Source: Desulfoscipio gibsoniae DSM 7213 (lineage in GTDB: Bacteria > Bacillota > Desulfotomaculia > Desulfotomaculales > Desulfallaceae). Taken from it: DNA of 64,000 bases. Below, in pieces: positions 1 to 64,000 of the stretch. Under the pieces are notes generated by a model that worked only from the letters and a program-made list of their open reading frames with translations, was not told the origin of the DNA and did no database searches. Positions within the stretch are counted from its first letter, which is position 1. Every line of letters starts with the position of its first letter. Made by a program: the position numbers and the translations under genes. The stretch is from NCBI RefSeq assembly GCF_000233715.2, contig NC_021184.1, positions 3,372,001-3,436,000 of the forward strand, in the 5' to 3' direction.

Positions 1-18
1 ACCGAAGGGGAATAAAAC

Positions 19-333
19 ATGGTCAAACTTTATGAACTAAACAGAGAGACAGCCTCGGGTGAGTTGACCAAATCACTTGCCCAGTCCTTGAAAAACGGAT
101 TATTTGCACCAACGGAAAAAAAATTTAATGCAATGGAAGAGGAAATCTCACTCTTAAAACAAACAATCAAACTGGACGCAGAAAAACTGGCCCTGGAGCT
201 AAACGAAAAATTTAGTTATTTAGAAAAAGAATATGTATTGTTAAAAAAATTGCTACGCATCAGCATCACACTATCCATTACCAGTTTGGCAGTTATAATC
301 GCTACTTTATTTTTTTTATTCAAATGGTATTAA
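19..333 (+). CDS. Small coiled-coil protein with a C-terminal membrane anchor
   Basis: This 104-residue protein has a charged, helical first 80 residues with heptad-like spacing (for example the stretch around EEEISLLKQTIKLD), consistent with a coiled coil. One strongly hydrophobic segment, about residues 80-101, ends in FKWY and would act as a tail anchor. An AAGGGG Shine-Dalgarno lies about 8 nt before the ATG. I do not recognise a family. It would sit at the membrane with its coiled coil in the cytoplasm, possibly tethering or oligomerising. No gene is visible upstream because the window starts here. Confidence 0.6.
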   Translation: MVKLYELNRETASGELTKSLAQSLKNGLFAPTEKKFNAMEEEISLLKQTIKLDAEKLALELNEKFSYLEKEYVLLKKLLRISITLSITSLAVIIATLFFLFKWY

Positions 334-901
334 ACATACTGATCATTATATTGGTCGAACAATGCCTGCGCTAAAGTTTTATTTAAAGGTGGCCTGACGT
401 TATGACAAACTCCGTAATAGACTCGCGCATCCGCCAGATTTAAAAAATTAATATGCAACGGTACACCGGTACGATGGTGTAAAAATTATTGGTTGCAGCA
501 TGTAAGGTCTGCGACCAATCTGGTGATACACCTCCGTACCGGTGTGCTAACCGGCGTGCTAACATCCTCAGGCAAGCGCAACAGTCAGCATATCACCGCC
601 TGCCACTTCCTACCATGTTTCAGCTCATTATACACAGGTGTACAATTATAAGCACTTCCCCTGTCGTTTCAGCCTAACGCATCAGCGTGCGCAAAAATCC
701 TTTCTTTACGATTAAATTTCCCACCTGCACCAGTATCACTGGGTCCTATATCGTGTCCTAATTAATGACTAAATTATTATCTCACATTTTTTTGCTTCCC
801 CACCGGATCTAATTGAAATATTCGTGGGCCTACACGCTTTATTTCTTATTTTAACCAACTAATTCTAATTTACATTGCGTTTAACAGGCCATTAACTCTA
901 C
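334..901. other. Long non-coding stretch
   Basis: There is no convincing gene in this stretch. The only open frame (489-677) begins with TTG, lacks a Shine-Dalgarno and overlaps a hairpin. The notable content is the multi-part inverted repeat at 459-553 and, just after it, an imperfect tandem octamer (GTGCTAAC at 544 and 556). Confidence 0.6.
459..553. other. Long imperfect inverted repeat, possible structured RNA
   Basis: Three stacked complementary blocks share one centre. Positions 463-472 (ACACCGGTAC) pair perfectly with 536-545, 476-481 (GGTGTA) with 527-532, and 488-498 (ATTGGTTGCAG) with 509-519, where one pair is G-U. The loop is about 10 nt. CGGT at 459 can also pair with ACCG at 550. 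The blocks are separated by small asymmetric internal loops, as in a structured RNA or the terminal structure of a decayed mobile element. No poly-T follows, so it is not a simple terminator. Its function is unknown. Confidence 0.5.
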
Positions 902-928
902 TTGACAGATATATTTATAATATAATTA
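902..928 (+). promoter_or_regulatory. Possible sigma-A promoter
   Basis: A perfect TTGACA at 902-907 is followed by an AT-rich stretch holding TAATTA at 923-928 (15-nt spacer), about 30 nt before the next start codon. The spacing is short of ideal, so this is only a candidate. Confidence 0.35.
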
Positions 929-954
929 AGTATTGCTTATAAAGGGGAATCCAA

Positions 955-1347
955 ATGATACAAGTAGGCACCGTTTGGACCTATATATTTGCACCTAATG
1001 TAGATAATAAGGTGGCTGGCAAATGGATTTACGAGGGAAATGCCGATCTTTTTCGGCAACTCTGCCCTAAATTGAATAAACTGGCCGATAACGGTGCAAT
1101 TAATATGGCTAAATTTGCCAATAAAAATCCCCGCCATGACCCATGTCCTTACATAAAAAACTCGGTGCTATGTGTATATACTCATAAACCTCGGGATAAA
1201 AAAATTCGTCTGATCATAAAGAATGAACTTGATTTATGGAGTGAAACATATAAAACTGAGGAACAAACCAACCAGGAATGGCGCCCCGGAGGTATACTAT
1301 TTGAACAGTATGCCCATTACTGGAAAAACAAAAGGGGTTTTCTCTGA
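955..1347 (+). CDS. Hypothetical protein, possibly DUF1917/Bles03-like
   Basis: This 130-residue soluble protein has no signal peptide or membrane segment. An AAGGGG Shine-Dalgarno lies 8 nt before the ATG. Visible features are GKWIYEGN near residue 21, a DPCPYIKNS segment near residue 62 and a C-terminal WRPGGILFEQY stretch. The pattern recalls small bacterial proteins related to the Bles03/DUF1917 fold, some labelled putative phosphothreonine lyase domain, but that link is from memory and weak. It precedes the DUF815 ATPase by 44 nt on the same strand, so the two are probably co-transcribed. Confidence 0.55.
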   Translation: MIQVGTVWTYIFAPNVDNKVAGKWIYEGNADLFRQLCPKLNKLADNGAINMAKFANKNPRHDPCPYIKNSVLCVYTHKPRDKKIRLIIKNELDLWSETYKTEEQTNQEWRPGGILFEQYAHYWKNKRGFL

Positions 1348-1391
1348 AACAGTTATTTAATCCGCGGCGCGGAATAAAAGAGAGGTTTATA

Positions 1392-2732
1392 ATGACGGAT
1401 TTTAACTCTATAATTAATACTTTACCAGGATTAACCATTTACCGCAATATTTTAAAAGACCCTGTAGTAAAGGCGGTCATTGAGCACCTACATGCACTGA
1501 CCACCCGTACTGGCGCGATCCACCCGGCCCACAGTTATGGCGGAGTATACCACTTGCTAGCCATGACCGGCAACCCCTGCAACGGTGCCGATGCCTGGCA
1601 AAATCACCTGCTGGAACTAATTTTAAACGACGTTAACCCGTTCAGCCAGGCAGCTTTTGCACCCGGCAAGAATGTTAACATCTTTATGCCGGCGATCCAA
1701 TGGGATTTATCAATTTTACGCAATTTGTATAACACCAGCGCACTTGAAATATACAACGCTACCGTGCAGGCGCTGCAGAGCTTTTTACCGGACGGCGAAA
1801 GCCCGGCTTTACCAGTTTGGACGGTCCCTGAACCGGCAAATCAGGAATGTTCTGTTCTAAATAACCAACGACAACAAATCAAAGAGAATTTGGCAAATAC
1901 ACAAGAATGGGATAAGCTGGCGGAAAAGTTGACCCATTATTATGCCACCTTTGGCTGCGGTGTCTTTAACCGTTATACCGCCTTTAGATGGCAAAACGGT
2001 GCTTTACAAGGTATATGCAAACCAGACACAATAAAACTAGGCGATTTAATTGGCTATGTGGATATCCGGGAACAAATCATTGCTAATACACTGCAGTTCT
2101 TAAACAACTATCCCGCCAACAACCTATTGCTTTATGGGGACCGGGGTACAGGGAAATCTTCCACTGTCAAAGCACTCCTTAACGAATACTGGTCGCGGGG
2201 TTTACGCATGGTGGAAGTACCTAAAAAGCAACTGGCAGAATACCAGTATATTATTCAGAAATTACGCCACACTAAACACCGTTTTATTTTGTTTGTGGAT
2301 GATTTATCCTTTGAAGAAAATGAAACCGAATTTAAAGATCTCAAAGCGCTGTTGGAAGGTGGCATTGAAGACAAACCGGATAATGTGCTGATATACGCCA
2401 CTTCAAATCGCCGGCATTTGGTAAAGGAAACATTCGCCGACCGAACCAAAAACGATGCCGGCAGGGAAATCCATACCATGGATTCAGTGCAGGAAAAGCT
2501 GTCCCTGGCCGACCGCTTCGGCATTACCGTTATTTTCCCTACACCAGATCAAGAAACCTTCTTAAAAATTGCTGTTGGGTTGGCTGAACAACGTCAACTA
2601 CCGCTGCCCCAGCAGGAACTGCGCCAGCGTGCGCTGCAGTGGTCCATCTGGCATAATGGGCGTTCACCCCGTTCAGCCCGCCAGTTTGTCGACCATTTGG
2701 AGGGGCAGCTGGCCATGGAGAAACTAGCTTAA
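1392..2732 (+). CDS. DUF815-family AAA+ ATPase
   Basis: This 446-residue protein has a C-terminal AAA+ module. The Walker A is GDRGTGKSS (about residues 248-256), the Walker B is RFILFVDDLSF (about residues 298-308), and a YATSNRRHLV segment resembles sensor 1. This combination is characteristic of the DUF815 ATPase family, whose members are widespread in Firmicutes and whose function is not established. The N-terminal 200 residues are family-specific. A GAGAGG Shine-Dalgarno precedes the ATG. Its 3' end overlaps the convergent HAD phosphatase gene by 9 bp. Confidence 0.85.
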   Translation: MTDFNSIINTLPGLTIYRNILKDPVVKAVIEHLHALTTRTGAIHPAHSYGGVYHLLAMTGNPCNGADAWQNHLLELILNDVNPFSQAAFAPGKNVNIFMPAIQWDLSILRNLYNTSALEIYNATVQALQSFLPDGESPALPVWTVPEPANQECSVLNNQRQQIKENLANTQEWDKLAEKLTHYYATFGCGVFNRYTAFRWQNGALQGICKPDTIKLGDLIGYVDIREQIIANTLQFLNNYPANNLLLYGDRGTGKSSTVKALLNEYWSRGLRMVEVPKKQLAEYQYIIQKLRHTKHRFILFVDDLSFEENETEFKDLKALLEGGIEDKPDNVLIYATSNRRHLVKETFADRTKNDAGREIHTMDSVQEKLSLADRFGITVIFPTPDQETFLKIAVGLAEQRQLPLPQQELRQRALQWSIWHNGRSPRSARQFVDHLEGQLAMEKLA

Positions 2733-3467
2733 ATCCGTCACTGACTCAATAACGGCGTCCGCACCGGCGGCATACAGTTGCTCCCGCATACAAACACCGG
2801 ATAGCACCCCAATGCCGCCCGCGCCTGCGTCCTTAGCCATAAGAATATCCCGGGGCGTGTCCCCGATAACCACCGCACGTTCCGGTTTTACGTCCAGCAG
2901 GCGGCAGCTTAAAAGAGCCATATCCGGGGCCGGTTTGCTATTTTCTACCAAATCCGCCCCTATAACCACATCAAAATAATTAATCATGCCCAGGGAATTT
3001 AGCGATGTTTTAGCCCTTTCAGTTATATCTGCGGTCACAACAGCCAACTTAAAATTGCTAAAGCGTAACTTCTTTAATTGCCCCTGCAACCCAGGCAACG
3101 GTCTGGTCAGGGATCCCCAATCCATGGCTGCTTCGGAACGTTGATATACTTCGGTCACCAGATCATGCGCGTTAGCTTCAGCCATTCCACATTCCAGCAA
3201 AACTTTCACCAAAGCCTTGCGTATGCCGGACATAGTTCCTCCAGCCAGAGGACCACGCGGATCCACATACCATGCAGCTAAATCTATCCCCATAGCCATC
3301 TCCATGACCTTCCGTTTGATATGATAATGAATACCATTCATTATTTCATCAATTACATATCTGGACCATGCCAACCACATTACTTTAAAATCAAGTAAAG
3401 TACCGTCCTTATCCAAAAGTATAGCATCACATTCGAACTCCCTACCACCGGCACGCAATAAAGGCAA
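2724..3467 (-). CDS. HAD-superfamily phosphatase (phosphoglycolate phosphatase-like)
   Basis: This is a haloacid dehalogenase-type hydrolase of about 247 residues. Motif I is LLDKDGTLLDF near the N terminus (nucleophile Asp and acid/base Asp), motif II is VVTAD, and the C-terminal motif III-IV region is VVIGDTPRDILMAKDAGAG. A helical cap lies between motifs I and II, as in phosphoglycolate phosphatases. The substrate cannot be assigned. I chose the TTG at 3467 because GGGGGG lies 5 nt upstream; an in-frame TTG at 3494 has no Shine-Dalgarno. The gene converges on the DUF815 gene. Confidence 0.8.
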   Translation of the reverse strand: MPLLRAGGREFECDAILLDKDGTLLDFKVMWLAWSRYVIDEIMNGIHYHIKRKVMEMAMGIDLAAWYVDPRGPLAGGTMSGIRKALVKVLLECGMAEANAHDLVTEVYQRSEAAMDWGSLTRPLPGLQGQLKKLRFSNFKLAVVTADITERAKTSLNSLGMINYFDVVIGADLVENSKPAPDMALLSCRLLDVKPERAVVIGDTPRDILMAKDAGAGGIGVLSGVCMREQLYAAGADAVIESVTDLS

Positions 3468-3658
3468 TTTGGCCCCCCCTTTTTCCTGCAACAATTTTTA
3501 AACCTACTTTAAATCGTGGTAATTTTTCTTCTATAACACCCCGATCATTCCCTTTATTAATATCTGATTCATCACATTTCTTTATCGAGGTTTGGGTATA
3601 TCGATATATAAATATGACATGCTGGGCAACAATAAACTTAAAAGACGGAGGTAATAAA

Positions 3659-3895
3659 ATGGCGTACAAAATTGAAACCAGAGTAATTGAAGATCAATCC
3701 ATAGATCCCAGCTATATTGTACACTATCAGGTAACAGATGATGGGCATTTGATAGGTGACGGAATTGTGGAATATAACCGGCAAGCTATCCATAACGATA
3801 TAACAGTTAGTGAAAGCATCCCGCTGGAGGCAAGAAAGCAAGTGCAAGAACAAATTATCACAGCTGCACAACATTATATCAAACAGCTTCAGTAA
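3659..3895 (+). CDS. Small hypothetical protein
   Basis: This 78-residue acidic, soluble protein starts MAYKIETRVIED. The ATG at 3659 has a good GGAGG Shine-Dalgarno at 3647-3651; the open frame begins further upstream but without a ribosome site. It has no cysteines, membrane segments or recognisable motif. It is followed within 15 nt by a strong bidirectional terminator, so it is probably a monocistronic gene. Confidence 0.6.
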   Translation: MAYKIETRVIEDQSIDPSYIVHYQVTDDGHLIGDGIVEYNRQAIHNDITVSESIPLEARKQVQEQIITAAQHYIKQLQ

Positions 3896-3908
3896 GAATA
3901 CCAAAATA

Positions 3909-3935
3909 AAAAGCCCCCGGGGAGCAGGGGCTTTT
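3909..3935. terminator. Bidirectional intrinsic terminator
   Basis: AAAAGCCCC (3909-3917) pairs perfectly with GGGGCTTTT (3927-3935), with T-runs on both strands. It separates the small plus-strand gene from the convergent DRTGG gene. Confidence 0.85.
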
Positions 3936-3953
3936 TACATTAACTGTTATTTT

Positions 3954-5009
3954 CTAAATAGCGTCCAGTATATATTGCCAGTCACAATACTGGTTTATGT
4001 TATCTAAAGTTACCGCAATCCCTTCCTTATCAGTGGGTTTTAGATTTCTGGATACTTGACCGATCATTTCGATCACTGTATATGTATCCTGGTAAGTTAA
4101 TATCACGGGTACTCCTTTTTCACCCGCCCGGGCCAGCACCCCCACGTCAGGATATAGACCACCGGTTAATATAAGTGCCGAGGTATGGGTTTCCAGTGCG
4201 GCCAGGGCCAAATCCGAACGATCGCCACCCATAACCACAGCTTTATTGGCTGACCGCCTGAGATAGGTCAGTGCACTGTCCATGGTCATAGCACCCACTA
4301 CTACATCCTCTACCAGCCGGTCCATGTTTTCCTGACCAACCAGCACTTCACCGCCCAGTCTTTCCCGAAACTCATTGACGGTGGGAGAAGCAATCTCCGG
4401 GCGACTGGGTATAACGCCCAAGGCTTTAAAGCCTGATTTCTCTATTGCGGGCCTGAAAACACCCTCCGTCTTGGCCAACAGTTGACGGGGCACATTACTA
4501 AAGATCGTACCCAGCAAATTTATCCCCTGACCGGAAATATAACGGTTATAAAATATAGCCAGATCAAGGCTGTAATCATCGTCTACCCGTTGCACAGTAA
4601 TAGCATGGGCATTTAATTCACCAGCCAGGGTGACAGAATCCAGTCCCACCGATGACAGAGCATAAGGATGAACGGCCCCTTCTATTAACACAATGTCACA
4701 ATCCCTGGCAATTTCTGTATAAGCTGATTTAACATCCTGCATACTATATGCGTTTTCCTCGATCCTGGTTAAGTAAGAAGGTCCAGCCTTAACCGGACTG
4801 ATTTCCCCTAGGGATGCTTCTATACCCAGCACGTGTTTCATTAAAACGGCATCGCCGCCGGGTACTTTCCCGGTAGCAGTTTTTCTTCCATTGTCTATTG
4901 GTTTAAAGTAACCTACCCGGTTGCCCAGTTCCTTGAATTTTTGTGCCAATCCCAGAATAACCGCCGTTTTGCCACTGTCCGGATTACCCATGACAAACAG
5001 ATTTTTCAT
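3954..5009 (-). CDS. P-loop / DRTGG-domain protein (phosphotransacetylase-associated type)
   Basis: This 351-residue protein has an N-terminal dethiobiotin-synthetase-like P-loop domain (MGNPDSGKTA, residues 7-16; VGYFKPID) and a middle-to-C-terminal DRTGG domain (NEFRERLGGEVLVG onward, then VVMGGDRSDLALAAL). This arrangement matches stand-alone relatives of the N-terminal regulatory part of long phosphotransacetylases. The ATG at 5009 follows a GAGGTG Shine-Dalgarno; the earlier in-frame GTG lies inside that site. It begins 10 nt after the stop of the ADP-forming acyl-CoA synthetase, so the two are in one operon. A role in acyl-CoA/acyl-phosphate metabolism or its sensing is inferred. Confidence 0.75.
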   Translation of the reverse strand: MKNLFVMGNPDSGKTAVILGLAQKFKELGNRVGYFKPIDNGRKTATGKVPGGDAVLMKHVLGIEASLGEISPVKAGPSYLTRIEENAYSMQDVKSAYTEIARDCDIVLIEGAVHPYALSSVGLDSVTLAGELNAHAITVQRVDDDYSLDLAIFYNRYISGQGINLLGTIFSNVPRQLLAKTEGVFRPAIEKSGFKALGVIPSRPEIASPTVNEFRERLGGEVLVGQENMDRLVEDVVVGAMTMDSALTYLRRSANKAVVMGGDRSDLALAALETHTSALILTGGLYPDVGVLARAGEKGVPVILTYQDTYTVIEMIGQVSRNLKPTDKEGIAVTLDNINQYCDWQYILDAI

Positions 5010-5019
5010 CACGAACACC

Positions 5020-7122
5020 TCACGATATGGTGATTTTTATATCCAGGGCGGAAAGCCCGTTTTCGTATGCAAATACCGGGTTAATGTCCATCTCCGAGAT
5101 CTCCGGGAAATCATTAACCAGCTCGGCAACACGTCTGATGGTGTCCGCCAGTGCTTCTATATCCCGGGGTTTTTCACCGCGATAGCCCCGAAGCAAAGTG
5201 TAAGCCTTGGTCTCTCGCAACATATGTTCAATTTCCCTGGCAGTTAGCCCACGGGCCAGGCGGAAGCTGACATCTTTAATTAGATTAACATAAATACCGC
5301 CCAACCCGAAAGCAATTAACGGCCCAAATTGGATATCCCGGGTCATACCAATTATTAACTCGGTACCCTTGGGCATCATTTTTTGCACTTCGACACCGTA
5401 TATAACCGCCTGGGGCATATAGCCATGCACGTTCTCCATTATTTCCACAAAAGCGTGGCGCACTTCCTCCGCTGTGTTCAGGCCTATATGCACCCCACCC
5501 ACATCAGTCTTATGCAATATTTTAGGAGATGCTACTTTAAGTACCACCGGATATCCCATTTTATCGGCTTCCGCTGCGGCTTCATCCGGAGATGTAGCCA
5601 GCACCACCGGCGCCGCCGGTATACCATAACACTTGGCTATCTCTGTCGCTTCGCTGCCCAAAAGCACAAGCCGGTTATCTTTAATTACGTCATAAAATAT
5701 TGCTTTTACACCTTTACGATCAATATTCGCCAAATCTTGGTTACCATTCCCCTTGGGAACATCCAATACTTCGTTATAACGTACCAGACCGCTGATCGAA
5801 GCAATAGCCGGCTCGGGGAATGTAAAGCAGGGCACACCGGCTTTAGCCAGCATGGCAGCGCCACCAGCCAGGGTTTCACCACCCATATATGCGGCGAAAA
5901 TAGGTTTTTCGGGAAATGATTGGCGCATTTCCAACAGGGCTTCGGTAGTTTCAATGGGCTCAGTAACCCCCACGGGGCACATCAAAACCACAACACTATC
6001 AACATTGGGGTCGGCGCAAACTTTTTGCAGAGCAAATTTATACCGATCTGCTTTTGCATCTCCCAGCACATCCACCGGGTTATAGATATTAGCTTCTGCC
6101 GGCAGATTAGCCCGTAACTCTTCAATGGTTGCTTTATCAAAACTGGCCATTTGCAGCCCTTTGGCCTCCACGTTATCAGTGGCGATAATCCCCGGGCCAC
6201 CGGAATTGGTAACAATGGCCACCCGGTTGCCCTTCGGCACAGGCGCTTTGGCAAAGGCCACAGCAAGATCAAAAAGTTCGGTCATGGTACGGGCCCTTAA
6301 AATACCACACTGGCGAAAAGCGACATCATAAGCCAAATCACTGCCGGCCAGAGCCCCGGTATGAGAAGAAGCAGCCTTGGCACCGGCCTGGCTGGTCCCC
6401 GACTTAATCACAATTACAGGTTTTTTACGTGACGCCCGGGATGCTACATCCAAAAATCGTGGCCCGTCCACTATATCTTCTATGTAGCACAATATTACTT
6501 TAGTATGGGGATCAGCAGCAGCATCTTCAATAAATTCAATTTCCGACAAATCAGCCTTGTTGCCCAAACTGACTACTTTACTAAAACCAATTCCAATCGA
6601 AGCGCTCCAGTCTAAAATAGCCACCAGCATAGCACCGCTTTGTGATAAAAAGGCTATCTCTCCCTGCTGAGGGAAAGTGGCGGAAAAAGAGGCGTTTATC
6701 GGCGTATGGGTATCAATAATACCTACCACGTTGGGCCCCAGCAAACGCATACCGTATTTACGGCAGGATTCCACCAGTTGTTTCTCCATTTCCAGACCCT
6801 GGGCACCAACTTCCTTAAAACCGGCTGTAATCACCACCAGGCTTTTCACCCCGGCCTGTCCACAGTCACGGACCACATCCAGCACCCGTGCTGCCGGTAC
6901 AGCAATTACCGCCAAATCCACAGGTTCAGGCACCTCGGAAACAGCGGTATATGTCTTATAACCGGCTATTTCCTTTTCCTTGGGGTTAATAGGAAATATT
7001 TTTCCTTTATAACCGCTACTAATAACATTCCCTAAAATAGTATGACCAATTTTGCCTGGTTTAGGGCTAGCCCCCACCACGGCCACTGATTGTGGCCTGC
7101 TCATACTTGTGAGATCAATCAC
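5020..7122 (-). CDS. ADP-forming acetate/acyl-CoA synthetase, fused alpha-beta
   Basis: This 700-residue enzyme interconverts an acyl-CoA plus ADP and phosphate with the free acid plus ATP and CoA. Order of domains: CoA-binding Rossmann (SVAVVGASPKPGKIG), succinyl-CoA-ligase-like (FLSQSGAM and SSHTGALAGSD, whose His is the expected phosphorylated residue), linker, then a C-terminal ATP-grasp part (GYPVVLKVASPKILHKTDVGGV). Alpha and beta subunits are fused in one chain. The GTG at 7122 is chosen because AGGTGAGG lies just upstream; the longer open frame has no ribosome site. The exact acid substrate cannot be read from sequence. The DRTGG protein follows in the same operon. Confidence 0.88.
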   Translation of the reverse strand: MIDLTSMSRPQSVAVVGASPKPGKIGHTILGNVISSGYKGKIFPINPKEKEIAGYKTYTAVSEVPEPVDLAVIAVPAARVLDVVRDCGQAGVKSLVVITAGFKEVGAQGLEMEKQLVESCRKYGMRLLGPNVVGIIDTHTPINASFSATFPQQGEIAFLSQSGAMLVAILDWSASIGIGFSKVVSLGNKADLSEIEFIEDAAADPHTKVILCYIEDIVDGPRFLDVASRASRKKPVIVIKSGTSQAGAKAASSHTGALAGSDLAYDVAFRQCGILRARTMTELFDLAVAFAKAPVPKGNRVAIVTNSGGPGIIATDNVEAKGLQMASFDKATIEELRANLPAEANIYNPVDVLGDAKADRYKFALQKVCADPNVDSVVVLMCPVGVTEPIETTEALLEMRQSFPEKPIFAAYMGGETLAGGAAMLAKAGVPCFTFPEPAIASISGLVRYNEVLDVPKGNGNQDLANIDRKGVKAIFYDVIKDNRLVLLGSEATEIAKCYGIPAAPVVLATSPDEAAAEADKMGYPVVLKVASPKILHKTDVGGVHIGLNTAEEVRHAFVEIMENVHGYMPQAVIYGVEVQKMMPKGTELIIGMTRDIQFGPLIAFGLGGIYVNLIKDVSFRLARGLTAREIEHMLRETKAYTLLRGYRGEKPRDIEALADTIRRVAELVNDFPEISEMDINPVFAYENGLSALDIKITIS

Positions 7123-7325
7123 TATCCTCACCTCGCCAATATGTCTAGTGCTTAATTGTCTTAACACACCCGCCTGTAAATTGTTTTACTATAAATTACT
7201 ATTTCTTATATAAGTAACATTATATATATTGTCGTTAAGCTAGTAAACCAATAATAGCAAAGTAATTATTTTGAAATTATTCTAAACTTTAATATTGTCT
7301 ATATAGGGAATATTATATAATTATC

Positions 7326-7490
7326 TTACTTTTTATTTTTTATATTACTATAACAATTTATCATTTCTATAAACCGATCAGTTTTTTCCCGATCTTTATC
7401 AACAGCATTATTAACGTTTTTATCTGGTAGATGTTTATCACTGTGCTTGACTTTTTTTATTAAATTGGGAATAAAAGATTGGCTACCCAT
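7326..7490 (-). CDS. Small Lys-rich hydrophilic protein
   Basis: This 54-residue open frame, starting MGSQSFIPNLIKKVK, has a strong TAGGAG Shine-Dalgarno about 8 nt before the ATG. It is highly charged (many Lys and Asp) and has no membrane segment. It lies in an AT-rich gap between the acyl-CoA synthetase and the DUF5320 gene. The family is not recognised. The ribosome site and the clean frame argue it is real. Confidence 0.5.
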   Translation of the reverse strand: MGSQSFIPNLIKKVKHSDKHLPDKNVNNAVDKDREKTDRFIEMINCYSNIKNKK

Positions 7491-7527
7491 ATCATGCACT
7501 CCTAAACCATAAAATTATTCATACTAC

Positions 7528-7565
7528 ATGAATAAGCCGCCAATAAAATAAGGCGGCTTGTTCAT
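7528..7565. terminator. Hairpin, probable terminator
   Basis: AAGCCGCC (7534-7541) pairs with GGCGGCTT (7552-7559). The arms extend outward through ATGAA/TTCAT with one mismatch. It lies just after the DUF5320 gene on the minus strand. No long T-run follows, so the terminator call is moderate. Confidence 0.5.
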
Positions 7566-7600
7566 AAGAAAACCAATGTAGTCATAGCGTATACTCCACA

Positions 7601-7900
7601 TTAAACATTATTATCGATATCTTTTTTATCTAGCTGATTCAGGCGTTTTTCTATCTCTCCCAATTGAGCCTTTAACAACTCAGCCTGGTTTTTGAGGTAT
7701 TCACTTTCCTGCGGAAAACCAGCTGCAAACGGCGAGGACATATTATTTTGAACATTGCTGTTTGCCCACCAGTGCCGGGGCATCCACGGGTACATACGGC
7801 AATTGGCACTATAATTACCCCTCATACCGCGGCCAAAACCAAATCCCGGCGCGTTGCCCATACCATATCCATATCCATATCCAAAACCACCTCTCGGCAT
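7601..7900 (-). CDS. DUF5320-type Gly/Tyr/Phe-rich protein
   Basis: This 99-residue protein starts MPRGGFGYGYGYGMG and continues with Gly/Tyr/Phe/Arg-rich low-complexity sequence, then a C-terminal coiled coil (about residues 68-95, LKNQAELLKAQLGEIEKRL). This is the layout of DUF5320 proteins, which in anaerobes usually neighbour NifX/NifB-type iron-molybdenum cofactor proteins, as here. AGGAGG lies 8 nt before the ATG at 7900. Biochemical function is unknown. Confidence 0.8.
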   Translation of the reverse strand: MPRGGFGYGYGYGMGNAPGFGFGRGMRGNYSANCRMYPWMPRHWWANSNVQNNMSSPFAAGFPQESEYLKNQAELLKAQLGEIEKRLNQLDKKDIDNNV

Positions 7901-7950
7901 ATGTTTCACCTCCTTTCATAAAATATTGCAATCCTTATGACTCTGTTTGT

Positions 7951-8316
7951 TTAACAATGACCATCACAGTCATGATGTTGGCCGTCCGGATGGGTGCATA
8001 AACTTGCCCCCGAAGTTAACTTACCGTTGATATAGTCTTCCATGACCTGTTTTACTTCACCGGAAATGCCCACGATGGGTTGAATATTATTTTCCGCAAA
8101 CAAATTTAATGCTTTTTGTCCCATACCACCTGCTATAATGCAGTCAACATTTAAACCTTTTAAATATTTGGGTAAAAATCCCGGCTGGTGTCCCGGGTTT
8201 GGTATATAGGAAAAATTCTCGGAACGCCCGTCCACCACGTCAAATACTGCATACTCCTGACATTTGCCAAAATGCTGGGCTACATTGCCTCCGTCTGAGG
8301 CGATAGCTACCTTCAT
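7951..8316 (-). CDS. NifX/NifB-type dinitrogenase iron-molybdenum cofactor-binding protein
   Basis: This 121-residue protein begins MKVAIASDGGNVAQHFGKCQ, the typical start of the NifX/NifB C-terminal domain family that binds iron-sulfur or iron-molybdenum clusters. The C terminus is rich in Cys and His (CTHPDGQHHDCDGHC), a likely extra metal site. No nitrogenase genes are visible, and such proteins are common in anaerobes without nitrogen fixation, where a role in metal-cluster handling is assumed. It is clustered with the DUF5320 and DUF134 genes on the same strand. Confidence 0.88.
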   Translation of the reverse strand: MKVAIASDGGNVAQHFGKCQEYAVFDVVDGRSENFSYIPNPGHQPGFLPKYLKGLNVDCIIAGGMGQKALNLFAENNIQPIVGISGEVKQVMEDYINGKLTSGASLCTHPDGQHHDCDGHC

Positions 8317-8395
8317 TTTTTTAGCCTCCTATTATTTTAATTTTATAAAAGTTGTAACTGAATATGGTAAAAAGTTTATAACCAAATTAGTCAGC

Positions 8396-8806
8396 CTAAC
8401 GGCCCCGCCATTTTTTTCCTTTGCCACCGCACCTGGGACAGTCGATAGCATCATCGGGATATGACCAGTTGGTCTTTATCCAGTCATGCCCACAATCATC
8501 ACATTCCAGTTTATAGGGCATTAATTTATAATCGCCGCCCTCTATGCGTATGGCCTTACCCTCCAAGATAGCCGTACTCAATTTTTTTCTGGCCGATGTT
8601 AAAATCCTTTGAAAGGTGCTCTGGGCAATATCCATGTGCTCAGCACAGTTTTCCTGGTCCAAACCTTGCATATCTTTTAACCGCAGGGCTTCTATTTCGT
8701 CCACAGTGATCAACTCTTCCCGGAATTCCTCATCCAACCCAACAGGTTGAAAGTATGTAACCCTGGGTAAAAATCCTACCCGTCGTCTTTTACGCGGTCG
8801 TGGCAC
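8396..8806 (-). CDS. DUF134-family DNA-binding protein
   Basis: This 136-residue protein starts VPRPRKRRRVGFLP and contains a sigma-70 region-4-like helix-turn-helix (ALRLKDMQGLDQENCAEHMDI and QSTFQRILTSARKK) followed by a C-terminal zinc-ribbon-like part with CDDCGHDW and CPRCGGKG. DUF134 proteins are commonly encoded beside NifX-type proteins, as here, and are presumed regulators. The GTG at 8806 is chosen because AGGAGGTGG lies 7 nt upstream. The zinc-ribbon tail suggests metal or redox sensing, but this is inference. Confidence 0.85.
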   Translation of the reverse strand: MPRPRKRRRVGFLPRVTYFQPVGLDEEFREELITVDEIEALRLKDMQGLDQENCAEHMDIAQSTFQRILTSARKKLSTAILEGKAIRIEGGDYKLMPYKLECDDCGHDWIKTNWSYPDDAIDCPRCGGKGKKWRGR

Positions 8807-9069
8807 AATTCTACCACCTCCTAATACCATAATTTTGTTATGAATATATACCCTTATGGTTAATATTCTAATCGAGTTATAGACATATGTCAACTATTAT
8901 TTTAAGCATTAGTTTATAAATATATTGAATGACCGGGAATGGGCTGGACGGCAAACGGATGGGTAAATTCAGAGGATGCAGGGGGTAATGTAACGCCACA
9001 CCCTGTAATAGTGGAAAACGGGCACGAGTGCGTCGTGCCGCGTATGCAGGAAGCGTCAAAAATAGAAGG

Positions 9070-9270
9070 TTAAAAATCCCGGGGTATAACCAGCCAGGCA
9101 ACTATATAAACAAGAATACCGGGAAACGCAGCAGAGGCCACTGAAACAATTACGTAGATCACCCGTACCAGATTGGGATCAATGTCCAGATACTCCGCCA
9201 AACCACCGCATACTCCACCCAGCATGGAATTGCGGCTGGAACGATATAAGCGCTTAATTTGCCTGGCCAC
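9070..9270 (-). CDS. PspC-domain membrane protein
   Basis: This 66-residue protein has the PspC hallmark: a basic N terminus, NSMLGGVCGGLAEYLDIDPNLVR, and one hydrophobic membrane segment (about residues 36-62). Family members such as PspC are linked to envelope stress. Only the PspC domain is present. The start is GTG with AAGGAGATG upstream. It probably forms a single-gene unit. Confidence 0.85.
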   Translation of the reverse strand: MARQIKRLYRSSRNSMLGGVCGGLAEYLDIDPNLVRVIYVIVSVASAAFPGILVYIVAWLVIPRDF

Positions 9271-9450
9271 TAAACGTCATCTCCTTTGCTTTAATTTATT
9301 AGGTTGTTTAATCTCCCAGTAAGCCGCGATCAAAAACACCGCGGCTTACTTTGCTAAAATAATATCTAAAAAACATAATTTTGGTTTTATACTAAATGTA
9401 CTATTTCCCGGCTCAAAAAATACATATTGTAAATACATAAATATTGGATA

Positions 9451-10134
9451 CTAGGGCCGAAAATAACCCCTTACACGCGGAGCCATGGTTTTTATCAATA
9501 CAATGCCCATTAAAAAACCACCTATATGGGCCCAGTAAGCCACGGTATTGGCAGCTCCACCCAGAGAAGCCACGCCGTTAAACATCTGCAGAATGAACCA
9601 TAGAGCAATGAAAACCACCGCCGGTATTTCCATTAAAGTAAAAATAATTATAATGGGCACCAGGGCCAGTATACGTGACCGGGGGAAAGCAATAATATAA
9701 GCGCCGAGCACTCCGGCTACCGCACCGCTGGCACCGACCACGGGAATAGTGGAAGTTGGGTCGGTGAGAATATGAGCCAAACTGCCCGTAGCCCCGGCAA
9801 CCAGGTAAAATAACAAGTACTTTAAATGACCCAACCGGTCCTCCACGTTATCACCAAACACCCAAAGGAATAGCATGTTACCGATAACATGCAGCCATCC
9901 ACCGTGAATAAACATGGCCGTAATAAAACTAACCACTATCGGTGTAAAGGATGCCCCAGTGAAAATTGCATTCAATACTTCAGCCGGCACCAGCCCCAGG
10001 ATATAATAAATTTGGTTCAGCCGGTACGGTTCCAAAGTTACTTCCCAAATATAAATTAGCAGATTCAAAACTATGATGGACAAGTTAACTATGGGAAATG
10101 TTTGTGACTTGGCGCTATCCCTGAGCGGAATCAA
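9451..10134 (-). CDS. Rhomboid-family intramembrane serine protease
   Basis: This 227-residue polytopic membrane protein has six or seven hydrophobic segments. The catalytic dyad is visible as Ser136 in GASGAVAG and His203 in AHIGGF, and the conserved HVIGNMLFLWVFG segment lies in the second helix region (residues 82-94). It would cleave transmembrane proteins within the bilayer; the substrate is unknown. The TTG start has GAGGAG upstream. Confidence 0.9.
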   Translation of the reverse strand: MIPLRDSAKSQTFPIVNLSIIVLNLLIYIWEVTLEPYRLNQIYYILGLVPAEVLNAIFTGASFTPIVVSFITAMFIHGGWLHVIGNMLFLWVFGDNVEDRLGHLKYLLFYLVAGATGSLAHILTDPTSTIPVVGASGAVAGVLGAYIIAFPRSRILALVPIIIIFTLMEIPAVVFIALWFILQMFNGVASLGGAANTVAYWAHIGGFLMGIVLIKTMAPRVRGYFRP

Positions 10135-10375
10135 TTACCCTCGCTCCTCTCGTTTAAGGAGTTTATCATATAAAATAATATACTATTTAAGCCCATTTTG
10201 CGAACTATTTGGATTACTTTTCTTAAAATCAGACAAAATTTGTCACTCCACCGGCACCACCACCAATTGTTCCAAATACTTTAAGACTTTGGACTAAATT
10301 TTCTTTATTGTTTACAATGCTTATCAATTTTCATGTACTGGGTTTATAAAATTCATTATGTTAAAGCTAAAAAAC
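10135..10375. other. Intergenic region without a gene
   Basis: Between the rhomboid gene and the hisG terminator there is no frame with a ribosome site. It presumably carries the rhomboid promoter, but I do not see a clear one. Confidence 0.5.
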
Positions 10376-10413
10376 AAAAAGAGGAACGGTTTTCACGACC
10401 GCATCCTCTTTTT
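10376..10413 (-). terminator. hisG intrinsic terminator
   Basis: AAAAAGAGGA (10376-10385) pairs with TCCTCTTTTT (10404-10413), with an inner CGGT/ACCG extension and flanking A/T runs. It lies 40 nt after the hisG stop. Confidence 0.8.
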
Positions 10414-10452
10414 AGTCAATGTAACCACTAAACGCGTAATTTTTAGCACAGC

Positions 10453-11328
10453 CTAAGGGATTACTTTATTCAGTGGATATTCAATAATATCCTGAGCACC
10501 TCCCCGGCGCAACGCTGGGATAAGATCACGCACCTGCTTCTCATCAAGCACGACCTCCAGAGCCAACCAATCGCTGTTAATAAGCTGCGACACCGTAGGG
10601 TGTTTCATCGCCGGCAATATAGCTAGTATATCATCCAGCTTATCCTTGGGTAGGTTCATTTTCAAACCCACTTTAGAGTCCGCACGCAGCGCACCCAGCA
10701 ATAGCACCGCAAGGTTCTGTAGTTTCTCCTTTTTAAAAGGATCGGCCCAGGCCTTATGATTGGCATGTAGACGGGTGGTGGATACCAATATAGTGTCAAT
10801 TACCACAAGCTTATTGGCCCGCAGAGAGCTGCCCGTTTCAGTAATGTCAACAATGGCATCTACCAGTTGCGGTACTTTGACCTCTGTCGCCCCGTAACTA
10901 AATTCCACAGATGCCGTAACACCGTTTTTGGCCAGGTAACTACGAGTCAGCCTCACCAGCTCAGTAGCTATACGCTTGCCCTCCAGGTCTTTTACAGTTT
11001 TTATGCCGCTGTTTTCCGCCACAGCCATCACCACCCGAATGGGGTTGGTAGTCTGCTTGGAATAGGCCAGATCGGCCACTTCCACCACATCGGCCTCATT
11101 TTCTAAAATCCAATCCAATCCACTTAAGCCGGCATCCAATACTCCTTCATTTACATAGCGCGGTATTTCCTGTGCCCGCATCAGCACAACCTCGATTTCA
11201 GGGTCATCTATAGATGGGTAATAAGAGCGGCTGCGTACAGAAATATTAAATCCCGCCCTTTTAAACAGCTGGAATGTGGATTCTTGTAGGCTGCCCTTGG
11301 GTAACCCCAGTCGCAATTTGACACTCAT
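10453..11328 (-). CDS. hisG: ATP phosphoribosyltransferase, long form
   Basis: This 291-residue enzyme catalyses the first step of histidine synthesis: ATP plus PRPP to phosphoribosyl-ATP. The start [15 protein letters not shown] is typical, and the catalytic half includes [10 protein letters not shown] and the PRPP-binding-type segment [15 protein letters not shown]. At 291 residues it is the long, hexameric form with a C-terminal ACT-like regulatory domain (about residues 210-290), so it should work without HisZ and be inhibited by histidine. It is not in a his operon here; it stands alone. Confidence 0.92.
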
Positions 11329-11392
11329 AAGAGTAAACCCCCTTGCTTTATTTCGTTATCTATTTAGCATATTAAAGAAACTTAAGATAGTA

Positions 11393-11406
11393 TATACCCG
11401 GGTATA
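11393..11406. promoter_or_regulatory. Perfect 14-bp palindrome upstream of hisG
   Basis: TATACCCGGGTATA is fully self-complementary and lies 65 bp upstream of the hisG start, between hisG and the divergent small gene. It has the size and symmetry of an operator. The cognate regulator is unknown. Confidence 0.4.
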
Positions 11407-11548
11407 AGAACTGTCAAGGATATATTCGGGAGCATTTATTTTGAACTTATATAAAATAATTATGGACTAATTAATGATTATGAACTAAAATTAAATAATA
11501 AAATATGAACATTATCTCGTTATAAAAATCAAAAGGGAGTGGTTGAAC

Positions 11549-11764
11549 ATGCTCTCCAATGAATACCAGCTTTCCATTGTTACATTGACTAAAAACCATG
11601 TATTTTTTAACTTTTTCGTCAATGGCACTTTAACTAATACCGATGGTTACATATGCATGTCCATCAACGACTTTGACCGTTTATATAAAGATCTGTTCCG
11701 TTCTTCCAAAGGCCAGTGTACAAAAAATTATAGTTCCAACCCACCGGTGCAGTTTTTTACCTGA
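11549..11764 (+). CDS. Small hypothetical protein
   Basis: This 71-residue soluble protein starts MLSNEYQLSIVTLTKNHVFF. GGGAG lies 9 nt before the ATG at 11549; a TTG at 11543 is an alternative start. No motif is recognised. The composition (Asn, Phe, Ser rich, single Cys) gives no function. It lies upstream of the LCP-like gene on the same strand, 81 nt apart. Confidence 0.5.
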   Translation: MLSNEYQLSIVTLTKNHVFFNFFVNGTLTNTDGYICMSINDFDRLYKDLFRSSKGQCTKNYSSNPPVQFFT

Positions 11765-11845
11765 TAATTAAGCATAAATTAGGGGAAAAACAAGCATAAA
11801 TATAATTTAAAAGCTATTATCTTGCAGTAAAGGGGATATTGTTAT

Positions 11846-12583
11846 TTGCTGTTAAAAAAGGCTTTAACAATAATGTTTTTTACGCTGCTCTGTATGAACA
11901 CAATTAAGCCAACCGGAGCCCTGGCTATGCAAAGTAATAGCAAAACGCCGGAAAGCGTGATAATTTTCTGGACCGATGAAGCCAGACTTAAAGCAGTCAA
12001 CCTTACTTTTTCACCGAACAGAGATGGTCCCATCGGTATTATATCGGTACCGGTATATACATGGCTGGCCGATGGACAACAGGCAACTACAGTTGGTGAG
12101 TATTATTTAAAGCACGGCCCTGTAAAGCTTACCCAGCAAATGGAAACATTATTTGAAAATTCGATTAGTGCTTACATTATCATCGACCAAAAAGCTCTGG
12201 TTAATGTCAGCAAGGTAATCGGCCCAATTAATATGGCCGACCAACATATAACATTAATGGATGTATTTGAAGGTAAGTATGTTGATGGCCCCGTGAACAT
12301 GCAAGTGGAAATAAGACAACTGGCCGATGCCATGCTGACACCGGCCGTATTAATAAAAGTACCTGAAATTATTTGGGTGTTTAGCAGGGAAGTGGACAGC
12401 AATATCAGCCCGCGACATTTAGCATCCTTTTACCGGGTAATTCGTTATCGCGGATCTGATGTATTGCAAAAAAAAGACGTGCCGGGGCAAGACTATGTTA
12501 TCAATAACCGCAAATATCGCCGGGTAGCCCCCGATACATGGCAACAAACATTACGGGAAGTAACCTCCAGCACGGAGCAGTAG
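11846..12583 (+). CDS. Secreted LCP-like (LytR-CpsA-Psr) protein lacking catalytic residues
   Basis: This 245-residue protein has an N-terminal signal peptide or anchor (about residues 1-28). The pattern after it, with GIISVPVYTWL, GEYYLKHGPVKLTQQMETLF, then SAYIIIDQKALVNVSKVIG, follows the LytR-CpsA-Psr fold. The conserved Asp/Arg motifs of catalytic LCP ligases (the GxDxR and IPRDT-type motifs) are absent, so transfer of wall polymers is unlikely. The start is taken as TTG with AGGGG upstream. A structural or regulatory role at the cell surface is inferred. Confidence 0.6.
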   Translation: MLLKKALTIMFFTLLCMNTIKPTGALAMQSNSKTPESVIIFWTDEARLKAVNLTFSPNRDGPIGIISVPVYTWLADGQQATTVGEYYLKHGPVKLTQQMETLFENSISAYIIIDQKALVNVSKVIGPINMADQHITLMDVFEGKYVDGPVNMQVEIRQLADAMLTPAVLIKVPEIIWVFSREVDSNISPRHLASFYRVIRYRGSDVLQKKDVPGQDYVINNRKYRRVAPDTWQQTLREVTSSTEQ

Positions 12584-12745
12584 TTCATTAAAAAATTAAT
12601 AATAAAGATGGGATGCTGCCTACAATATTTTGCAAGCAAGTATACTGTTGAGATATAAGCCATTAATGGCAGGCAAGCCGGCCAGCAACCACACCATTGT
12701 GATTAAAGTACTTTGCAGACCGGTATCATATCAGGTAAATAGACC

Positions 12746-12788
12746 AATGGGGCAGATTTACGCTTTATAACTGCATATCTGCCCCATT
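12746..12788. terminator. Hairpin terminator between convergent genes
   Basis: AATGGGGCAGAT (12746-12757) pairs perfectly with ATCTGCCCCATT (12777-12788). It lies between the LCP-like gene and leuS and could end both transcripts. Confidence 0.7.
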
Positions 12789-12872
12789 TATATTTCAACA
12801 TAATAATTTTATTACAGAATACTACTTCACTTATTCAGTTCACGCTATCAAAGGTAAATAAACATGCCGGGT

Positions 12873-15362
12873 TTATTCAACTACAATATTTACTAACTTA
12901 CCGGGCACCGGTATTACTTTAACTACCTTTTTGTCACCGACCAGTTCCAGTACTTTTTCCTGTTGCATAACCAGTTCCCGCATAGCGTCCGGCTTAATGT
13001 CAGCGGGCACCAGCATGCGATCCCGGACTTTGCCGTTAATTTGCACCACAATGGTAATTTCATCTTCAATAATCGCTTCGGGATCATATTGGGGCCAGGG
13101 CTGGGCATGAATGATGCCCTCATGTCCTGTTAAATTCCATAATTCCTCGGTAATATGTGGGGCAAAGGGAGCCAACAACAGCAACAAAGCCTCAACCGCC
13201 TCGCGCAATACCCCGGCGTCACGGTCGCACTCGGGTAATTCCCGGTACTGGTACATGGCGTTTACCAGTTCCATAATGGCACTGACCGCTGTATTAAAAT
13301 TAAACCGGTTGCCTACATCCTCGGTTACTTTTTTGATGGCCAGGTGAATCATCCGGCGCATATCCTTGTTAACCCCTACCGGGTTAGCCCCAGTCTGAGC
13401 CGCAACTACACCTGTAGCCAGCATATCACCCAGCGGTGCCACCAGACGCCACACCCGGTTCAGGAATCGGTAACAGCCCTCAACCCCCTGGTCGCTCCAT
13501 TCCAGGTCCCGCTCAGGGGGTGAAGCAAATAAAATAAACAGCCGGGCAGTGTCGGCACCATAAGTGGCCACGATATCCTCCGGGCTTACCACATTACCTT
13601 TGGACTTGCTCATTTTGGCTCCGTCTTTGAGCACCATGCCCTGGGTGAGCAGGTTGGTAAAGGGCTCATCATTATCCACCAATTTCAAATCATAAAGCAC
13701 CTTGGTAAAAAACCGGCTGTACAAAAGATGTAAAATAGCATGTTCAACACCGCCAATGTACTGATCTACCGGCAGCCAGCGCCTTACCTTATCATAATCC
13801 CAGGCATTGGCATCATCCCTGGGGCTGGTGTAACGGTAATAATACCAAGATGAGCACATGAATGTATCCATGGTGTCGGTTTCCCGGCGGGCCGGGCCAC
13901 CGCATGTGGGACATGTGGTATTGACAAAGTCCGCATGTTCCTCCAGCGGGGAACGACCGGTGGGCTTAAACGCCACATCCATGGGCAGCATGACAGGCAA
14001 ATCCTTATCAGGTACCGGCACCACACCGCACTTATCGCAATAAATAATCGGAATAGGCGCACCCCAGTAACGCTGGCGGGAAATTAGCCAGTCCCGCAGC
14101 CGGTAGTTGATCCTGCCATCGCCCAGCTTCTGTTCCTGCAAATATTTTATAACGGCGGTAATGCCCTCCCGGTTCGGGGTGCCGTTAAAGGGCCCGGAAT
14201 TAACCATCAATCCTTCACCATCGTAAGCCTCAGTCATGACAGCGGGATCAAGTGTTACTCCTTCAGGTTGTATAACCACCCGAATGGGCAGGTTATACTT
14301 GCGGGCAAATTCAAAGTCCCGCTGGTCGTGGGCCGGCACACCCATAACAGCACCGGTACCGTATTCCAACAACACGTAATTGGCCACCAATATGGGCACT
14401 TTTTCACCGTTCACCGGGTTAATGCAATGAGCGCCGGTCAGTAAACCAATTTTCTCCGCCTCAGTGGAAGTACGGGCCAGTTCGCTTAAATTGCGCACCT
14501 TATGCACAAAATCCCTGATCTCCCCGGCCTGTGGCTTACCCTCAATTAATTTTTCCACCAGGGGATGCTCGGGCGCCAGCACCATATAGGTAACACCATA
14601 AACGGTATCCGGGCGGGTGGTAAATACCGTGATGGTCTCATCTATACCATCAATTTGGAAAGTAATCTCAGCCCCTTCACTGCGACCAATCCAGTTTTCC
14701 TGCATAATCTTAACTTTATCCGGCCAGCCGCCCAGTTTATCAAGGTCGGCCAGCAGCCGGTCAGCATATTGTGTAATTTTAAAGAACCACTGCTCCAGCT
14801 CCCTTTTCTCGACAACGCTGGCACAGCGCTCACAAGAGCCTTCTTTGACCTGCTCATTGGCTAGCACGGTGGCGCAGGAGGGACACCAGTTCACAGCAGA
14901 TTTTTTCTTATAGGCCAGTCCATGGTGGTAAAGCTGTAAAAACAGCCACTGGGTCCATTTATAATATCCGGGGTGGCACGTGGCTACTTCCCGGCTCCAG
15001 TCATAGCTGATACCCAATTGTTTCAACTGCTCACGCATAGAATCAATATTATCCGTGGTCCACTGGGCCGGGTGCAAAGCTCCGTGCTTTATTGCCGCGT
15101 TTTCCGCCGGCAGGCCAAAGGCGTCCCAACCCATGGGGTGCAGTACATTAAACCCCTGCATCGTTTTAAACCTGGCCACCACATCGCCAATTGAATAATT
15201 ACGCACATGCCCCATGTGCAGTTTCCCCGAGGGATAGGGAAACATTTCCAAACAGTAATATTTAGGCCGGTCGCTGAAATCGGGCACGGCGTAAATATCT
15301 TGCTCCGACCATTTTTGCTGCCATTTAGCTTCTATTACCTTAAATTCATAGCGGTCCTTCAT
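12873..15362 (-). CDS. leuS: Leucyl-tRNA synthetase
   Basis: This 829-residue class I synthetase charges tRNA-Leu. The HIGH motif appears as [14 protein letters not shown] (about residues 44-57) and the KMSKS motif as AKMSKSKGN. The CP1 editing domain with the threonine-rich [13 protein letters not shown] motif is intact, and an anticodon-binding domain follows. The length is normal for bacterial LeuRS. GGGAGG lies just before the ATG. Upstream on the same strand are an acyl-CoA synthetase gene and a leucine-type T-box, so leuS may be read from that leader. A separate promoter also sits in the 130-bp gap. Confidence 0.96.
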
Positions 15363-15434
15363 TGGTTCCTCCCGTACATTGTAACTATTTCGTAATTTAT
15401 CGACATTACTATAGGTGTTTTAAAAGAATGCCCG

Positions 15435-15468
15435 ATACCAATATTATCACATTATGGTATTTTATCAA
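15435..15468 (-). promoter_or_regulatory. Candidate leuS promoter with dyad
   Basis: On the minus strand TTGATA (15468-15463) and TAATAT (15446-15441) are 16 nt apart. Partly overlapping is a dyad, ATACCA (15435-15440) with TGGTAT (15455-15460). This would allow leuS expression without the upstream T-box. Confidence 0.45.
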
Positions 15469-15492
15469 AGTTTAAGTATGTCTAAACTGGCC

Positions 15493-17157
15493 TTAAACCA
15501 GGTTAGCCACGTTTTCATAGCGGGATAATTCCTTGATGCCCATTTCCCTCAACTTGAACTTTTGCACCTTGCCGTTGGCGGTGGTTGGGTAGCCGTCAAC
15601 AAAATGAATATATGACGGTATCTTATACCGGGCAATTTTACCGGAGCAGTAATTTTTAATATCCTCGACGCTGACCCGGGAGCCTGCTTTTAACTGGATA
15701 AAGGCCATAACTTCTTCCCCGTACTTTTCACTGGGCACACCCACCACCTGTACATCTTTCACCTGTGGATAAGTATATAAAAATTCCTCAATTTCCCGGG
15801 GATAAATATTTTCGCCACCTCTGATAATCATGTCTTTAATCCGGCCGGTTATTCTAAGGTAACCGTTTTCATCCATAATACCCAGGTCGCCGGTATGCAG
15901 CCACCCCTCTTGATCAATGGCGGCAGCCGTAGCCTCGGGCATTTTATAATAACCTTTCATGACGTTATATCCACGGGCGCAAATTTCACCCTGGACGCCG
16001 GCAGGCACCTCTTCGCCGTTTTCCGGATCAACGATCTTGACCTCCACCCCATCGAGCGCTTTACCCACTGTGGACACTCTCAATTCCAGCGGGTCGTCGG
16101 TGCGGGTCATGGTAATACCGGGTGCCGCTTCGGTTTGACCATAAGTAATTACTATTTCCCGCATACACATTTTTTCCACCACGGCCTTCATCACTTCAAT
16201 GGGGCAGGGCGATCCGGCCATAATACCGGTGCGCAGGGTAGATGTATTAAAGGGCTGTTTTTCCAACACTTCTAACTCGGTGATAAACATAGTGGGCACC
16301 CCGTGCAGCGCAGTACACCGTTCCTTCTCCACCGCTTCCAGGACTTTCACCGGACTGAACGATTCTATCATTACCATGGTGGTAGCATGGGAGACGCAGG
16401 CCAAGGTGCCCAATACACAACCAAAACAATGGAACATAGGTACCGGAATGCATAGGCGGTCATCAGGGCCAAAACCCATGCATTTACCAATACTATAACC
16501 ATTCCCTACCAGGTTAGTATGGGTCAGCATAACTCCCTTGGGAAAACCGGTGGTTCCCGAAGTATATTGCATATTAATAACATCGTCAGGTTCTAATGAT
16601 GATTGCCTGGCCACCAGTTCATCATCAGTAATCTCATCGCCCATGGCCAGCACATCCTGCCAGTCAAAAATACCGGGATGACTTTCATCACCAATAAAAA
16701 CCAGGTTCTTTAACATCGGCAGTCTTTTACAATTCAGCCGACCGTGCATACTGCCGCGCAGTTCCGGGCACAACTCATATACCATATCCACATAATTGGA
16801 ATCCTTTATACCACTGGAGAAAATTAGAGTAGTGGCATCGGACTGCCGGAGCAAATATTCCAACTCAAAAACTTTGTAATTGGTATTCACCGACGTTAAT
16901 ACAGCTCCCATTTTGCCGCAGGCAAATTGAAGGAGTACCCATTCAGGTATGTTGGGTGCCAAAAGGGCAATATGTTCGCCTCTTTTAATACCCAGAGCCA
17001 TCAATGATTTGGCGATACGATTACATTGCTGCTGAAATTGCCGGTATGTGTACCTTATGTTCCTGTCCGGGTACACTACCGCCTCATTATAAGGAAACCT
17101 GCCCGCCGATAAATCCAGCAATTCACCAACGGTAATTTGATCGAAAAGTTTTTTCAT
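15493..17157 (-). CDS. AMP-forming acyl-CoA synthetase
   Basis: This 554-residue member of the AMP-binding superfamily activates a carboxylic acid to the acyl-CoA via acyl-AMP. It has the P-loop-like MQYTSGTTGFPKGVMLTH motif, the TYGQTEAAPG motif, HTGDLGIMDENGYLRITGR with the hinge Asp, and the C-terminal catalytic Lys in TANGKVQKFKLREM. Substrate is not fixed by sequence; medium-chain or branched acids are possible. The ATG at 17157 has GAGGTGA upstream. It is the first gene after the T-box leader with its embedded tRNA-Ala, and leuS follows. Confidence 0.9.
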   Translation of the reverse strand: MKKLFDQITVGELLDLSAGRFPYNEAVVYPDRNIRYTYRQFQQQCNRIAKSLMALGIKRGEHIALLAPNIPEWVLLQFACGKMGAVLTSVNTNYKVFELEYLLRQSDATTLIFSSGIKDSNYVDMVYELCPELRGSMHGRLNCKRLPMLKNLVFIGDESHPGIFDWQDVLAMGDEITDDELVARQSSLEPDDVINMQYTSGTTGFPKGVMLTHTNLVGNGYSIGKCMGFGPDDRLCIPVPMFHCFGCVLGTLACVSHATTMVMIESFSPVKVLEAVEKERCTALHGVPTMFITELEVLEKQPFNTSTLRTGIMAGSPCPIEVMKAVVEKMCMREIVITYGQTEAAPGITMTRTDDPLELRVSTVGKALDGVEVKIVDPENGEEVPAGVQGEICARGYNVMKGYYKMPEATAAAIDQEGWLHTGDLGIMDENGYLRITGRIKDMIIRGGENIYPREIEEFLYTYPQVKDVQVVGVPSEKYGEEVMAFIQLKAGSRVSVEDIKNYCSGKIARYKIPSYIHFVDGYPTTANGKVQKFKLREMGIKELSRYENVANLV

Positions 17158-17214
17158 TCCGTCACCTCTAATCCTTTGTCTAGTTAACGTATTAAAGATA
17201 AAAATAGACAAATT

Positions 17215-17536
17215 AAAACCTCTCATCCCAGTAAGGGACGAGAGGTTTGTCTCGCGGTACCACCCTAATTGATAAAGTCCATGGTGGAGATGAGGGGAAT
17301 CGAACCCCTGACCTCCTGAATGCCATTCAGGCGCTCTCCCATCTGAGCTACATCCCCATGACTTTAACCGCTCGGTGTGTTAACGGCACATGCCGTCCCG
17401 GTATACTTTTTTCCACCGGGCAACTCCGGGGCGAGTTCATTCACCTTACCCACCGCCTCGCACCGACCGGCAGCTCTCTTCAGGGTATGACAGCGACATT
17501 ACTACTCCCCTTCATAGTCATTAACTTATTAAACTG
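17215..17536 (-). ncRNA. T-box riboswitch leader, leucine specifier, interrupted by tRNA-Ala
   Basis: Transcribed on the minus strand. The T-box core AGGGTGGTACCGCG lies at 17266-17253, with the UGGU bulge that pairs with a tRNA acceptor end. A terminator follows: arms 17248-17235 and 17229-17216, then a T-run. Stem I elements are present: AGTAGTAA, an AGAGAG GA-motif, the distal GGTCGGTGCGAGG loop, and the specifier region TGAACTCGCCCC. Reading the codon after GAA gives CTC (leucine), in agreement with leuS downstream. Between the Stem II-like region and the antiterminator, where Stem III normally stands, a complete tRNA-Ala sits on a 7-bp helix (TAAAGTC/GACTTTA). Confidence 0.88.
17282..17357 (-). 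tRNA. tRNA-Ala (anticodon GGC)
   Basis: This is a 76-nt canonical tRNA. The acceptor arm GGGGATG/CATCTCC contains the G3-U70 wobble that identifies alanine tRNAs. The D stem is GCTC/GAGC, the anticodon stem is CCTGA/TCAGG with loop ATGGCAT (anticodon GGC), the variable loop has 5 nt, and the T arm is AGGGG-TTCGATT-CCCCT. The 3' ACCA is encoded. All stems pair fully apart from the wobble. It lies inside the leucine T-box leader, upstream of the leader's terminator, so it would be transcribed whether or not the T-box terminates. Confidence 0.97.
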
Positions 17537-17542
17537 AGCCTA

Positions 17543-17571
17543 ATTATAAAATAATTAATATTTAAAGTCAA
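17543..17571 (-). promoter_or_regulatory. Sigma-A promoter of the T-box / tRNA-Ala unit
   Basis: TTGACT (17571-17566) and a perfect TATAAT (17548-17543) are separated by 17 nt on the minus strand. Transcription would start near 17536, just before Stem I of the T-box. It lies directly after the rsfS stop codon. Confidence 0.75.
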
Positions 17572-17582
17572 CGCCAAAAATA

Positions 17583-17942
17583 CTACATACTCAACGGGGA
17601 TTTGACCACCTGGGCGTCCCCCCACAAGTGCTCCAGATTATAAAAACGGCGTTGTTCCTCCTGAAAAATATGCATCACCACTGAGCCATAATCCAGTAAA
17701 ACCCATTGTGCCGTCCTGAACCCTTCTCTGCGTGGCTGACCAGCGCCGTGCTGCTGCAAATGTTCCTCAACTGCATCGGCAATGGCCCGGGCATGCACCG
17801 GTGACCTGCTGCTGCATATAATAAAGTATTCAGCCACCACGGAAACTCCACCAATATTTAAAACGGTGATATCCAAGGCCCTTTTTCCTTCCGCCGCTTC
17901 AACAGCCAACTGCACAAGAACATCAGGTTCATTTATCAACAA
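17583..17942 (-). CDS. rsfS: Ribosomal silencing factor RsfS
   Basis: This 119-residue protein binds ribosomal protein L14 and blocks subunit joining in slow growth. Family marks are ALDITVLNIGGVSVVAEYFIIC, then RSPVHARAIADAVEEHL, then WVLLDYGSVVMHIFQEEQRRFYNLEHLW. The start is TTG, with GGGGGGA 5 nt upstream. yqeK lies upstream on the same strand, the usual neighbourhood (nadD-yqeK-rsfS), although nadD is absent here. Confidence 0.93.
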   Translation of the reverse strand: MLINEPDVLVQLAVEAAEGKRALDITVLNIGGVSVVAEYFIICSSRSPVHARAIADAVEEHLQQHGAGQPRREGFRTAQWVLLDYGSVVMHIFQEEQRRFYNLEHLWGDAQVVKSPLSM

Positions 17943-18118
17943 GTAATCCCCCCATAAGTTATTATATACCTAATTGATATTCGCCCACGGTCTAAAAGTT
18001 CCTCCCTGCAGTAAAAAACAATAATACAAATAGGGGATCTACACAGTTATATTTATCACACCGGCTACAACACTCCGCCGGGGATGAATCCCCCAGCTTT
18101 TGAATCATTCTAATAAGT

Positions 18119-18685
18119 TTAAGTAAGTTTAAGCCTGACCCCATTGCGGGCATGCACGGCCCTGGGATGAATTAATTCACCATTGCGCACTGATAGTGTA
18201 ATAGCAGCGTCAAAACACCATAGCACTGCCCGGTCCAGGTTTTGCTGCGCAATTTGGCGCAGCTCTGCTACGCCCGGAAAAACTCGCCCGGGCTCCATCT
18301 TGTCCGCAACGAATACGATTTTATCGAGCAATGTCATGGTTTCACCGCCCAATGTATGCAGATCAATAGCCCGTAGTACCGCTTCATCCTCCACCCCAAA
18401 CTGCTGCCTGGCCAGTAGTGCCCCTACCGGGGCGTGCAAGAGCACCGGTAGGGCCTCCTCGATATCGTCAACAGGCACAAGGTGTTGCCTGGCCAGAGCC
18501 AGCAATTCCTCGCCCGGCAAGTCTCTGCCGCAATCGTGCAGCAAACCGGCGATAGCAGCCTGTTCGCGGTCAGCACCATACAATTCGGCCAACCTGGACG
18601 CTGTAACCCTAACCCCCAGCGAATGCTGAATCCTTTTATAACCAAGCATGCCCCGTAAGCACTCTAAATAATACTTATGCCGCAT
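18119..18685 (-). CDS. yqeK: YqeK-family HD-domain diadenosine tetraphosphatase
   Basis: This 188-residue HD-superfamily hydrolase has H..(24)..GLLHDCGRDLPGEELL and a later LLHAPVGALL and LHTLGGETMTLLDKIVFVADKMEPGR, which match YqeK, the symmetrical Ap4A hydrolase of Firmicutes. GGAGGG precedes the ATG. The last seven residues (GVRLKLT) and the stop codon come from a short repeat, GGGGTCAGGCTTAAACTT, also found elsewhere in this window, so the natural C terminus may have been altered. Confidence 0.88.
   Translation of the reverse strand: MRHKYYLECLRGMLGYKRIQHSLGVRVTASRLAELYGADREQAAIAGLLHDCGRDLPGEELLALARQHLVPVDDIEEALPVLLHAPVGALLARQQFGVEDEAVLRAIDLHTLGGETMTLLDKIVFVADKMEPGRVFPGVAELRQIAQQNLDRAVLWCFDAAITLSVRNGELIHPRAVHARNGVRLKLT
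18125..18142. repeat. Dispersed 18-bp repeat, copy 1
   Basis: AAGTTTAAGCCTGACCCC on the plus strand. Its reverse complement is translated as the tail of yqeK. Other copies are at 33692-33710 and 38555-38572. Confidence 0.75.
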
Positions 18686-18932
18686 TTTTCCCTCCGTTTA
18701 AAATATATCATGTGTGCTGAGAACACTTATCCTTAATTGTCCTGTTTATGAGGCGCAACACAACGCCGGTTCCTATTTATATTAGGGATCATCCTTGTGG
18801 TTAAGCTGGTGATTTAATAGATTAAATTATTAATTCACCAATTTTAAAGCATTTAGTCACTCTACGACATTATACAGCTTCCTCACAGCCAGAAGCCACC
18901 GTCAACAAATACATGCAAACCGGTGCTGATTT
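18686..18932. other. Intergenic region with a dyad
   Basis: No gene is seen. A long AT-rich dyad at about 18810-18841 (GGTGA...TTAAT pairing with ATTAA...TCACC) lies between the small membrane protein and yqeK and could be a terminator or operator. Confidence 0.4.
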
Positions 18933-19115
18933 TTACTTGACCCAATATACATAATACCACATCAACAGCACCGGTGCCCCAAACGTGGCACCGGCAACCG
19001 CAAACGCACCCACCCCACCGCGCAAATTTTTGTCCTCACGCAGTGCATACCAACCATAACTGGCTATATGCACTGAAATTAGAGTCACCACCAGTATGAT
19101 TAAAATATTAAACAT
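18933..19115 (-). CDS. Small membrane protein with two membrane segments
   Basis: This 60-residue protein starts MFNILIILVVTLISVHIASYG. It has two hydrophobic segments (about residues 3-22 and 37-57) joined by a charged ALREDKNLRGG loop. GAGGTG lies 6 nt before the ATG at 19115. It lies after the germination operon on the same strand, 75 nt downstream of gerC, and could belong to that unit. The family is not recognised. Confidence 0.6.
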   Translation of the reverse strand: MFNILIILVVTLISVHIASYGWYALREDKNLRGGVGAFAVAGATFGAPVLLMWYYVYWVK

Positions 19116-19189
19116 TTCTAGCACCTCAACCTTATTATTAATAGTCTCTGTTTCTTAGAAAAACAAATACATATCTGGGTCCTCAAAAA

Positions 19190-20455
19190 TTATTTAAGCG
19201 GCACCATTTCGTGCACCAGGCCGGTGCGGCGCACTTTATAATCAACGTCTACAGTAATATCGGCATCTGTAAACTTTTCCTTCCAATTATAGGCAATCCA
19301 CTGCGGCCAGGTCTGAAATAATTTCTGGGCGTGAAGACCAAAGCCTAAAAAATCAGCATTCAGTTGTTTGCTCTTGGCTATTGTATTATTAATGTCTTCC
19401 CCAATAGCCCTTTGCACGGCGTCTTCCACAATATACAGCCGGTCCGGCTTTTCGTAATCCTCCCCGGATTGCAGGGAAATAATTTGTCCTTCCAGTTTAA
19501 CATCTACGGCAATCTGCGGCCGTCCTTCGGTAATACTAATATCCACCCGGGGCTTTTGCCTGGGAATTACATCAACTATTATATACCTGTCTGGGTGATT
19601 CGGATCGTGTACATCTACAATGGTACGCTTTAAAGTACCAAAAAACAATTTTTGCACCCCCACCTCATCACCATTCAACGTACCCATCATACGGCCTTCT
19701 TTAAACACCGCACCGCCCATAATCTCAATTTCACTGCCTCCCTTCCGAGGTATGCGCCCGGCCTGGTATTGCCCCTTGGGCTTGGGCGAATTGTCAGGGT
19801 AAGCAGGATCATCATTGCCCAGCGCGGCCAGCTGGGCTACAGGTTCAACCCCCGGGTTTTCCGATTTATAATAAAATTGATGAAATGAGTCAAAGGGAAT
19901 AAATTCTGTAAATCGCCAGCCTCTCTGCATAAGTTCATAAAATTTGCCCACATTGTCTTCCAGCCTGGGCATCCCTTTGGCCAAAAAATCCTCGGCCCGC
20001 CCTTCGCAAATGATCAACTGAGATGAGCGGCGGAATTGGTGAAAACGAACCAGCGGCGCCACATACTCACCGATGCCCTCCTCGGCTAGTTCCCGGGAAA
20101 AAACAATCCACTTGATATGACTGAGACTGACCCGCCTGTCCACAACGGTATTAGCCAGTTCCAGGTTGCTTAGAATTGTGGGGGTATCTATGGAAACAGT
20201 AAAAAAGCCACCCTGACCGCCACCGCCACCCCCGGGTTCGGACTGCCCGCCCCCCCCGGCAATATCTTTAGGCACCGCCACCACCGACGTAACAGTAAGC
20301 TTGTTCTCTCGGCCCTTGTCAACGCCGATGGCCAGCACCCAGGCCTTTTCATCAGGCTCGGAGTAGTCATAGCAGCCGGTCAGAGACAGTACCATTGTAC
20401 AAAGCACTAACACTAGTGCTTTGCGCAGTACCATCGCTAATTTGACGTTAAGCAC
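19190..20455 (-). CDS. gerC: Ger(x)C-family spore germination lipoprotein
   Basis: This protein of about 421 residues is the lipoprotein subunit of a nutrient germinant receptor in the inner spore membrane. The signal peptide ends in the lipobox LTGC, followed by YDYSEPDEKAWVLAIGVDKG, the usual GerAC start. A Gly/Pro-rich low-complexity stretch lies near residues 60-75. The GTG at 20455 has GGGAGG 8 nt upstream and overlaps the end of the gerB gene by 8 nt, so translation is probably coupled. Expression is expected in the forespore (sigma-G), from family knowledge. Confidence 0.9.
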   Translation of the reverse strand: MLNVKLAMVLRKALVLVLCTMVLSLTGCYDYSEPDEKAWVLAIGVDKGRENKLTVTSVVAVPKDIAGGGGQSEPGGGGGGQGGFFTVSIDTPTILSNLELANTVVDRRVSLSHIKWIVFSRELAEEGIGEYVAPLVRFHQFRRSSQLIICEGRAEDFLAKGMPRLEDNVGKFYELMQRGWRFTEFIPFDSFHQFYYKSENPGVEPVAQLAALGNDDPAYPDNSPKPKGQYQAGRIPRKGGSEIEIMGGAVFKEGRMMGTLNGDEVGVQKLFFGTLKRTIVDVHDPNHPDRYIIVDVIPRQKPRVDISITEGRPQIAVDVKLEGQIISLQSGEDYEKPDRLYIVEDAVQRAIGEDINNTIAKSKQLNADFLGFGLHAQKLFQTWPQWIAYNWKEKFTDADITVDVDYKVRRTGLVHEMVPLK

Positions 20456-21545
20456 CCCGGTCACCTCCCCGTGACTTCAGAGCCGCGATTAACAGCAAAA
20501 GCAACATTATTCCGATCAGCATACCAAAACTATACCGGCTTATATACTCATAGAACCAATATGCCGCCTGGGGGGCGTTTTGGGGTATAAACGCCGTCAC
20601 CGTAACGAACACGGCCATAGACAATACAAAGGGCCGGTAGTCATCCAGCCTGCACAGCCGGGCAAGCACCACAGCGCCGGCATATAGTGAGGCGGATAAG
20701 TAGATCATATTGCCGAAAACCCATAAGGGCAGAAAAACCACTTCCATCCGCTGGCCGAAACGACCGATATTAATAATCCTGGCCAGCTCGAAGGATGGTA
20801 GGGTAAGCTCTGTAACAGTGGGGTAAGTAAAAACCAAAATAGGTGTCAGCACATATAGAAACATAGTGAATCCCGCAATGCCCACTCCCCAAACGCCAAC
20901 CTTTTTACCCTTATCACCAGGTAAAAAAGGATAAATAATGCCCAGTAAAAGTATCTGCACATAATTACCCGAGTTTTCCAAGGCACCTCTGAGTAATTGC
21001 AGAAGGCCGGAACCCCAAAGGGGGTACAGCGTGGAAAAGCTCCACAGGGGAATAGTCAGCGCAACCAGTGTTAACCCCGTGACCACCAATATACCCGCCA
21101 GGAACTTGGCCGTGCGGGCAACCGCCTCCAATCCCAGGTAACTCACCACCACAGTACCTACTATAAAGGTTAAGGTGATCAGGCTGATTGGCGTATCTAT
21201 CAAAAAGCCGGCCACCATCCGCTCGCCGATCCCGCGCAATATAAACCCGGCACTAACCACGAACATGGCCAGATAAAACAGCGCAAAAAAAATATTTATA
21301 TATGGCCCGGCCAGTTCTTCTCCAACTTGCACCAAATCTCGTCCGGGAAACCGGTTAAGCAAAAAAACCAACAGCAGCACACCTGACAGGCCGATAAACG
21401 TAAGCACAAGTGCAATAATCCACGCAGCATTCATGCCTGCGTGATAAATGAACACTGATTGGGTTAAAAAAATTTGAGCGGAAAGAGTAATAAACAAAAG
21501 AGTAACGGCTTCAGAGACTCCCACCGCTGGTTTATGCTGGCTCAA
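20448..21545 (-). CDS. gerB: GerAB-type germination permease
   Basis: This 365-residue polytopic protein has about ten hydrophobic segments. It belongs to the endospore germination permease family within the amino acid/polyamine transporter superfamily. It starts MSQHKPAVGVSEAVTLLFITLSAQIF. The TTG at 21545 overlaps the gerA stop (TTGA) and follows GGAGG, a coupling arrangement. The longer frame to 21584 reads into gerA and has no ribosome site. It would form the receptor's ligand-binding or channel subunit with the A and C proteins. Confidence 0.9.
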   Translation of the reverse strand: MSQHKPAVGVSEAVTLLFITLSAQIFLTQSVFIYHAGMNAAWIIALVLTFIGLSGVLLLVFLLNRFPGRDLVQVGEELAGPYINIFFALFYLAMFVVSAGFILRGIGERMVAGFLIDTPISLITLTFIVGTVVVSYLGLEAVARTAKFLAGILVVTGLTLVALTIPLWSFSTLYPLWGSGLLQLLRGALENSGNYVQILLLGIIYPFLPGDKGKKVGVWGVGIAGFTMFLYVLTPILVFTYPTVTELTLPSFELARIINIGRFGQRMEVVFLPLWVFGNMIYLSASLYAGAVVLARLCRLDDYRPFVLSMAVFVTVTAFIPQNAPQAAYWFYEYISRYSFGMLIGIMLLLLLIAALKSRGGDRGA

Positions 21546-23479
21546 CTTCCTCCGGCCTCCCCTCTGGGGCCTTTCTTGCTCCACCAGGCACGACTTATTT
21601 CTGGCTGGCGTTTAACCTGAAGAGGATCAAGGTAATCAGGGCGGGATTCTTGCCGCCACTCGGGGCCGCGCAAAAAATAATCGGCACCTTTGCGGGTCAC
21701 CGGCGCCACCGGGGCCAAAAAGGGCACACCAAAGGATTTAAGAGTCGCCATAGCCCCTACATGGACATAAAAGCCCACCATTATCCCAAAAATACCGAAT
21801 GTAGCAGCTAATATTATATAAATAAAACGCAGTGTTCTTATCGTCAGAGAGAAAGAGTAGTTAGGTATAGCAAAAGAACCCAGGGCGGTCACGGCCACCA
21901 CAATAATTAAAATTGGACTGACAATATTGGCGGCCACCGCCGCCTGCCCCAGAATCAGCGCACCAACAATGCCAAGAGTGGTGCCCACAGTGCCAGGTAT
22001 CCTGATCCCGGCCTCCCGGATCAGTTCAAAGGAAAGCTCCATCACCAGCACTTCCACGATAGACGGGAAGGGTACCTTTTCCCTGGACCCCGTTATGGCC
22101 AGCAACAGATCAGTGGGAATAAACTCCTGGTGATAAGCTATTATGGCCACATAATTGGCCGGTAAAAGCAATGCCAGAAACAGGCCCGCATAGCGAATTA
22201 CCCTCATAAAAGACCCTAATGGCCACCTGACATAAGCGTCTTCGGGGGCCTGCATCAGAGAGAAAAATGTGCAGGGTACCACCATAACAAAGGGGTTGCC
22301 GTCAAGCAGTATGGCCACCTGTCCTTCCAACAGGCTGGCGGCCACCCGATCGGGGCGCTCGGTGCTCAGCACTTGCGGCACCATTTGCCATGGAGAGTCT
22401 TCAATCATTTGCTCCAGTAAACCGGTTTCGTGCATAAAATCACCGTGCACGGACTCCAGGCGTCGTTTGACCTCTTGCACCAGATCGGGATTGGCCAGAT
22501 CGTCCAGGTACATGACAGCGCACTGCATGGGAGCTGAATTGCCTACTTTAATAAATTCAGTGACCAGAGAGGGGCGGTGAATGATTTTCCGTACCAGTGA
22601 GGTATTGACCCTGATCTGCTCGGTAAATGCTTCCTGGGGGCCCCGGATGACAGCCTCCACCTGAGGGGTGGAGACATTGCGATAGTGCCATCCCTTGGTC
22701 TCCAGCAGCAGGGCCTGGTTATAACCGTCGATTAGTAAGGCACTGTTGCCGTTAAGTACGTCTTCCACCACCCGGGCGAAAGTATGGGCAATGGAAACCT
22801 GGTTATTAGGCACCAGCGCCTCCTTGACCCGGTCGAAAAGATCTTTGCAACAAGCATCATAGGGATGACTGTCATTCTGACCACCCGGCCCGCCCTGTCC
22901 AGACATGGCCGCATTATCTGAAGCCTGCCCCCCGGAATCGCGCCGGTCAAAAATACCGGACAGCAGCATTAATGGTTGCAATATAGCCATATTTTGCACC
23001 TGGGAATTGGTAATACCGTCGATAAAAACCAGTAATGCTTTAACTGGAGGACTGGTACCAATGGTTAAAGTACGGAACACAGCGTCCTTGTTCTGAGGAA
23101 CCCGGAATATTTTAGCCAGCGTTTGCCTGTTCTTTTCCAGGCCGTAAAACAGCTCTACTTTGTCATTAATAATTGTTTCTATATTCTGGTTTTCCGCCAC
23201 CTGGTCAGCAAATTTTTCCTGTACGGCATTGTTACTCCTTGCCCTTTTGCGCATGGACCGGCGACCAGCAGAGACATTACTGCGTTTTTGCGAACCAACA
23301 TCCTTTTTTGCATTACCCTTTTCTTGATCAGCCTTATTTTGACGGTCCTGGCCAGTTCCAGGCTGTTTCTCCCCACCATCTTCCCCTGCTCGATCCTCAA
23401 GACCCGTCTCAAAAAGTGATCTATAGGGTTGGGGTTTTTGATATAACAGATAACTGGATAGCTTTTTCAGCCAAAACAT
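21542..23479 (-). CDS. gerA: GerA-family spore germination protein
   Basis: This 645-residue germinant receptor A subunit has a long hydrophilic N-terminal region, with a low-complexity Glu/Lys/Asn/Gln stretch near residues 30-90. The conserved cytoplasmic part follows (VKALLVFIDGITNSQ, VARVVED-type and QVLSTERPDRVAASLLEGQVAILLDG), then four to six membrane segments in the C-terminal half. The ATG at 23479 has GGGGG upstream. First gene of a gerA-gerB-gerC operon with overlapping ends. Confidence 0.92.
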   Translation of the reverse strand: MFWLKKLSSYLLYQKPQPYRSLFETGLEDRAGEDGGEKQPGTGQDRQNKADQEKGNAKKDVGSQKRSNVSAGRRSMRKRARSNNAVQEKFADQVAENQNIETIINDKVELFYGLEKNRQTLAKIFRVPQNKDAVFRTLTIGTSPPVKALLVFIDGITNSQVQNMAILQPLMLLSGIFDRRDSGGQASDNAAMSGQGGPGGQNDSHPYDACCKDLFDRVKEALVPNNQVSIAHTFARVVEDVLNGNSALLIDGYNQALLLETKGWHYRNVSTPQVEAVIRGPQEAFTEQIRVNTSLVRKIIHRPSLVTEFIKVGNSAPMQCAVMYLDDLANPDLVQEVKRRLESVHGDFMHETGLLEQMIEDSPWQMVPQVLSTERPDRVAASLLEGQVAILLDGNPFVMVVPCTFFSLMQAPEDAYVRWPLGSFMRVIRYAGLFLALLLPANYVAIIAYHQEFIPTDLLLAITGSREKVPFPSIVEVLVMELSFELIREAGIRIPGTVGTTLGIVGALILGQAAVAANIVSPILIIVVAVTALGSFAIPNYSFSLTIRTLRFIYIILAATFGIFGIMVGFYVHVGAMATLKSFGVPFLAPVAPVTRKGADYFLRGPEWRQESRPDYLDPLQVKRQPEISRAWWSKKGPRGEAGGS

Positions 23480-23602
23480 ATGCAAACCCCCGAAAAATAA
23501 ATAAGAGCACCTAATAAGCAAAAGATATAAATCAAGTATGCCCTGGCAGTTAGTGGTTTATGTGGATAATCCTACAGAGCATTTTATTAGTCGACCGGGG
23601 GC

Positions 23603-24013
23603 ATGCTTTGCATTAACGTTTCCGACCATCAGCTGGGTGAAATCATGGATAGGCAGCTCAGATTTGCGGAAAAGGAATATAACGAGATGGTTTCCTTTTT
23701 GTCAAACCGCAATATGCACAAATGCAGCGCTTTCCGTAAAATGACAGCTGCCCTGGAGTGCGCCGATTCACAGCTCAGGCATATCATGATGCAGGGCGCT
23801 ATGCTGTCCGAGAAGGCTTATGAAGTATTTACTTATTTGAATCAAAAGGGTATGTATCAGGTACCAACCATGCGAAACAGAACCCAGAACAACTTTATAA
23901 ATACTTTCCAGCCTGTGGATACTGCCGGAACAATGGGGATGATGAGATCGGCGGGCACTTTCGAAAATCGAGGTTTAATGAGCCAACCTGGAATGAATAA
24001 TAATGTATTCTGA
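23603..24013 (+). CDS. CotF-like spore coat protein
   Basis: This 136-residue protein is helical and Met-rich. Residues 5-85 form two long helices ending in SEKAYEVFTYLNQKGMYQVPTM, resembling the CotF coat domain (a helix followed by an MxxKGxY segment). The C-terminal 45 residues are Asn/Gly/Met-rich and unstructured. The start is taken at ATG 23603; an ATG at 23645 with GGTGA upstream is an alternative. It is divergent from the gerA operon. The coat assignment is by similarity of pattern and is moderate. Confidence 0.55.
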   Translation: MLCINVSDHQLGEIMDRQLRFAEKEYNEMVSFLSNRNMHKCSAFRKMTAALECADSQLRHIMMQGAMLSEKAYEVFTYLNQKGMYQVPTMRNRTQNNFINTFQPVDTAGTMGMMRSAGTFENRGLMSQPGMNNNVF

Positions 24014-24025
24014 AATAAAATATAA

Positions 24026-24063
24026 AACCGGGGGCGGTTTTGTTTTTCAACCAGCCCCCGGTT
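24026..24063. terminator. Bidirectional terminator
   Basis: AACCGGGGGC (24026-24035) pairs with GCCCCCGGTT (24054-24063), flanked by T-rich sequence on both strands. It ends the coat-like gene and the convergent small gene. Confidence 0.8.
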
Positions 24064-24094
24064 AAATATCCCCCGTGTACATAATAATCCCCTC

Positions 24095-24220
24095 CTAACT
24101 TTTTTTACTGTCCCCGTCTTCGGACAGGGCTTTCCGCTTGATTTCCTCGGCTTCCAGTTCTATCTTCTCCAAGCCGATATCCCGCAGAATCTGGTCAATT
24201 AAGTCCTTTGTCATATTCAT
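24095..24220 (-). CDS. 41-residue acidic protein
   Basis: This 41-codon frame starts MNMTKDLIDQILRDIGLEKI and ends with a charged helix (ELEAEEIKRKALSEDGDSKKS). AAGGAGG lies 6 nt before the ATG. The amphipathic helical pattern and ideal ribosome site indicate a real gene. A tiny second frame of six codons (24082-24062, MYTGDI) follows with its own AGGAGGGG site. A TGTAAC/GTTACA dyad lies just upstream. Function is unknown; proximity to coat and germination genes suggests a sporulation link, as inference. Confidence 0.65.
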   Translation of the reverse strand: MNMTKDLIDQILRDIGLEKIELEAEEIKRKALSEDGDSKKS

Positions 24221-24237
24221 TTCAACCTCCTTTTTAC

Positions 24238-24262
24238 TGTAACTTTATAAATGTATGTTACA
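24238..24262. promoter_or_regulatory. Dyad upstream of the 41-residue gene
   Basis: TGTAAC (24238-24243) and GTTACA (24257-24262) are perfect inverted arms 13 nt apart, just upstream of the Shine-Dalgarno. It is a candidate operator; the regulator is unknown. Confidence 0.35.
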
Positions 24263-24328
24263 ACATTTACTATATGCTAATTATATATTCCCCGTGTAAA
24301 AGATCAAACAATTTATTGTAAAGTTTTA

Positions 24329-24357
24329 ATTAATTCTTACACAGGGCAGCAGCACCA
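24329..24357. repeat. 29-bp direct repeat, outer copy (island boundary)
   Basis: This 29-bp segment is identical to 27557-27585, which is the 3' end of the histidine-kinase gene. The copy here lies in non-coding DNA and marks the other edge of the 3.2-kb segment between them. Confidence 0.85.
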
Positions 24358-24358
24358 A

Positions 24359-24432
24359 TATCATACCATATACTGCTACTTCTTTCCATCGTCTTTATAC
24401 AAGCATTGACACTGGATGATACTTGGAATGTA
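24359..24432. repeat. Recurrent element E1
   Basis: It begins TATCATACCAT, then 23 variable bases, then CTTTATACAAGCATTGAC, then a GATACTTGGAATGTA segment. The same succession recurs at 26298-26367 and, more diverged, at 25929-26013. Each copy lies directly beyond the terminator hairpin of a minus-strand unit. On the minus strand each carries ATGGTATGAT, resembling an extended -10. Confidence 0.65.
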
Positions 24433-24437
24433 AAGAG

Positions 24438-24470
24438 AGCAGGCCGACTCTTTTTTGTGGTCGGTCTGCT
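24438..24470. terminator. Terminator of the map gene
   Basis: AGCAGGCCGAC (24438-24448) pairs with GTCGGTCTGCT (24460-24470), with one G-U pair, and T-runs on either side. Confidence 0.75.
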
Positions 24471-24509
24471 TTTTAGATTAGAATTTAAAAACACGATTCT
24501 TCCATATTG

Positions 24510-25385
24510 CTAATATGTCAGCACATCATAGCCCGATTCCGTTACGAGTACGGTCTTTTCCCATTGTGCGGAGGGCATTCCATCTGCAGTATAAACGGTC
24601 CAGTTGTCACTTTTATCAATTGAGATATCTGCCTTTCCCATATTGATCATCGGCTCCACCGTAAAAATAAGGCCGGGAACCAAAAGCATCCCGGTTCCCC
24701 GTCGGGACACATAACTGACCCAAAGGTCTTCGTGAAACTGCAGACCGATCCCGTGGCCGCCGATTTCCCGAACAACAGAATACCCGTTTTTTCCGGCATG
24801 GTCATTGACCGCTTGCCCTACATCCCCAAGAAAGCCCCAAGGCTTTATCTGCTCGATCCCAAGCTCCATACATTCTTTCGCAACCTCAACCAGCCTTTGT
24901 TTTTTGCGGGAAACGTCGCCAATGCAGAACATGCGGGAAGAATCAGAAAAATATCCGTTGAAAACGGTGGACACATCGACATTCACGATATCTCCGTTTT
25001 TCAGAACGACACGGTCGGAGGGGATACCGTGACAGACTACATCGTTGATGGAAATGCAGACGCTTTTGGGGTATCCGTTGTAATGAAGCGTTGCCGGGAT
25101 GCCGCCAAGTTCTCTGGTTTTTTCATAAATCAGCCGGTCAAGCTCTCCGGTGCTGATCCCCTCGACAACATATTCCCCGATATAATCCAGCAAGGCTATG
25201 TTCAGCTTGCTGCTTTCCCGGATGCCTTCAATTTGCTGTCGGGTTTTAAGTAATTTGAGGTGGGGTACTTCGTATCCTTTTGAACGGTAGATAGCCATTT
25301 GATCCTCAATAAGGGCATGGCAATTTTTGTATTTGCGTCCGCTGCCGCACCAGCAGGAATCGTTTCTTCCAAGCTTGTCAGACAT
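24510..25385 (-). CDS. map: Type I methionine aminopeptidase with N-terminal SEC-C zinc motif
   Basis: This 291-residue enzyme removes the initiator methionine from nascent proteins. Residues 1-25 (RNDSCWCGSGRKYKNCH) form a SEC-C zinc-binding motif, an extension seen in some clostridial paralogues. The catalytic domain has metal ligands in VNVDVSTVFNGYFSDSS, EIGGHGIG, FTVEPMI and the C-terminal QWEKTVLVT. It lies in the 3.2-kb island, downstream of an AraC-type regulator. It is probably an accessory copy rather than the ribosomal-operon enzyme, as inference. Confidence 0.92.
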   Translation of the reverse strand: MSDKLGRNDSCWCGSGRKYKNCHALIEDQMAIYRSKGYEVPHLKLLKTRQQIEGIRESSKLNIALLDYIGEYVVEGISTGELDRLIYEKTRELGGIPATLHYNGYPKSVCISINDVVCHGIPSDRVVLKNGDIVNVDVSTVFNGYFSDSSRMFCIGDVSRKKQRLVEVAKECMELGIEQIKPWGFLGDVGQAVNDHAGKNGYSVVREIGGHGIGLQFHEDLWVSYVSRRGTGMLLVPGLIFTVEPMINMGKADISIDKSDNWTVYTADGMPSAQWEKTVLVTESGYDVLTY

Positions 25386-25427
25386 ATTTTACTCCTTACA
25401 TTCACAAACTCGGAGGAAGCAAATTCT

Positions 25428-25772
25428 TTATGGACTGCATTGGCCGAGAGAAGCCCGTAAAGTTCTTCGGTATTGGCGCGGGGAGCATTGAAATGCCGCG
25501 GCAAACGCCCTTGCCAGCGATTCTGACGACGAGTACCCGCAGCGGTAAGCGATGTCGGTGATGCTGTCGTCGGTGCCGCACAGATCACGGACAGCGGCTT
25601 TTAACCTGCATTGGGCAAGGAACTGCTTATATGTCATGCCCATGTGCTCCCGGAACTTTGCGGAGCAGTAAAACGGAGAGTAACCGACGTACGACGACAT
25701 GCCTTTCAGAGTCGGATTCGCGGTTACGTTATTCTCTACCCATTTCGCCATTGTTTCTATTGTTTGGACGGA
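25428..25772 (-). CDS. AraC-family regulator, DNA-binding domain only
   Basis: This 114-residue protein consists of an AraC/XylS double helix-turn-helix: the first is MSSYVGYSPFYCSAKFREH and the second is ITDIAYRCGYSSSESLARAF, followed by CSPRQYRR. Relatives with this N terminus usually carry an effector-binding domain after the HTH; here the frame stops soon after it, so the gene may be truncated. The ATG at 25772 has AAGGAG 8 nt upstream. It lies 42 nt before map on the same strand. Confidence 0.8.
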   Translation of the reverse strand, partial: SVQTIETMAKWVENNVTANPTLKGMSSYVGYSPFYCSAKFREHMGMTYKQFLAQCRLKAAVRDLCGTDDSITDIAYRCGYSSSESLARAFAAAFQCSPRQYRRTLRASLGQCSP

Positions 25773-25928
25773 CATTTGCTTCACTCCTTTCCCCAGTATA
25801 TCAGACTATGCAAATTATTACCTGACATGAGTTGCAAACATTAAGATACTCTTTGCACTACTTTCTTCCCGGAGCTATTAATATTTTTTCTGTTCAATAA
25901 TAACACACAATGCGATTATTGTTTATAT

Positions 25929-26013
25929 GATCATACCATTCAATGCGGTTCGTTGTCCAGGAACCGTAGTGTTACGCCCTTATGCGAGTATTGACTGGGG
26001 TTATTGGGCATGT
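25929..26013. repeat. Recurrent element E2
   Basis: It starts GATCATACCAT, then after a longer spacer CTTATGCGAGTATTGACTGG and a TATTGGGCATGTGA segment. It is a diverged copy of the element at 24359 and 26298, again directly beyond a terminator hairpin. Confidence 0.55.
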
Positions 26014-26022
26014 GATGAAGTG

Positions 26023-26057
26023 AACAGGCCAACTATCCACAAAGGAGTTGGCCTGTT
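26023..26057. terminator. Strong hairpin beyond element E2
   Basis: AACAGGCCAACT (26023-26034) pairs perfectly with AGTTGGCCTGTT (26046-26057). It probably ended the decayed gene that follows. Confidence 0.7.
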
Positions 26058-26256
26058 GATTAACTGTTTTATAGATTTCTCATTAAGCTCATAATCTCTT
26101 AGTCTCAGGTTTATATCAGCTCCACCGTAACATCTTCGCGTCTTTTTTCATGAAACACTATGTGCCAATATTTAGTTTCAGATATTTTTCATAAGTGGTT
26201 GCCATCATGACCTCGCGTTCTATGTATTCCCTGACTAATCGGGATTTATCGCAATA
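26058..26256 (-). pseudogene. Remnant of a small protein-coding gene
   Basis: On the minus strand, coding-like fragments appear in changing frames: KSRLVREYIEREVMMATTYE (preceded by Asp) up to a stop near 26158, then VFHEKRREDVTVEL, then INLRLRDYELNEKSIKQLI in another frame. The first fragment recalls the helical part of a ribbon-helix-helix-type regulator, but this is a guess. It has no intact start or frame. It occupies the same position relative to a terminator and element E2 as intact genes do relative to the other copies. Confidence 0.4.
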
Positions 26257-26297
26257 TAGGATTATATAATAATGAGTAGTTGATTTTTACTTTTGAT

Positions 26298-26367
26298 TAT
26301 CATACCATGCATGCAGCAATTTCCCACCAGCTTTATGTAAGGATTGACTGGCAGATACTCGGGATGT
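26298..26367. repeat. Recurrent element E3
   Basis: It starts TATCATACCAT, then 22 variable bases, CTTTATGTAAGGATTGAC and GATACTCGGGATGTA. It aligns closely with E1 (same order and nearly the same spacing). Confidence 0.65.
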
Positions 26368-26377
26368 AGCTAAAAAC

Positions 26378-26410
26378 ACAGGGCAGCCCCAATACGATGG
26401 GCTACCCTGT
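26378..26410 (-). terminator. Terminator of the methyltransferase gene
   Basis: ACAGGGCAGCCC (26378-26389) pairs with GGGCTACCCTGT (26399-26410) with one mismatch; a T-run follows on the minus strand. Confidence 0.75.
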
Positions 26411-26451
26411 GCTGGTTTCACAGCTTCCTAAATGGTATAAAAGCAGCTTGA

Positions 26452-27168
26452 CTATTTTCTCCGCAATACCATGGCTAGTAGGTTCATATATTTCCCGGCT
26501 CCTGCCTCCATGGCCTTGCGGTCACCGACGGAATATTCATTGTCGCAGGCAAGCCAATCATTCCAGCATTCATCAAATCCCGTCAGCTCCTCAGTTAATA
26601 GAATCTCGACTCCTTGTGTTGCCTCGATGATCTGTCTCCAGTAGGCAATATCATGAAAGGACTGGATGTCCTCAGCACTCCATGACAACAGCATTTCTTG
26701 TGGAATGTTGTTGTGAATGTCCTTCTTCAGCCCCGGCACTACAATTAGGATATGTCCGCCTTGCTTGACCAATGGGAGCAGGTGCTGCCCCAAATAATTT
26801 TTGTCCAGTCCGAAGTAATGGTAAGAATCGATACTGATTACAGCATCAAAGAATTCTTCTGCAAAAGGCAGGTCATGGGCTTCCGCCTTGATAGGGACAA
26901 TCTGGTGCGAGGTAAGCCCCATTTCATCGAAGCGCTTTTTGTTTTCGCTTGGAGAAATCCATAAATCTGCGGCAAAGACTTTGGCCCGATATTCTTTAGC
27001 AATAAAGATGGAAGTGACGCCCTTACCGCATCCAAGGTCGAGTACCGTTTCAACGGGCGATATGGGATGGAGCATCAACAGTTCCTCCAGCAATTTCATT
27101 GGATTAGGCCCCATGATGCATTCTTTAATAAAATTCATGTCATATTTTTCGGATTTAATATATTTCAT
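26452..27168 (-). CDS. Class I SAM-dependent methyltransferase
   Basis: This 238-residue Rossmann-fold methyltransferase has motif I VLDLGCGKGVTSIFIA, motif II-like VFAADLWISP, DAVISIDSYHYFG (motif IV) and HILIVVPGLKKD (motif V). The substrate is not evident. The ATG at 27168 follows GAGAGGG; the alternative TTG is two codons upstream. The gene has a long leader (from about 27425) with an internal terminator and short open frames, a design typical of inducible ribosome-protection or drug-resistance genes. It is in the 3.2-kb island. Confidence 0.85.
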   Translation of the reverse strand: MKYIKSEKYDMNFIKECIMGPNPMKLLEELLMLHPISPVETVLDLGCGKGVTSIFIAKEYRAKVFAADLWISPSENKKRFDEMGLTSHQIVPIKAEAHDLPFAEEFFDAVISIDSYHYFGLDKNYLGQHLLPLVKQGGHILIVVPGLKKDIHNNIPQEMLLSWSAEDIQSFHDIAYWRQIIEATQGVEILLTEELTGFDECWNDWLACDNEYSVGDRKAMEAGAGKYMNLLAMVLRRK

Positions 27169-27170
27169 AG

Positions 27171-27323
27171 TCAAAAATCCCTCTCATTCAAATAAAGTTG
27201 GTGTTTAATGCAAAGAATGGAACACGTTGTAAATACAGAAAAAAGGACACGGTACAAAACCATGTCCCAACAGATCTTTATCAAGCGCTGTCTGTCATAG
27301 TTCTGTATGAAACAAAGTTGCAT
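27171..27323 (-). CDS. Possible leader open frame of the methyltransferase gene
   Basis: This 50-codon frame starts MQLCFIQNYDRQRLIK and reads through the attenuator hairpin, stopping 3 nt before the methyltransferase ATG. It has no strong Shine-Dalgarno. It could couple translation to the fate of the terminator. It may also be chance. Confidence 0.3.
   Translation of the reverse strand: MQLCFIQNYDRQRLIKICWDMVLYRVLFSVFTTCSILCIKHQLYLNERDF
27239..27267 (-). terminator. Attenuator terminator in the methyltransferase leader
   Basis: GGACATGGT (27267-27259) pairs with ACCGTGTCC (27253-27245) on a 5-nt loop, followed by six T (27244-27239). It lies between the promoter and the methyltransferase start. 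Upstream, AGCAAC, GTTGCT and GCAAC segments (27354-27317) offer alternative hairpins. Confidence 0.75.
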
Positions 27324-27420
27324 AACAAATAAGAGCAACATTCAGTTGCTTCTCAAAGTCAATTTGCAATTTCTTGTGTTCCTTACAGAACAATCTCCAA
27401 ACAGACAACTCCTCGTACAC
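27295..27420 (-). CDS. Possible first leader peptide
   Basis: This 41-codon frame begins GTG-TAC-GAG-GAG almost at the predicted transcript start and ends at TGA 27295. Its composition (VYEELSVWRLFCKEHKK...) looks protein-like. Having almost no 5' untranslated region, it would be leaderless. It overlaps the alternative hairpins, as a regulatory leader peptide would. Confidence 0.35.
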   Translation of the reverse strand: MYEELSVWRLFCKEHKKLQIDFEKQLNVALICYATLFHTEL

Positions 27421-27431
27421 TATAATTAGTT

Positions 27432-27459
27432 ATTATACCACAGAGGATGGTTGTGTAAA
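27432..27459 (-). promoter_or_regulatory. Promoter of the methyltransferase leader
   Basis: On the minus strand TTTACA (27459-27454) is 16 nt from an extended -10, TGG-TATAAT (TATAAT at 27437-27432). The start is predicted near 27425, giving a leader of about 255 nt. Confidence 0.65.
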
Positions 27460-27547
27460 GATTACTGCTGCCATTCGCCATATTAAACCCGTTGAGGATT
27501 CGGTATCTTTTATGCCAGGTTGCCATCTGTGCAATCTAAAAAACACC

Positions 27548-28945
27548 TCATAAATGATTAATTCTTACACAGGGCAGCAGCACCACCATTTCAGCGCCTC
27601 CGGAAATAGCATTACCGGCCCGAATAGTGCCCCCGTGCTCCTCGACAATAGCCCGGGCAATGGGCAGACCCAACCCGCTACCACCACGGGGGCCTTTATA
27701 AAACCGCTCCCACAAATGCCCTAAATCTTCGTCGGTAAACCCCGGCCCGTCGTCATGCACCATCACCTGTAACTGTTCCCCCTGCACTGCAACTTGTATA
27801 AAAACCCGTGAAGAGGCATAGCGCACCGCATTGGCAATTAAATTAATAAAAACCCTTACCAGTTTTTCACCATCCGCCCACAGGCGTACCTCCGGGCAAT
27901 TTTCAATTTCAAGCCTAATGTTTTTATCCAGGGCCAGAACCTGCTGTGCTTCCACTGCTTGTTCCAGCACTTCACTTAACTCAGTATCTTCAAATTTATA
28001 TAACTCCGAAGCACTTTCCAGTTTACCAAGGTAAACTAACTCATCAACCAGTTTTTTCAACCGCCCGGTCTCCCGCACGATAATGTCCAAGGCACTATCC
28101 GCCTCTGGGCCGCTAAATACACCGTCGCGCACCCCTTCGGCATACCCCTGTATGGACATCAGGGGACTTTTAAGCTCATGGGAAGCATTCTGAAAAAATT
28201 GTCTCTGAGCCCGGTCGTATTCCGCCAATTGCTCGTCCATGGCATTGATGGCCTCGCCAAGTTCGCCAATTTCATCACCCGTGTCCACCGGAACCCGCCA
28301 GCCAAAACTGCGCCGGGCCACCCGCTGTGCCTTTTCCTTAAGCAAATCCAACGGGCGTGAAATGCGACGGGCTAACAGCATAGTAATACCCAGTGCCACT
28401 AAGGACGCCAGAGCCAAGCTGGCCATAAAAAGGGTCAGCAATTCCCGGTGTATTTCCTCCAGACCTTCCAACCTGGTAAGCAGCACCACCGCGCCCCCCC
28501 TCCCGGCGGTCCCACCCAGATAACGGGCCGCCGCAAGGTAGCGCTCCTGCCCCACGGTAACCTGACCTTCATTAACACCGGCTGCAAGTTCCGCAATCAC
28601 CCCGGGATCCAGCACGCTGCCCACGATATCATTGCCAAGAGTGCTTTCCAGAACCACACCCTGGCGGTTCACCAGCAAATACTCACCCTGAATAACCCGG
28701 CCCAGCATTTGGTAGGTCATAAAACGGTGCATCATCATACCACCCTGTCTAAGCCCCTCTTCCGGATGATCATTTATTATTTCAGCCAGGTTTTGGGCAT
28801 CTTGCCATAAATTTTCCCTGGCCGCGTGCTCCAAATGTCGGCTGAGCAAAAACCAGAAGGAAGAGCCCATTAGCAACCCGGTGAGCAATACCACCACCAG
28901 ATAGCCCAAAGCGATGCGCAAAGCAATGCTTTTACGTCTAAACAT
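27548..28945 (-). CDS. Two-component sensor histidine kinase
   Basis: This 465-residue membrane kinase has membrane segments at about residues 10-32 and 165-187 enclosing an extracytoplasmic sensor part. A HAMP linker follows, then the H-box with the phosphorylated His in FFQNASHELKSPLMSIQGYAEG, then N-box NLIANAVRYASS, D-box MVHDDGPGF and G-box GSGLGLPIARAIV. The ligand is unknown. Its ATG overlaps the response-regulator gene by 8 nt, so they are coupled. The last codons are the 29-bp repeat that also occurs at 24329. Confidence 0.93.
   Translation of the reverse strand: MFRRKSIALRIALGYLVVVLLTGLLMGSSFWFLLSRHLEHAARENLWQDAQNLAEIINDHPEEGLRQGGMMMHRFMTYQMLGRVIQGEYLLVNRQGVVLESTLGNDIVGSVLDPGVIAELAAGVNEGQVTVGQERYLAAARYLGGTAGRGGAVVLLTRLEGLEEIHRELLTLFMASLALASLVALGITMLLARRISRPLDLLKEKAQRVARRSFGWRVPVDTGDEIGELGEAINAMDEQLAEYDRAQRQFFQNASHELKSPLMSIQGYAEGVRDGVFSGPEADSALDIIVRETGRLKKLVDELVYLGKLESASELYKFEDTELSEVLEQAVEAQQVLALDKNIRLEIENCPEVRLWADGEKLVRVFINLIANAVRYASSRVFIQVAVQGEQLQVMVHDDGPGFTDEDLGHLWERFYKGPRGGSGLGLPIARAIVEEHGGTIRAGNAISGGAEMVVLLPCVRINHL
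27557..27585. repeat. 29-bp direct repeat, inner copy (end of the kinase gene)
   Basis: Identical to 24329-24357. It encodes the C-terminal VVLLPCVRIN of the histidine kinase and extends to two codons before its stop. Confidence 0.85.
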
Positions 28946-29618
28946 TAATTTTATACCCGTAACCCCATACCGTATTCACCCTGACCCGGGCCCCGCTTTC
29001 TTTTATTTTGCGCCGCAGCCGCTTAACCACATCGTCTACAGCACGGATATCTCCCACATAATCATAACCCCACACCTGGTCCAAAATTTGCTCCCGGCTC
29101 AGTGCCCGGCCAGAATTTTTGGCCAGCAGCTGCAATAAATCAAATTCCTTAACTGTTAACTCCAATGATTCAGTCCCAACTGCCGCTTCCCGGCGAGCTG
29201 GAAAGATCACCAGGTCGCCCACCTGAACTTCATCCTCTTCAACCGCTGGACGGTTGGACCCGGCCCGGCGCAGTACGCTGCGTACCCTGGCCACCAGTTC
29301 CCGGGGGGAAAAGGGTTTGGTCAGGTAATCGTCCCCGCCCAGTTCCAGTCCCAACACCCGGTCCACTTCCTCGCTCCGGGCGGAAACAAATATCACCGGC
29401 ACATCTCCCCTGCGGCGGATTTTCTTGCATAGCTCCAATCCGTCCATGCCCGGCATCATAATATCCAATATAAACATGTCGGGCAGCCCGTGCTCCAGCG
29501 CCTCCAGCACGCTATCCGCCTCGTGAAAAACGCTCACGGAAAAACCTTCACGGGCCAGGTATTTATTAATAATTTCCGCTATATCAGCATCGTCATCCAC
29601 AACAATAATCCTTTTCAA
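28938..29618 (-). CDS. OmpR/PhoB-family response regulator
   Basis: This 226-residue regulator has an N-terminal receiver domain (VVDDDADIAE, phospho-acceptor Asp in DMFILDIMMPGMDGLEL, Lys in DDYLTKPFSPREL) and a C-terminal winged helix (LTVKEFDLLQLLAKNSGRALSREQ, VDDVVKRLRRKI). The start is TTG with GGGGG 8 nt upstream. It is the partner of the overlapping kinase gene; targets are unknown. Confidence 0.94.
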   Translation of the reverse strand: MKRIIVVDDDADIAEIINKYLAREGFSVSVFHEADSVLEALEHGLPDMFILDIMMPGMDGLELCKKIRRRGDVPVIFVSARSEEVDRVLGLELGGDDYLTKPFSPRELVARVRSVLRRAGSNRPAVEEDEVQVGDLVIFPARREAAVGTESLELTVKEFDLLQLLAKNSGRALSREQILDQVWGYDYVGDIRAVDDVVKRLRRKIKESGARVRVNTVWGYGYKINV

Positions 29619-29845
29619 TCCGTTAGCCCCCTGAAAACCTTTAGTACACCATAAATTGGCTTAGTTTTGAGATTCCTTCAAAAACTTGCAGTCCCTCGAT
29701 GCAATGATATATATACAATGTTTGTTTTGGGACATTTTACTGCAAAATCACATAAATTTCAAAGCACCCTATAAAGATAATTAACAAACAGGCATATTAT
29801 TTTAGGGTTATGCGAAATTTTTTATTTAAAATTTAATCCAGGTAA
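29619..29845. other. Intergenic region
   Basis: AT-rich, with no gene seen. It separates the response-regulator start from a divergent small gene. An AACAGGCA stretch at 29787 is complementary to TTGCCTGTT at 29846, which covers the -35 of the next promoter. Confidence 0.4.
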
Positions 29846-29874
29846 TTGCCTGTTTTAATAATTATATGTATAAT
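29846..29874 (+). promoter_or_regulatory. Promoter of the 56-residue gene
   Basis: TTGCCT (29846-29851) and TATAAT (29869-29874) are 17 nt apart, about 30 nt upstream of the start codon. Confidence 0.6.
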
Positions 29875-29906
29875 ATGTATAATATAAATACTCGGAGGTG
29901 GATTTA

Positions 29907-30077
29907 ATGAAATCAGATAGTCAATACAGGTTAACCATAAGCGGTGATAATCCCCGACAGTACCACCTCCATTCCAGGTGGCTTGCAGAGCTTTACCTGC
30001 AAACCTACCGGCAAATGGGAAAAATGATTTGCATTGAAAAACTTGTCGAGGGACTCTGGCAACCGGTGCATCTTTAG
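29907..30077 (+). CDS. 56-residue hypothetical protein
   Basis: The frame starts MKSDSQYRLTISGDNPRQYH and ends WQPVHL. GGAGGTGG lies 5 nt before the ATG and a good promoter stands upstream. The protein is small, mostly helical and slightly basic, with one Cys. Inside the frame, CCACCTCC (29963-29970) is the exact complement of the Shine-Dalgarno stretch (29894-29901), and it can instead pair with AGGTGG (29976-29981), which suggests self-regulation of translation. The family is not recognised. Confidence 0.65.
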   Translation: MKSDSQYRLTISGDNPRQYHLHSRWLAELYLQTYRQMGKMICIEKLVEGLWQPVHL

Positions 30078-30123
30078 CACATCTCGTGCATAAAATATTA
30101 TATTTATGCAGTGGAAGCAATAA

Positions 30124-30158
30124 CGGCTGCAAACACTTTTATACAATGCTTGCAGCCG
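30124..30158. terminator. Hairpin after the 56-residue gene
   Basis: CGGCTGCAA (30124-30132) pairs perfectly with TTGCAGCCG (30150-30158). No T-run follows, so termination is uncertain. Confidence 0.5.
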
Positions 30159-30267
30159 CAATTCGTGTATGGGGGTCTTGTCTAACGTAACCAGCGCATG
30201 TACTTTTGTTCATAGACGATTTTTACGATGATGAGCAACGTGACAGTAGTTCAGCACATAAAATAAT

Positions 30268-32175
30268 CTATTTTGACGGGCCCTTATACAACAAATTAAA
30301 AACTTCTGGTCGAACACCTGCCTTTAAGGTAATACAACCATTAGGCGATAGATACCCCTTCAGTAGGGGTATCTCCAGGGTCACCGCCGGGGGATTAGCA
30401 TTAAGATCACAGGTTACCACCCTTGCTCCAGAGGAAATTTCCTCCAGCTTACCACTGTTTTCCAACCTTTTAATCCGCTCGGTCAGTTCGCCGGCCCCGA
30501 ATAAAAAGTCATAAATCTCATGCACTTTCCCTGATAATACAGCAGAGGCTTCGTGCGGTATCCCATTATTCATGCGCATGATGAACCTCTTTCTGGTCAG
30601 CGGCTCAATCAATTCCGGGTAATCAACATCTATCTGATCCCGCCTGCCGTGGTAATAAGTGCGTATATCCGCCGCCTCACGCAGTGACTTTTCCGTCTTG
30701 GACCACTCCAATCGCCCGCTGTGCACGTATATATCCTCCAGGCGACCGGAGCGCAAAACCAGAATATCCAGGCGGTCGGCCTGGCTTTCCAGCTGTTCAT
30801 AAGCCTCCCGCAGCTGGCTGAATACATCCGCAACCGGCGTATTCAGCCAGTCCTCGTGGCTTAATACCACAGTAAGCAGTAAGTGATAGGCCCGAAATTC
30901 ACGATAATCCCAGCCGGTGCTATATTTCTTTTGCAATTCCTCAATCAGGCCACCCAGTGACGCTACTGGTACCAGCTGATCTTCAAAATCCTCGACTTGC
31001 TCCAGTGCTTTTTTCATCAAACGCCGCACCGCACCTGCCAAGCGGTCCAAAGTATCAAACTCGCCGGGGTACAGATTGGGCCTATCACCTGGTTCAGCCA
31101 CTGGCAAGCCACGGGCATAGTCCCTGGCTTTGGACAGGCTGATCCATCCCCGCCAGTCAAAACTGTCCCCTTCCATACGCCCGCAGTGCCAGCGAATGGC
31201 CGACGTAGGGTATACCACATCTCGGTCGCAAATCACAATGGGCTTGACACCTATCTCCTTGAAAAAGGCGGTATACCTGGACATATAACCAACCCCGCCC
31301 AGGGGCAGCACACTGGTACGCGCCAGAGAAACCCTGAAACCGCCGGATTCAATCAATGCTGTTAACACATCACGGTCATGCTGGCCTTCCACTAAAATTA
31401 CCTTGTCAGCAAAAAGCACTTCCCGCTTATAAGTGGTTAAACTGGGCAGTAAATCTGTATACTGCTCCGCATCCTCCAGGCTGATTTGAAAAACCTTGCG
31501 TTCCGCCAAATAATTTTTGGGACGTCGAAAAAACACCATCCTGGACAGGTCCTCAGCATTGCGCAAATCCACCATGGAGGGCGAATGCGTAATTAAAATA
31601 AAATGTTTATCTTGAAGCCGGGCCACCTCACGCAGAACCTGCACAAAAATATGCTGGGCCTGGGGATGCAGAGACTGCTCCGGTTCATCAATGATCACCA
31701 GCTTGCGCTCAGGATCGTAAACTGCAATACCCAGCACAGGAAGGTTGAGCAGGCCGGGTGCTTCATGGGCAGTCAATTGACAACCGTTTTCAGCAGACAT
31801 GCAAAACTTGACACCACCGTCCTCTACACTCACCGACACCCGCTGTGGCACCCCCAACCTTTCCAAAAAAGAAAAAGCCAGGGCTAGGAGACCAGGCTGC
31901 CTTACCGCCCGGCTCCAATATCGGCAAATCTGGTCGTAAACCAGCCACCCACGGAAAAACTCTTCCTCCTCCCGCCGCACCACAGGCGTTAAATTACGCC
32001 GGACATCATCCCGGGTAGGTAAGATATATAGCGCATCATTAAGATTCGCCTGTGCAAATCTTTTTAGTGCGTAAGACTTGCCGGTGCCGTTGGGCCCGAT
32101 GATATAAGTCAGGCCTGGTTTGTTATCTATTTGATATTTACTACCATCAGGCAACCATAAATCAATTTTATCCAA
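30268..32175 (-). CDS. OLD-type ATPase with TOPRIM domain
   Basis: This protein of about 635 residues has an ABC-type ATPase N-terminal half: Walker A GPNGTGKSY near residue 30 and Walker B with KLVIIDEPEQSLHPQA. A TOPRIM nuclease-like domain follows (VILVEGQHDRDVLTALIES, then IVICDRDVV). This is the architecture of the overcoming-lysogenization-defect (OLD) nucleases and of the GajA subunit of Gabija. No UvrD-like helicase lies next to it, so Gabija is not supported. The TTG at 32175 is chosen for GGGGAG 9 nt upstream. It may act in phage defence or DNA repair, as inference. Confidence 0.82.
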   Translation of the reverse strand: MDKIDLWLPDGSKYQIDNKPGLTYIIGPNGTGKSYALKRFAQANLNDALYILPTRDDVRRNLTPVVRREEEEFFRGWLVYDQICRYWSRAVRQPGLLALAFSFLERLGVPQRVSVSVEDGGVKFCMSAENGCQLTAHEAPGLLNLPVLGIAVYDPERKLVIIDEPEQSLHPQAQHIFVQVLREVARLQDKHFILITHSPSMVDLRNAEDLSRMVFFRRPKNYLAERKVFQISLEDAEQYTDLLPSLTTYKREVLFADKVILVEGQHDRDVLTALIESGGFRVSLARTSVLPLGGVGYMSRYTAFFKEIGVKPIVICDRDVVYPTSAIRWHCGRMEGDSFDWRGWISLSKARDYARGLPVAEPGDRPNLYPGEFDTLDRLAGAVRRLMKKALEQVEDFEDQLVPVASLGGLIEELQKKYSTGWDYREFRAYHLLLTVVLSHEDWLNTPVADVFSQLREAYEQLESQADRLDILVLRSGRLEDIYVHSGRLEWSKTEKSLREAADIRTYYHGRRDQIDVDYPELIEPLTRKRFIMRMNNGIPHEASAVLSGKVHEIYDFLFGAGELTERIKRLENSGKLEEISSGARVVTCDLNANPPAVTLEIPLLKGYLSPNGCITLKAGVRPEVFNLLYKGPSK

Positions 32176-32365
32176 ATAACCCAACTCCCCGCCAAACTTT
32201 AAAACACCGCTGTATATCGTGACCTGGGGTTTACAAGATTGCTAAAATAACGTCTAACCTCCAATTCCACACCCTTCTCACCAATCCTGCTTTGGAAAAC
32301 CAAATAAAACATGTGTATTAGAAAAAAAAATTAACTAATAGTAAGTGTTCGAAAAGGTAGGCTTT

Positions 32366-32425
32366 GGTGCCGGGTGTTGAAAGGTTGAAAGTTTTAGATT
32401 TTTCAACCTTTCAACACCCGGCACC
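32366..32425. repeat. Perfect 25-bp inverted repeat
   Basis: Arms 32366-32390 and 32401-32425 are exact reverse complements on a 10-nt loop, beginning GGTGCCGGGTGTTGAAAGG. It lies between galE and the OLD gene. A lone left arm recurs at 47043-47067. It can fold as a strong hairpin and behaves like a dispersed palindromic repeat. Confidence 0.85.
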
Positions 32426-32466
32426 TATCAAATGCTCTCTATTTATGCCGGTTCTATGATACTACC

Positions 32467-33507
32467 TTAAGATTGGTAGCCATCCGGGTGGTTGCTGTGC
32501 CACGCCCAGGCTGTACGTACAATTTCCTCCAATTCACCGTAGCGCGGTTGCCATTTTAAACAATCTTTGATTTTGCGCGAGCTGGCCACCAGCACTGCGG
32601 GGTCACCCTCCCGGGGCGGGCCTTCCTCCACGGTAAAATCTCGGCCTGTCACCCGGCGCACGGTATCCACCACCTCGCGCACCGAATGACCCTGCTCATT
32701 GCCCAGATTATACACCGCAGACGGTTCGCCCGCCTGAAGCGCTTCCAACGCCAGTACGTGGGCCACAGCCAGATCGGATACATGGATATAATCACGCAAA
32801 CAGGTGCCGTCAGGGGTTGGGTAATTAGTACCCAAAATCGTCACCTTTTCGCGTTTTCCCAGGGCCGCCTGCATCACCAGTGGAATCAAATGGGTTTCCG
32901 GATTATGGTCTTCACCTATGTTTCCACCCGGATCGGCACCGGCAGCGTTAAAATAACGCAGGGCAACAAACCGCAAACCATAGGCATGCTCATACCAGCC
33001 GAGAATTTGCTCCAGCATCAGCTTGGTACCGCCGTACACATTAACCGGGCGGGTGGGATGGGCCTCATCAATGGGGGTATACTCCGGTTCTCCATACACC
33101 GCCGCAGTGGATGAAAGTATAAACTGCCGTACTCCAGCATCAACCAGCGCCGTTAAGAATTCTATGCCATTACCCAAGTTATTGCGACAATATTTATCCG
33201 GCCTGGTCATGGATTCCCCCACCAGGCTGTCCGCAGCCAGGTGTACCACAGCGTTAATTTGGTGCTGTTTGACCAGTTCACCAACCAGCATGCTATTGCC
33301 ACAGTCCCCTTGCACGAACACCCCGCCGACCACAGCTCCCCGGTGGCCTTTACTCAAGTTGTCCAGAGTCACCACCGTGTAATCCCGCTTTAACAACTCC
33401 TGCACCACATGGCTTCCAATGTACCCGGCACCGCCGGTTACCAGTATATTTTTCATATCGACCTGGTTTATCCGTACCATATTCCAAGGACGGCTAGAAC
33501 CAGACAT
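32467..33507 (-). CDS. galE: UDP-glucose 4-epimerase
   Basis: This short-chain dehydrogenase-fold enzyme interconverts UDP-glucose and UDP-galactose. The NAD-binding motif is NILVTGGAGYIGSHVV, the catalytic Tyr lies in YGGTKLMLEQ (YxxxK), the Ser/Thr in LSSTAAVYG, and the substrate loop is RYFNAAGAD. The strongest start is ATG 33507, behind AGGAGG, which adds a 17-residue N-terminal extension; ATG 33456 would give the usual N terminus but has a weak site. It has no sugar genes beside it here. Confidence 0.93.
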   Translation of the reverse strand: MSGSSRPWNMVRINQVDMKNILVTGGAGYIGSHVVQELLKRDYTVVTLDNLSKGHRGAVVGGVFVQGDCGNSMLVGELVKQHQINAVVHLAADSLVGESMTRPDKYCRNNLGNGIEFLTALVDAGVRQFILSSTAAVYGEPEYTPIDEAHPTRPVNVYGGTKLMLEQILGWYEHAYGLRFVALRYFNAAGADPGGNIGEDHNPETHLIPLVMQAALGKREKVTILGTNYPTPDGTCLRDYIHVSDLAVAHVLALEALQAGEPSAVYNLGNEQGHSVREVVDTVRRVTGRDFTVEEGPPREGDPAVLVASSRKIKDCLKWQPRYGELEEIVRTAWAWHSNHPDGYQS

Positions 33508-33691
33508 CACACCTCCTGGCTTTTGGCTAACATGAAAATAAGTCATTACTAAGAATGATCCTACAGTGCTGTAATTTGAACAATTGATAAATGACCGTAC
33601 CCTGTCACTGCTATTGGAAGGTCATAAAATAATGTAATATTAGTCTACTGTTATATATATGAATAACAACGCTAAATGTATTAAGTTTAAC

Positions 33692-33710
33692 AAAGTTAAA
33701 GCCTGACCCC
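33692..33710. repeat. Dispersed 18-bp repeat, copy 2
   Basis: AAAGTTAAAGCCTGACCCC; one mismatch to the copies at 18125 and 38555. Its complement forms the last codons (GVRL) and stop of the VWA gene. Confidence 0.7.
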
Positions 33711-35123
33711 TTTATGCAGCGACCGCTCCAGCTGCGTCAGGGTGTTACTTTCCAGCATGCGCACCTTTTGACTGAACAGGGCTACTGTGCGCACATCCCG
33801 CCACTGATTGTGGGGCAAAGTGTTCAACCAAAGCACATCCCGAACATGCCTTTTCATTTCCTCCAGCTGCCGGGCGGTATTTTCAGGCTGCTGAGTTTTG
33901 GTGTCACTGACAATAATTACATAGGTATTTTTGGTCAGCAGGTGATCATAGTACTTCATAAATGTGCGCAGTGATTGGGCCAGGTTAGTGGTTTTACCCC
34001 ACTGCTTGCTTTGGGCCATAATAGCTGACATGGTACCGGCAAAGCCCATATTTCTACGCAATTGAGGTGTGACCCGCTCCAAATCCTCGGAAAAAATAAA
34101 TGTCTCAATATCCCGTACCACATCGGCCAGACCGTATAGAAACTGCACAATAAGCCTGGCGTACATGGCCATGGAAGCAGAGACATCGCAAATCAGCAGC
34201 AAACGAGGCTTCTGCACCCGCTTACTGCGGTAGCGCAGGTATAGTGGTATACCACCGTACTGCACACTGCCCCGCACGGTACGCCGGATATCAATGTTTT
34301 GCTTCTTGCGACTGCTCCGGTAACGACGGGAGAGGCCGGTGGCCAACTGCACAGCCATTTTCCGCAGCAGTACGGTCACTCTAGGCATATCCTGCTCGCT
34401 TATGGTACGCATGTCCCTCTCCAGCAAAGACTCCTCGGGTTCCTCTGCCAGCCCCCGGGACACTGCACGCACCACCTCATCCACAGCTTCGTCGCCGGTA
34501 TATTGCACCTGCTGCTGCATCCTAGCCTTACCTTGTTCTTCATCCTGCCTGTTCAGGTGATAGCGCCAGTAATCCAGTGATGCTTCCACCACCTGGGCAA
34601 TCAAGTTGGACGGGTCATTTACCGGGTTACCCCGGTAATTCTCCAACATATCACCTATTCTTTGCCGCTCTTTTTCAGGTAAGCGAGCATAGGTTTGCAG
34701 CTGCTCATCAGTTAAGTTGAGCTGTTCCGTAGCTCCGCCGGCCCAATCACCTCCGCTACGGGATATTCCCTCCTTAAGCTCGTTGGCGAACTCTTCCATT
34801 AATTGTTCCTGCCTGGCCGTCTCCTCCGCTTCCTGCCGGCGGCGCTGTTCTTTTGCCTGATCCGGGGCAAAAAACAAATCAAAAGCCAGGTCGAATATCC
34901 GGGCATCCCGCTGTCTTTTGGTCAAAGTGGCTCGCAGGGCCAGGCGAAACTGTTCCCGGTCCAGCACATCCACCGCAGCCAGGGCCCGGGCCGCATCGTT
35001 CAGCTCCGCAGTGCCAGTGTTCAGCCCCATGCTGCGCAACACGGCCACAAAACGAGCCAGCCGGTTGAAAAAATCATCCGGCGATATTTCCCTGCCGGTA
35101 TACATCAGTCCTAAATCACTCAT
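33696..35123 (-). CDS. VWA domain protein, CoxE-like
   Basis: This 475-residue cytosolic protein has a helical N-terminal half and a C-terminal von Willebrand A-like domain with the metal-site start LLLICDVSASMAMYARLI (DxSxS) and a later VIIVSDTKTQ. It matches CoxE-type proteins, which usually work with a MoxR AAA ATPase as a metal-insertion or activation module. No MoxR gene lies next to it here. The ATG at 35123 follows GGGTGA. The C-terminal residues and stop are supplied by the 18-bp repeat. Confidence 0.82.
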   Translation of the reverse strand: MSDLGLMYTGREISPDDFFNRLARFVAVLRSMGLNTGTAELNDAARALAAVDVLDREQFRLALRATLTKRQRDARIFDLAFDLFFAPDQAKEQRRRQEAEETARQEQLMEEFANELKEGISRSGGDWAGGATEQLNLTDEQLQTYARLPEKERQRIGDMLENYRGNPVNDPSNLIAQVVEASLDYWRYHLNRQDEEQGKARMQQQVQYTGDEAVDEVVRAVSRGLAEEPEESLLERDMRTISEQDMPRVTVLLRKMAVQLATGLSRRYRSSRKKQNIDIRRTVRGSVQYGGIPLYLRYRSKRVQKPRLLLICDVSASMAMYARLIVQFLYGLADVVRDIETFIFSEDLERVTPQLRRNMGFAGTMSAIMAQSKQWGKTTNLAQSLRTFMKYYDHLLTKNTYVIIVSDTKTQQPENTARQLEEMKRHVRDVLWLNTLPHNQWRDVRTVALFSQKVRMLESNTLTQLERSLHKGVRL

Positions 35124-35258
35124 GTGTATCACCCATTCAATTATAGTATAAGAAACTCCAAAGTAAAATTTCGCCATTTGAGCAGGAAAAAATGATTGTT
35201 ATCTGGAATATACCATAACCGCAAAATAATTTAAATATCTACAAAGGGAGGAATAATT

Positions 35259-35912
35259 ATGGCAAACGAGCCAAAAGGAGCCTTTATTCAGCGCGATAAG
35301 GAAACCTATGCTATTGTACCCAGAACACCCATGGGCTTGGTCACTCCCGAAATCCTAGAAAATATAGCCAAAGTGGCCCGCAAATACCAAATTCCCATCA
35401 TAAAAATAACCTCGGCCCAGCGACTTGCACTGGTGGGCCTGAAGCCTGAAATTGTTGATGAAGTCTGGCAGGAATTAGGGCTGGATGTGGGTCCCGCCGT
35501 GGAACTTTGTGTACATTATGTACAAGCCTGCCCGGGAACAGCCGTATGCCGCTTCGGCATGCAGGATTCACTGGGATTGGCCGGAGAATTGGAAAAAATT
35601 TTTGTCGGTCTAGAGATGCCCGCCAAAGCCAAGATTGGCATATCAGGCTGTCCCATGAACTGCGGAGAGGGCTATGTTAGAGATTTTGGCGCCTTCGGCA
35701 AAAAATCAGGCTGGACCGTCATTTTTGGCGGCAATTCAGGTGCCCGCGCCCGTATCGGTGACGTTATCGCAGAAAATTTAAGCACCGAGGAAGTAATCGC
35801 CCTGGCTAAAAAATGTTTTGAGTATTACGCCGCCAACGCCAATAAAAAGGAAAGAACTGCCCGTTTCATCGACCGCATCGGCATTGAGGAATTCAAAAAG
35901 GCTGTACTGTAG
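35259..35912 (+). CDS. Low-molecular-weight siroheme sulfite reductase (assimilatory type)
   Basis: This 217-residue protein has one sulfite/nitrite reductase ferredoxin-like half-domain and the siroheme-[4Fe-4S] ligand set: CPGTAVC (C-x5-C) near residue 88 and SGCPMNCGEG (C-x3-C) near residue 128. Size and motif match the small single-subunit sulfite reductase of sulfate reducers such as Desulfovibrio vulgaris. It would reduce sulfite (or nitrite) in the cytoplasm; the electron donor is unknown. AGGGAGG precedes the ATG. The gene stands alone, without dsrAB or ferredoxin genes nearby. Confidence 0.87.
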   Translation: MANEPKGAFIQRDKETYAIVPRTPMGLVTPEILENIAKVARKYQIPIIKITSAQRLALVGLKPEIVDEVWQELGLDVGPAVELCVHYVQACPGTAVCRFGMQDSLGLAGELEKIFVGLEMPAKAKIGISGCPMNCGEGYVRDFGAFGKKSGWTVIFGGNSGARARIGDVIAENLSTEEVIALAKKCFEYYAANANKKERTARFIDRIGIEEFKKAVL

Positions 35913-35941
35913 GGAAGCAGAGGGACGGTTCCAGTGCTTCC
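35913..35941. repeat. Repeat with GGGACGGTTCC core, copy 1
   Basis: GGAAGCAGAGGGACGGTTCC followed by AGTGCTTCC, so that GGAAGCA and TGCTTCC can pair. It starts directly at the stop codon of the sulfite reductase gene. A second copy is at 59309-59338. Confidence 0.65.
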
Positions 35942-36015
35942 AAAGAGGCGCAGGATACTGGTAGATTACCTATTTGGCTTCGTAGAAATAACATAAAAGA
36001 ACAAAATATATGCAA

Positions 36016-36042
36016 GCGCCACCCTGAAATAACGGGTGGCGC
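36016..36042. terminator. Hairpin terminator
   Basis: GCGCCACCC (36016-36024) pairs perfectly with GGGTGGCGC (36034-36042). It could end the sulfite reductase transcript or the small minus-strand frame beside it. Confidence 0.65.
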
Positions 36043-36053
36043 GTCTGTCTTCA

Positions 36054-36152
36054 CTAATGTGTAATTTTCTGAAGCAAATCGCGTAACAAAGCGGGGTCCA
36101 TATGCCTAATTACCTCAGTCAATTCATCCCCTGGATGGGAACGTTCAGTCAT
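36054..36152 (-). CDS. Possible 32-residue open frame
   Basis: It starts MTERSHPGDELTEVIRHMDP and reads LLRDLLQKITH at the end. The composition is protein-like and a terminator follows, but there is no clear Shine-Dalgarno. It may be the tail of a decayed gene. Confidence 0.3.
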   Translation of the reverse strand: MTERSHPGDELTEVIRHMDPALLRDLLQKITH

Positions 36153-36483
36153 AAGTCTTCATATAATGGTTCACTTTTTTGATCTCGTGAAGATTATATT
36201 GTTTAAAGACAACAAAATTGCATACAATAAGCGGTAGTTTGCATACCGGAGAATAAACAAATTAATTAGATTTGTAATATATTGTGGGAATAAACTAAGG
36301 TTATTTAAAATATACGTGATCGCGAGGGTACAGCCCGAGATAGCCCAATTCCCACCTTGTGGGCTGACGTTAAGATGAGGTAAAATTATACAATTAAGTA
36401 TCAATTGCAGACATTGGACATTCATATTTATATACATCTGAAAATGGCAATATAATGGTGTTTTAAAGATGGGGGAGAAGTGA
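36153..36483. other. Intergenic region upstream of malQ
   Basis: No gene is supported; the minus-strand frame 36171-36437 lacks a ribosome site and is AT-biased. A G/C-rich island at about 36330-36375 contains AGCCCA paired with TGGGCT and may be a leader structure for malQ. I cannot match it to a known riboswitch. Confidence 0.4.
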
Positions 36484-38538
36484 TTGGATTGGCAGAATGA
36501 CGCATTGCGTGAGCTAGCCCAAATATACGGGCTGCAAACGACCTACCGGGATGCCGGCGGGCAACGCCGCCAGGTATCGGAACAAGCGCTGCTGGCCACG
36601 CTGCAGGCGCTGGGTGCCCCGTTGGCCGGACCGGATGATGTGCCGGACGCTCTGCGGCAGAGTCATCTAGAGCAGTGGCAACGCTGCTGTGAACCAGTAA
36701 CGGTGGCCTGGGAAGGACAGCCCGTGCATATTGAGCTTCGCCTACCAGCGAATTTGAGTAATAGCCGGGTTAATTGCCGGCTAAAGATAGAAAGGGGCAC
36801 CACAAAGGAATGGACGTTTGACCTGGCACAGCTGCCCCCGGTGGCAGGAACCACGATAGAAAGCGTTGATTACCAGGTCAAGCAACTACCTTTGCCTGGC
36901 AAAATGCCCCAAGGTTATCATCAATGCTTTATAACCATGCCGGGCTTTAAATGTCAGTCAATGATCATTGCCGCGCCGCCAAAAGCCTATTTACCCCCGG
37001 ACGAAACCACGAAACGCCTGTGGGGGGTTTTCATGCCCCTTTATGCATTACGCTCCAAGCATAGTTGGGCGGCCGGGGACATTAACGATCTGGAGCAATT
37101 GCTGCGCTGGACCCAGGGACTGGGTGGCAACACGGTGGGCACACTGCCGCTGTTGGCCGCCTTTCTGGATGAGCCCTTCTCCCCTAGTCCTTACTCGCCT
37201 GCCAGCCGCCTGTTTTGGAATGAGTTTTACCTTAATTTAAACGCTATTCCGGAGCTTAAACTATGCCAGCCGGCACGGGATTTACTTAAATCACAAGCCT
37301 TGCAAAAAGAAATCGCCGCATTGCACAACGCTCCCCTGGTGGATTACCGCTGGGGTATGGCAGTAAAACGCCAAATTCTTGAGCTGCTGGCCCGGTACTG
37401 CTCTGGAACACCAGGTAGGGAAGCCGCGCTGCAAAGCTGGATATCCGCTAACCCGGCGGCCCGGGATTACGCCCGTTTTCGTGCCACCATGGAAAAACAG
37501 CACGCTATTTGGTCAAGGTGGCCCCAACGAATGTATAATGGCGTACTCCAAGCAGGGAATTACGCACCATCTACAGAACGCTACCACTTATATGTACAGT
37601 GGCTGGCCCACGAACAAATTGACGCCCTGTCCAAGCAGGCCCGGAAACGGGGACCCGGGCTGTATCTCGATTTGCCTCTGGGGGTACACCGCGCGGGATA
37701 TGAAGTTTGGCGTGAGCGAAAGGCTTTTGCCAGAGAGGCGGATTGCGGTGCACCACCGGATCAACTAAATACCGCGGGGCAAAACTGGGAATTCCCACCG
37801 CTGCACCCCGAAGGGATCAGACAACAGGGGTACCGGTACTACATCGCAACTTTGCGCCATCACATGCAGCACGCCGGCATACTACGCCTGGACCATGTAA
37901 TGGGCTTACACCGCCTATTCTGGATACCCCGGGGTTTAGCGGCCCGGGACGGAGTGTACGTCAAATACCGGGCCGAGGAATTTTACGCTATATTAGCCCT
38001 GGAATCACATCGCCACCAGACGCTTCTTGTAGGCGAGGATCTGGGCACCGTCTCACCGCACGTCCGGGCATCCATGGACCGGCACAAGATTTATAGGATG
38101 CATATTCTGCCTTTTGAGATCAGGCAGATACCCAGCCAGGGCCCACATCCCCCCCCGGCCCGCTCCCTGGCCGCGCTAAACACCCACGATATGCCACCCT
38201 TCGCAGCTTACTGGAGTCAGGAAGACCGACGCAACCGCCTGGGAATATCCCGTTTTTTATTTCGCAAAGGCTGGCTGGCGGCTCCCACCAGCAATCAACG
38301 CAAGGTTTTTAAGGGGTGTTTAAAACACCTGGCCGCAAGCCGGGCGCGGGTACTGTTGGTAAATATGGAAGATCTATGGCTGGAAACGGCACCCCAGAAC
38401 ATCCCCGGCACCACGCAAGAATATCCCAACTGGCGGCGCAAGGCCCGCCGGGATATCGAAGAATTCACCCGGCTACCCGGAGTGTTAAAATTATTGCAAG
38501 AGATTAACCGGTTAAGGAAGGGTAGGGTATTAAAATAA
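36484..38538 (+). CDS. malQ: 4-alpha-glucanotransferase
   Basis: This 684-residue GH77 amylomaltase transfers alpha-1,4-glucan segments between malto-oligosaccharides. The catalytic set is visible: nucleophile Asp470 in RLDHVMG, acid/base Glu518 in VGEDLG, and Asp569 in NTHDMP. The N-terminal 170 residues form the extra domain common to long bacterial forms. The start is TTG behind GGGGGAG. It lies just upstream of a GH57/DUF3536 gene; both act on alpha-glucans, suggesting glycogen or maltodextrin turnover. Confidence 0.93.
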   Translation: MDWQNDALRELAQIYGLQTTYRDAGGQRRQVSEQALLATLQALGAPLAGPDDVPDALRQSHLEQWQRCCEPVTVAWEGQPVHIELRLPANLSNSRVNCRLKIERGTTKEWTFDLAQLPPVAGTTIESVDYQVKQLPLPGKMPQGYHQCFITMPGFKCQSMIIAAPPKAYLPPDETTKRLWGVFMPLYALRSKHSWAAGDINDLEQLLRWTQGLGGNTVGTLPLLAAFLDEPFSPSPYSPASRLFWNEFYLNLNAIPELKLCQPARDLLKSQALQKEIAALHNAPLVDYRWGMAVKRQILELLARYCSGTPGREAALQSWISANPAARDYARFRATMEKQHAIWSRWPQRMYNGVLQAGNYAPSTERYHLYVQWLAHEQIDALSKQARKRGPGLYLDLPLGVHRAGYEVWRERKAFAREADCGAPPDQLNTAGQNWEFPPLHPEGIRQQGYRYYIATLRHHMQHAGILRLDHVMGLHRLFWIPRGLAARDGVYVKYRAEEFYAILALESHRHQTLLVGEDLGTVSPHVRASMDRHKIYRMHILPFEIRQIPSQGPHPPPARSLAALNTHDMPPFAAYWSQEDRRNRLGISRFLFRKGWLAAPTSNQRKVFKGCLKHLAASRARVLLVNMEDLWLETAPQNIPGTTQEYPNWRRKARRDIEEFTRLPGVLKLLQEINRLRKGRVLK

Positions 38539-38554
38539 TGCTGTTAGGTTAAGA

Positions 38555-38572
38555 AAGTTTAAGCCTGACCCC
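38555..38572. repeat. Dispersed 18-bp repeat, copy 3
   Basis: AAGTTTAAGCCTGACCCC, identical to the copy at 18125-18142. Here it lies between malQ and the next gene, just before that gene's Shine-Dalgarno. Confidence 0.75.
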
Positions 38573-38589
38573 TGATTAGGAGGATTTAA

Positions 38590-41022
38590 ATGGATCGTTT
38601 TCTATGCATACACGGCCACTTTTACCAGCCGCCCCGGGAAAACCCGTGGCTGGAAGCCATTGAGCTTCAGGATTCGGCTTATCCCTACCACGACTGGAAC
38701 GAGCGCATTAATGCCGAGTGCTACGCGCCCAATACCGCGGCTCGTATTTTAAACGTGAAAAACTTGATCAGGAAAATATTTAATAATTATTCCCGAATTA
38801 GCTTTAATTTCGGTCCCACACTGCTGGACTGGCTGGAAACCAGTGATCCCGAAGTTTACCAGGGGATCATCGAAGCTGACCGGGCCAGCCGCCAGACTTT
38901 TTCCGGACACGGTTCGGCTATAGCCCAGGCTTATAACCACATGATTATGCCCCTGGCCAACCGTCGTGATAAATATACCCAGGTGCGGTGGGGCATCGAG
39001 GATTTTAAATATCGTTTTGGGCGGGGGCCCGAGGGCATGTGGTTGCCCGAGACTGCGGTGGACCTGGAAACATTGGATATACTAGCACAAGAAGGTATCG
39101 GCTTCACGATATTGTCACCCTACCAGGCCAGGCGTGTGCGTCCTATCGGAGGCGATTGGCGAGAAGTGGGCTCAGAGGGTATTGACCCCACCATGCCCTA
39201 TCTGCTGCGCCTGCCCGAAACAGGACGCCAGATTAATATTTTCTTTTATGATGGTCCTATTTCCCAGGCCGTAGCCTTTGAGAGACTGCTGTCCAACGGT
39301 GAACATTTCGCACACCGGCTGCTAAGCGGTTTTTCCGAAAAAAGCGACCGTCCCCAGCTGGTACACATCGCCACTGACGGCGAAACCTATGGTCACCACC
39401 ACCGGCATGGTGAAATGGCACTGGCGTATGCCCTGGAATATATAGAATCCAATAAGCTGGCCCGCATTACCAACTACGGCGAGTTCCTGGCCATGTTCCC
39501 CCCCACCCATGAAGTGGAAATCAAAGAACATACCGCCTGGAGCTGCGCTCACGGGGTGGAACGGTGGCAGGCTGACTGCGGCTGCCATACCGGCACCAAA
39601 CAGGGCTGGACCCAGGCTTGGCGGGCTCCGCTGCGCAGGGCGTTGAACTGGCTTCGCGACAGCATAACTCCTGAATACGAAAAACACGCCGGCCAACTAT
39701 TCAAAGATCCTTGGGCGACCCGCAAGGATTATATCAGCGTGGTTTTAGACCGTTCCCCGGAGAACGTGGAACGGTTTCTGGCCAAACACGCCGACCATAC
39801 ACTGGATGCCGTAGAACAAGTGACGGCGCTTAAACTGCTGGAAATGCAACGGCATGCCATGCTGATGTTCACCAGCTGCGGCTGGTTTTTCGACGACATT
39901 TCAGGCATTGAAACGATACAAGTACTCCAATATGCCCGGCGAGTAATCCAACTGGCCGGAGAAATATTTGAAATCCCCCTTGAGCCATTGTTTTTGGAAA
40001 TGCTGGCCAGGGCCAAAAGCAACGACCCCCAATACCAGGACGGCGCCTATATATATAATAATAAAATAACACCGGCCATGGTGGATTTATCAAAGGTAGG
40101 CGGACATTATGCCATCTGCTCGCTGTTCGAAAAATACGGACGGCATACCCAAATTTTTTGTTATGATGTAGAACAACTGGATAAGCACACAACGGAGGCG
40201 GGCACCACTAAGTTAACCCTGGGCAAAGTACGGGTAACTTCAATGGTAACACGGGAATCGACTACTCTGAGCTACGGAGCAATTTATTTCGCAATGCATA
40301 ATGTCAGCTGCAGCGTGCAGGCATTTACCAACGAACAGCACTATCGTAAGTTACTGCAAAAAGTAACCGATGCCTTTAACCGGGCTGATTTTCACAGGGT
40401 CATCCAAATATTGGGCCGGCATTTTGAAAATGGATCATTTTTCTCTTTAAAACAGCTATTCCGTGACCGGCAGCGTAAAATATTAAGTAAAATACTGAAC
40501 ACCACGCTGGAGGAAATGGAAGGTGATTATAAACAAATTTACCAGCACCATGCTACACTAATGCGATTTTTGAAGGACTTAGGCATACCCCTACCCCAAG
40601 CCATGTTGTGTGCCGCCGACCTAAGCTTGAACGCCGAACTGCGCCGTACCTTTGCCGAGGCAGAACCGAATATTGAGCACATCAATACTTTATTTAATGA
40701 AGCTAAAATTCTGGACATTAAACTGGATGACATCAGCCTGTGCTATGTATTAAAAGCAAATATGGAAAGAACGGCTCAAAGCCTGTATGCTGACCCAACG
40801 AACCTGGCACTGCTGGGCAACCTGGACACTATGACCGGTCTTGCTCATGCACTGCCCTTTGAAGTAGATTTATGGAAGATACAAAATATTTACTACCGGC
40901 TGCTGCATGACTTTTACCCCTATCTACGGAGAAAAGCAGAGCAAGGAGACAAGGACACCCGGGCCTGGGTAGACCGCTTTGCCGCTCTGGGAGAAAAACT
41001 GCAAATACAGCCGAAACCCTGA
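38590..41022 (+). CDS. GH57-family glycoside hydrolase (DUF3536)
   Basis: This 810-residue protein has an N-terminal GH57-like catalytic barrel. The start is CIHGHFYQPPRENPWLEAIE, with GMWLPETAVDLETLDIL (the region of the nucleophile Glu) and HIATDGETYGHHH (the catalytic Asp). The long C-terminal DUF3536 part is helical. GH57 enzymes include amylases and branching enzymes; this subgroup is uncharacterised. AGGAGG precedes the ATG. It forms a unit with malQ. Confidence 0.9.
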   Translation: MDRFLCIHGHFYQPPRENPWLEAIELQDSAYPYHDWNERINAECYAPNTAARILNVKNLIRKIFNNYSRISFNFGPTLLDWLETSDPEVYQGIIEADRASRQTFSGHGSAIAQAYNHMIMPLANRRDKYTQVRWGIEDFKYRFGRGPEGMWLPETAVDLETLDILAQEGIGFTILSPYQARRVRPIGGDWREVGSEGIDPTMPYLLRLPETGRQINIFFYDGPISQAVAFERLLSNGEHFAHRLLSGFSEKSDRPQLVHIATDGETYGHHHRHGEMALAYALEYIESNKLARITNYGEFLAMFPPTHEVEIKEHTAWSCAHGVERWQADCGCHTGTKQGWTQAWRAPLRRALNWLRDSITPEYEKHAGQLFKDPWATRKDYISVVLDRSPENVERFLAKHADHTLDAVEQVTALKLLEMQRHAMLMFTSCGWFFDDISGIETIQVLQYARRVIQLAGEIFEIPLEPLFLEMLARAKSNDPQYQDGAYIYNNKITPAMVDLSKVGGHYAICSLFEKYGRHTQIFCYDVEQLDKHTTEAGTTKLTLGKVRVTSMVTRESTTLSYGAIYFAMHNVSCSVQAFTNEQHYRKLLQKVTDAFNRADFHRVIQILGRHFENGSFFSLKQLFRDRQRKILSKILNTTLEEMEGDYKQIYQHHATLMRFLKDLGIPLPQAMLCAADLSLNAELRRTFAEAEPNIEHINTLFNEAKILDIKLDDISLCYVLKANMERTAQSLYADPTNLALLGNLDTMTGLAHALPFEVDLWKIQNIYYRLLHDFYPYLRRKAEQGDKDTRAWVDRFAALGEKLQIQPKP

Positions 41023-41123
41023 CAACGTTATCATGATAAACAACGCCCAATGCATTAACCGTTGGGCGTTGTTAACCATTTATAGCCACTTGACTATTGC
41101 AACAAGCAGCTTTACAATTATCC

Positions 41124-41137
41124 CAAACGCTTGTTTG
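41124..41137 (+). promoter_or_regulatory. LexA-type SOS box or Shine-Dalgarno hairpin
   Basis: CAAACGCTTGTTTG differs in two positions from the Gram-positive SOS consensus CGAACRNRYGTTYG. The arms CCCAAAC and GTTTGGG also form a hairpin on a 4-nt loop whose right arm runs into the G-rich Shine-Dalgarno. Both readings suit control of the polymerase gene, which starts 10 nt downstream. Confidence 0.5.
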
Positions 41138-41146
41138 GGGGGGCTT

Positions 41147-42334
41147 ATGGAAAGAGCAATTTTACTGGCCGATATGAACAGTTTTTTTGCCAGCTGCCAC
41201 CAGGCAGTGCAGCCGGAACTGCAAGGTCTGGAAGTGATAGTGGCCGGCGACCCTACCAAAAGAACCGGCATTGTACTGGCCGCATCTTACCCGGCTAAAT
41301 CCCGTGGTATAAAAACAGGAATGCCGGTGCATGAAGCCAGGCAGCTATGTCCCGACGGTTATTTCTTCCGGCCGGATTACCAGCTGTACATAGACATTTC
41401 CAGCCGCATACTGGGCATAATGAGGAACATCACCGACCTGGTGGAGCCATTCTCCATCGACGAGGCCTTTGCCGACCTGACCGGGGTACTGCACCTCCGG
41501 GGCACCCCCAGGAACATAGCCAGTCAGCTAAAGGAACGCATCAAATCCGAGGTGGACGTATTATGCAGCATCGGCATCGGCCCCAACAAACTGGCTGCCA
41601 AAATGGCTGCCGGAGTACAAAAACCCGACGGTTTGACAATACTGGAAAGCATCGATGACTTTAAAAAGGTTTTCTGGCCCCAACCAGTCCGGGAATTATT
41701 CGGCATCGGCCCCAGGTATGAAAAACACCTCCGCTATCTTAACATACGCACTATCGGTGACCTGGCTAATTTTCCACTGCCCATTTTACAACAACGGTGG
41801 GGCAAAAACGGGTATATGCTCTGGCTTTGCGCCAATGGCATTGACCATAGCCCGGTAGTGCCCACTTCCCTGGATGCCTCCAAAAGCATCGGCCAGCAAA
41901 AGACGCTCCCCCGAGACCTGGTTGGTTTTACCAACATCAAGGTGGTACTTTTGGAGCTATGCGAGCTAGTGGCCCGGCGCGTACGCCAGGGCGGCTATAT
42001 GGGACGTACTGTGGTTTTAACACTGCGGGACACCCAGCTGCGGTTTTTGTCCAGGTCATTAAGCATGAATGACTATACCGACCTGCCCGACGAAATTTAC
42101 CATATCGCGTGCCGTATTTTACACAAGCACTGGCATGAAACGTGGGCGGTAAGGCTGGTGGGAATCACCCTGAGCAATCTAATTAAGCGGGCACATTTTC
42201 AGCCTGATATATTCGGCGAAAGAACACGCCTGTCTAAACTAGCCCGGGCATGCGATAAAATAAAGGACCGCTTCGGCGAGCGGGCCATTATAAGGGGTGT
42301 TTCACTTAAAGAGGAAAGCATAAGTAATATATAA
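41147..42334 (+). CDS. dinB: Y-family DNA polymerase (DinB/Pol IV)
   Basis: This 395-residue translesion polymerase starts MERAILLADMNSFFASC with the metal-binding Asp (D9) typical of the family; the second motif is EPFSIDEAFADLTGV. The helix-hairpin-helix part is GIGPNKLAAKMAAG and the thumb FGIGPRYEKHLR. The little-finger domain follows. The longer frame from 40979 overlaps the previous gene and lacks a ribosome site. A LexA-like box just upstream suggests SOS control. Confidence 0.92.
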   Translation: MERAILLADMNSFFASCHQAVQPELQGLEVIVAGDPTKRTGIVLAASYPAKSRGIKTGMPVHEARQLCPDGYFFRPDYQLYIDISSRILGIMRNITDLVEPFSIDEAFADLTGVLHLRGTPRNIASQLKERIKSEVDVLCSIGIGPNKLAAKMAAGVQKPDGLTILESIDDFKKVFWPQPVRELFGIGPRYEKHLRYLNIRTIGDLANFPLPILQQRWGKNGYMLWLCANGIDHSPVVPTSLDASKSIGQQKTLPRDLVGFTNIKVVLLELCELVARRVRQGGYMGRTVVLTLRDTQLRFLSRSLSMNDYTDLPDEIYHIACRILHKHWHETWAVRLVGITLSNLIKRAHFQPDIFGERTRLSKLARACDKIKDRFGERAIIRGVSLKEESISNI

Positions 42335-42343
42335 TGCTCAATA

Positions 42344-42955
42344 TTATGCTGCATCTTGAAGTTCCTTTTCCAGAGTAGTTAAAAATTTTTCAATATCAGG
42401 GTCGTTCCGGTCGATTAATCTGGCCACCAGCAGGCAATTTCTGGCATCATACGGTTCCCCCAGCCGGTAATAAGCTTCGGCCAGTAACTTATAAGCCATG
42501 ACCGAACGCGGGTAAGCAAATAACAACGCTTTCAGCAGCTTAACCGCTTCCTGGAAACGTTCACTTTGGAGCAACACCACCGATAGATTTAAAGATACAT
42601 AAATATTTCCCGGCCGCAAGTACAGAGCCTGCCGGAAAAAAGATTCTGCCTGTTCCCAATTTTTCCGCAAAGAATGTATTACACCCATAGACATTTTACC
42701 GGCGAAACTATGAGGCATTAATTTATAAATTTTTAAATAAGCATTTTTTAATTTTTGTTGATCGCCAATTTTATTGGCGTAAATGCCTCTAACAATTAAC
42801 AGCTGCACCACTACATCCCGCCAGTAAACCTGTATAAACAGCGATACCAGGGCCACCAAAACAAAAGTAAACATGTTACTTCTTTCAGAGAACACCAGGG
42901 GAGCCAGACCGGTGACTCCACAGGCCGTAGCTATAAAAAAAACATGTCTGTTCAT
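42344..42955 (-). CDS. Membrane-anchored TPR protein
   Basis: This 203-residue protein has two N-terminal hydrophobic segments (about residues 5-22 and 29-50), then tetratricopeptide-like repeats: AGKMSMGVIHSLRKNWEQAESFFRQAL, VSLNLSVVLLQSERFQEAVKLLKAL and AYKLLAEAYYRLGEPYDARNCL each show the W/L/G/Y-A-P pattern. It would scaffold protein contacts at the membrane. No partner is suggested by neighbours. Confidence 0.78.
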   Translation of the reverse strand: MNRHVFFIATACGVTGLAPLVFSERSNMFTFVLVALVSLFIQVYWRDVVVQLLIVRGIYANKIGDQQKLKNAYLKIYKLMPHSFAGKMSMGVIHSLRKNWEQAESFFRQALYLRPGNIYVSLNLSVVLLQSERFQEAVKLLKALLFAYPRSVMAYKLLAEAYYRLGEPYDARNCLLVARLIDRNDPDIEKFLTTLEKELQDAA

Positions 42956-43234
42956 CGTATAATAACGTCACCTCCACCGTTTTTTTTATATTAATACGTG
43001 AGGTATCAACGAGATGTTATTAGATATCGCCGAATGGTAAAAATATTACCCTTACGCACACTAAACCTTGTAGTCGGTCAATATGACAATTTTAAGGATA
43101 ATATAACCCCCAAATATGACATTTGAGTCGGATTTGAGGTTATTTTATTATCAACGCCGGCGCGAATGGTTAAGCAGCCAAACTATCCATATGGCCAAAG
43201 AGACGTTCAAATAACCGCACCTTTTATGCAGCTT
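42956..43234. other. Intergenic region with a dyad
   Basis: No gene is present. Around 43104-43145 ATAACCCCCAAAT and ATTTGAGGTTAT form an imperfect dyad enclosing CAAAT/ATTTG. Two AATATGACA copies lie nearby. It may hold terminators for the flanking minus-strand genes. Confidence 0.4.
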
Positions 43235-44437
43235 TCACCCGGGCATACCAAGATCAACCTTCACAGCCTCCCGGTAGGCATGGTTTAGATGATAACAAAA
43301 ATCATAAACATCCCGGTCAATTTCCACCGGCAAAACCGTAAATTGCTGCCCGGGGGCCGCAATAAACACACCGGTATGCAATTTATCGGCCCCCGGCCAG
43401 CGTTCATCCACAGTCCAGCCGCCTGTATTGTAAACCGGGTGGTTTGCCACCACACCCCCCGCCAACGGGCGGTGGGTATGCCCGAAAATTAAGCTAAAGT
43501 CTGCTGGGTATGCATATACTGATTTTCTCTCCCGTTCGATATACTGTAAATAACGTTTAATACGCTCAGCCAATTTGGGCTCTAATTCGCTTCCCCTATC
43601 GTTACCCCGCTTACCCAGCCCGGACAACCATTTAAAAATACTCTCCATGATACTAATATCCAGAACCATACCCAATCGTTCTGCAATCCAGCGGATCTCC
43701 TCGTAAATATTTTCTATCTGCTCGGACAGGCGGCCGGATTGACCGCTGCCGTACCAGATAAATTCAAGATAGGCCGAGTTAAGCACTTCCAACTCTGACA
43801 GGCTTTGTGCCTCTATTAGCGATGTACCGATCCATGACTGGGTCCGGTCAAAAAAATGTCCGTGGTGAAAAAGCAAGTTTTCATGACCACAGGTGGTAAT
43901 ATAATTAGGGTAAGCCAGCCAAAATCTTTCCCGCACATGGATAGGCAGTAAACCCAGCAAAAACTGCACCCCCTTGTTATACCGGTTCAGCGCACCGGTA
44001 TCCCTGCCCGGCCCTGAGATGCGGGGATATTCCCCCGGCAATTTACCTTCCCTGAGCGGTGCCGCAATATATTCTTCTTCGCATACTTGCATCCAAATAT
44101 GATGATCATGATTACCAGGCACCCAAACTAAAGCGCCGGGCAGCACTCCAGCCAGCAGCTGCCGAAAAAATTCCTTTGCTTGTAATACACAGTTGACGTA
44201 AGAAGCCAGGGACAAATCAATAATATCCCCCACCAGTACCAGGTCGGATATTCCACCGAATTCTCGGGCTATCTTATGTAATAGTGCGTTTAATTTTACC
44301 GGAGTTGTATTAAAGGGCGGATTTTGAAATTCCGGGCGATTTTTCAAAATAGCAGGGACTACCTCCCGCAATAATGGATTGACAGACGAGGACTCCTCGC
44401 CCAGATGTAAATCACTGATGGCCACAACCGCAGACAT
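43235..44437 (-). CDS. Calcineurin-like metallophosphoesterase
   Basis: This 400-residue protein has the dinuclear-metal motifs in order: AISDLHLGE (D-x-H), LVGDIIDL (GD), WVPGNHDHH (GNHD), FHHGHFFD (GH) and FGHTHRP (GHTH). The substrate is unknown. The ATG at 44437 follows GGGGG. It stands alone. Length is longer than minimal family members because of a 150-residue insert in the middle. Confidence 0.88.
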   Translation of the reverse strand: MSAVVAISDLHLGEESSSVNPLLREVVPAILKNRPEFQNPPFNTTPVKLNALLHKIAREFGGISDLVLVGDIIDLSLASYVNCVLQAKEFFRQLLAGVLPGALVWVPGNHDHHIWMQVCEEEYIAAPLREGKLPGEYPRISGPGRDTGALNRYNKGVQFLLGLLPIHVRERFWLAYPNYITTCGHENLLFHHGHFFDRTQSWIGTSLIEAQSLSELEVLNSAYLEFIWYGSGQSGRLSEQIENIYEEIRWIAERLGMVLDISIMESIFKWLSGLGKRGNDRGSELEPKLAERIKRYLQYIERERKSVYAYPADFSLIFGHTHRPLAGGVVANHPVYNTGGWTVDERWPGADKLHTGVFIAAPGQQFTVLPVEIDRDVYDFCYHLNHAYREAVKVDLGMPG

Positions 44438-44599
44438 CACTTAACCCCCTTGATATACCTGTTTATTAATAAGTTATGCAATTAACTAAGTTTTGGGGCT
44501 TAATTCGTTGACACTAAAGACAACTGGCAGGAAAATGGGATATGGCGGTGAAAAAGAAATGATATAAGCCCTTGATAACAAATGCGTGAGGTGATCAAT

Positions 44600-44965
44600 A
44601 TGGAACAACCGACACAGAAAAAAAACGGTAATCAGCCACTGCCAAGCATTATAATACTGGTTGTGTTTTGGGTTGGATTATTATTTGGAGGATTTTGGTA
44701 TGCCGGGTATTACATTGACCGGGCAGCCCGGGAAATTCAAGAGGCCAACGCTCTGAATGTACAAGCAATAGAGGAACAAATGAAATCACTGCACAATGAA
44801 ATGAATGCCATAAAAGAGGCCCTGGATAAAACTGACGCCACTATTTCCAGCGCGGGCACGGTGAATGAGGAAGTTAATAAACGGATAACTGAAATGGACG
44901 AACATTTAAAAAGACTGGAGAAAAGTCTTGATATATTAAAGGAGTCCAGTAATGCGGATTATTAA
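44600..44965 (+). CDS. Membrane-anchored coiled-coil protein
   Basis: This 121-residue protein has one N-terminal membrane segment (about residues 17-39, SIIILVVFWVGLLFGG) and a long coiled coil afterwards (residues 45-115). AGGTG lies 7 nt before the ATG at 44600. It overlaps the next gene by 14 nt, so translation is coupled. Function is unknown; it may assist the secreted glycosidase-like protein downstream. Confidence 0.65.
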   Translation: MEQPTQKKNGNQPLPSIIILVVFWVGLLFGGFWYAGYYIDRAAREIQEANALNVQAIEEQMKSLHNEMNAIKEALDKTDATISSAGTVNEEVNKRITEMDEHLKRLEKSLDILKESSNADY

Positions 44966-46001
44966 TATCTTTTTTATCAGCCTGCTGGTTCCTTTCCTTG
45001 GCTTATTGAGCGGCGCCTACCTGTCATTGCAACAAAATGCCAGTGCGCTGCACGTGCCCGTGGGAAATTTGGAACCGTACTTACTGGATTTAACCGAGTA
45101 CACCCTGTCTTTGGAAGAAAACATCGGTTTTATTCAGCAGAGCGTCGAGGAACAGCAACTCCAACAGCTGGAAAATGAACTGGTTCTTAAGGAATTAGCC
45201 CAAAGAACAGATACACAAAAAAAGCTGTCCGACGAAATATACGAACAGCGTATCCTTAACAGACTAGGGCCACCCGTTAATGAACACAGCTCTGAACGAG
45301 TGGAAATTAAAATTTTCGAATTAAAGGGACTGGGATACCGTGGCTATATAGCAAAGATAAAATTACATGATCCCAGTGTCTTTAAAGTAGTGCTGAGTAA
45401 TGATAAGCTGGGTGAAAGCGAGACCACCAGTACGGCTGTTAGACGCACCAACGCGGTGCTGGGCATCAATGCCGGGGGGTTTTTCCGCCTTGCACAAGAC
45501 GGCAAGGAGTATACCCTTCCCATTGGCAACACCATGATTGACAGCAAGTTTATTGACGGTTTCAAACCATCCCATAACGATCTTTTTTTTGCCGGTATCG
45601 ACAGCGAGGGTGAATTACTGGGCGGTGTGTTTTTCGAAAAAGACAAGCTAATGCAGCTTAAACCTTTATCCGGGGTCAGTTTTGTGCCTGCCCTGATTAA
45701 GAACCGCAAGCCACTGCCCATACCCTCCAAGTGGCAGAACCAAAAACAACCCCGCACTATTATTGGCGAGTATGGCAATGACGACCTTATTTTGATCGTA
45801 GTGGACGGTCGCCAGTCCGACTGGAGCAGCGGGGTTACCCTGGAGCACCTGCAAATTAAGTTGCTTGAGCTGGGCATAATTGAAGCCTACAATTTAGATG
45901 GCGGTGGATCCAGCGCTTTTGTTTTTAACAATCAGGTGCTCAACCGTCCATCAGACGGCAAAGAGCGCCCGGTTGCCACTAATATTGTAATAATGCCATG
46001 A
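44952..46001 (+). CDS. Phosphodiester glycosidase (NAGPA)-domain protein, exported
   Basis: This 349-residue protein has an N-terminal signal or anchor segment (residues 3-22) and a coiled-coil stretch, then a phosphodiester glycosidase-type domain. Its marks are NAVLGINAGGFFR, PRTIIGEYGNDDLILIVVDGRQ and AYNLDGGGSSAFVFNNQVLNRPSDGKERPVATNIV. Related bacterial proteins act on wall glycans or sporulation targets. It starts inside the end of the preceding coiled-coil gene. Confidence 0.85.
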   Translation: MRIINIFFISLLVPFLGLLSGAYLSLQQNASALHVPVGNLEPYLLDLTEYTLSLEENIGFIQQSVEEQQLQQLENELVLKELAQRTDTQKKLSDEIYEQRILNRLGPPVNEHSSERVEIKIFELKGLGYRGYIAKIKLHDPSVFKVVLSNDKLGESETTSTAVRRTNAVLGINAGGFFRLAQDGKEYTLPIGNTMIDSKFIDGFKPSHNDLFFAGIDSEGELLGGVFFEKDKLMQLKPLSGVSFVPALIKNRKPLPIPSKWQNQKQPRTIIGEYGNDDLILIVVDGRQSDWSSGVTLEHLQIKLLELGIIEAYNLDGGGSSAFVFNNQVLNRPSDGKERPVATNIVIMP

Positions 46002-46014
46002 CAGGCCGGCGGGG

Positions 46015-46365
46015 CTAATCTTTAATATCCAGCCCCGCTACGGTTACATTAACAGCATTTACGTATAAATCAGTCATAGCTTCGATCACTTCCCTCACCT
46101 TGTGCTGGACATTTTGTGCTGCATCCCTTAGCGGCAACCCGTATTCCACCACGATAGACAGTTCAATGGTAACATTTTTTTCCTCAATTGATATTTTATT
46201 GATATGGGAAACGCTTTTTCGGTTTAGTAGATTACCGGAGCTACGGCCTTCAAAGCCGGCAACGCCCTCTACCTCGGATAGTGTCATACCAATCATGGTC
46301 TTTAGCACATCTTCATTATACCTGATTACACCCAGGTCGTTTTGTTCTAAAGGATTATCTTGCAT
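46015..46365 (-). CDS. Asp23/Gls24-family envelope stress protein
   Basis: This 116-residue protein has the DUF322/Asp23 pattern: IRYNEDVLKTMIGMTLSEVEGVAGF, then NVTIELSIVVEYGLPLRDAAQNVQHKVREVIEAMTDLYVNAVNVTVAGLDI. AGGAGG lies 6 nt before the ATG at 46365. Such proteins are cytosolic and associate with the membrane under alkaline or envelope stress. Confidence 0.88.
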   Translation of the reverse strand: MQDNPLEQNDLGVIRYNEDVLKTMIGMTLSEVEGVAGFEGRSSGNLLNRKSVSHINKISIEEKNVTIELSIVVEYGLPLRDAAQNVQHKVREVIEAMTDLYVNAVNVTVAGLDIKD

Positions 46366-46512
46366 AAAAAACCTCCTGACATAAGGCTCTAAACCATAAT
46401 ACAAAACCAACCAATTACTTTATTTTACCATATTTATACTGTATGTAAAGCATAGTCCAACAAAAAGAACACCATAAGCAATATGGTTCTATAGCAGATA
46501 ATGCATCACCAT

Positions 46513-46545
46513 AGCCCGTAAATAAAAATCCCGGGCTTTTTTTTT
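46513..46545 (+). terminator. Strong terminator 1
   Basis: AGCCCG (46513-46518) pairs with CGGGCT (46532-46537), followed by nine T. No obvious gene ends here on the plus strand. Confidence 0.75.
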
Positions 46546-46638
46546 GGTAAATATTTTGCGTTGCCTGCCTTTGATACCGGTGTTATCATTTTAATTGTAA
46601 ATTACCGCAGTTGTTGTATGCCTCCTCATAGAACAACA

Positions 46639-46668
46639 CCCTGAAAGTTCATTTCAGGGCTTTTTTTT
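46639..46668 (+). terminator. Strong terminator 2
   Basis: CCCTGAAA (46639-46646) pairs with TTTCAGGG (46652-46659), followed by eight T. Again no gene ends just upstream, so it may end a small RNA. Confidence 0.75.
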
Positions 46669-46853
46669 AACCAAATATCGACAATTGCAGCGTTTTTGCG
46701 ATAAAACCATTCATATGACGCAGTTCTCCATATAAACTACCGCACTAAACCTTGCAAGGACATAGGTAACTTCCTCTAGCTTTTACACCCGTTATTGCTT
46801 ATAATATATTTGTGTTGTATGTTATTCCTTCAATCGGGAACAGAGGTGGAAAC

Positions 46854-47033
46854 ATGTTATGTAAAGATTGCCTGCATTTCAAGCAGTGGAAAAAAATTGA
46901 AGCTTCTATGTGTGAAAAGACCCAACAGCCAGTTGAGGCCAACAACCGGCCATGTGACAATTTTGTTAGTAAGCTACATATGACAAATGAGTGGGGTGAA
47001 TCCGCCGCTGACGGAGTTAAGCGCTGCGACTAA
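46854..47033 (+). CDS. Small cysteine-rich protein
   Basis: This 59-residue protein starts MLCKDCLHFKQWKK. It has five Cys (CKDC near the start, then single Cys at about 20, 34 and 58), suggesting a zinc or iron-sulfur knuckle. AGAGGTGG lies 4 nt before the ATG. Membrane segments are absent. It is followed directly by the half copy of the 25-bp repeat. The family is not recognised. Confidence 0.65.
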   Translation: MLCKDCLHFKQWKKIEASMCEKTQQPVEANNRPCDNFVSKLHMTNEWGESAADGVKRCD

Positions 47034-47042
47034 TAATCCTTT

Positions 47043-47067
47043 GGTGCCGGGTGTTGAAAGGTTGAAA
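47043..47067. repeat. Half copy of the 25-bp repeat
   Basis: Identical to the left arm 32366-32390 and preceded by the same CTTT, but without the complementary right arm. Confidence 0.8.
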
Positions 47068-47199
47068 GTTTAAATGGAATTAATATCGGTTTGGCAGCTT
47101 AATGCCAAACCCATTTTTATTAAAACCGGTGATATAAGGGTATTTCTACCTATAATCCATGATTCACATCGATGCAAATTATATACATTAAAAGCATAA

Positions 47200-47225
47200 A
47201 AGCTGTCCGCACACACGGACAGCTT
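47200..47225 (-). terminator. Terminator of the dnaK-clpB operon
   Basis: AAGCTGTCCG (47200-47209) pairs with CGGACAGCTT (47216-47225); on the minus strand a T-rich run follows. It lies about 130 nt after clpB. Confidence 0.75.
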
Positions 47226-47356
47226 CCTCGCATATTGCTGAATACAACATTATACCCTCATTTTTTCTCATTTTTTATGTTAGCCAAAATTATATATTGT
47301 ATGATATATATTCTGTCAACTTATCTTTAAGGAATAATAATTTATTTTGTTTCACA

Positions 47357-49948
47357 TTATGCAATTATATGCAATTCGCCATCTTCCACCTGTAAAGTAA
47401 CAGTTTGCTGAGGTCCCACTTCCCCCCTAATAATCATTCGGGATAGGGCAGTTTCCACCAACTGCTGAATAACCCGCTTCAGGGGGCGAGCACCGTATGC
47501 CGGCTCGTATCCTTTGCCCGCCAGGTAATTCAGGGCGCTATCATCCCAGGTAAGCTTGATGCCTGTACCGGCGTAAATCCGCCTGGCCAGCCTTTCCAAA
47601 AGTAATCCCGCAATTTGCCGCACCTGGGACTGGCTCAGGGCATGGAACACCACAATTTCATCTACACGGTTTAAAAACTCGGGGCGGAAGTGCTGCCGTA
47701 GTATGCCCAGCACAGCAGTCTTCATCTTATCAAAATCACTACCCCGCTCTTGCTGAGCAAGTATTTCGTGGCTTCCCAGGTTAGAGGTCATAATAACCAC
47801 GGTATTTTGGAAATTAACGGTACGCCCCTGACCATCGGTGAGCCGGCCGTCTTCCAAAAGCTGTAGCAGCACATTGAACACATCGGGATGGGCTTTTTCA
47901 ATTTCATCCAACAATATTACCGAGTAGGGTTTACGCCTTACCGCTTCGGTGAGCTGACCGCCTTCCTCGTAGCCCACGTAACCCGGAGGCGCTCCAATAA
48001 GCCGGGCCACGGTGTGTTTCTCCATGTATTCAGACATATCCAGCCTGGTCATATTGCGTTCATCATCAAACAGAGCCTGGGCCAGTGCCCGGGCCAGTTC
48101 GGTTTTGCCTACACCGGTGGGTCCCAGGAAAATAAAGCTTCCAATGGGCCGGTTAGGGTCCTTGATGCCGGCCCGGGCACGCAGTACGGCGTCCGCCACT
48201 GCCCGCACCGCCTCATCCTGGCCAACCACTCTTTTGTGCAGTTCCTCATCCAGGTGAATTAGCTTTTCCCTTTCGCCCTCCATTAATTTGCTCACCGGTA
48301 TACCCGTCCAGCGGCTTACCACCCGGGCAATATCCTCTTCATCTACTTCTTCTTTCAGTAACATGCCGTGCTTTTGCTTGCCGGCCAGATGCTCCTCTTC
48401 ACTCTTTAAGCGGCGCTCCAGCTCATTCAGGCGACCGTATTTAAGCTCTGCCAGGCGGTTTAAGTCGTAATCCCGCTCGGCACGCTCAATTTCCTGCCGT
48501 GTTTCTTCAATTTCTTTTTTCAGTTGGCGCACCCTGGAAATAGCTTGCTTTTCAACCTGCCACTGAGCCTGCATAGCTCCGGATTCCTCCCGCAGTTCGG
48601 CTAGCTGGGCTTTTATTTTATTTAGCCGCTCTTTTGAGGCCGGGTCGGTTTCCTTGCTGAGAGCGGCCTCTTCAATCTCCAGCTGCATGATACGGCGGGT
48701 AATTTCATCCAGCTCGGCTGGCATACTGTCAATCTCGGTACGCAGCCGGGCCGCCGCTTCGTCCATTAAGTCAATGGCCTTATCAGGCAAAAAACGGTCC
48801 GAAATATAGCGGTCGGACAAAGTGGCCGAGGCCACCAGAGCGCTATCCTGGATACGCACCCCGTGGTGCACCTCATAGCGTTCCTTAAGGCCGCGCAGAA
48901 TGGAAATGGTATCTTCCACCGAGGGCGGCTGCACTTGTACGGGCTGAAAACGCCTTTCAAGGGCAGCGTCCTTTTCCACATGCTTGCGGTATTCGTCCAG
49001 GGTGGTGGCACCGATGGTACGGAGCTCCCCACGGGCCAGCATAGGCTTTAATATATTGCCTGCATCCACGGCCCCCTCCGCTTTGCCGGCACCCACTACG
49101 GTATGCAGCTCGTCAATAAACAGTATGATACGGCCCTGGGATTGCTGCACCTCCTTAAGCACGGCCTTCAGCCGCTCCTCGAACTCGCCCCGGTACTTGG
49201 CCCCCGCTAAAAGTGATCCCATATCCAACCCTATAATACGCTTTTCTTTTAGTCCTTCAGGTACATCACCGGCCACAATACGCCGGGCCAAGCCTTCTAC
49301 AATAGCGGTCTTGCCCACCCCTGGCTCACCGATCAGTACAGGATTGTTTTTGGTACGCCGGGAGAGTATTTCCATTGCCCGTCGAATTTCGTTATCCCGG
49401 CCTATTACCGGGTCCAGTTTGCCCTCGGCAGCCAGTTTGGTCAAGTCACGACCATAACGCTCCAGCGCCTCGTAAGTCTCCTCCGGGTTTTCACCGGTCA
49501 CCCGCTGGTTACCCCGCACCGCCCGCAATGAATTAAGCAGCGCATCCCTGGTCAGCCCGCTTTGACGTAGCGCATCACGGGTTTCTGGCTCTCCCTCTTC
49601 CAGCAGCGCCAGCAGCAGGTGCTCCACGCTAATGTAATCATCCTTCATATCCCGGGCTTCCTTTTCAGCACGGGCCAGCACCCGAACCAATCCGCCGCCT
49701 AGATGCAGGGAGCCTTCATAACCTGTCACCACGGGTATTTTTTTCAATAAAGCATCCACCTGTCCGGTCAGGTTAACCAAACTTGCCCCGGCATGCTCCA
49801 CGAATCGGGGAACCATGCCACCATCCTGGGCCAACAGCGCCGCCAGCAGGTGCTTGCCCGTAACTTCCTGATGATGTCTGGCTGCAGCCAGCTGCTGGGC
49901 CGCAGACAGGGCTTCCCGCGATTTTTGTGTATAACGGTTGATATCCAT
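47357..49948 (-). CDS. clpB: ClpB disaggregase
   Basis: This 863-residue AAA+ chaperone rescues aggregated proteins together with DnaK. It has an N domain with two Clp repeats, NBD1 (Walker [10 protein letters not shown], Walker [13 protein letters not shown]), a long coiled-coil middle domain (about residues 400-525) that marks ClpB rather than ClpA/C, and NBD2 ([23 protein letters not shown]). Length is standard. It is the last gene of a dnaK-dnaJ-cbpM-clpB operon. Confidence 0.96.
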
Positions 49949-49989
49949 GGAGATGTCACCTCCTCTTTATTCTCCATAATTATTTTCTT

Positions 49990-50292
49990 TTATTTACCAA
50001 TTATTTTTAATCTCTCTATTTCATCCTCTAATTGTTCTATGCGTTCTAACAAATCCATTATAATTACCGCTCCATGAAGGTTAACACCCAGGTTTTGGCG
50101 GAGGCGCAGCATCCTGTGCAATCTTTGGGCCTGTTGCACCGGCACCCGCCCCCGACGGACTTCTATAACGCCGAATTCCGCAAGCTGCTGTAACATGTCG
50201 GGATGTATGCCCAAATTGGACAAGTTCACCCAAGCATCTTCATCTCCTGCGAACAGGGCATGTCGATAGATCTGCAGGTAAAAGTGCTGCAC
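49990..50292 (-). CDS. cbpM: Chaperone modulator CbpM-like, MerR-type
   Basis: This 100-residue protein combines a MerR-like helix-turn-helix (LSNLGIHPDMLQQLAEFGVIEV, RRGRVPVQQAQRLHRMLRLRQNLGVNLHGA) with a C-terminal coiled coil (LLERIEQLEDEIERL). This is the CbpM pattern, whose E. coli member binds the J-domain protein CbpA. The GTG start lies 3 nt from the DnaJ-like stop, so coupling is likely. It may modulate the adjacent J-protein or act as a regulator. Confidence 0.8.
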   Translation of the reverse strand: MQHFYLQIYRHALFAGDEDAWVNLSNLGIHPDMLQQLAEFGVIEVRRGRVPVQQAQRLHRMLRLRQNLGVNLHGAVIIMDLLERIEQLEDEIERLKIIGK

Positions 50293-50295
50293 CGC

Positions 50296-51291
50296 TTACA
50301 CCCCTTTCCTTAACTCGGCCAGTTGGCGGTAAAGCTGCTCCTCTTCTGCCGACAGTTGCCCGGGAATATCGATTTTTATGCGTACATATTGATCCCCCCG
50401 GCCTTCCCGAACCGGCAGCCCCTTGCCCCGCAAGCGCAGCCGCTTGCCGAACCGGGTGCCGGGAGGCACCTTCATCAATACGGGGCCATCTAGTGTGGGT
50501 ACCGAAACCCTATCACCCAGCACAGCCTGCTCAGGTCGCAGGGTTATTTCAGTCTCCAGATCAGTATCCTGCACTTTAAACACGGGGTGCGGCAGCAATC
50601 GAACTTTAAGGTACAAGTCGCCCCGGTCACCCCCAGCCAGGCCATCTCCGCCCTGCCCTGCCAGCCTGATGCGACTGTCCTGGTGCACTCCCGGAGGAAT
50701 TTTTACTTTGAGTGTCTTATGACCCGCTACTTCTCCGATGCCTCCACAGCGATAGCAAATGGTATTTTCAGCATGCCCCGTGCCACCGCAATCCGGACAT
50801 ATTTCCCGGTTGGCCAACTGCAGCACTTTGTCACCGCCACGGTACGCTTCTTCCAGAGTTAGCTCCAACTCGGCCTCAATATCCCGTCCACGTACCGGTC
50901 CACGGCGCGCCCCGCGCCCGGCTCTCCCAAAGCCGCCGGGCACAGCACCGCCAAACAACATTTCAAAAAAATCGCTAAACCCCCCGGCCCCGCCAGTGAA
51001 ATCAGTGTAGAAATGAAACCCGTCCATGTCCGGCGGCGGCCTGAAATCCTGCCCAGCCTGCCAATTAGCCCCCAACCGGTCATATTTGGCCCTCTTATCC
51101 GTATCTTTTAGAACCTCGTAGGCTTCATTAATCAGCTTAAATTTTTCTTCAGCTTCTTCTTTTGCTTTGCCCGTATGCAAATCCGGGTGCCACTGCCTGG
51201 CCAGCTTGCGGTAAGCCGATTTAATTTCTTTTTCCGTGGCGTCACGACTGACACCGAGGGTTTGATAATAATCCTGATAGGTTACACCCAT
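50296..51291 (-). CDS. DnaJ/CbpA-type co-chaperone with a single zinc centre
   Basis: This 331-residue protein has a J domain (residues 5-70, with HPD in WHPDL), a Gly/Arg/Phe-rich linker and the two C-terminal substrate-binding barrels. Only two CxxCGG motifs are present (CPDCGGTGH and CYRCGGIGE), so one zinc site instead of the two of classical DnaJ. This is intermediate between DnaJ and CbpA. It would stimulate the DnaK encoded just upstream; cbpM follows. Confidence 0.9.
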   Translation of the reverse strand: MGVTYQDYYQTLGVSRDATEKEIKSAYRKLARQWHPDLHTGKAKEEAEEKFKLINEAYEVLKDTDKRAKYDRLGANWQAGQDFRPPPDMDGFHFYTDFTGGAGGFSDFFEMLFGGAVPGGFGRAGRGARRGPVRGRDIEAELELTLEEAYRGGDKVLQLANREICPDCGGTGHAENTICYRCGGIGEVAGHKTLKVKIPPGVHQDSRIRLAGQGGDGLAGGDRGDLYLKVRLLPHPVFKVQDTDLETEITLRPEQAVLGDRVSVPTLDGPVLMKVPPGTRFGKRLRLRGKGLPVREGRGDQYVRIKIDIPGQLSAEEEQLYRQLAELRKGV

Positions 51292-51335
51292 TTATTTAAT
51301 CACCTGCCTTGCCGGGTAGTTGTTGTTGTTTTATT

Positions 51336-53240
51336 TTATCCGTTTGGTCTTTCCTCGTAATCTGCATCCAACACGTCATCGTCACCTCTGTTAGCAGCGT
51401 TTCCGTAATTACTGTTACCGGCACCATCGCCTGGACCGGCTTGCTGGTAAGCTACCTGGGACAGGCTGTAAACCGCCTGTTTTAACTCCTCGGTAAGAGA
51501 ACGAATGCGATCAACGGGCGCGTTTTCTTTAAGGGCAGACTTTAAATCATTTTGCATTTGTTCAATGCGAGACTTATCGCTTACCGGAACCTTATCACCC
51601 AGATCCTTTAGCTGACGATCCACTTGATAGATCAAGGAGTCAGCTTCATTGCGCACTTCTGCTTCTTCACGGCGTTTTTTATCCTCCGCAGCATGCATTT
51701 CGCCCTCCCGCACCATGCGATCTATTTCCGCCTGATCCAGGCTGGTGGATCCCGTGATGGTAATGGTCTGCTCCTTGCCAGTTTCCTTATCCCGAGCACT
51801 CACCTTGAGAATACCGTTGGCATCGATATCAAAAGTGACCTCTACTTGTGGTACGCCCCGGGGCGCGTGGCGAATGCCTTCAAGCTTAAACTGTCCCAGG
51901 GAGCGGTTGTCCCGGGCCATTTCCCGCTCGCCCTGCAGCACGTGAATGTCCACAGCAGGCTGGTTATCCTCTGCCGTAGTAAACACCTGGCCACGCCGCA
52001 CCGGAATAGTGGTATTGCGTTCGATAATTTTAGCCATTACACCACCCAGAGTTTCCACACCCAGAGACAGCGGGGTAACGTCCAGCAACAGCACGTCTTT
52101 TACTTCCCCGGCCAGTACACCGCCTTGAACTGCGGCTCCAACGGCCACTACTTCATCCGGGTTAACACCCTGGTTAGGCTGTTTACCACCGGTCAATTCC
52201 CGCACCAGGTTTTGCACTGCAAGTATTCTGGTGGAACCGCCCACCAGAATGACATCGTTAATATCTCGGGCCGTAAGCTTGGCGTCCGCTAAAGCCGCCA
52301 TCACCGGGCCCCGGCAGCGCTCTACCAAATGATGGGTCAAATCTTCAAATTTGGCCCGCGTCAGCTTGGTTTCCAGGTGTTTGGGACCGGTGGCATCAGC
52401 AGTAATAAAAGGCAGGCTGATCTGGGTTTCCATAGTGCTGGAAAGCTCCATTTTGGCCTTTTCCGCCGCTTCGGTCAACCGCTGCAGAGACTGCTTGTCA
52501 TTACGCAGGTCAATGCCGTAATCCTTTTTAAATTCCCCAGCCAGCCAATCCACGACGGCTTTATCGAAATCGTCGCCGCCCAGGTGAGTGTCCCCGTTGG
52601 TTGACTTTACCTCAAAAACTCCATCGCCAACTTCCAATATGGAGACATCAAAAGTACCTCCGCCCAGGTCGAATACCAGTATGGTCTGGTTCACCTTTTT
52701 ATCCATTCCATAAGACAGTGCCGCCGCCGTTGGCTCGTTGATAATGCGCAGCACATTAAGCCCTGCTATTTTGCCTGCGTTTTTAGTGGCCTGCCGCTGG
52801 GCATCGTTAAAATATGCGGGCACAGTAATTACCGCATCAGTTACAGTTTCCCCCAGGTATTTGGATGCATCATCTACCAGCTTGCGCAGCACCATAGCGG
52901 AAATTTCCTCTGGTGCATATTGCTTGCCCCTAATTTCAAACCGCACAACATCGTTAGGACCCGCTACAACCTTATATGGTACCAGCTCGCGTTCCTCAGC
53001 TACTTCAGAATACCGCCGGCCGATAAACCGCTTCACAGAATATAGCGTATTTTCCGGATTCAATACCGACTGTCGCCGGGCAACCTGACCTACCAGCCTT
53101 TCCCCGTCTTCTTTGAAAGCCACCACTGATGGAGTAGTGCGAGAGCCTTCCGCATTTACGATGACCGTGGGCTTGCCGCCCTCCATCACCGCCACCACCG
53201 AGTTAGTGGTACCAAGATCAATACCCACAGTTTTTGCCAT
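51336..53240 (-). CDS. dnaK: Hsp70 chaperone DnaK
   Basis: This 634-residue chaperone has the N-terminal ATPase ([43 protein letters not shown]), the linker [18 protein letters not shown] and the substrate domain, then a helical lid and a C terminus rich in Gly/Asn/Asp. The ATG at 53240 has AGGAGG upstream. No hrcA or grpE precedes it, so this may be a second dnaK locus. A CtsR-type operator and a sigma-A promoter are visible upstream. Confidence 0.96.
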
Positions 53241-53296
53241 CTCTAAAACCTCCTTAAAAAATTGTGCCGGGTGTTTGCGCATTGTTTAATCTTAAC

Positions 53297-53313
53297 TTTG
53301 ACCTTCCTTGACC
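53297..53313 (-). promoter_or_regulatory. CtsR-type operator
   Basis: On the minus strand GGTCAAG-GAA-GGTCAAA: two heptamers 3 nt apart with a central A, as in the CtsR box (RGTCAAA-NAN-RGTCAAA), with one mismatch. It lies just downstream of the -10, near the expected start of the dnaK transcript. Confidence 0.7.
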
Positions 53314-53315
53314 TT

Positions 53316-53344
53316 ATGTTAATGAATATATACCTATTCGTCAA
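53316..53344 (-). promoter_or_regulatory. Promoter of the dnaK-clpB operon
   Basis: TTGACG (53344-53339) and TAACAT (53321-53316) are 17 nt apart on the minus strand. Confidence 0.6.
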
Positions 53345-53385
53345 TACCCAAAGTTGTAATTTTTATAAATTTTTTATTTTCATCC

Positions 53386-53414
53386 TTGTGAAATTAGTAT
53401 CAATCTATTATAAT
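53386..53414 (+). promoter_or_regulatory. Promoter of the universal stress gene
   Basis: TTGTGA (53386-53391) and TATAAT (53409-53414), 17-nt spacer, about 85 nt upstream of the start codon. Confidence 0.6.
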
Positions 53415-53498
53415 TAGTACAAGATAAAAATACCAATGGCTAAGGAAGCATGAGGGGAAGGGAAGTTCATCTACCTATTCAAGAAAGGGGATTGTATA

Positions 53499-53870
53499 AT
53501 GAATGTTTTAGTGCCCGTAGATGGTTCAGACAATGCCATGCGAGCTGTTATTTACGCCGTCTTTCTGGCCAAAGAGAACCCTAACACCCAGGTTACCATC
53601 CTTAGCGCAATTCCACCGTTTACCGAAACACGTGCCGGCATGGCTCTGGAAAAAGCAAGACATGCTTTTGTCGATGCAGGATTAACAGTAGATGCAGCAC
53701 TAGTTGAAGGAGAGCCAGCCGATACCATCATTAAATATGCCCAAGAGCATAATATGGATAACATTATCATAGGTCACCGGGGCATGGGTGCATTAAAAAG
53801 CATGGTACTGGGAAGCGTAAGCCAGAAAGTTCTGAGCAAATCAAATAAACCGGTAACAATTATTAAATAA
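53499..53870 (+). CDS. Universal stress protein, UspA family
   Basis: This 123-residue single-domain Usp starts MNVLVPVDGSDNAMRAVIYAV and ends with the ATP-binding type signature GHRGMGALKSMVLGSVSQKVL (G-2x-G-9x-G-S). It probably binds ATP as a dimer. AAAGGGG precedes the ATG. It is divergent from the dnaK operon and has its own promoter. Confidence 0.92.
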   Translation: MNVLVPVDGSDNAMRAVIYAVFLAKENPNTQVTILSAIPPFTETRAGMALEKARHAFVDAGLTVDAALVEGEPADTIIKYAQEHNMDNIIIGHRGMGALKSMVLGSVSQKVLSKSNKPVTIIK

Positions 53871-53902
53871 TTATATAATTTACCTCCTAAGCAAATCTTA
53901 AC

Positions 53903-53931
53903 GCCCTGGCCCATTGCCAGCGGCTTTTTTT
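53903..53931 (+). terminator. Terminator of the universal stress gene
   Basis: CTGGC (53906-53910) pairs with GCCAG (53916-53920), with a further GCC/GGC pair outside, followed by seven T. Confidence 0.6.
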
Positions 53932-53940
53932 AACTTTCCC

Positions 53941-54480
53941 GCCGGGAAGTCCCCGTCCTGAGCCTTCCTTGCTCGCGAAGCGAGGGCGAAGGGCGGGGAT
54001 GAGAGGCGGGCCTTGTTTTTCCAGGAACCCTTGTCTTATTTTGGTTCTGTTGTTACAATATAGCCATGAAATACCAACTTGATAGAGGCTGTCATCCAGT
54101 ATATTCCCTTCGTTTCTATTACGTCTGCTGCGTCAAATACCGGCGCAAAGTTCTCACGCCGGAAATATCAGAGTATCTAAAGAAGGTAAACCAAGACATA
54201 GCCGGCAAGTTTGGTGTACAGATAATTGAGCAAGAAACTGATAGGGATCACATCCACATTATCTTTGCATCAAAACCGGAAGTTCAGCTTTCCAAGTTCA
54301 TCAACTCCTTAAAGTCCACTTCAGCCAGGCTGATATTCCGATCCCGAAAATAAAAAAGAGCTTTGGGGCGGCAACTTCTGGTCGCGTAAGGACCTACTAT
54401 GAACCAGGAAACTCCGTAACTTTGTTTTGCTCATGGAAGCCCCTTCCTGAGCGGAGCGAAGGGAGGGGTAGTTCACAGGA
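53941..54480 (+). mobile_element. Decayed IS200/IS605-type element
   Basis: A broken Y1-type transposase gene lies between two subterminal hairpin regions. The left one (about 53950-53998) carries CCCCGTCCTGAGC...GCGAAGGGCGGGG and the right one (about 54436-54470) CCCCTTCCTGAGCGGAGCGAAGGGAGGGG. IS200/IS605 elements have such hairpins and no terminal inverted repeats. The element is probably immobile because its transposase is frameshifted. Confidence 0.65.
54066..54397 (+). pseudogene. tnpA: IS200-type TnpA transposase, frameshifted
   Basis: The first 88 codons (to about 54330) show the TnpA family: a CVKYRRKVLTP strand, DRDHIHIIFASKPEVQLSKF with the HIH (HUH) metal motif, and FINSLKSTSARLIF. 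After this the frame changes twice: IPIPKIKKSFG appears in the next frame and GGNFWSRKD in another. The catalytic Tyr helix is lost. Intact members have about 130-150 residues. Confidence 0.8.
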
Positions 54481-54592
54481 GATAATATGGGGTATATTAT
54501 AATTAGAAAACCAACGCTAGGTGAGCACTGAGTATTGTATTTAAGGCATAATTGTGTAAAATGATTATAAAAATTAATCGGGAGTGTTGAAA

Positions 54593-54772
54593 ATGAATAT
54601 AAATGAAACGGTATTGAAAACTTTGGAAGATTCAAAGGAACCTCTAAAAGCAGGAGAAATAGCAGAGATTGCGGGTGTTGATAAAAAAGAAGTTGATAAG
54701 GCTATCAAGGCCTTAAAAAAAGAAGGTAAAATTGCCTCACCCAAAAGGTGCTATTATGACTTAAACAAATAG
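54593..54772 (+). CDS. Small winged-helix DNA-binding protein
   Basis: This 59-residue basic protein starts MNINETVLKTLEDSKEPLKA. It has a helix-turn-helix (GEIAEIAGVDKKEVDKAIKAL) and a short wing (KEGKIASPKRCYYDL). GGGAG lies 8 nt before the ATG. It looks like the N-terminal domain of a MarR/archaeal-type regulator. It stands alone, next to a decayed insertion element. Confidence 0.75.
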   Translation: MNINETVLKTLEDSKEPLKAGEIAEIAGVDKKEVDKAIKALKKEGKIASPKRCYYDLNK

Positions 54773-54958
54773 TCTATCATAACTCGCTCAGGACTCCCAC
54801 CTTTATAGGCGGAGATGCTTAACATTGCAAACTGGCCAAAACCATGCCCCGCGTAAATGCTGTAGATATAGGATATTAAATATGTTTTGTATTTAATGTG
54901 TACAAATACTTGAGTATGTAATAACAGATGTAAAATCAGATAACTTTAAATACTACCC
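54773..54958. other. Intergenic region with an IS-end-like fragment
   Basis: At 54781-54810 CTCGCTCAGGACTCCCACCT followed by a TATAGGCGG segment resembles the right ends of IS605/tnpB-type elements, from memory. No transposase is present. Nothing else is seen. Confidence 0.35.
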
Positions 54959-54982
54959 AAAGAGGGCCTGCCGGCCCTCTTT
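54959..54982. terminator. Bidirectional terminator
   Basis: AAAGAGGGCC (54959-54968) pairs perfectly with GGCCCTCTTT (54973-54982). It separates the HTH gene from the convergent flavoprotein gene. Confidence 0.8.
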
Positions 54983-55026
54983 GATGCGCTTGTTATTCTT
55001 TTTCCTAACGACTAATTTAAATCACT

Positions 55027-55614
55027 TTAAGGCTGTTCGTATAGTTTTCTACCGTATTCGGCAGCCTTGGCCAATGCAGTCCCGTGTTTCAAAATATCGC
55101 CTTTTTTATCTACCCCGTCAAAGCAGAGAGAAGCCATTAATTCAATTTCCAGCATCTTGAAAAAATAATTAGCTACCCGCTGCGCACCATCAAAAACCCC
55201 GGGTAAAGTGGTTCCCGCGCAACTGATAAAAATGCCCCTGCGGGGCTGCCTGTTGGCATCGGTGATCACTTTTTGTTTTAACAAATATTTAGTGGCCCAG
55301 AACTGCTGGGCCCGGTCAATAAGCATTTTAGCCTGGGCACAAATGCCCATTGAAAAAATGGGGGCTGCAATAATGAGCCGGTCGACGGTCAGTATTTTTT
55401 CATAAATAACTGCGGCGTCATCTTTAATGACGCAGCGGCCTGTTGTATTGCAACCGCCACAAGCCTGGCAGGGTTTATAATTAAACCCTGCCAGATATAA
55501 ATATTCAGTTTTGCAGCCTGCAGTTGCACAGGCATCCAGAGCATGTCTGGCTAGTATGGCGGTATTTCCATTTTTGCGAGGGCTGCAGGCCAGAGCCAGG
55601 CAACTAGTTTTCAT
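55027..55614 (-). CDS. Iron-sulfur flavoprotein-type NADPH-dependent FMN reductase
   Basis: This 195-residue flavodoxin-like protein starts SCLALACSPRKNGNTAIL (FMN phosphate loop S-P-R-x-x-G-N-T) and has a compact cluster motif, CQACGGCNTTGRC, as in iron-sulfur flavoproteins of methanogens and clostridia. APIFSMGICAQAKMLIDR is the conserved flavin segment. It would pass electrons in oxygen/NO stress defence, consistent with its place as last gene of the fprA-dfx-rd-rbr-hrb unit. Confidence 0.85.
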   Translation of the reverse strand: MKTSCLALACSPRKNGNTAILARHALDACATAGCKTEYLYLAGFNYKPCQACGGCNTTGRCVIKDDAAVIYEKILTVDRLIIAAPIFSMGICAQAKMLIDRAQQFWATKYLLKQKVITDANRQPRRGIFISCAGTTLPGVFDGAQRVANYFFKMLEIELMASLCFDGVDKKGDILKHGTALAKAAEYGRKLYEQP

Positions 55615-55620
55615 GCTAAC

Positions 55621-56307
55621 CTAGTTCTCCGGTGAGAATTCATCCTTACCGACGCCGCACACGGGGCAGACCCAGTCCTCCGGAAGTTTGTCAAATGGAG
55701 TTCCCGGGGCAATGCCATTTTCCGGATCACCTTGAGCCGGGTCGTAAACATATCCGCAAACATCGCATACGTAATTATTCATTTTTTCCTTCCCTTCTGC
55801 CTGTTTTGGGACATAAGCAGGGGTGCTCCGGGGTACAGAACCTCTTTTTACCTGGTGGTAATAGGCGTAAGTCATGGGAATACCTTCTATAAGTACCTCG
55901 GCGTTGGTTATCCGGCCGATGAAGATATGATGCGTTCCTACATCTACTTCGTTTATAACTTCGGCCTCCAGGTAAGCCAGCACATGATCCAAAATGCATG
56001 GCACTCCACTGGTACCTGTTTTATATTTAATATCTTTGAACTTATCAACATCTCTTCCTGATTTAAAACCAAATTGTCCTACCAATGACAGAGGGGCTTC
56101 CTGGGCCAATATAGAAATTCCGAAAACTTTGCTTTCTCTGATAAATTCGTTGGTTAAGTTTTGTTTATTAATGCTCACCGCCACGGTAGCCGGTTCGCTG
56201 GAAATTTGAAAAACAGTATTAGCTATTTGCCCGTTAATTTGGTCCCCTTTTTTGCTAGTGATGATATATAGACCGTAACTGATCTTATGCAGAGCTTTTA
56301 AATCCAA
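55621..56307 (-). CDS. hrb: Flavin reductase-rubredoxin fusion (high-molecular-weight rubredoxin)
   Basis: This 228-residue protein joins an N-terminal FMN-binding flavin reductase domain (residues 1-150, with [21 protein letters not shown]) to a C-terminal rubredoxin ([16 protein letters not shown] and [13 protein letters not shown], about residues 178-222), two CxxC iron ligands. It matches Hrb of Moorella, which gives electrons from NAD(P)H to the flavodiiron protein FprA. fprA is in the same gene set. The start is TTG with AAGGAGG upstream. Confidence 0.9.
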
Positions 56308-56400
56308 TATATTACACCTCCTTAAAAAGCAGATCTTACATGCGTTACTAAAAAATTATTACCGGTTTATGGTTTTTTATACCAGGCCGTGGGTTTATGA

Positions 56401-56973
56401 TTAATAATTGGGGCACCACAGCTCATAATAACTTTTAGGGTGGGCGCAGGCCGGGCAATTTTCAGGAGCTTCCGTACCCTCATGCAGATACCCGCAATTG
56501 CGGCATTTCCAGGTTACTTTTTCCGACCGCTTAAATACCTTGTTTTGCTGAATATTTTCTAAAAGAGCTTGGAAGCGTTTTTCATGACCTGCTTCTGCTA
56601 CCGCAATGGCTCTGAATACAGCGGCAATTTCCCCGAAGCCTTCTTCTTCCGCAATTTTGGCAAACTCAGGATACATTTCGGTATGCTCGTGATTCTCCCC
56701 GGCTGCGGAGGCCTGCAAATTTTCTATTGTGGTGCCGATTTTCCCTGCGGGAAAGCAAGCGCTAATTTCAAGATCCCCGCCTTGTAAAAACTTAAACAGC
56801 CTTTTGGCGTGCTCTTTTTCATGATCTGCAGTCTCTACGTATATAGCCGCGATTTGTTCGTAACCCTCTTTTTTAGCTACGCTAGCAAAATAGTTATAGC
56901 GGTTTCTAGCCTGGGATTCCCCCGCAAAAGCGGTGAGGAGGTTTTTTTCAGTACGTGTTCCTTTAATTTGCAA
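56401..56973 (-). CDS. rbr: Rubrerythrin
   Basis: This 190-residue protein reduces hydrogen peroxide in anaerobes. It has an N-terminal ferritin-like diiron bundle ([25 protein letters not shown] with ligand Glu, [14 protein letters not shown], and [15 protein letters not shown]) and a C-terminal rubredoxin-like iron site (WKCRNCGY and CPACAHPK). The TTG at 56973 follows GGAG; the longer frame lacks a ribosome site. It is in the oxygen-stress block. Confidence 0.93.
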
Positions 56974-57029
56974 AATAATCACTCCGTTTTTAATATTATA
57001 TTTAACCATTGGACCTGCAAGCTGACTAT

Positions 57030-57221
57030 TTAACGCCTGGGGTTATTTCTCATAGCTTGGTGGGCTTGATATTCAATAACAAAACGATCTTTTTCCGCCA
57101 GGCATTCCGGACATACCCAGTCATCGGAGAGTTCTTCGAAGGAAGTGCCGGGAGCCACTTCATCGGTGCCTTTGGATGGGTCATAAACATAACCACACAG
57201 TTCGCATACCCACTTGTCCAT
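57030..57221 (-). CDS. Rubredoxin
   Basis: This 63-residue protein has the two rubredoxin knuckles [12 protein letters not shown] and [13 protein letters not shown], separated as usual by the [14 protein letters not shown] stretch. The C-terminal extra ([14 protein letters not shown]) is basic. It transfers single electrons, here probably between NAD(P)H reductases and rubrerythrin, desulfoferrodoxin or FprA. The ATG at 57221 follows AGGGGA. Confidence 0.93.
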
Positions 57222-57261
57222 ATTAACTAATCCCCTTTTCACACCGATATTTGTTTATTAA

Positions 57262-57636
57262 TTAAGCCTTCCAGTTGCCGTGCAGGTTACAGTAGGCCCG
57301 GGCTGTAATGTTGTCGGCGCTGATATTGAATACCGCCTCGGGCTTGTCTCCGGGTTTTAAAAACTGCCTGTATGTTTGGTCTTCCGTAATTACTTCTATC
57401 CATTCAATATAATGTTTTTCTTCCATAGGATGGGCTACGCTCCCCACCTTGATCGTTACTTTGCCATCAGCTTTTTCCACCACGGGCACGTGTTTTTCCC
57501 TGGCGGCGTCCACAGTGTTTTCCGCCAGCAAGACCATTGGTTTGTTACAGCAGACCAGCTGTCCTTTGCCTGCATGCAAAACTTCCACAATATTACCACA
57601 AACTTCACACTTATAAATTTGTCTTACTTCGGCCAT
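57262..57636 (-). CDS. dfx: Desulfoferrodoxin (two-iron superoxide reductase)
   Basis: This 124-residue protein reduces superoxide to hydrogen peroxide without making oxygen. The N-terminal Dx-type iron centre has CEVCGN and LVCCNKPM. The SOR centre follows: [21 protein letters not shown] (His ligands) and the C-terminal CNLHGNW (Cys and His ligands). All iron ligands are present. AGGAGG precedes the ATG. It lies between fprA and rubredoxin on the same strand. Confidence 0.95.
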
Positions 57637-57766
57637 TAAAAAAACCTCCTTTTATTTTAACTATTAATTAAGTCTTAGATTAATTTTTACTAAATGGAAT
57701 CCCTATTTTTACTGGTAGATCTTTTCAACAGGTGGCAATTATTTAGCTGTAAGGTTATTAAAAGAA

Positions 57767-58954
57767 TTATTCTATATTCGTAATTAATTCGCCCAGCTTT
57801 CTACCCGCATCTTTGACTGATTCCAGTTCTTGATCGTCGGGTAGGTATTTTATATTAATGGTGTCAAGGGGCATTTCCATGCCCATTTCCTGCATAGCCG
57901 CTGCTACTTCCCGGGCGCCTTGCCCCCCCCATCCGTAAGAACCAAAGGCAAAACCTAGTCGTTTTTGGGGCCGTAATCCTTTGATGTAGGTGAGAAATGC
58001 GCTGACTGTGGGCAGCATGCCGTTGTTTAAAGTGGGCGAGCCGATTAATATGGCCTTGGATACTAGTAAATCAGTCATGATTTCAGATATATGACTGGTT
58101 TGTAAAAATCTTACCGTAACCGGCACGCCCGCTTCCTCCAGTCCGGACCGCAGAGCTATGGCAATCTTTTTGGTGGAATCCCACATGGTGTCATAAACAA
58201 TCAGTGCCTGTGGCTTAGTTTCATTACTGGCCCAGCGGCGATATACAGGCAATATTTTGTCTATATAAGAACGCCAGATGATTCCGTGGCTGGGGGCGAT
58301 AGTGTCGATTTCCAGTTGGCCAACCACATCAAGAGCTTTTAGCACATTATCGCCATATGGAAGTACAATGTTGGCGTAATATGTAGACGCTTCTTCATGT
58401 ACAATGTCCCAGCCTATCTCATCATCAAAACGTTCAGCGCTGGCGATATGCTGGCCAAAGGCATCGTTGGGCAGCAATAATTTTTCCTCCGGGATATACG
58501 TAACCATAGAATCAGGCCAATGCACCATAGGCACATGAACAAATTTTAATGTGCGGGCACCGATGTTTAATTCCTCGCCTGACTTGACAACCATAAAGCT
58601 CCAGTTGTCACGTTTGTAATACCGCTGTAGCCCTTTTTTGCCTTGAGGTGAGGTCACTAACCTGGCGTTTGGGGCAACCTCCATTATCCGGGGTAGTCCG
58701 CCGGAGTGGTCCAACTCCACGTGATTGGAAATCACGTAGTCAATGCGGGCAGGGTCAATAATTTCTTTAATCCTGTCCAGCATTTCATCAAATAGATAGT
58801 GTTTAACGGTATCTACCAGTGTAATTTTATCGTCTATGATCAGGTAGGCATTGTAGGTAGTGCCCCGGGGGGTTACATAGCCGTGAAAATAGCGTAGATT
58901 CCAGTCAATTCCTCCTACCCAGTAAATACCAGGCTTTATTTGTAATGGACTCAA
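57767..58954 (-). CDS. fprA: Flavodiiron protein FprA (A-type)
   Basis: This 395-residue enzyme reduces O2 to water and/or NO to N2O. The beta-lactamase-like diiron domain carries HVELDHSGGLP (H-x-E-x-D-H), HWPDSMVTY and PSHGIIWRS ligands, and the C-terminal flavodoxin domain starts ALIVYDTMWDSTKKIAIAL with GSPTLNNGMLPTV. The TTG at 58954 has AAGGAGG 11 nt upstream, and the mature start matches family members (SPLQIKPGIYW). The gene leads a block with dfx, rubredoxin, rbr, hrb and an iron-sulfur flavoprotein. A strong promoter and PerR-like dyad lie upstream. Confidence 0.94.
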   Translation of the reverse strand: MSPLQIKPGIYWVGGIDWNLRYFHGYVTPRGTTYNAYLIIDDKITLVDTVKHYLFDEMLDRIKEIIDPARIDYVISNHVELDHSGGLPRIMEVAPNARLVTSPQGKKGLQRYYKRDNWSFMVVKSGEELNIGARTLKFVHVPMVHWPDSMVTYIPEEKLLLPNDAFGQHIASAERFDDEIGWDIVHEEASTYYANIVLPYGDNVLKALDVVGQLEIDTIAPSHGIIWRSYIDKILPVYRRWASNETKPQALIVYDTMWDSTKKIAIALRSGLEEAGVPVTVRFLQTSHISEIMTDLLVSKAILIGSPTLNNGMLPTVSAFLTYIKGLRPQKRLGFAFGSYGWGGQGAREVAAAMQEMGMEMPLDTINIKYLPDDQELESVKDAGRKLGELITNIE

Positions 58955-58991
58955 AAAGCATCTAACCTCCTTTTTTAGAGTGCTTAAATCA

Positions 58992-59024
58992 CTTACTAAT
59001 TTATACGTATTATAAATTAGTAAG
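58992..59024 (-). promoter_or_regulatory. Perfect 14-bp dyad, PerR-like operator of fprA
   Basis: CTTACTAATTTATA (58992-59005) and TATAAATTAGTAAG (59011-59024) are perfect inverted arms on a 5-nt spacer. The centre, read on the minus strand as TTATAATACGTATAA (59015-59001), fits the PerR box TTATAATNATTATAA in all but two positions. It overlaps the -10, so it should repress. Confidence 0.65.
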
Positions 59025-59038
59025 CTGTATCTTGTCAA
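59009..59038 (-). promoter_or_regulatory. Promoter of fprA
   Basis: TTGACA (59038-59033) and TATAAT (59014-59009) with an 18-nt spacer, both matching consensus perfectly, about 55 nt upstream of the start codon. Confidence 0.8.
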
Positions 59039-59308
59039 TCCTATTTTAAATAAATTTACTTAAAAAATTGTTATTATTAGCATGTTCCAGCTATCTTGTC
59101 CTTAGCCCTACCAAGGTGAAGAACATGATTTTCTCGTAAAAAACATCCGTAAAGACGGTTTTCATTCCGTGCTCTCAATATAAACTACATCAATTACATA
59201 CTGTTTAAGTATTTATTAAAATTTGATTTGGTATAGGCACATCGTATATATAATAGTTATGCTATAATACTTTGTGGTTAAGTAACCCTTTGGAGGTAGA
59301 AAGCACGG
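59039..59308. other. Intergenic region
   Basis: No gene is supported. A plus-strand TATAAT stands near 59262 with no plus-strand gene after it. The region ends in the GGGACGGTTCC-type repeat. Confidence 0.4.
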
Positions 59309-59338
59309 AGGAAGAAAGGGAACCGTCCCTATGCTTCC
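59309..59338. repeat. Repeat with GGGACGGTTCC core, copy 2
   Basis: On the minus strand GGAAGCATAGGGACGGTTCC, then CTTTCTTCC. Its first bases encode the last residues (EEA) and stop of the ABC transporter gene. Compare 35913-35941. Confidence 0.65.
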
Positions 59339-61194
59339 TCTGCAAACTGGCTGTAATAGAGGTCGGCATAGAAGCCGTCCCGTGCCAGCAGCTCTTCATG
59401 GCGACCTTTCTCTACCACACGGCCTTTATCCATTACCAGAATTAAATCTGCATCCCGGATGGTGGAAAGGCGGTGGGCGATCACGAAACTGGTCCTTCCC
59501 CGCCGTAGTTCATTCATAGCCTTCTGAATTTTTATTTCGGTTCTGGTGTCAACGCTGCTGGTGGCTTCATCAAGAATCAGGATGGCCGGATCGGCCAGAA
59601 TGGCCCGGGCTATGCTTAAAAGCTGCTTTTGCCCTTGGGATATATTGGATGCCTCTTCGTTTAACAGCGTGTCGTAACCATCGGGCAGCGTCCGAATAAA
59701 GTGGTCGGCCCCGGCGGCCCTGGCGGCCTGGATCACTTCTGCTTCGGTAACCCCTTCACGACCGTAGGCTATATTATCCCTGATAGTACCGTTAAACAGC
59801 CAGGTATCCTGCAGCACCATGCCGAACAGGCTGCGCAAATTGCCGCGCTTGAGCCGCGCAATATTGATACCGTCAATGGTTATTTGCCCGTCGTCCAATT
59901 CATAGAAACGCATCAGCAGATTGACCAGGGTGGTTTTACCCGCACCTGTAGGTCCCACTATGGCAACGGTCTGACCTGACCGCACGTCAATATCCAAGTT
60001 TTCTATTAATGGAACATCTTGTTGATAGCTAAAACTGACACCGCTAAACTTAACCTCGCCCTTGGGGGAGATGATGACCCCGGCATCGTGGGGTTCCGGC
60101 ACTTGTTCCGGTTCATCCAGCAATTCAAATACTCGCTCGGCAGAGGCAATGGTAGATTGGATGATATTGGCCATATTAGCCGCCTGGGTTATGGGGTGAG
60201 AAAACTGCCTGGCATATTGGATGAATGCCTGCACATCCCCAATTTTTATGGCCTGCCTGGTCACCAGTACCCCGCCCACCACGCATACCATGACATACCC
60301 AATGTTGTTAATGAAATTCATCAGCGGCATAATAATCCCTGATATAAACAGCGCCCGCCAGCCTGAGTGGTATAGCTTTGCGTTAATTTCCTCAAACCGG
60401 GCGATGGACTTATCCTCGTAACCAAATGCTTTTACTACTAAATGGCCGGTATACATTTCCTCCACGTGACCGTTTAACTCACCCAAAGCCTTCTGCTGTC
60501 CCACAAAAAACTTTTGCGAGCGAGAGGCAATAGCCCTGGTGACGATAAAACTAAGGGGCAAAATCAGCACCAGCAGAAAAGTCATCAGCGGGCTAATGGT
60601 CAGCATCATCACAATCACGCCCACCAGTGTAACCAAGGAGGTAACTAACTGGATAATACTCTGCTGCAAAGTACTGCTGATATTATCTATATCATTGACC
60701 ACCCGGCTCAGAATTTCCCCGTGGGTGTGTGCGTCATAAAACCTAAGGGGTAACCTGGCAAGTTTATGGTTAACTTCTTTGCGCAGGTCATAAACGGTCA
60801 GCTGGGCAACTGAGGACATTATATAATTCTGGAGATAGCTGAACAACGCACTGAAGATGTACAATCCGCCCAAGACCAATAAAATATGCAGTATATATTT
60901 AAAATCAATTCCAGCCCCCGGCACACCTTGGATTAGGCTCATCACATCATCGAATAACCTGGTAATGGCCGCACCTATAAGCTTGGGGCTCACAATATTG
61001 AATAAAGTACCCAGCACAGCCGTGCCAAATACGGCCAGCAGTTGATACCTGCGAGGCTTTAAATAACCCAGCAGCCTGATCAAAGTTCCCTTGAAGTCCT
61101 TTGCTTTCTCTACCGGCCTTACCATGGGTGGCCCGGTTCCGGGACCCCCGCCGTGCTTACCGTTAAACCTGCGCCCGACACGACCTCCGTTCAT
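59329..61194 (-). CDS. ABC exporter half-transporter (canonical Walker B)
   Basis: This 621-residue protein fuses six membrane helices with an ATPase domain: Walker A VGPTGAGKTT, signature NISQGQKQLLS (degenerate SQGQ rather than SGGQ), Walker B AILILDEATSSVD with the catalytic Glu. It starts with a Gly/Arg-rich stretch. Its ATG overlaps the partner stop by 4 nt (ATGA). With the upstream partner it should form a heterodimeric multidrug- or lipid-type exporter. The last codons lie in a dispersed repeat. Confidence 0.93.
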   Translation of the reverse strand: MNGGRVGRRFNGKHGGGPGTGPPMVRPVEKAKDFKGTLIRLLGYLKPRRYQLLAVFGTAVLGTLFNIVSPKLIGAAITRLFDDVMSLIQGVPGAGIDFKYILHILLVLGGLYIFSALFSYLQNYIMSSVAQLTVYDLRKEVNHKLARLPLRFYDAHTHGEILSRVVNDIDNISSTLQQSIIQLVTSLVTLVGVIVMMLTISPLMTFLLVLILPLSFIVTRAIASRSQKFFVGQQKALGELNGHVEEMYTGHLVVKAFGYEDKSIARFEEINAKLYHSGWRALFISGIIMPLMNFINNIGYVMVCVVGGVLVTRQAIKIGDVQAFIQYARQFSHPITQAANMANIIQSTIASAERVFELLDEPEQVPEPHDAGVIISPKGEVKFSGVSFSYQQDVPLIENLDIDVRSGQTVAIVGPTGAGKTTLVNLLMRFYELDDGQITIDGINIARLKRGNLRSLFGMVLQDTWLFNGTIRDNIAYGREGVTEAEVIQAARAAGADHFIRTLPDGYDTLLNEEASNISQGQKQLLSIARAILADPAILILDEATSSVDTRTEIKIQKAMNELRRGRTSFVIAHRLSTIRDADLILVMDKGRVVEKGRHEELLARDGFYADLYYSQFAEEA

Positions 61195-63053
61195 GCCAGT
61201 TCCCCCCCCGCCAACTGCGAGGACACAATTTCACGGTATACCTCACAGGTTTCCATAAGCTGCCGGTGTTTGCCCAGACCTGCTATGCGCCCTTTATCCA
61301 GTACAATAATTTTATCTGCGTTCAGTACCGTGCTGACCCGCTGGGTAACCATCAGCACCGTGGCACCGGCGGTTTCCTTTCTAAGAGCCGCCCGCAGCTC
61401 GGCATCGGTTTTAAAGTCCAGCGCCGAAAAACTGTCGTCAAAGAGATAAATCATGGGCCTGCGTACCAAAGCCCGGGCAATGGTCAAACGCTGTTTCTGG
61501 CCTCCCGAAACATTGGTACCCCCCTGAGCAATAACGGTGTCAAAGCCGTCCTTCAGATCGGCGATAAATGAAGCGGCCTGGGCCACCCGGGCTGCTCGCC
61601 AAATCTCCTGGTCAGTGGCATCCTCCTTTCCATAGCGAATATTATCCGCTACGGTGCCGGAAAATAGCATAGCCTTCTGGGGCACCAGACCGATTTTAGC
61701 CCGCAAATCAGACTGTAACCACTGGCGCACATCCACGCCGTCAACCAGAACGCCGCCACTGTCCACATCATAAAAACGGGGAATCAGGTTAACCAGTGTG
61801 GATTTGCCAGATCCGGTGCCGCCGATGATGGCCGTAACTTCACCGGGTTCAGCGGTAAAGGATATGTTGGCCAATGCCGGCTTTTCCGCCCCCGGGTAAC
61901 TAAAGGTGACATTAATAAACTTGATACAGACCCCGGAAGACCCTATAGTCTCAAGTAGGGCCATCTCCCGTTTGGAGGATATGCCATCGGTGACATTCCC
62001 TGTTGGGGGAGATGTACCCATACTTTGGTGTGAAGTGTCTTCCCTTTGCTCAAATTGCGTAACGCAGTCAGGGATACCGGCCTTCCCTGCCCCGGCAGTG
62101 TCCCTAATAACAGGGGCCGTGTCCAGCACCTCGTTAATCCGGGCAGCGGATACCGATGCACGGGGGATCATCACTATCATCATCGAGAACATCATCAGCG
62201 CGAACAATATCTGCATAGCATACTGAATAAAGGCCATTAAATCACCTACTTGGATGCCGCCATGCTCAATGCGCAAACTACCGAACCATATGATTCCTAT
62301 AATGGAGAAATTTAGCACCAGCATCATCAGGGGCATCATGGTGGCCATCACCTTGTTGACCTTGATGGCGGTGCCGGTAAGATCCAGGTTGGCCGCATCA
62401 AAACGCTCCTGCTCATAAACAGCGCGGTTAAAGGCCCGGATTACCCGAACTCCGGTGAGGTTTTCCCGCAGCACAAGATTTAATTTATCAAGCTTGGCCT
62501 GCATGGCTTTATATAGAGGCATACTTTTGGCCATCACCACGTAGACAGATGCCACCAGTATGGGAATGACCGCGACAATCACCAGAGACAGGCCGGCATC
62601 CTTGGATACCGCCATAATGATGCCCCCCGCGCACATCATAGGAGCCCGTACCATCATGCGCAGCATCATGGTCAGCAGCTGCTGGACCTGGGTGATATCA
62701 TTGGTGGCTCTGTTAATAAGCGAGGCCGTACCCAAATTATCAAACTCCTGCAGCGAAAATTCTTCCACATGTGCAAAAACCCGGCCGCGGAGTAATTGGC
62801 CGAATTTAGCTGATATCTTAGCCGATGAAAAACTAGCTACAAAGGCGCAAACCGTACCCCCGGCAGCCACCAACAGCATAACCACGCCCATCTTTATAAT
62901 ATAGGAAATATCGCCCCGCACTATCCCTGTATCTACAATATCAGCCATGATAGTAGGCAGATATAATTCCGCCAGGGATTGCAAAAAAATTAACACAAGA
63001 ATGAAAGCTACCACGATACGGTAGGGCTTGATTATTTTGAAAAGCTTTAACAA
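61191..63053 (-). CDS. ABC exporter half-transporter (Asp in place of catalytic Glu)
   Basis: This 620-residue protein has six membrane helices and an ATPase domain: Walker A IGGTGSGKST, canonical signature NVSGGQKQRLT, but Walker B MIYLFDDSFSALD, with Asp where the catalytic Glu is expected. A 45-residue Ser/Thr-rich insert (about residues 335-380) precedes the ATPase domain. With the downstream partner's canonical Walker B and degenerate signature, this gives the asymmetric site pair of heterodimeric exporters. Confidence 0.93.
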   Translation of the reverse strand: MLKLFKIIKPYRIVVAFILVLIFLQSLAELYLPTIMADIVDTGIVRGDISYIIKMGVVMLLVAAGGTVCAFVASFSSAKISAKFGQLLRGRVFAHVEEFSLQEFDNLGTASLINRATNDITQVQQLLTMMLRMMVRAPMMCAGGIIMAVSKDAGLSLVIVAVIPILVASVYVVMAKSMPLYKAMQAKLDKLNLVLRENLTGVRVIRAFNRAVYEQERFDAANLDLTGTAIKVNKVMATMMPLMMLVLNFSIIGIIWFGSLRIEHGGIQVGDLMAFIQYAMQILFALMMFSMMIVMIPRASVSAARINEVLDTAPVIRDTAGAGKAGIPDCVTQFEQREDTSHQSMGTSPPTGNVTDGISSKREMALLETIGSSGVCIKFINVTFSYPGAEKPALANISFTAEPGEVTAIIGGTGSGKSTLVNLIPRFYDVDSGGVLVDGVDVRQWLQSDLRAKIGLVPQKAMLFSGTVADNIRYGKEDATDQEIWRAARVAQAASFIADLKDGFDTVIAQGGTNVSGGQKQRLTIARALVRRPMIYLFDDSFSALDFKTDAELRAALRKETAGATVLMVTQRVSTVLNADKIIVLDKGRIAGLGKHRQLMETCEVYREIVSSQLAGGELA

Positions 63054-63222
63054 GCCTGATCAACTCCGCTTCTTAAATTCCAACGTTAAATTTATCATAG
63101 TGCCACCAACTAATACGGTCAATGGTACTATTTTATTAGCATAGCTTAACTTGCCCTTTTGTTACCTTGTTTGTTATAGTGCAGATAATGACTCCTATCC
63201 ACAAAAGAAGGAATTACTAACC

Positions 63223-63954
63223 ATGAAAAAGCCTGTTAATCAGCGATTATGGGAAATCGATATACTAAGAGGCATAGCTTTGGTCTTGATGGTTTTCTAT
63301 CATCTTCTTTACGACCTAAATGTGTTTTTCACCTTTAACATCGCTTATAATAAGGGTTTATTTTACTTGATAGGTAAATCAGCTGCCATATTATTTATTC
63401 TGGTAGCCGGAATTAGCAGTTCTTTCAGTAAAAATAATACTCTCAGGGGCCTAAAATTAATTATCTGGGGCTACGTTATTTTTCTGGTAACCTACATAGT
63501 TGTGCCGGGCTCTAACATTGTATTCGGAATACTGCAGTTTTTAGGCGTTTGCCTGTTGCTTTACCCGGTCTTTAAAAAAATTTCTCCTTATGTACTGGCA
63601 GCAGCGGGAACGACTATTATTTTGACCGGTGAATTCACTGCACAATTATCAGTAGGCCAAAATTGGCTTGTGCCGCTGGGGCTTAGGGAACCAAGCTTTT
63701 CTTCCGCAGATTACTTTCCGTTAATCCCCTGGCTCGGAGTTTTTTTATGGGGAGTATCAATAAGCAAAATAGTCTATAAACAAAAAAAAAGCTTAATCAA
63801 AGCAACAAACAAGCTTTTTCAACCCCTTGCCGTTATTGGGAAACATACCCTTATTATTTATCTTGTTCACCAACCCGTAATTATGGCTGTTTTGTATTTA
63901 ATAATCGATCCACCTGGATTCTTTAATATGCTCGAAAATATAATCAAAAAATAA
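63223..63954 (+). CDS. DUF1624/HGSNAT-type acyltransferase-like membrane protein
   Basis: This 243-residue polytopic protein has about seven hydrophobic segments and the family start RLWEIDILRGIALVLMVFYHLLYDL (conserved R-G and H). FPLIPWLGVFLWGVSI and GKHTLIIYLVHQPVIM follow, as in heparan-alpha-glucosaminide N-acetyltransferase-like proteins (DUF1624). It may acetylate surface glycans; no substrate evidence. The ATG at 63223 has GAAGGA upstream; the earlier ATG lies in unlikely sequence. Confidence 0.82.
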   Translation: MKKPVNQRLWEIDILRGIALVLMVFYHLLYDLNVFFTFNIAYNKGLFYLIGKSAAILFILVAGISSSFSKNNTLRGLKLIIWGYVIFLVTYIVVPGSNIVFGILQFLGVCLLLYPVFKKISPYVLAAAGTTIILTGEFTAQLSVGQNWLVPLGLREPSFSSADYFPLIPWLGVFLWGVSISKIVYKQKKSLIKATNKLFQPLAVIGKHTLIIYLVHQPVIMAVLYLIIDPPGFFNMLENIIKK

Positions 63955-64000
63955 GTATTATATTAACTGTTTAATATGCAGGCCTTGAATTTGTTAACGC

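Follow-up and report, generated by a model that had tools for sequence, protein, structure and literature searches.

Can a riboswitch that senses one tRNA also carry the gene for another? This question is raised by the leader upstream of the leucyl-tRNA synthetase gene in the 64-kb window (the whole stretch of DNA analysed, from Desulfoscipio gibsoniae DSM 7213), for which a preliminary description made from the sequence alone had claimed that a complete tRNA-Ala gene sits within a leucine T-box. To verify this claim, the window was examined with ARAGORN and with cmscan against Rfam. ARAGORN detected a single tRNA in the window, tRNA-Ala(GGC), whereas cmscan identified a full-length T-box (model positions 1–219) with an 82-nt unaligned insert at the Stem III hairpin, within which the tRNA model (RF00005) also scored. 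Both modules score as intact family members in one stretch, and Stem I is found upstream of the tRNA. The tRNA has all four stems, G3-U70, and an encoded CCA. Thus, the observation is confirmed. The features of the locus are summarized below.

Features of the nested T-box–tRNA locus and of the genes that follow it (positions are those of the window)
Feature	Position	Strand	Evidence
Promoter TTGACT-17 nt-TATAAT	17543..17571	-	Consensus scan, 11 of 12 matches
T-box leader (RF00230), Stem I to antiterminator/terminator	17231..17524	-	cmscan 133.7 bits (cut-off 93), E 1.6e-29
Specifier codon CUC (Leu); one tRNA-Leu(GAG) among the tRNA loci examined	17433..17435	-	Position in the Rfam alignment; tRNA set
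GAGCG, the RRRNG half of the discriminator purine motif just 5' of Stem III	17369..17373	-	Sequence; motif from PMC7778990 and PMC7583486
5' strand of Stem III (host helix)	17360..17366	-	Sequence; anchored-helix test across loci; pair types
Complete tRNA-Ala(GGC), CCA encoded; the only Ala(GGC) gene found in the genome	17282..17357	-	ARAGORN; RF00005 67.5 bits; tRNA set; pattern count
3' strand of Stem III	17273..17279	-	Sequence; anchored-helix test across loci; pair types
AA closing the RRRNG-Stem III-AA motif	17269..17270	-	Sequence
T-box core GGGUGGUACCGCG (UGGU complementary to ACCA of tRNA-Leu)	17253..17265	-	cmscan
Intrinsic terminator, 14 pairs	17216..17248	-	Consensus scan
Fatty acid-CoA ligase family gene between the leader and leuS	15493..17157	-	NF009233 779 bits, below its cut-off of 832
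leuS, leucyl-tRNA synthetase	12873..15362	-	TIGR00396 1136 bits (cut-off 548)

According to the literature, the T-box discriminator is built from 5'-RRRxG-Stem III-AA-3' plus the antiterminator, with variable Stem III stem and loop (PMC7583486, PMC7778990). In the window, both flanking motifs are intact, and the tRNA forms the apical end of the helix between them; the sensor is therefore complete, and only the tip of Stem III is replaced. The host helix is 7 bp long, as given in the preliminary description, and one further G-C pair (17368/17271) lies outside a U-U mismatch. In comparison with the leuS class of transcriptional T-box riboswitches (RF00230), with which the leader shares Stem I with a specifier, Stem III flanked by RRRNG/AA, the T-box core, the antiterminator/terminator and leuS downstream, the difference is that Stem III carries a full tRNA gene for another amino acid. 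No mention of a tRNA gene inside a T-box was found in the literature examined (PMC7583486, in which the term "tRNA gene" does not occur, PMC7778990, PMC10482949, PMC4919913, PMC2494555, PMC1262725), although the search did not cover all comparative T-box surveys or any supplements, and this absence is not proof of novelty.

The window lies in a single-contig genome of 4,855,529 bases, which contains 17 T-box matches, 12 of them over the cut-off. Only the one described here contains a tRNA. ARAGORN analysis of the tRNA loci revealed one Ala(GGC) and one Leu(GAG), and a pattern search agreed on a single Ala(GGC).

In order to determine whether the arrangement recurs, genomes of the order to which the window belongs were searched. 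A search with the leader itself matched all 60 genomes, the own one included, but many of these matches are to the tRNA or the T-box core alone. Of the 30 loci returned (own included), 27 have tRNA-Ala(GGC) ending 11–25 nt before a T-box core (variant cores were read by eye), while three have a free tRNA. A pattern blind to tRNA identity (T-arm, then T-box core) matched 44 of 113 genomes; by manual reading, one of these matches is not a tRNA, leaving 43, and two genomes hit the reversed control pattern. Four more genomes have the nesting with a variant core, giving a total of 47 of 113. In 45 of these 47 genomes, the nested copy is, by manual reading, the only tRNA-like Ala(GGC) match, although the pattern requires an encoded CCA and misses some genes; the two remaining genomes have a second match. 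By manual reading, and for genes with an encoded CCA, the nested copy is also the only match in 12 of 14 genomes of named loci.

The same pattern matched 95 of 398 genomes of the phylum, of which, by manual reading, 85 end in a tRNA-Ala acceptor and 10 do not, with three genomes hitting the reversed control. In 301 genomes of the phylum of Dictyobacter kobayashii, 53 matched (37 tRNA-type and 16 not, by manual reading), and 11 genomes hit the reversed control. Of these, 114 have an ARAGORN tRNA ending 8–33 nt before the core, while six do not, one of which has a tRNA cut by the locus edge. Notably, all of the 114 tRNAs are tRNA-Ala (113 GGC and one CGC). As the scan pattern named no anticodon, a general habit of tRNAs entering T-boxes was rejected. 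leuS follows on the same strand in 107 of the 114 loci; in three of the other seven, an ORF like the acyl-CoA ligase of the window comes first and the locus ends, and in four the locus ends at once. Based on NCBI names, the 114 loci fall in Bacillota (59), Chloroflexota (32), Thermomicrobiota (8), Armatimonadota (3), Atribacterota (3), Coprothermobacterota (2), Actinomycetota (2), Caldisericota (1), Pseudomonadota (1), and Thermodesulfobacteriota (1), with two unnamed. Many are metagenome bins, hence single-member phyla are unsure. The recurrence excludes chance adjacency and, together with the single-contig genome and the full-scoring tRNA and T-box, refutes misassembly or a decayed tRNA. The spread across phyla at one gene suggests an old gene arrangement that has gone unnoticed as far as could be searched; tools that call tRNAs and riboswitches separately do not flag the nesting.

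Rfam analysis of further loci showed that 4 of 18 pass at gathering scores. By E-value, a T-box that encloses the tRNA was found in 8 of 8 (E-values, 1.6e-18 to 5.9e-7) and 7 of 8 loci (2e-22 to 4.5e-8), which with the four gives 19 of 20 further loci in total, each with tRNA-Ala and leuS downstream; three loci cut close to the leader were not retested below the gathering score. The exception is locus L179. The insert sits at the Stem III hairpin in several T-box alignments with a nested tRNA. The strict specifier motif [AG]AACTC[AG] occurs upstream in 127 of 140 distinct nested loci. Among the 13 others, three have under 50 nt upstream, two have less than the 330 searched, five show CTC by eye, one is unclear, and L179 has no Stem I. 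In the Caldisericota locus and a Coprothermobacterota locus, Stem I is much shortened, being cut down to the specifier loop with a few-nt cap.

A first search for the host helix discriminated poorly (true mean 6.9, swapped 5.4) and was replaced by a test in which Stem III was anchored between RRRNG and AA. In this test, 97 of 140 loci have at least 4 contiguous pairs and 67 have at least 6. When 5' and 3' flanks were swapped between loci (6952 pairs), the shares were 27% and 12%, and with shuffled 5' flanks (1400 pairs) 3.4% and 0.2%. Among the 97 loci, pair types vary with compensation (position 2: GC 49, AT 37, GT 5, TG 4, TA 2). The 43 loci that fail the strict test include the window itself, because of its U-U mismatch. 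Thus, Stem III is maintained around the tRNA in most loci, and the T-box does not look like a ruin.

Taken together, these results make it likely that one leader transcript carries two functional RNAs, although co-transcription, order of events, processing and leucine response are inferred from the anatomy and not from transcript data. In this view, RNA polymerase starts at the promoter and makes Stem I/II, the 5' strand of Stem III, tRNA-Ala(GGC), the 3' strand of Stem III, the antiterminator and the terminator. The T-box samples tRNA-Leu(GAG): if it is uncharged, its ACCA end pairs with UGGU and the acyl-CoA ligase gene and leuS are read through, and if it is charged, transcription stops near 17216. 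The acyl-CoA ligase gene, a similar ORF of which follows the leader in some relatives, should therefore share leucine control. As proposed in the preliminary description, tRNA-Ala precedes the terminator and should be transcribed in both states, and its excision by RNase P and 3' processing would cut the spent sensor from the antiterminator; the base of Stem III may hold the halves together for a while. The consensus scan found no separate internal tRNA promoter on that strand, although in the absence of transcript data such a promoter is not excluded. On the other hand, secondary-structure energies alone favour another fold of the Stem III-tRNA unit over the cloverleaf by 6.6 kcal/mol (-39.0 against -32.4), while the tRNA alone folds nearly as a cloverleaf; tertiary contacts and modification are not in that model. 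In addition, U at -1, which RNase P probably favours, is only mildly commoner at the nested loci (105 of 140) than before the window genome's own tRNAs (31 of 55). Being the only copy found makes it likely that the tRNA is expressed, matured and charged. Such a leader would tie tRNA supply, RNase P processing and synthetase control to one short RNA, and offers a natural test of how fast a T-box must decide before its leader is cut, of how much of Stem III the discriminator needs, and of what some insertions in T-box domains are.

The preliminary description also considered cis interference conceivable, as the ACCA end of the tRNA is complementary to UGGU about 20 nt downstream. Beyond this complementarity, neither interference nor alanine cross-talk through the charging state of tRNA-Ala has support here, and both are very unlikely: the specifier is CUC and not an Ala codon, UGGU would be expected of any T-box reading a discriminator-A tRNA, and the CCA end is not free before processing, whereas after processing the tRNA is no longer in cis.

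Relatives within the order revealed alternative arrangements. In 17 of the 40 further loci fetched, tRNA-Ala(GGC) stands upstream of leuS (in two of them about 0.9 and 1.2 kb upstream) with no T-box core in the next 110 nt. By eye, many of these have a promoter directly before the tRNA and a hairpin after it, some of the T-box terminator type. In four loci from two families, the T-box upstream of leuS has an ordinary small Stem III and no tRNA (two of them examined with Rfam); in three of these, leuS starts about 1.9 kb downstream. In two genomes of the order, the tRNA lies elsewhere. In a fifth genome with a leuS T-box lacking the tRNA (locus L289), Stem III holds a 90-nt insert that is no tRNA by Rfam. 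It is possibly a decayed one, but its likeness to tRNA-Ala is not significant (81 of 1000 shuffles score as well against one tRNA form, and 853 of 1000 against the other). On LeuRS trees of 106 and 112 rows, these states lie among nested ones, with at least 3 and 6 changes of state, and L289 groups with a nested Pelotomaculum locus. This suits repeated loss of either module; however, the rows were chosen by the trait, and all rows without T-box or without tRNA were taken from the order of the window, so that the trees cannot date gains or losses.

These alternatives bear on whether processing is itself part of the control, with cleavage of the nested tRNA acting as a timer that ends the window for antitermination, frees the bound tRNA-Leu, or gives the leuS mRNA a defined structured 5' end. 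Excision necessarily separates Stem I/II and RRRNG from AA and the antiterminator, and without Stem III the antiterminator hardly binds tRNA (PMC7583486). Nevertheless, as each module occurs without the other, neither needs the other, and coupling by processing is possible but not needed by the data; it is regarded as unlikely. Equally doubtful, though not excluded, is a bolder suggestion that the nested tRNA is a working part of an ancient tRNA-linked control module, in which tRNA maturation and leuS antitermination compete on one RNA, so that RNase P activity or tRNA folding sets the timing of the T-box decision. In its most speculative form, Stem III of the leu T-box would descend from a tRNA-Ala(GGC)-leuS leader in which a cis tRNA sat next to the antiterminator before tRNAs were sensed in trans.

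The arrangement is inferred to persist mainly because the tRNA is usually the only copy and shares promoter and terminator with the T-box. A special case of this view, tentatively possible, is that of a pure passenger: a single-copy tRNA once landed in a permissive loop and cannot leave, with no mutual influence at all. The usual single copy and the occurrence of both modules alone fit this suggestion, and so does the divergence of the tRNA between relatives with similar flanks. Within one family, loci L048 and L059 have 57 of 76 tRNA positions identical, with flanks 153 of 200 and 50 of 60, whereas locus L056, whose flanks are no closer to L048 overall (147 of 200, 52 of 60), has a tRNA 73 of 76 identical. 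This looks like exchange of the tRNA in place. On the other hand, the nested tRNA is kept in spite of a second copy in two genomes of the order and two Dictyobacter genomes, and the same tRNA at the same gene across phyla is a lot for a passenger.

Notably, in 15 loci, all among the 32 Chloroflexota, a tRNA-Ala(CGC) lies just upstream of the T-box that contains tRNA-Ala(GGC), so that Stem I and II sit between two tRNA-Ala genes. The single locus L179 has a tRNA-Ala(CGC) (at about 4386–4459 of the locus, minus strand) before the core, no T-box match and, by eye, a promoter-like sequence right before the tRNA, which fits recombination between two neighbouring tRNA-Ala genes, although this is an inference.
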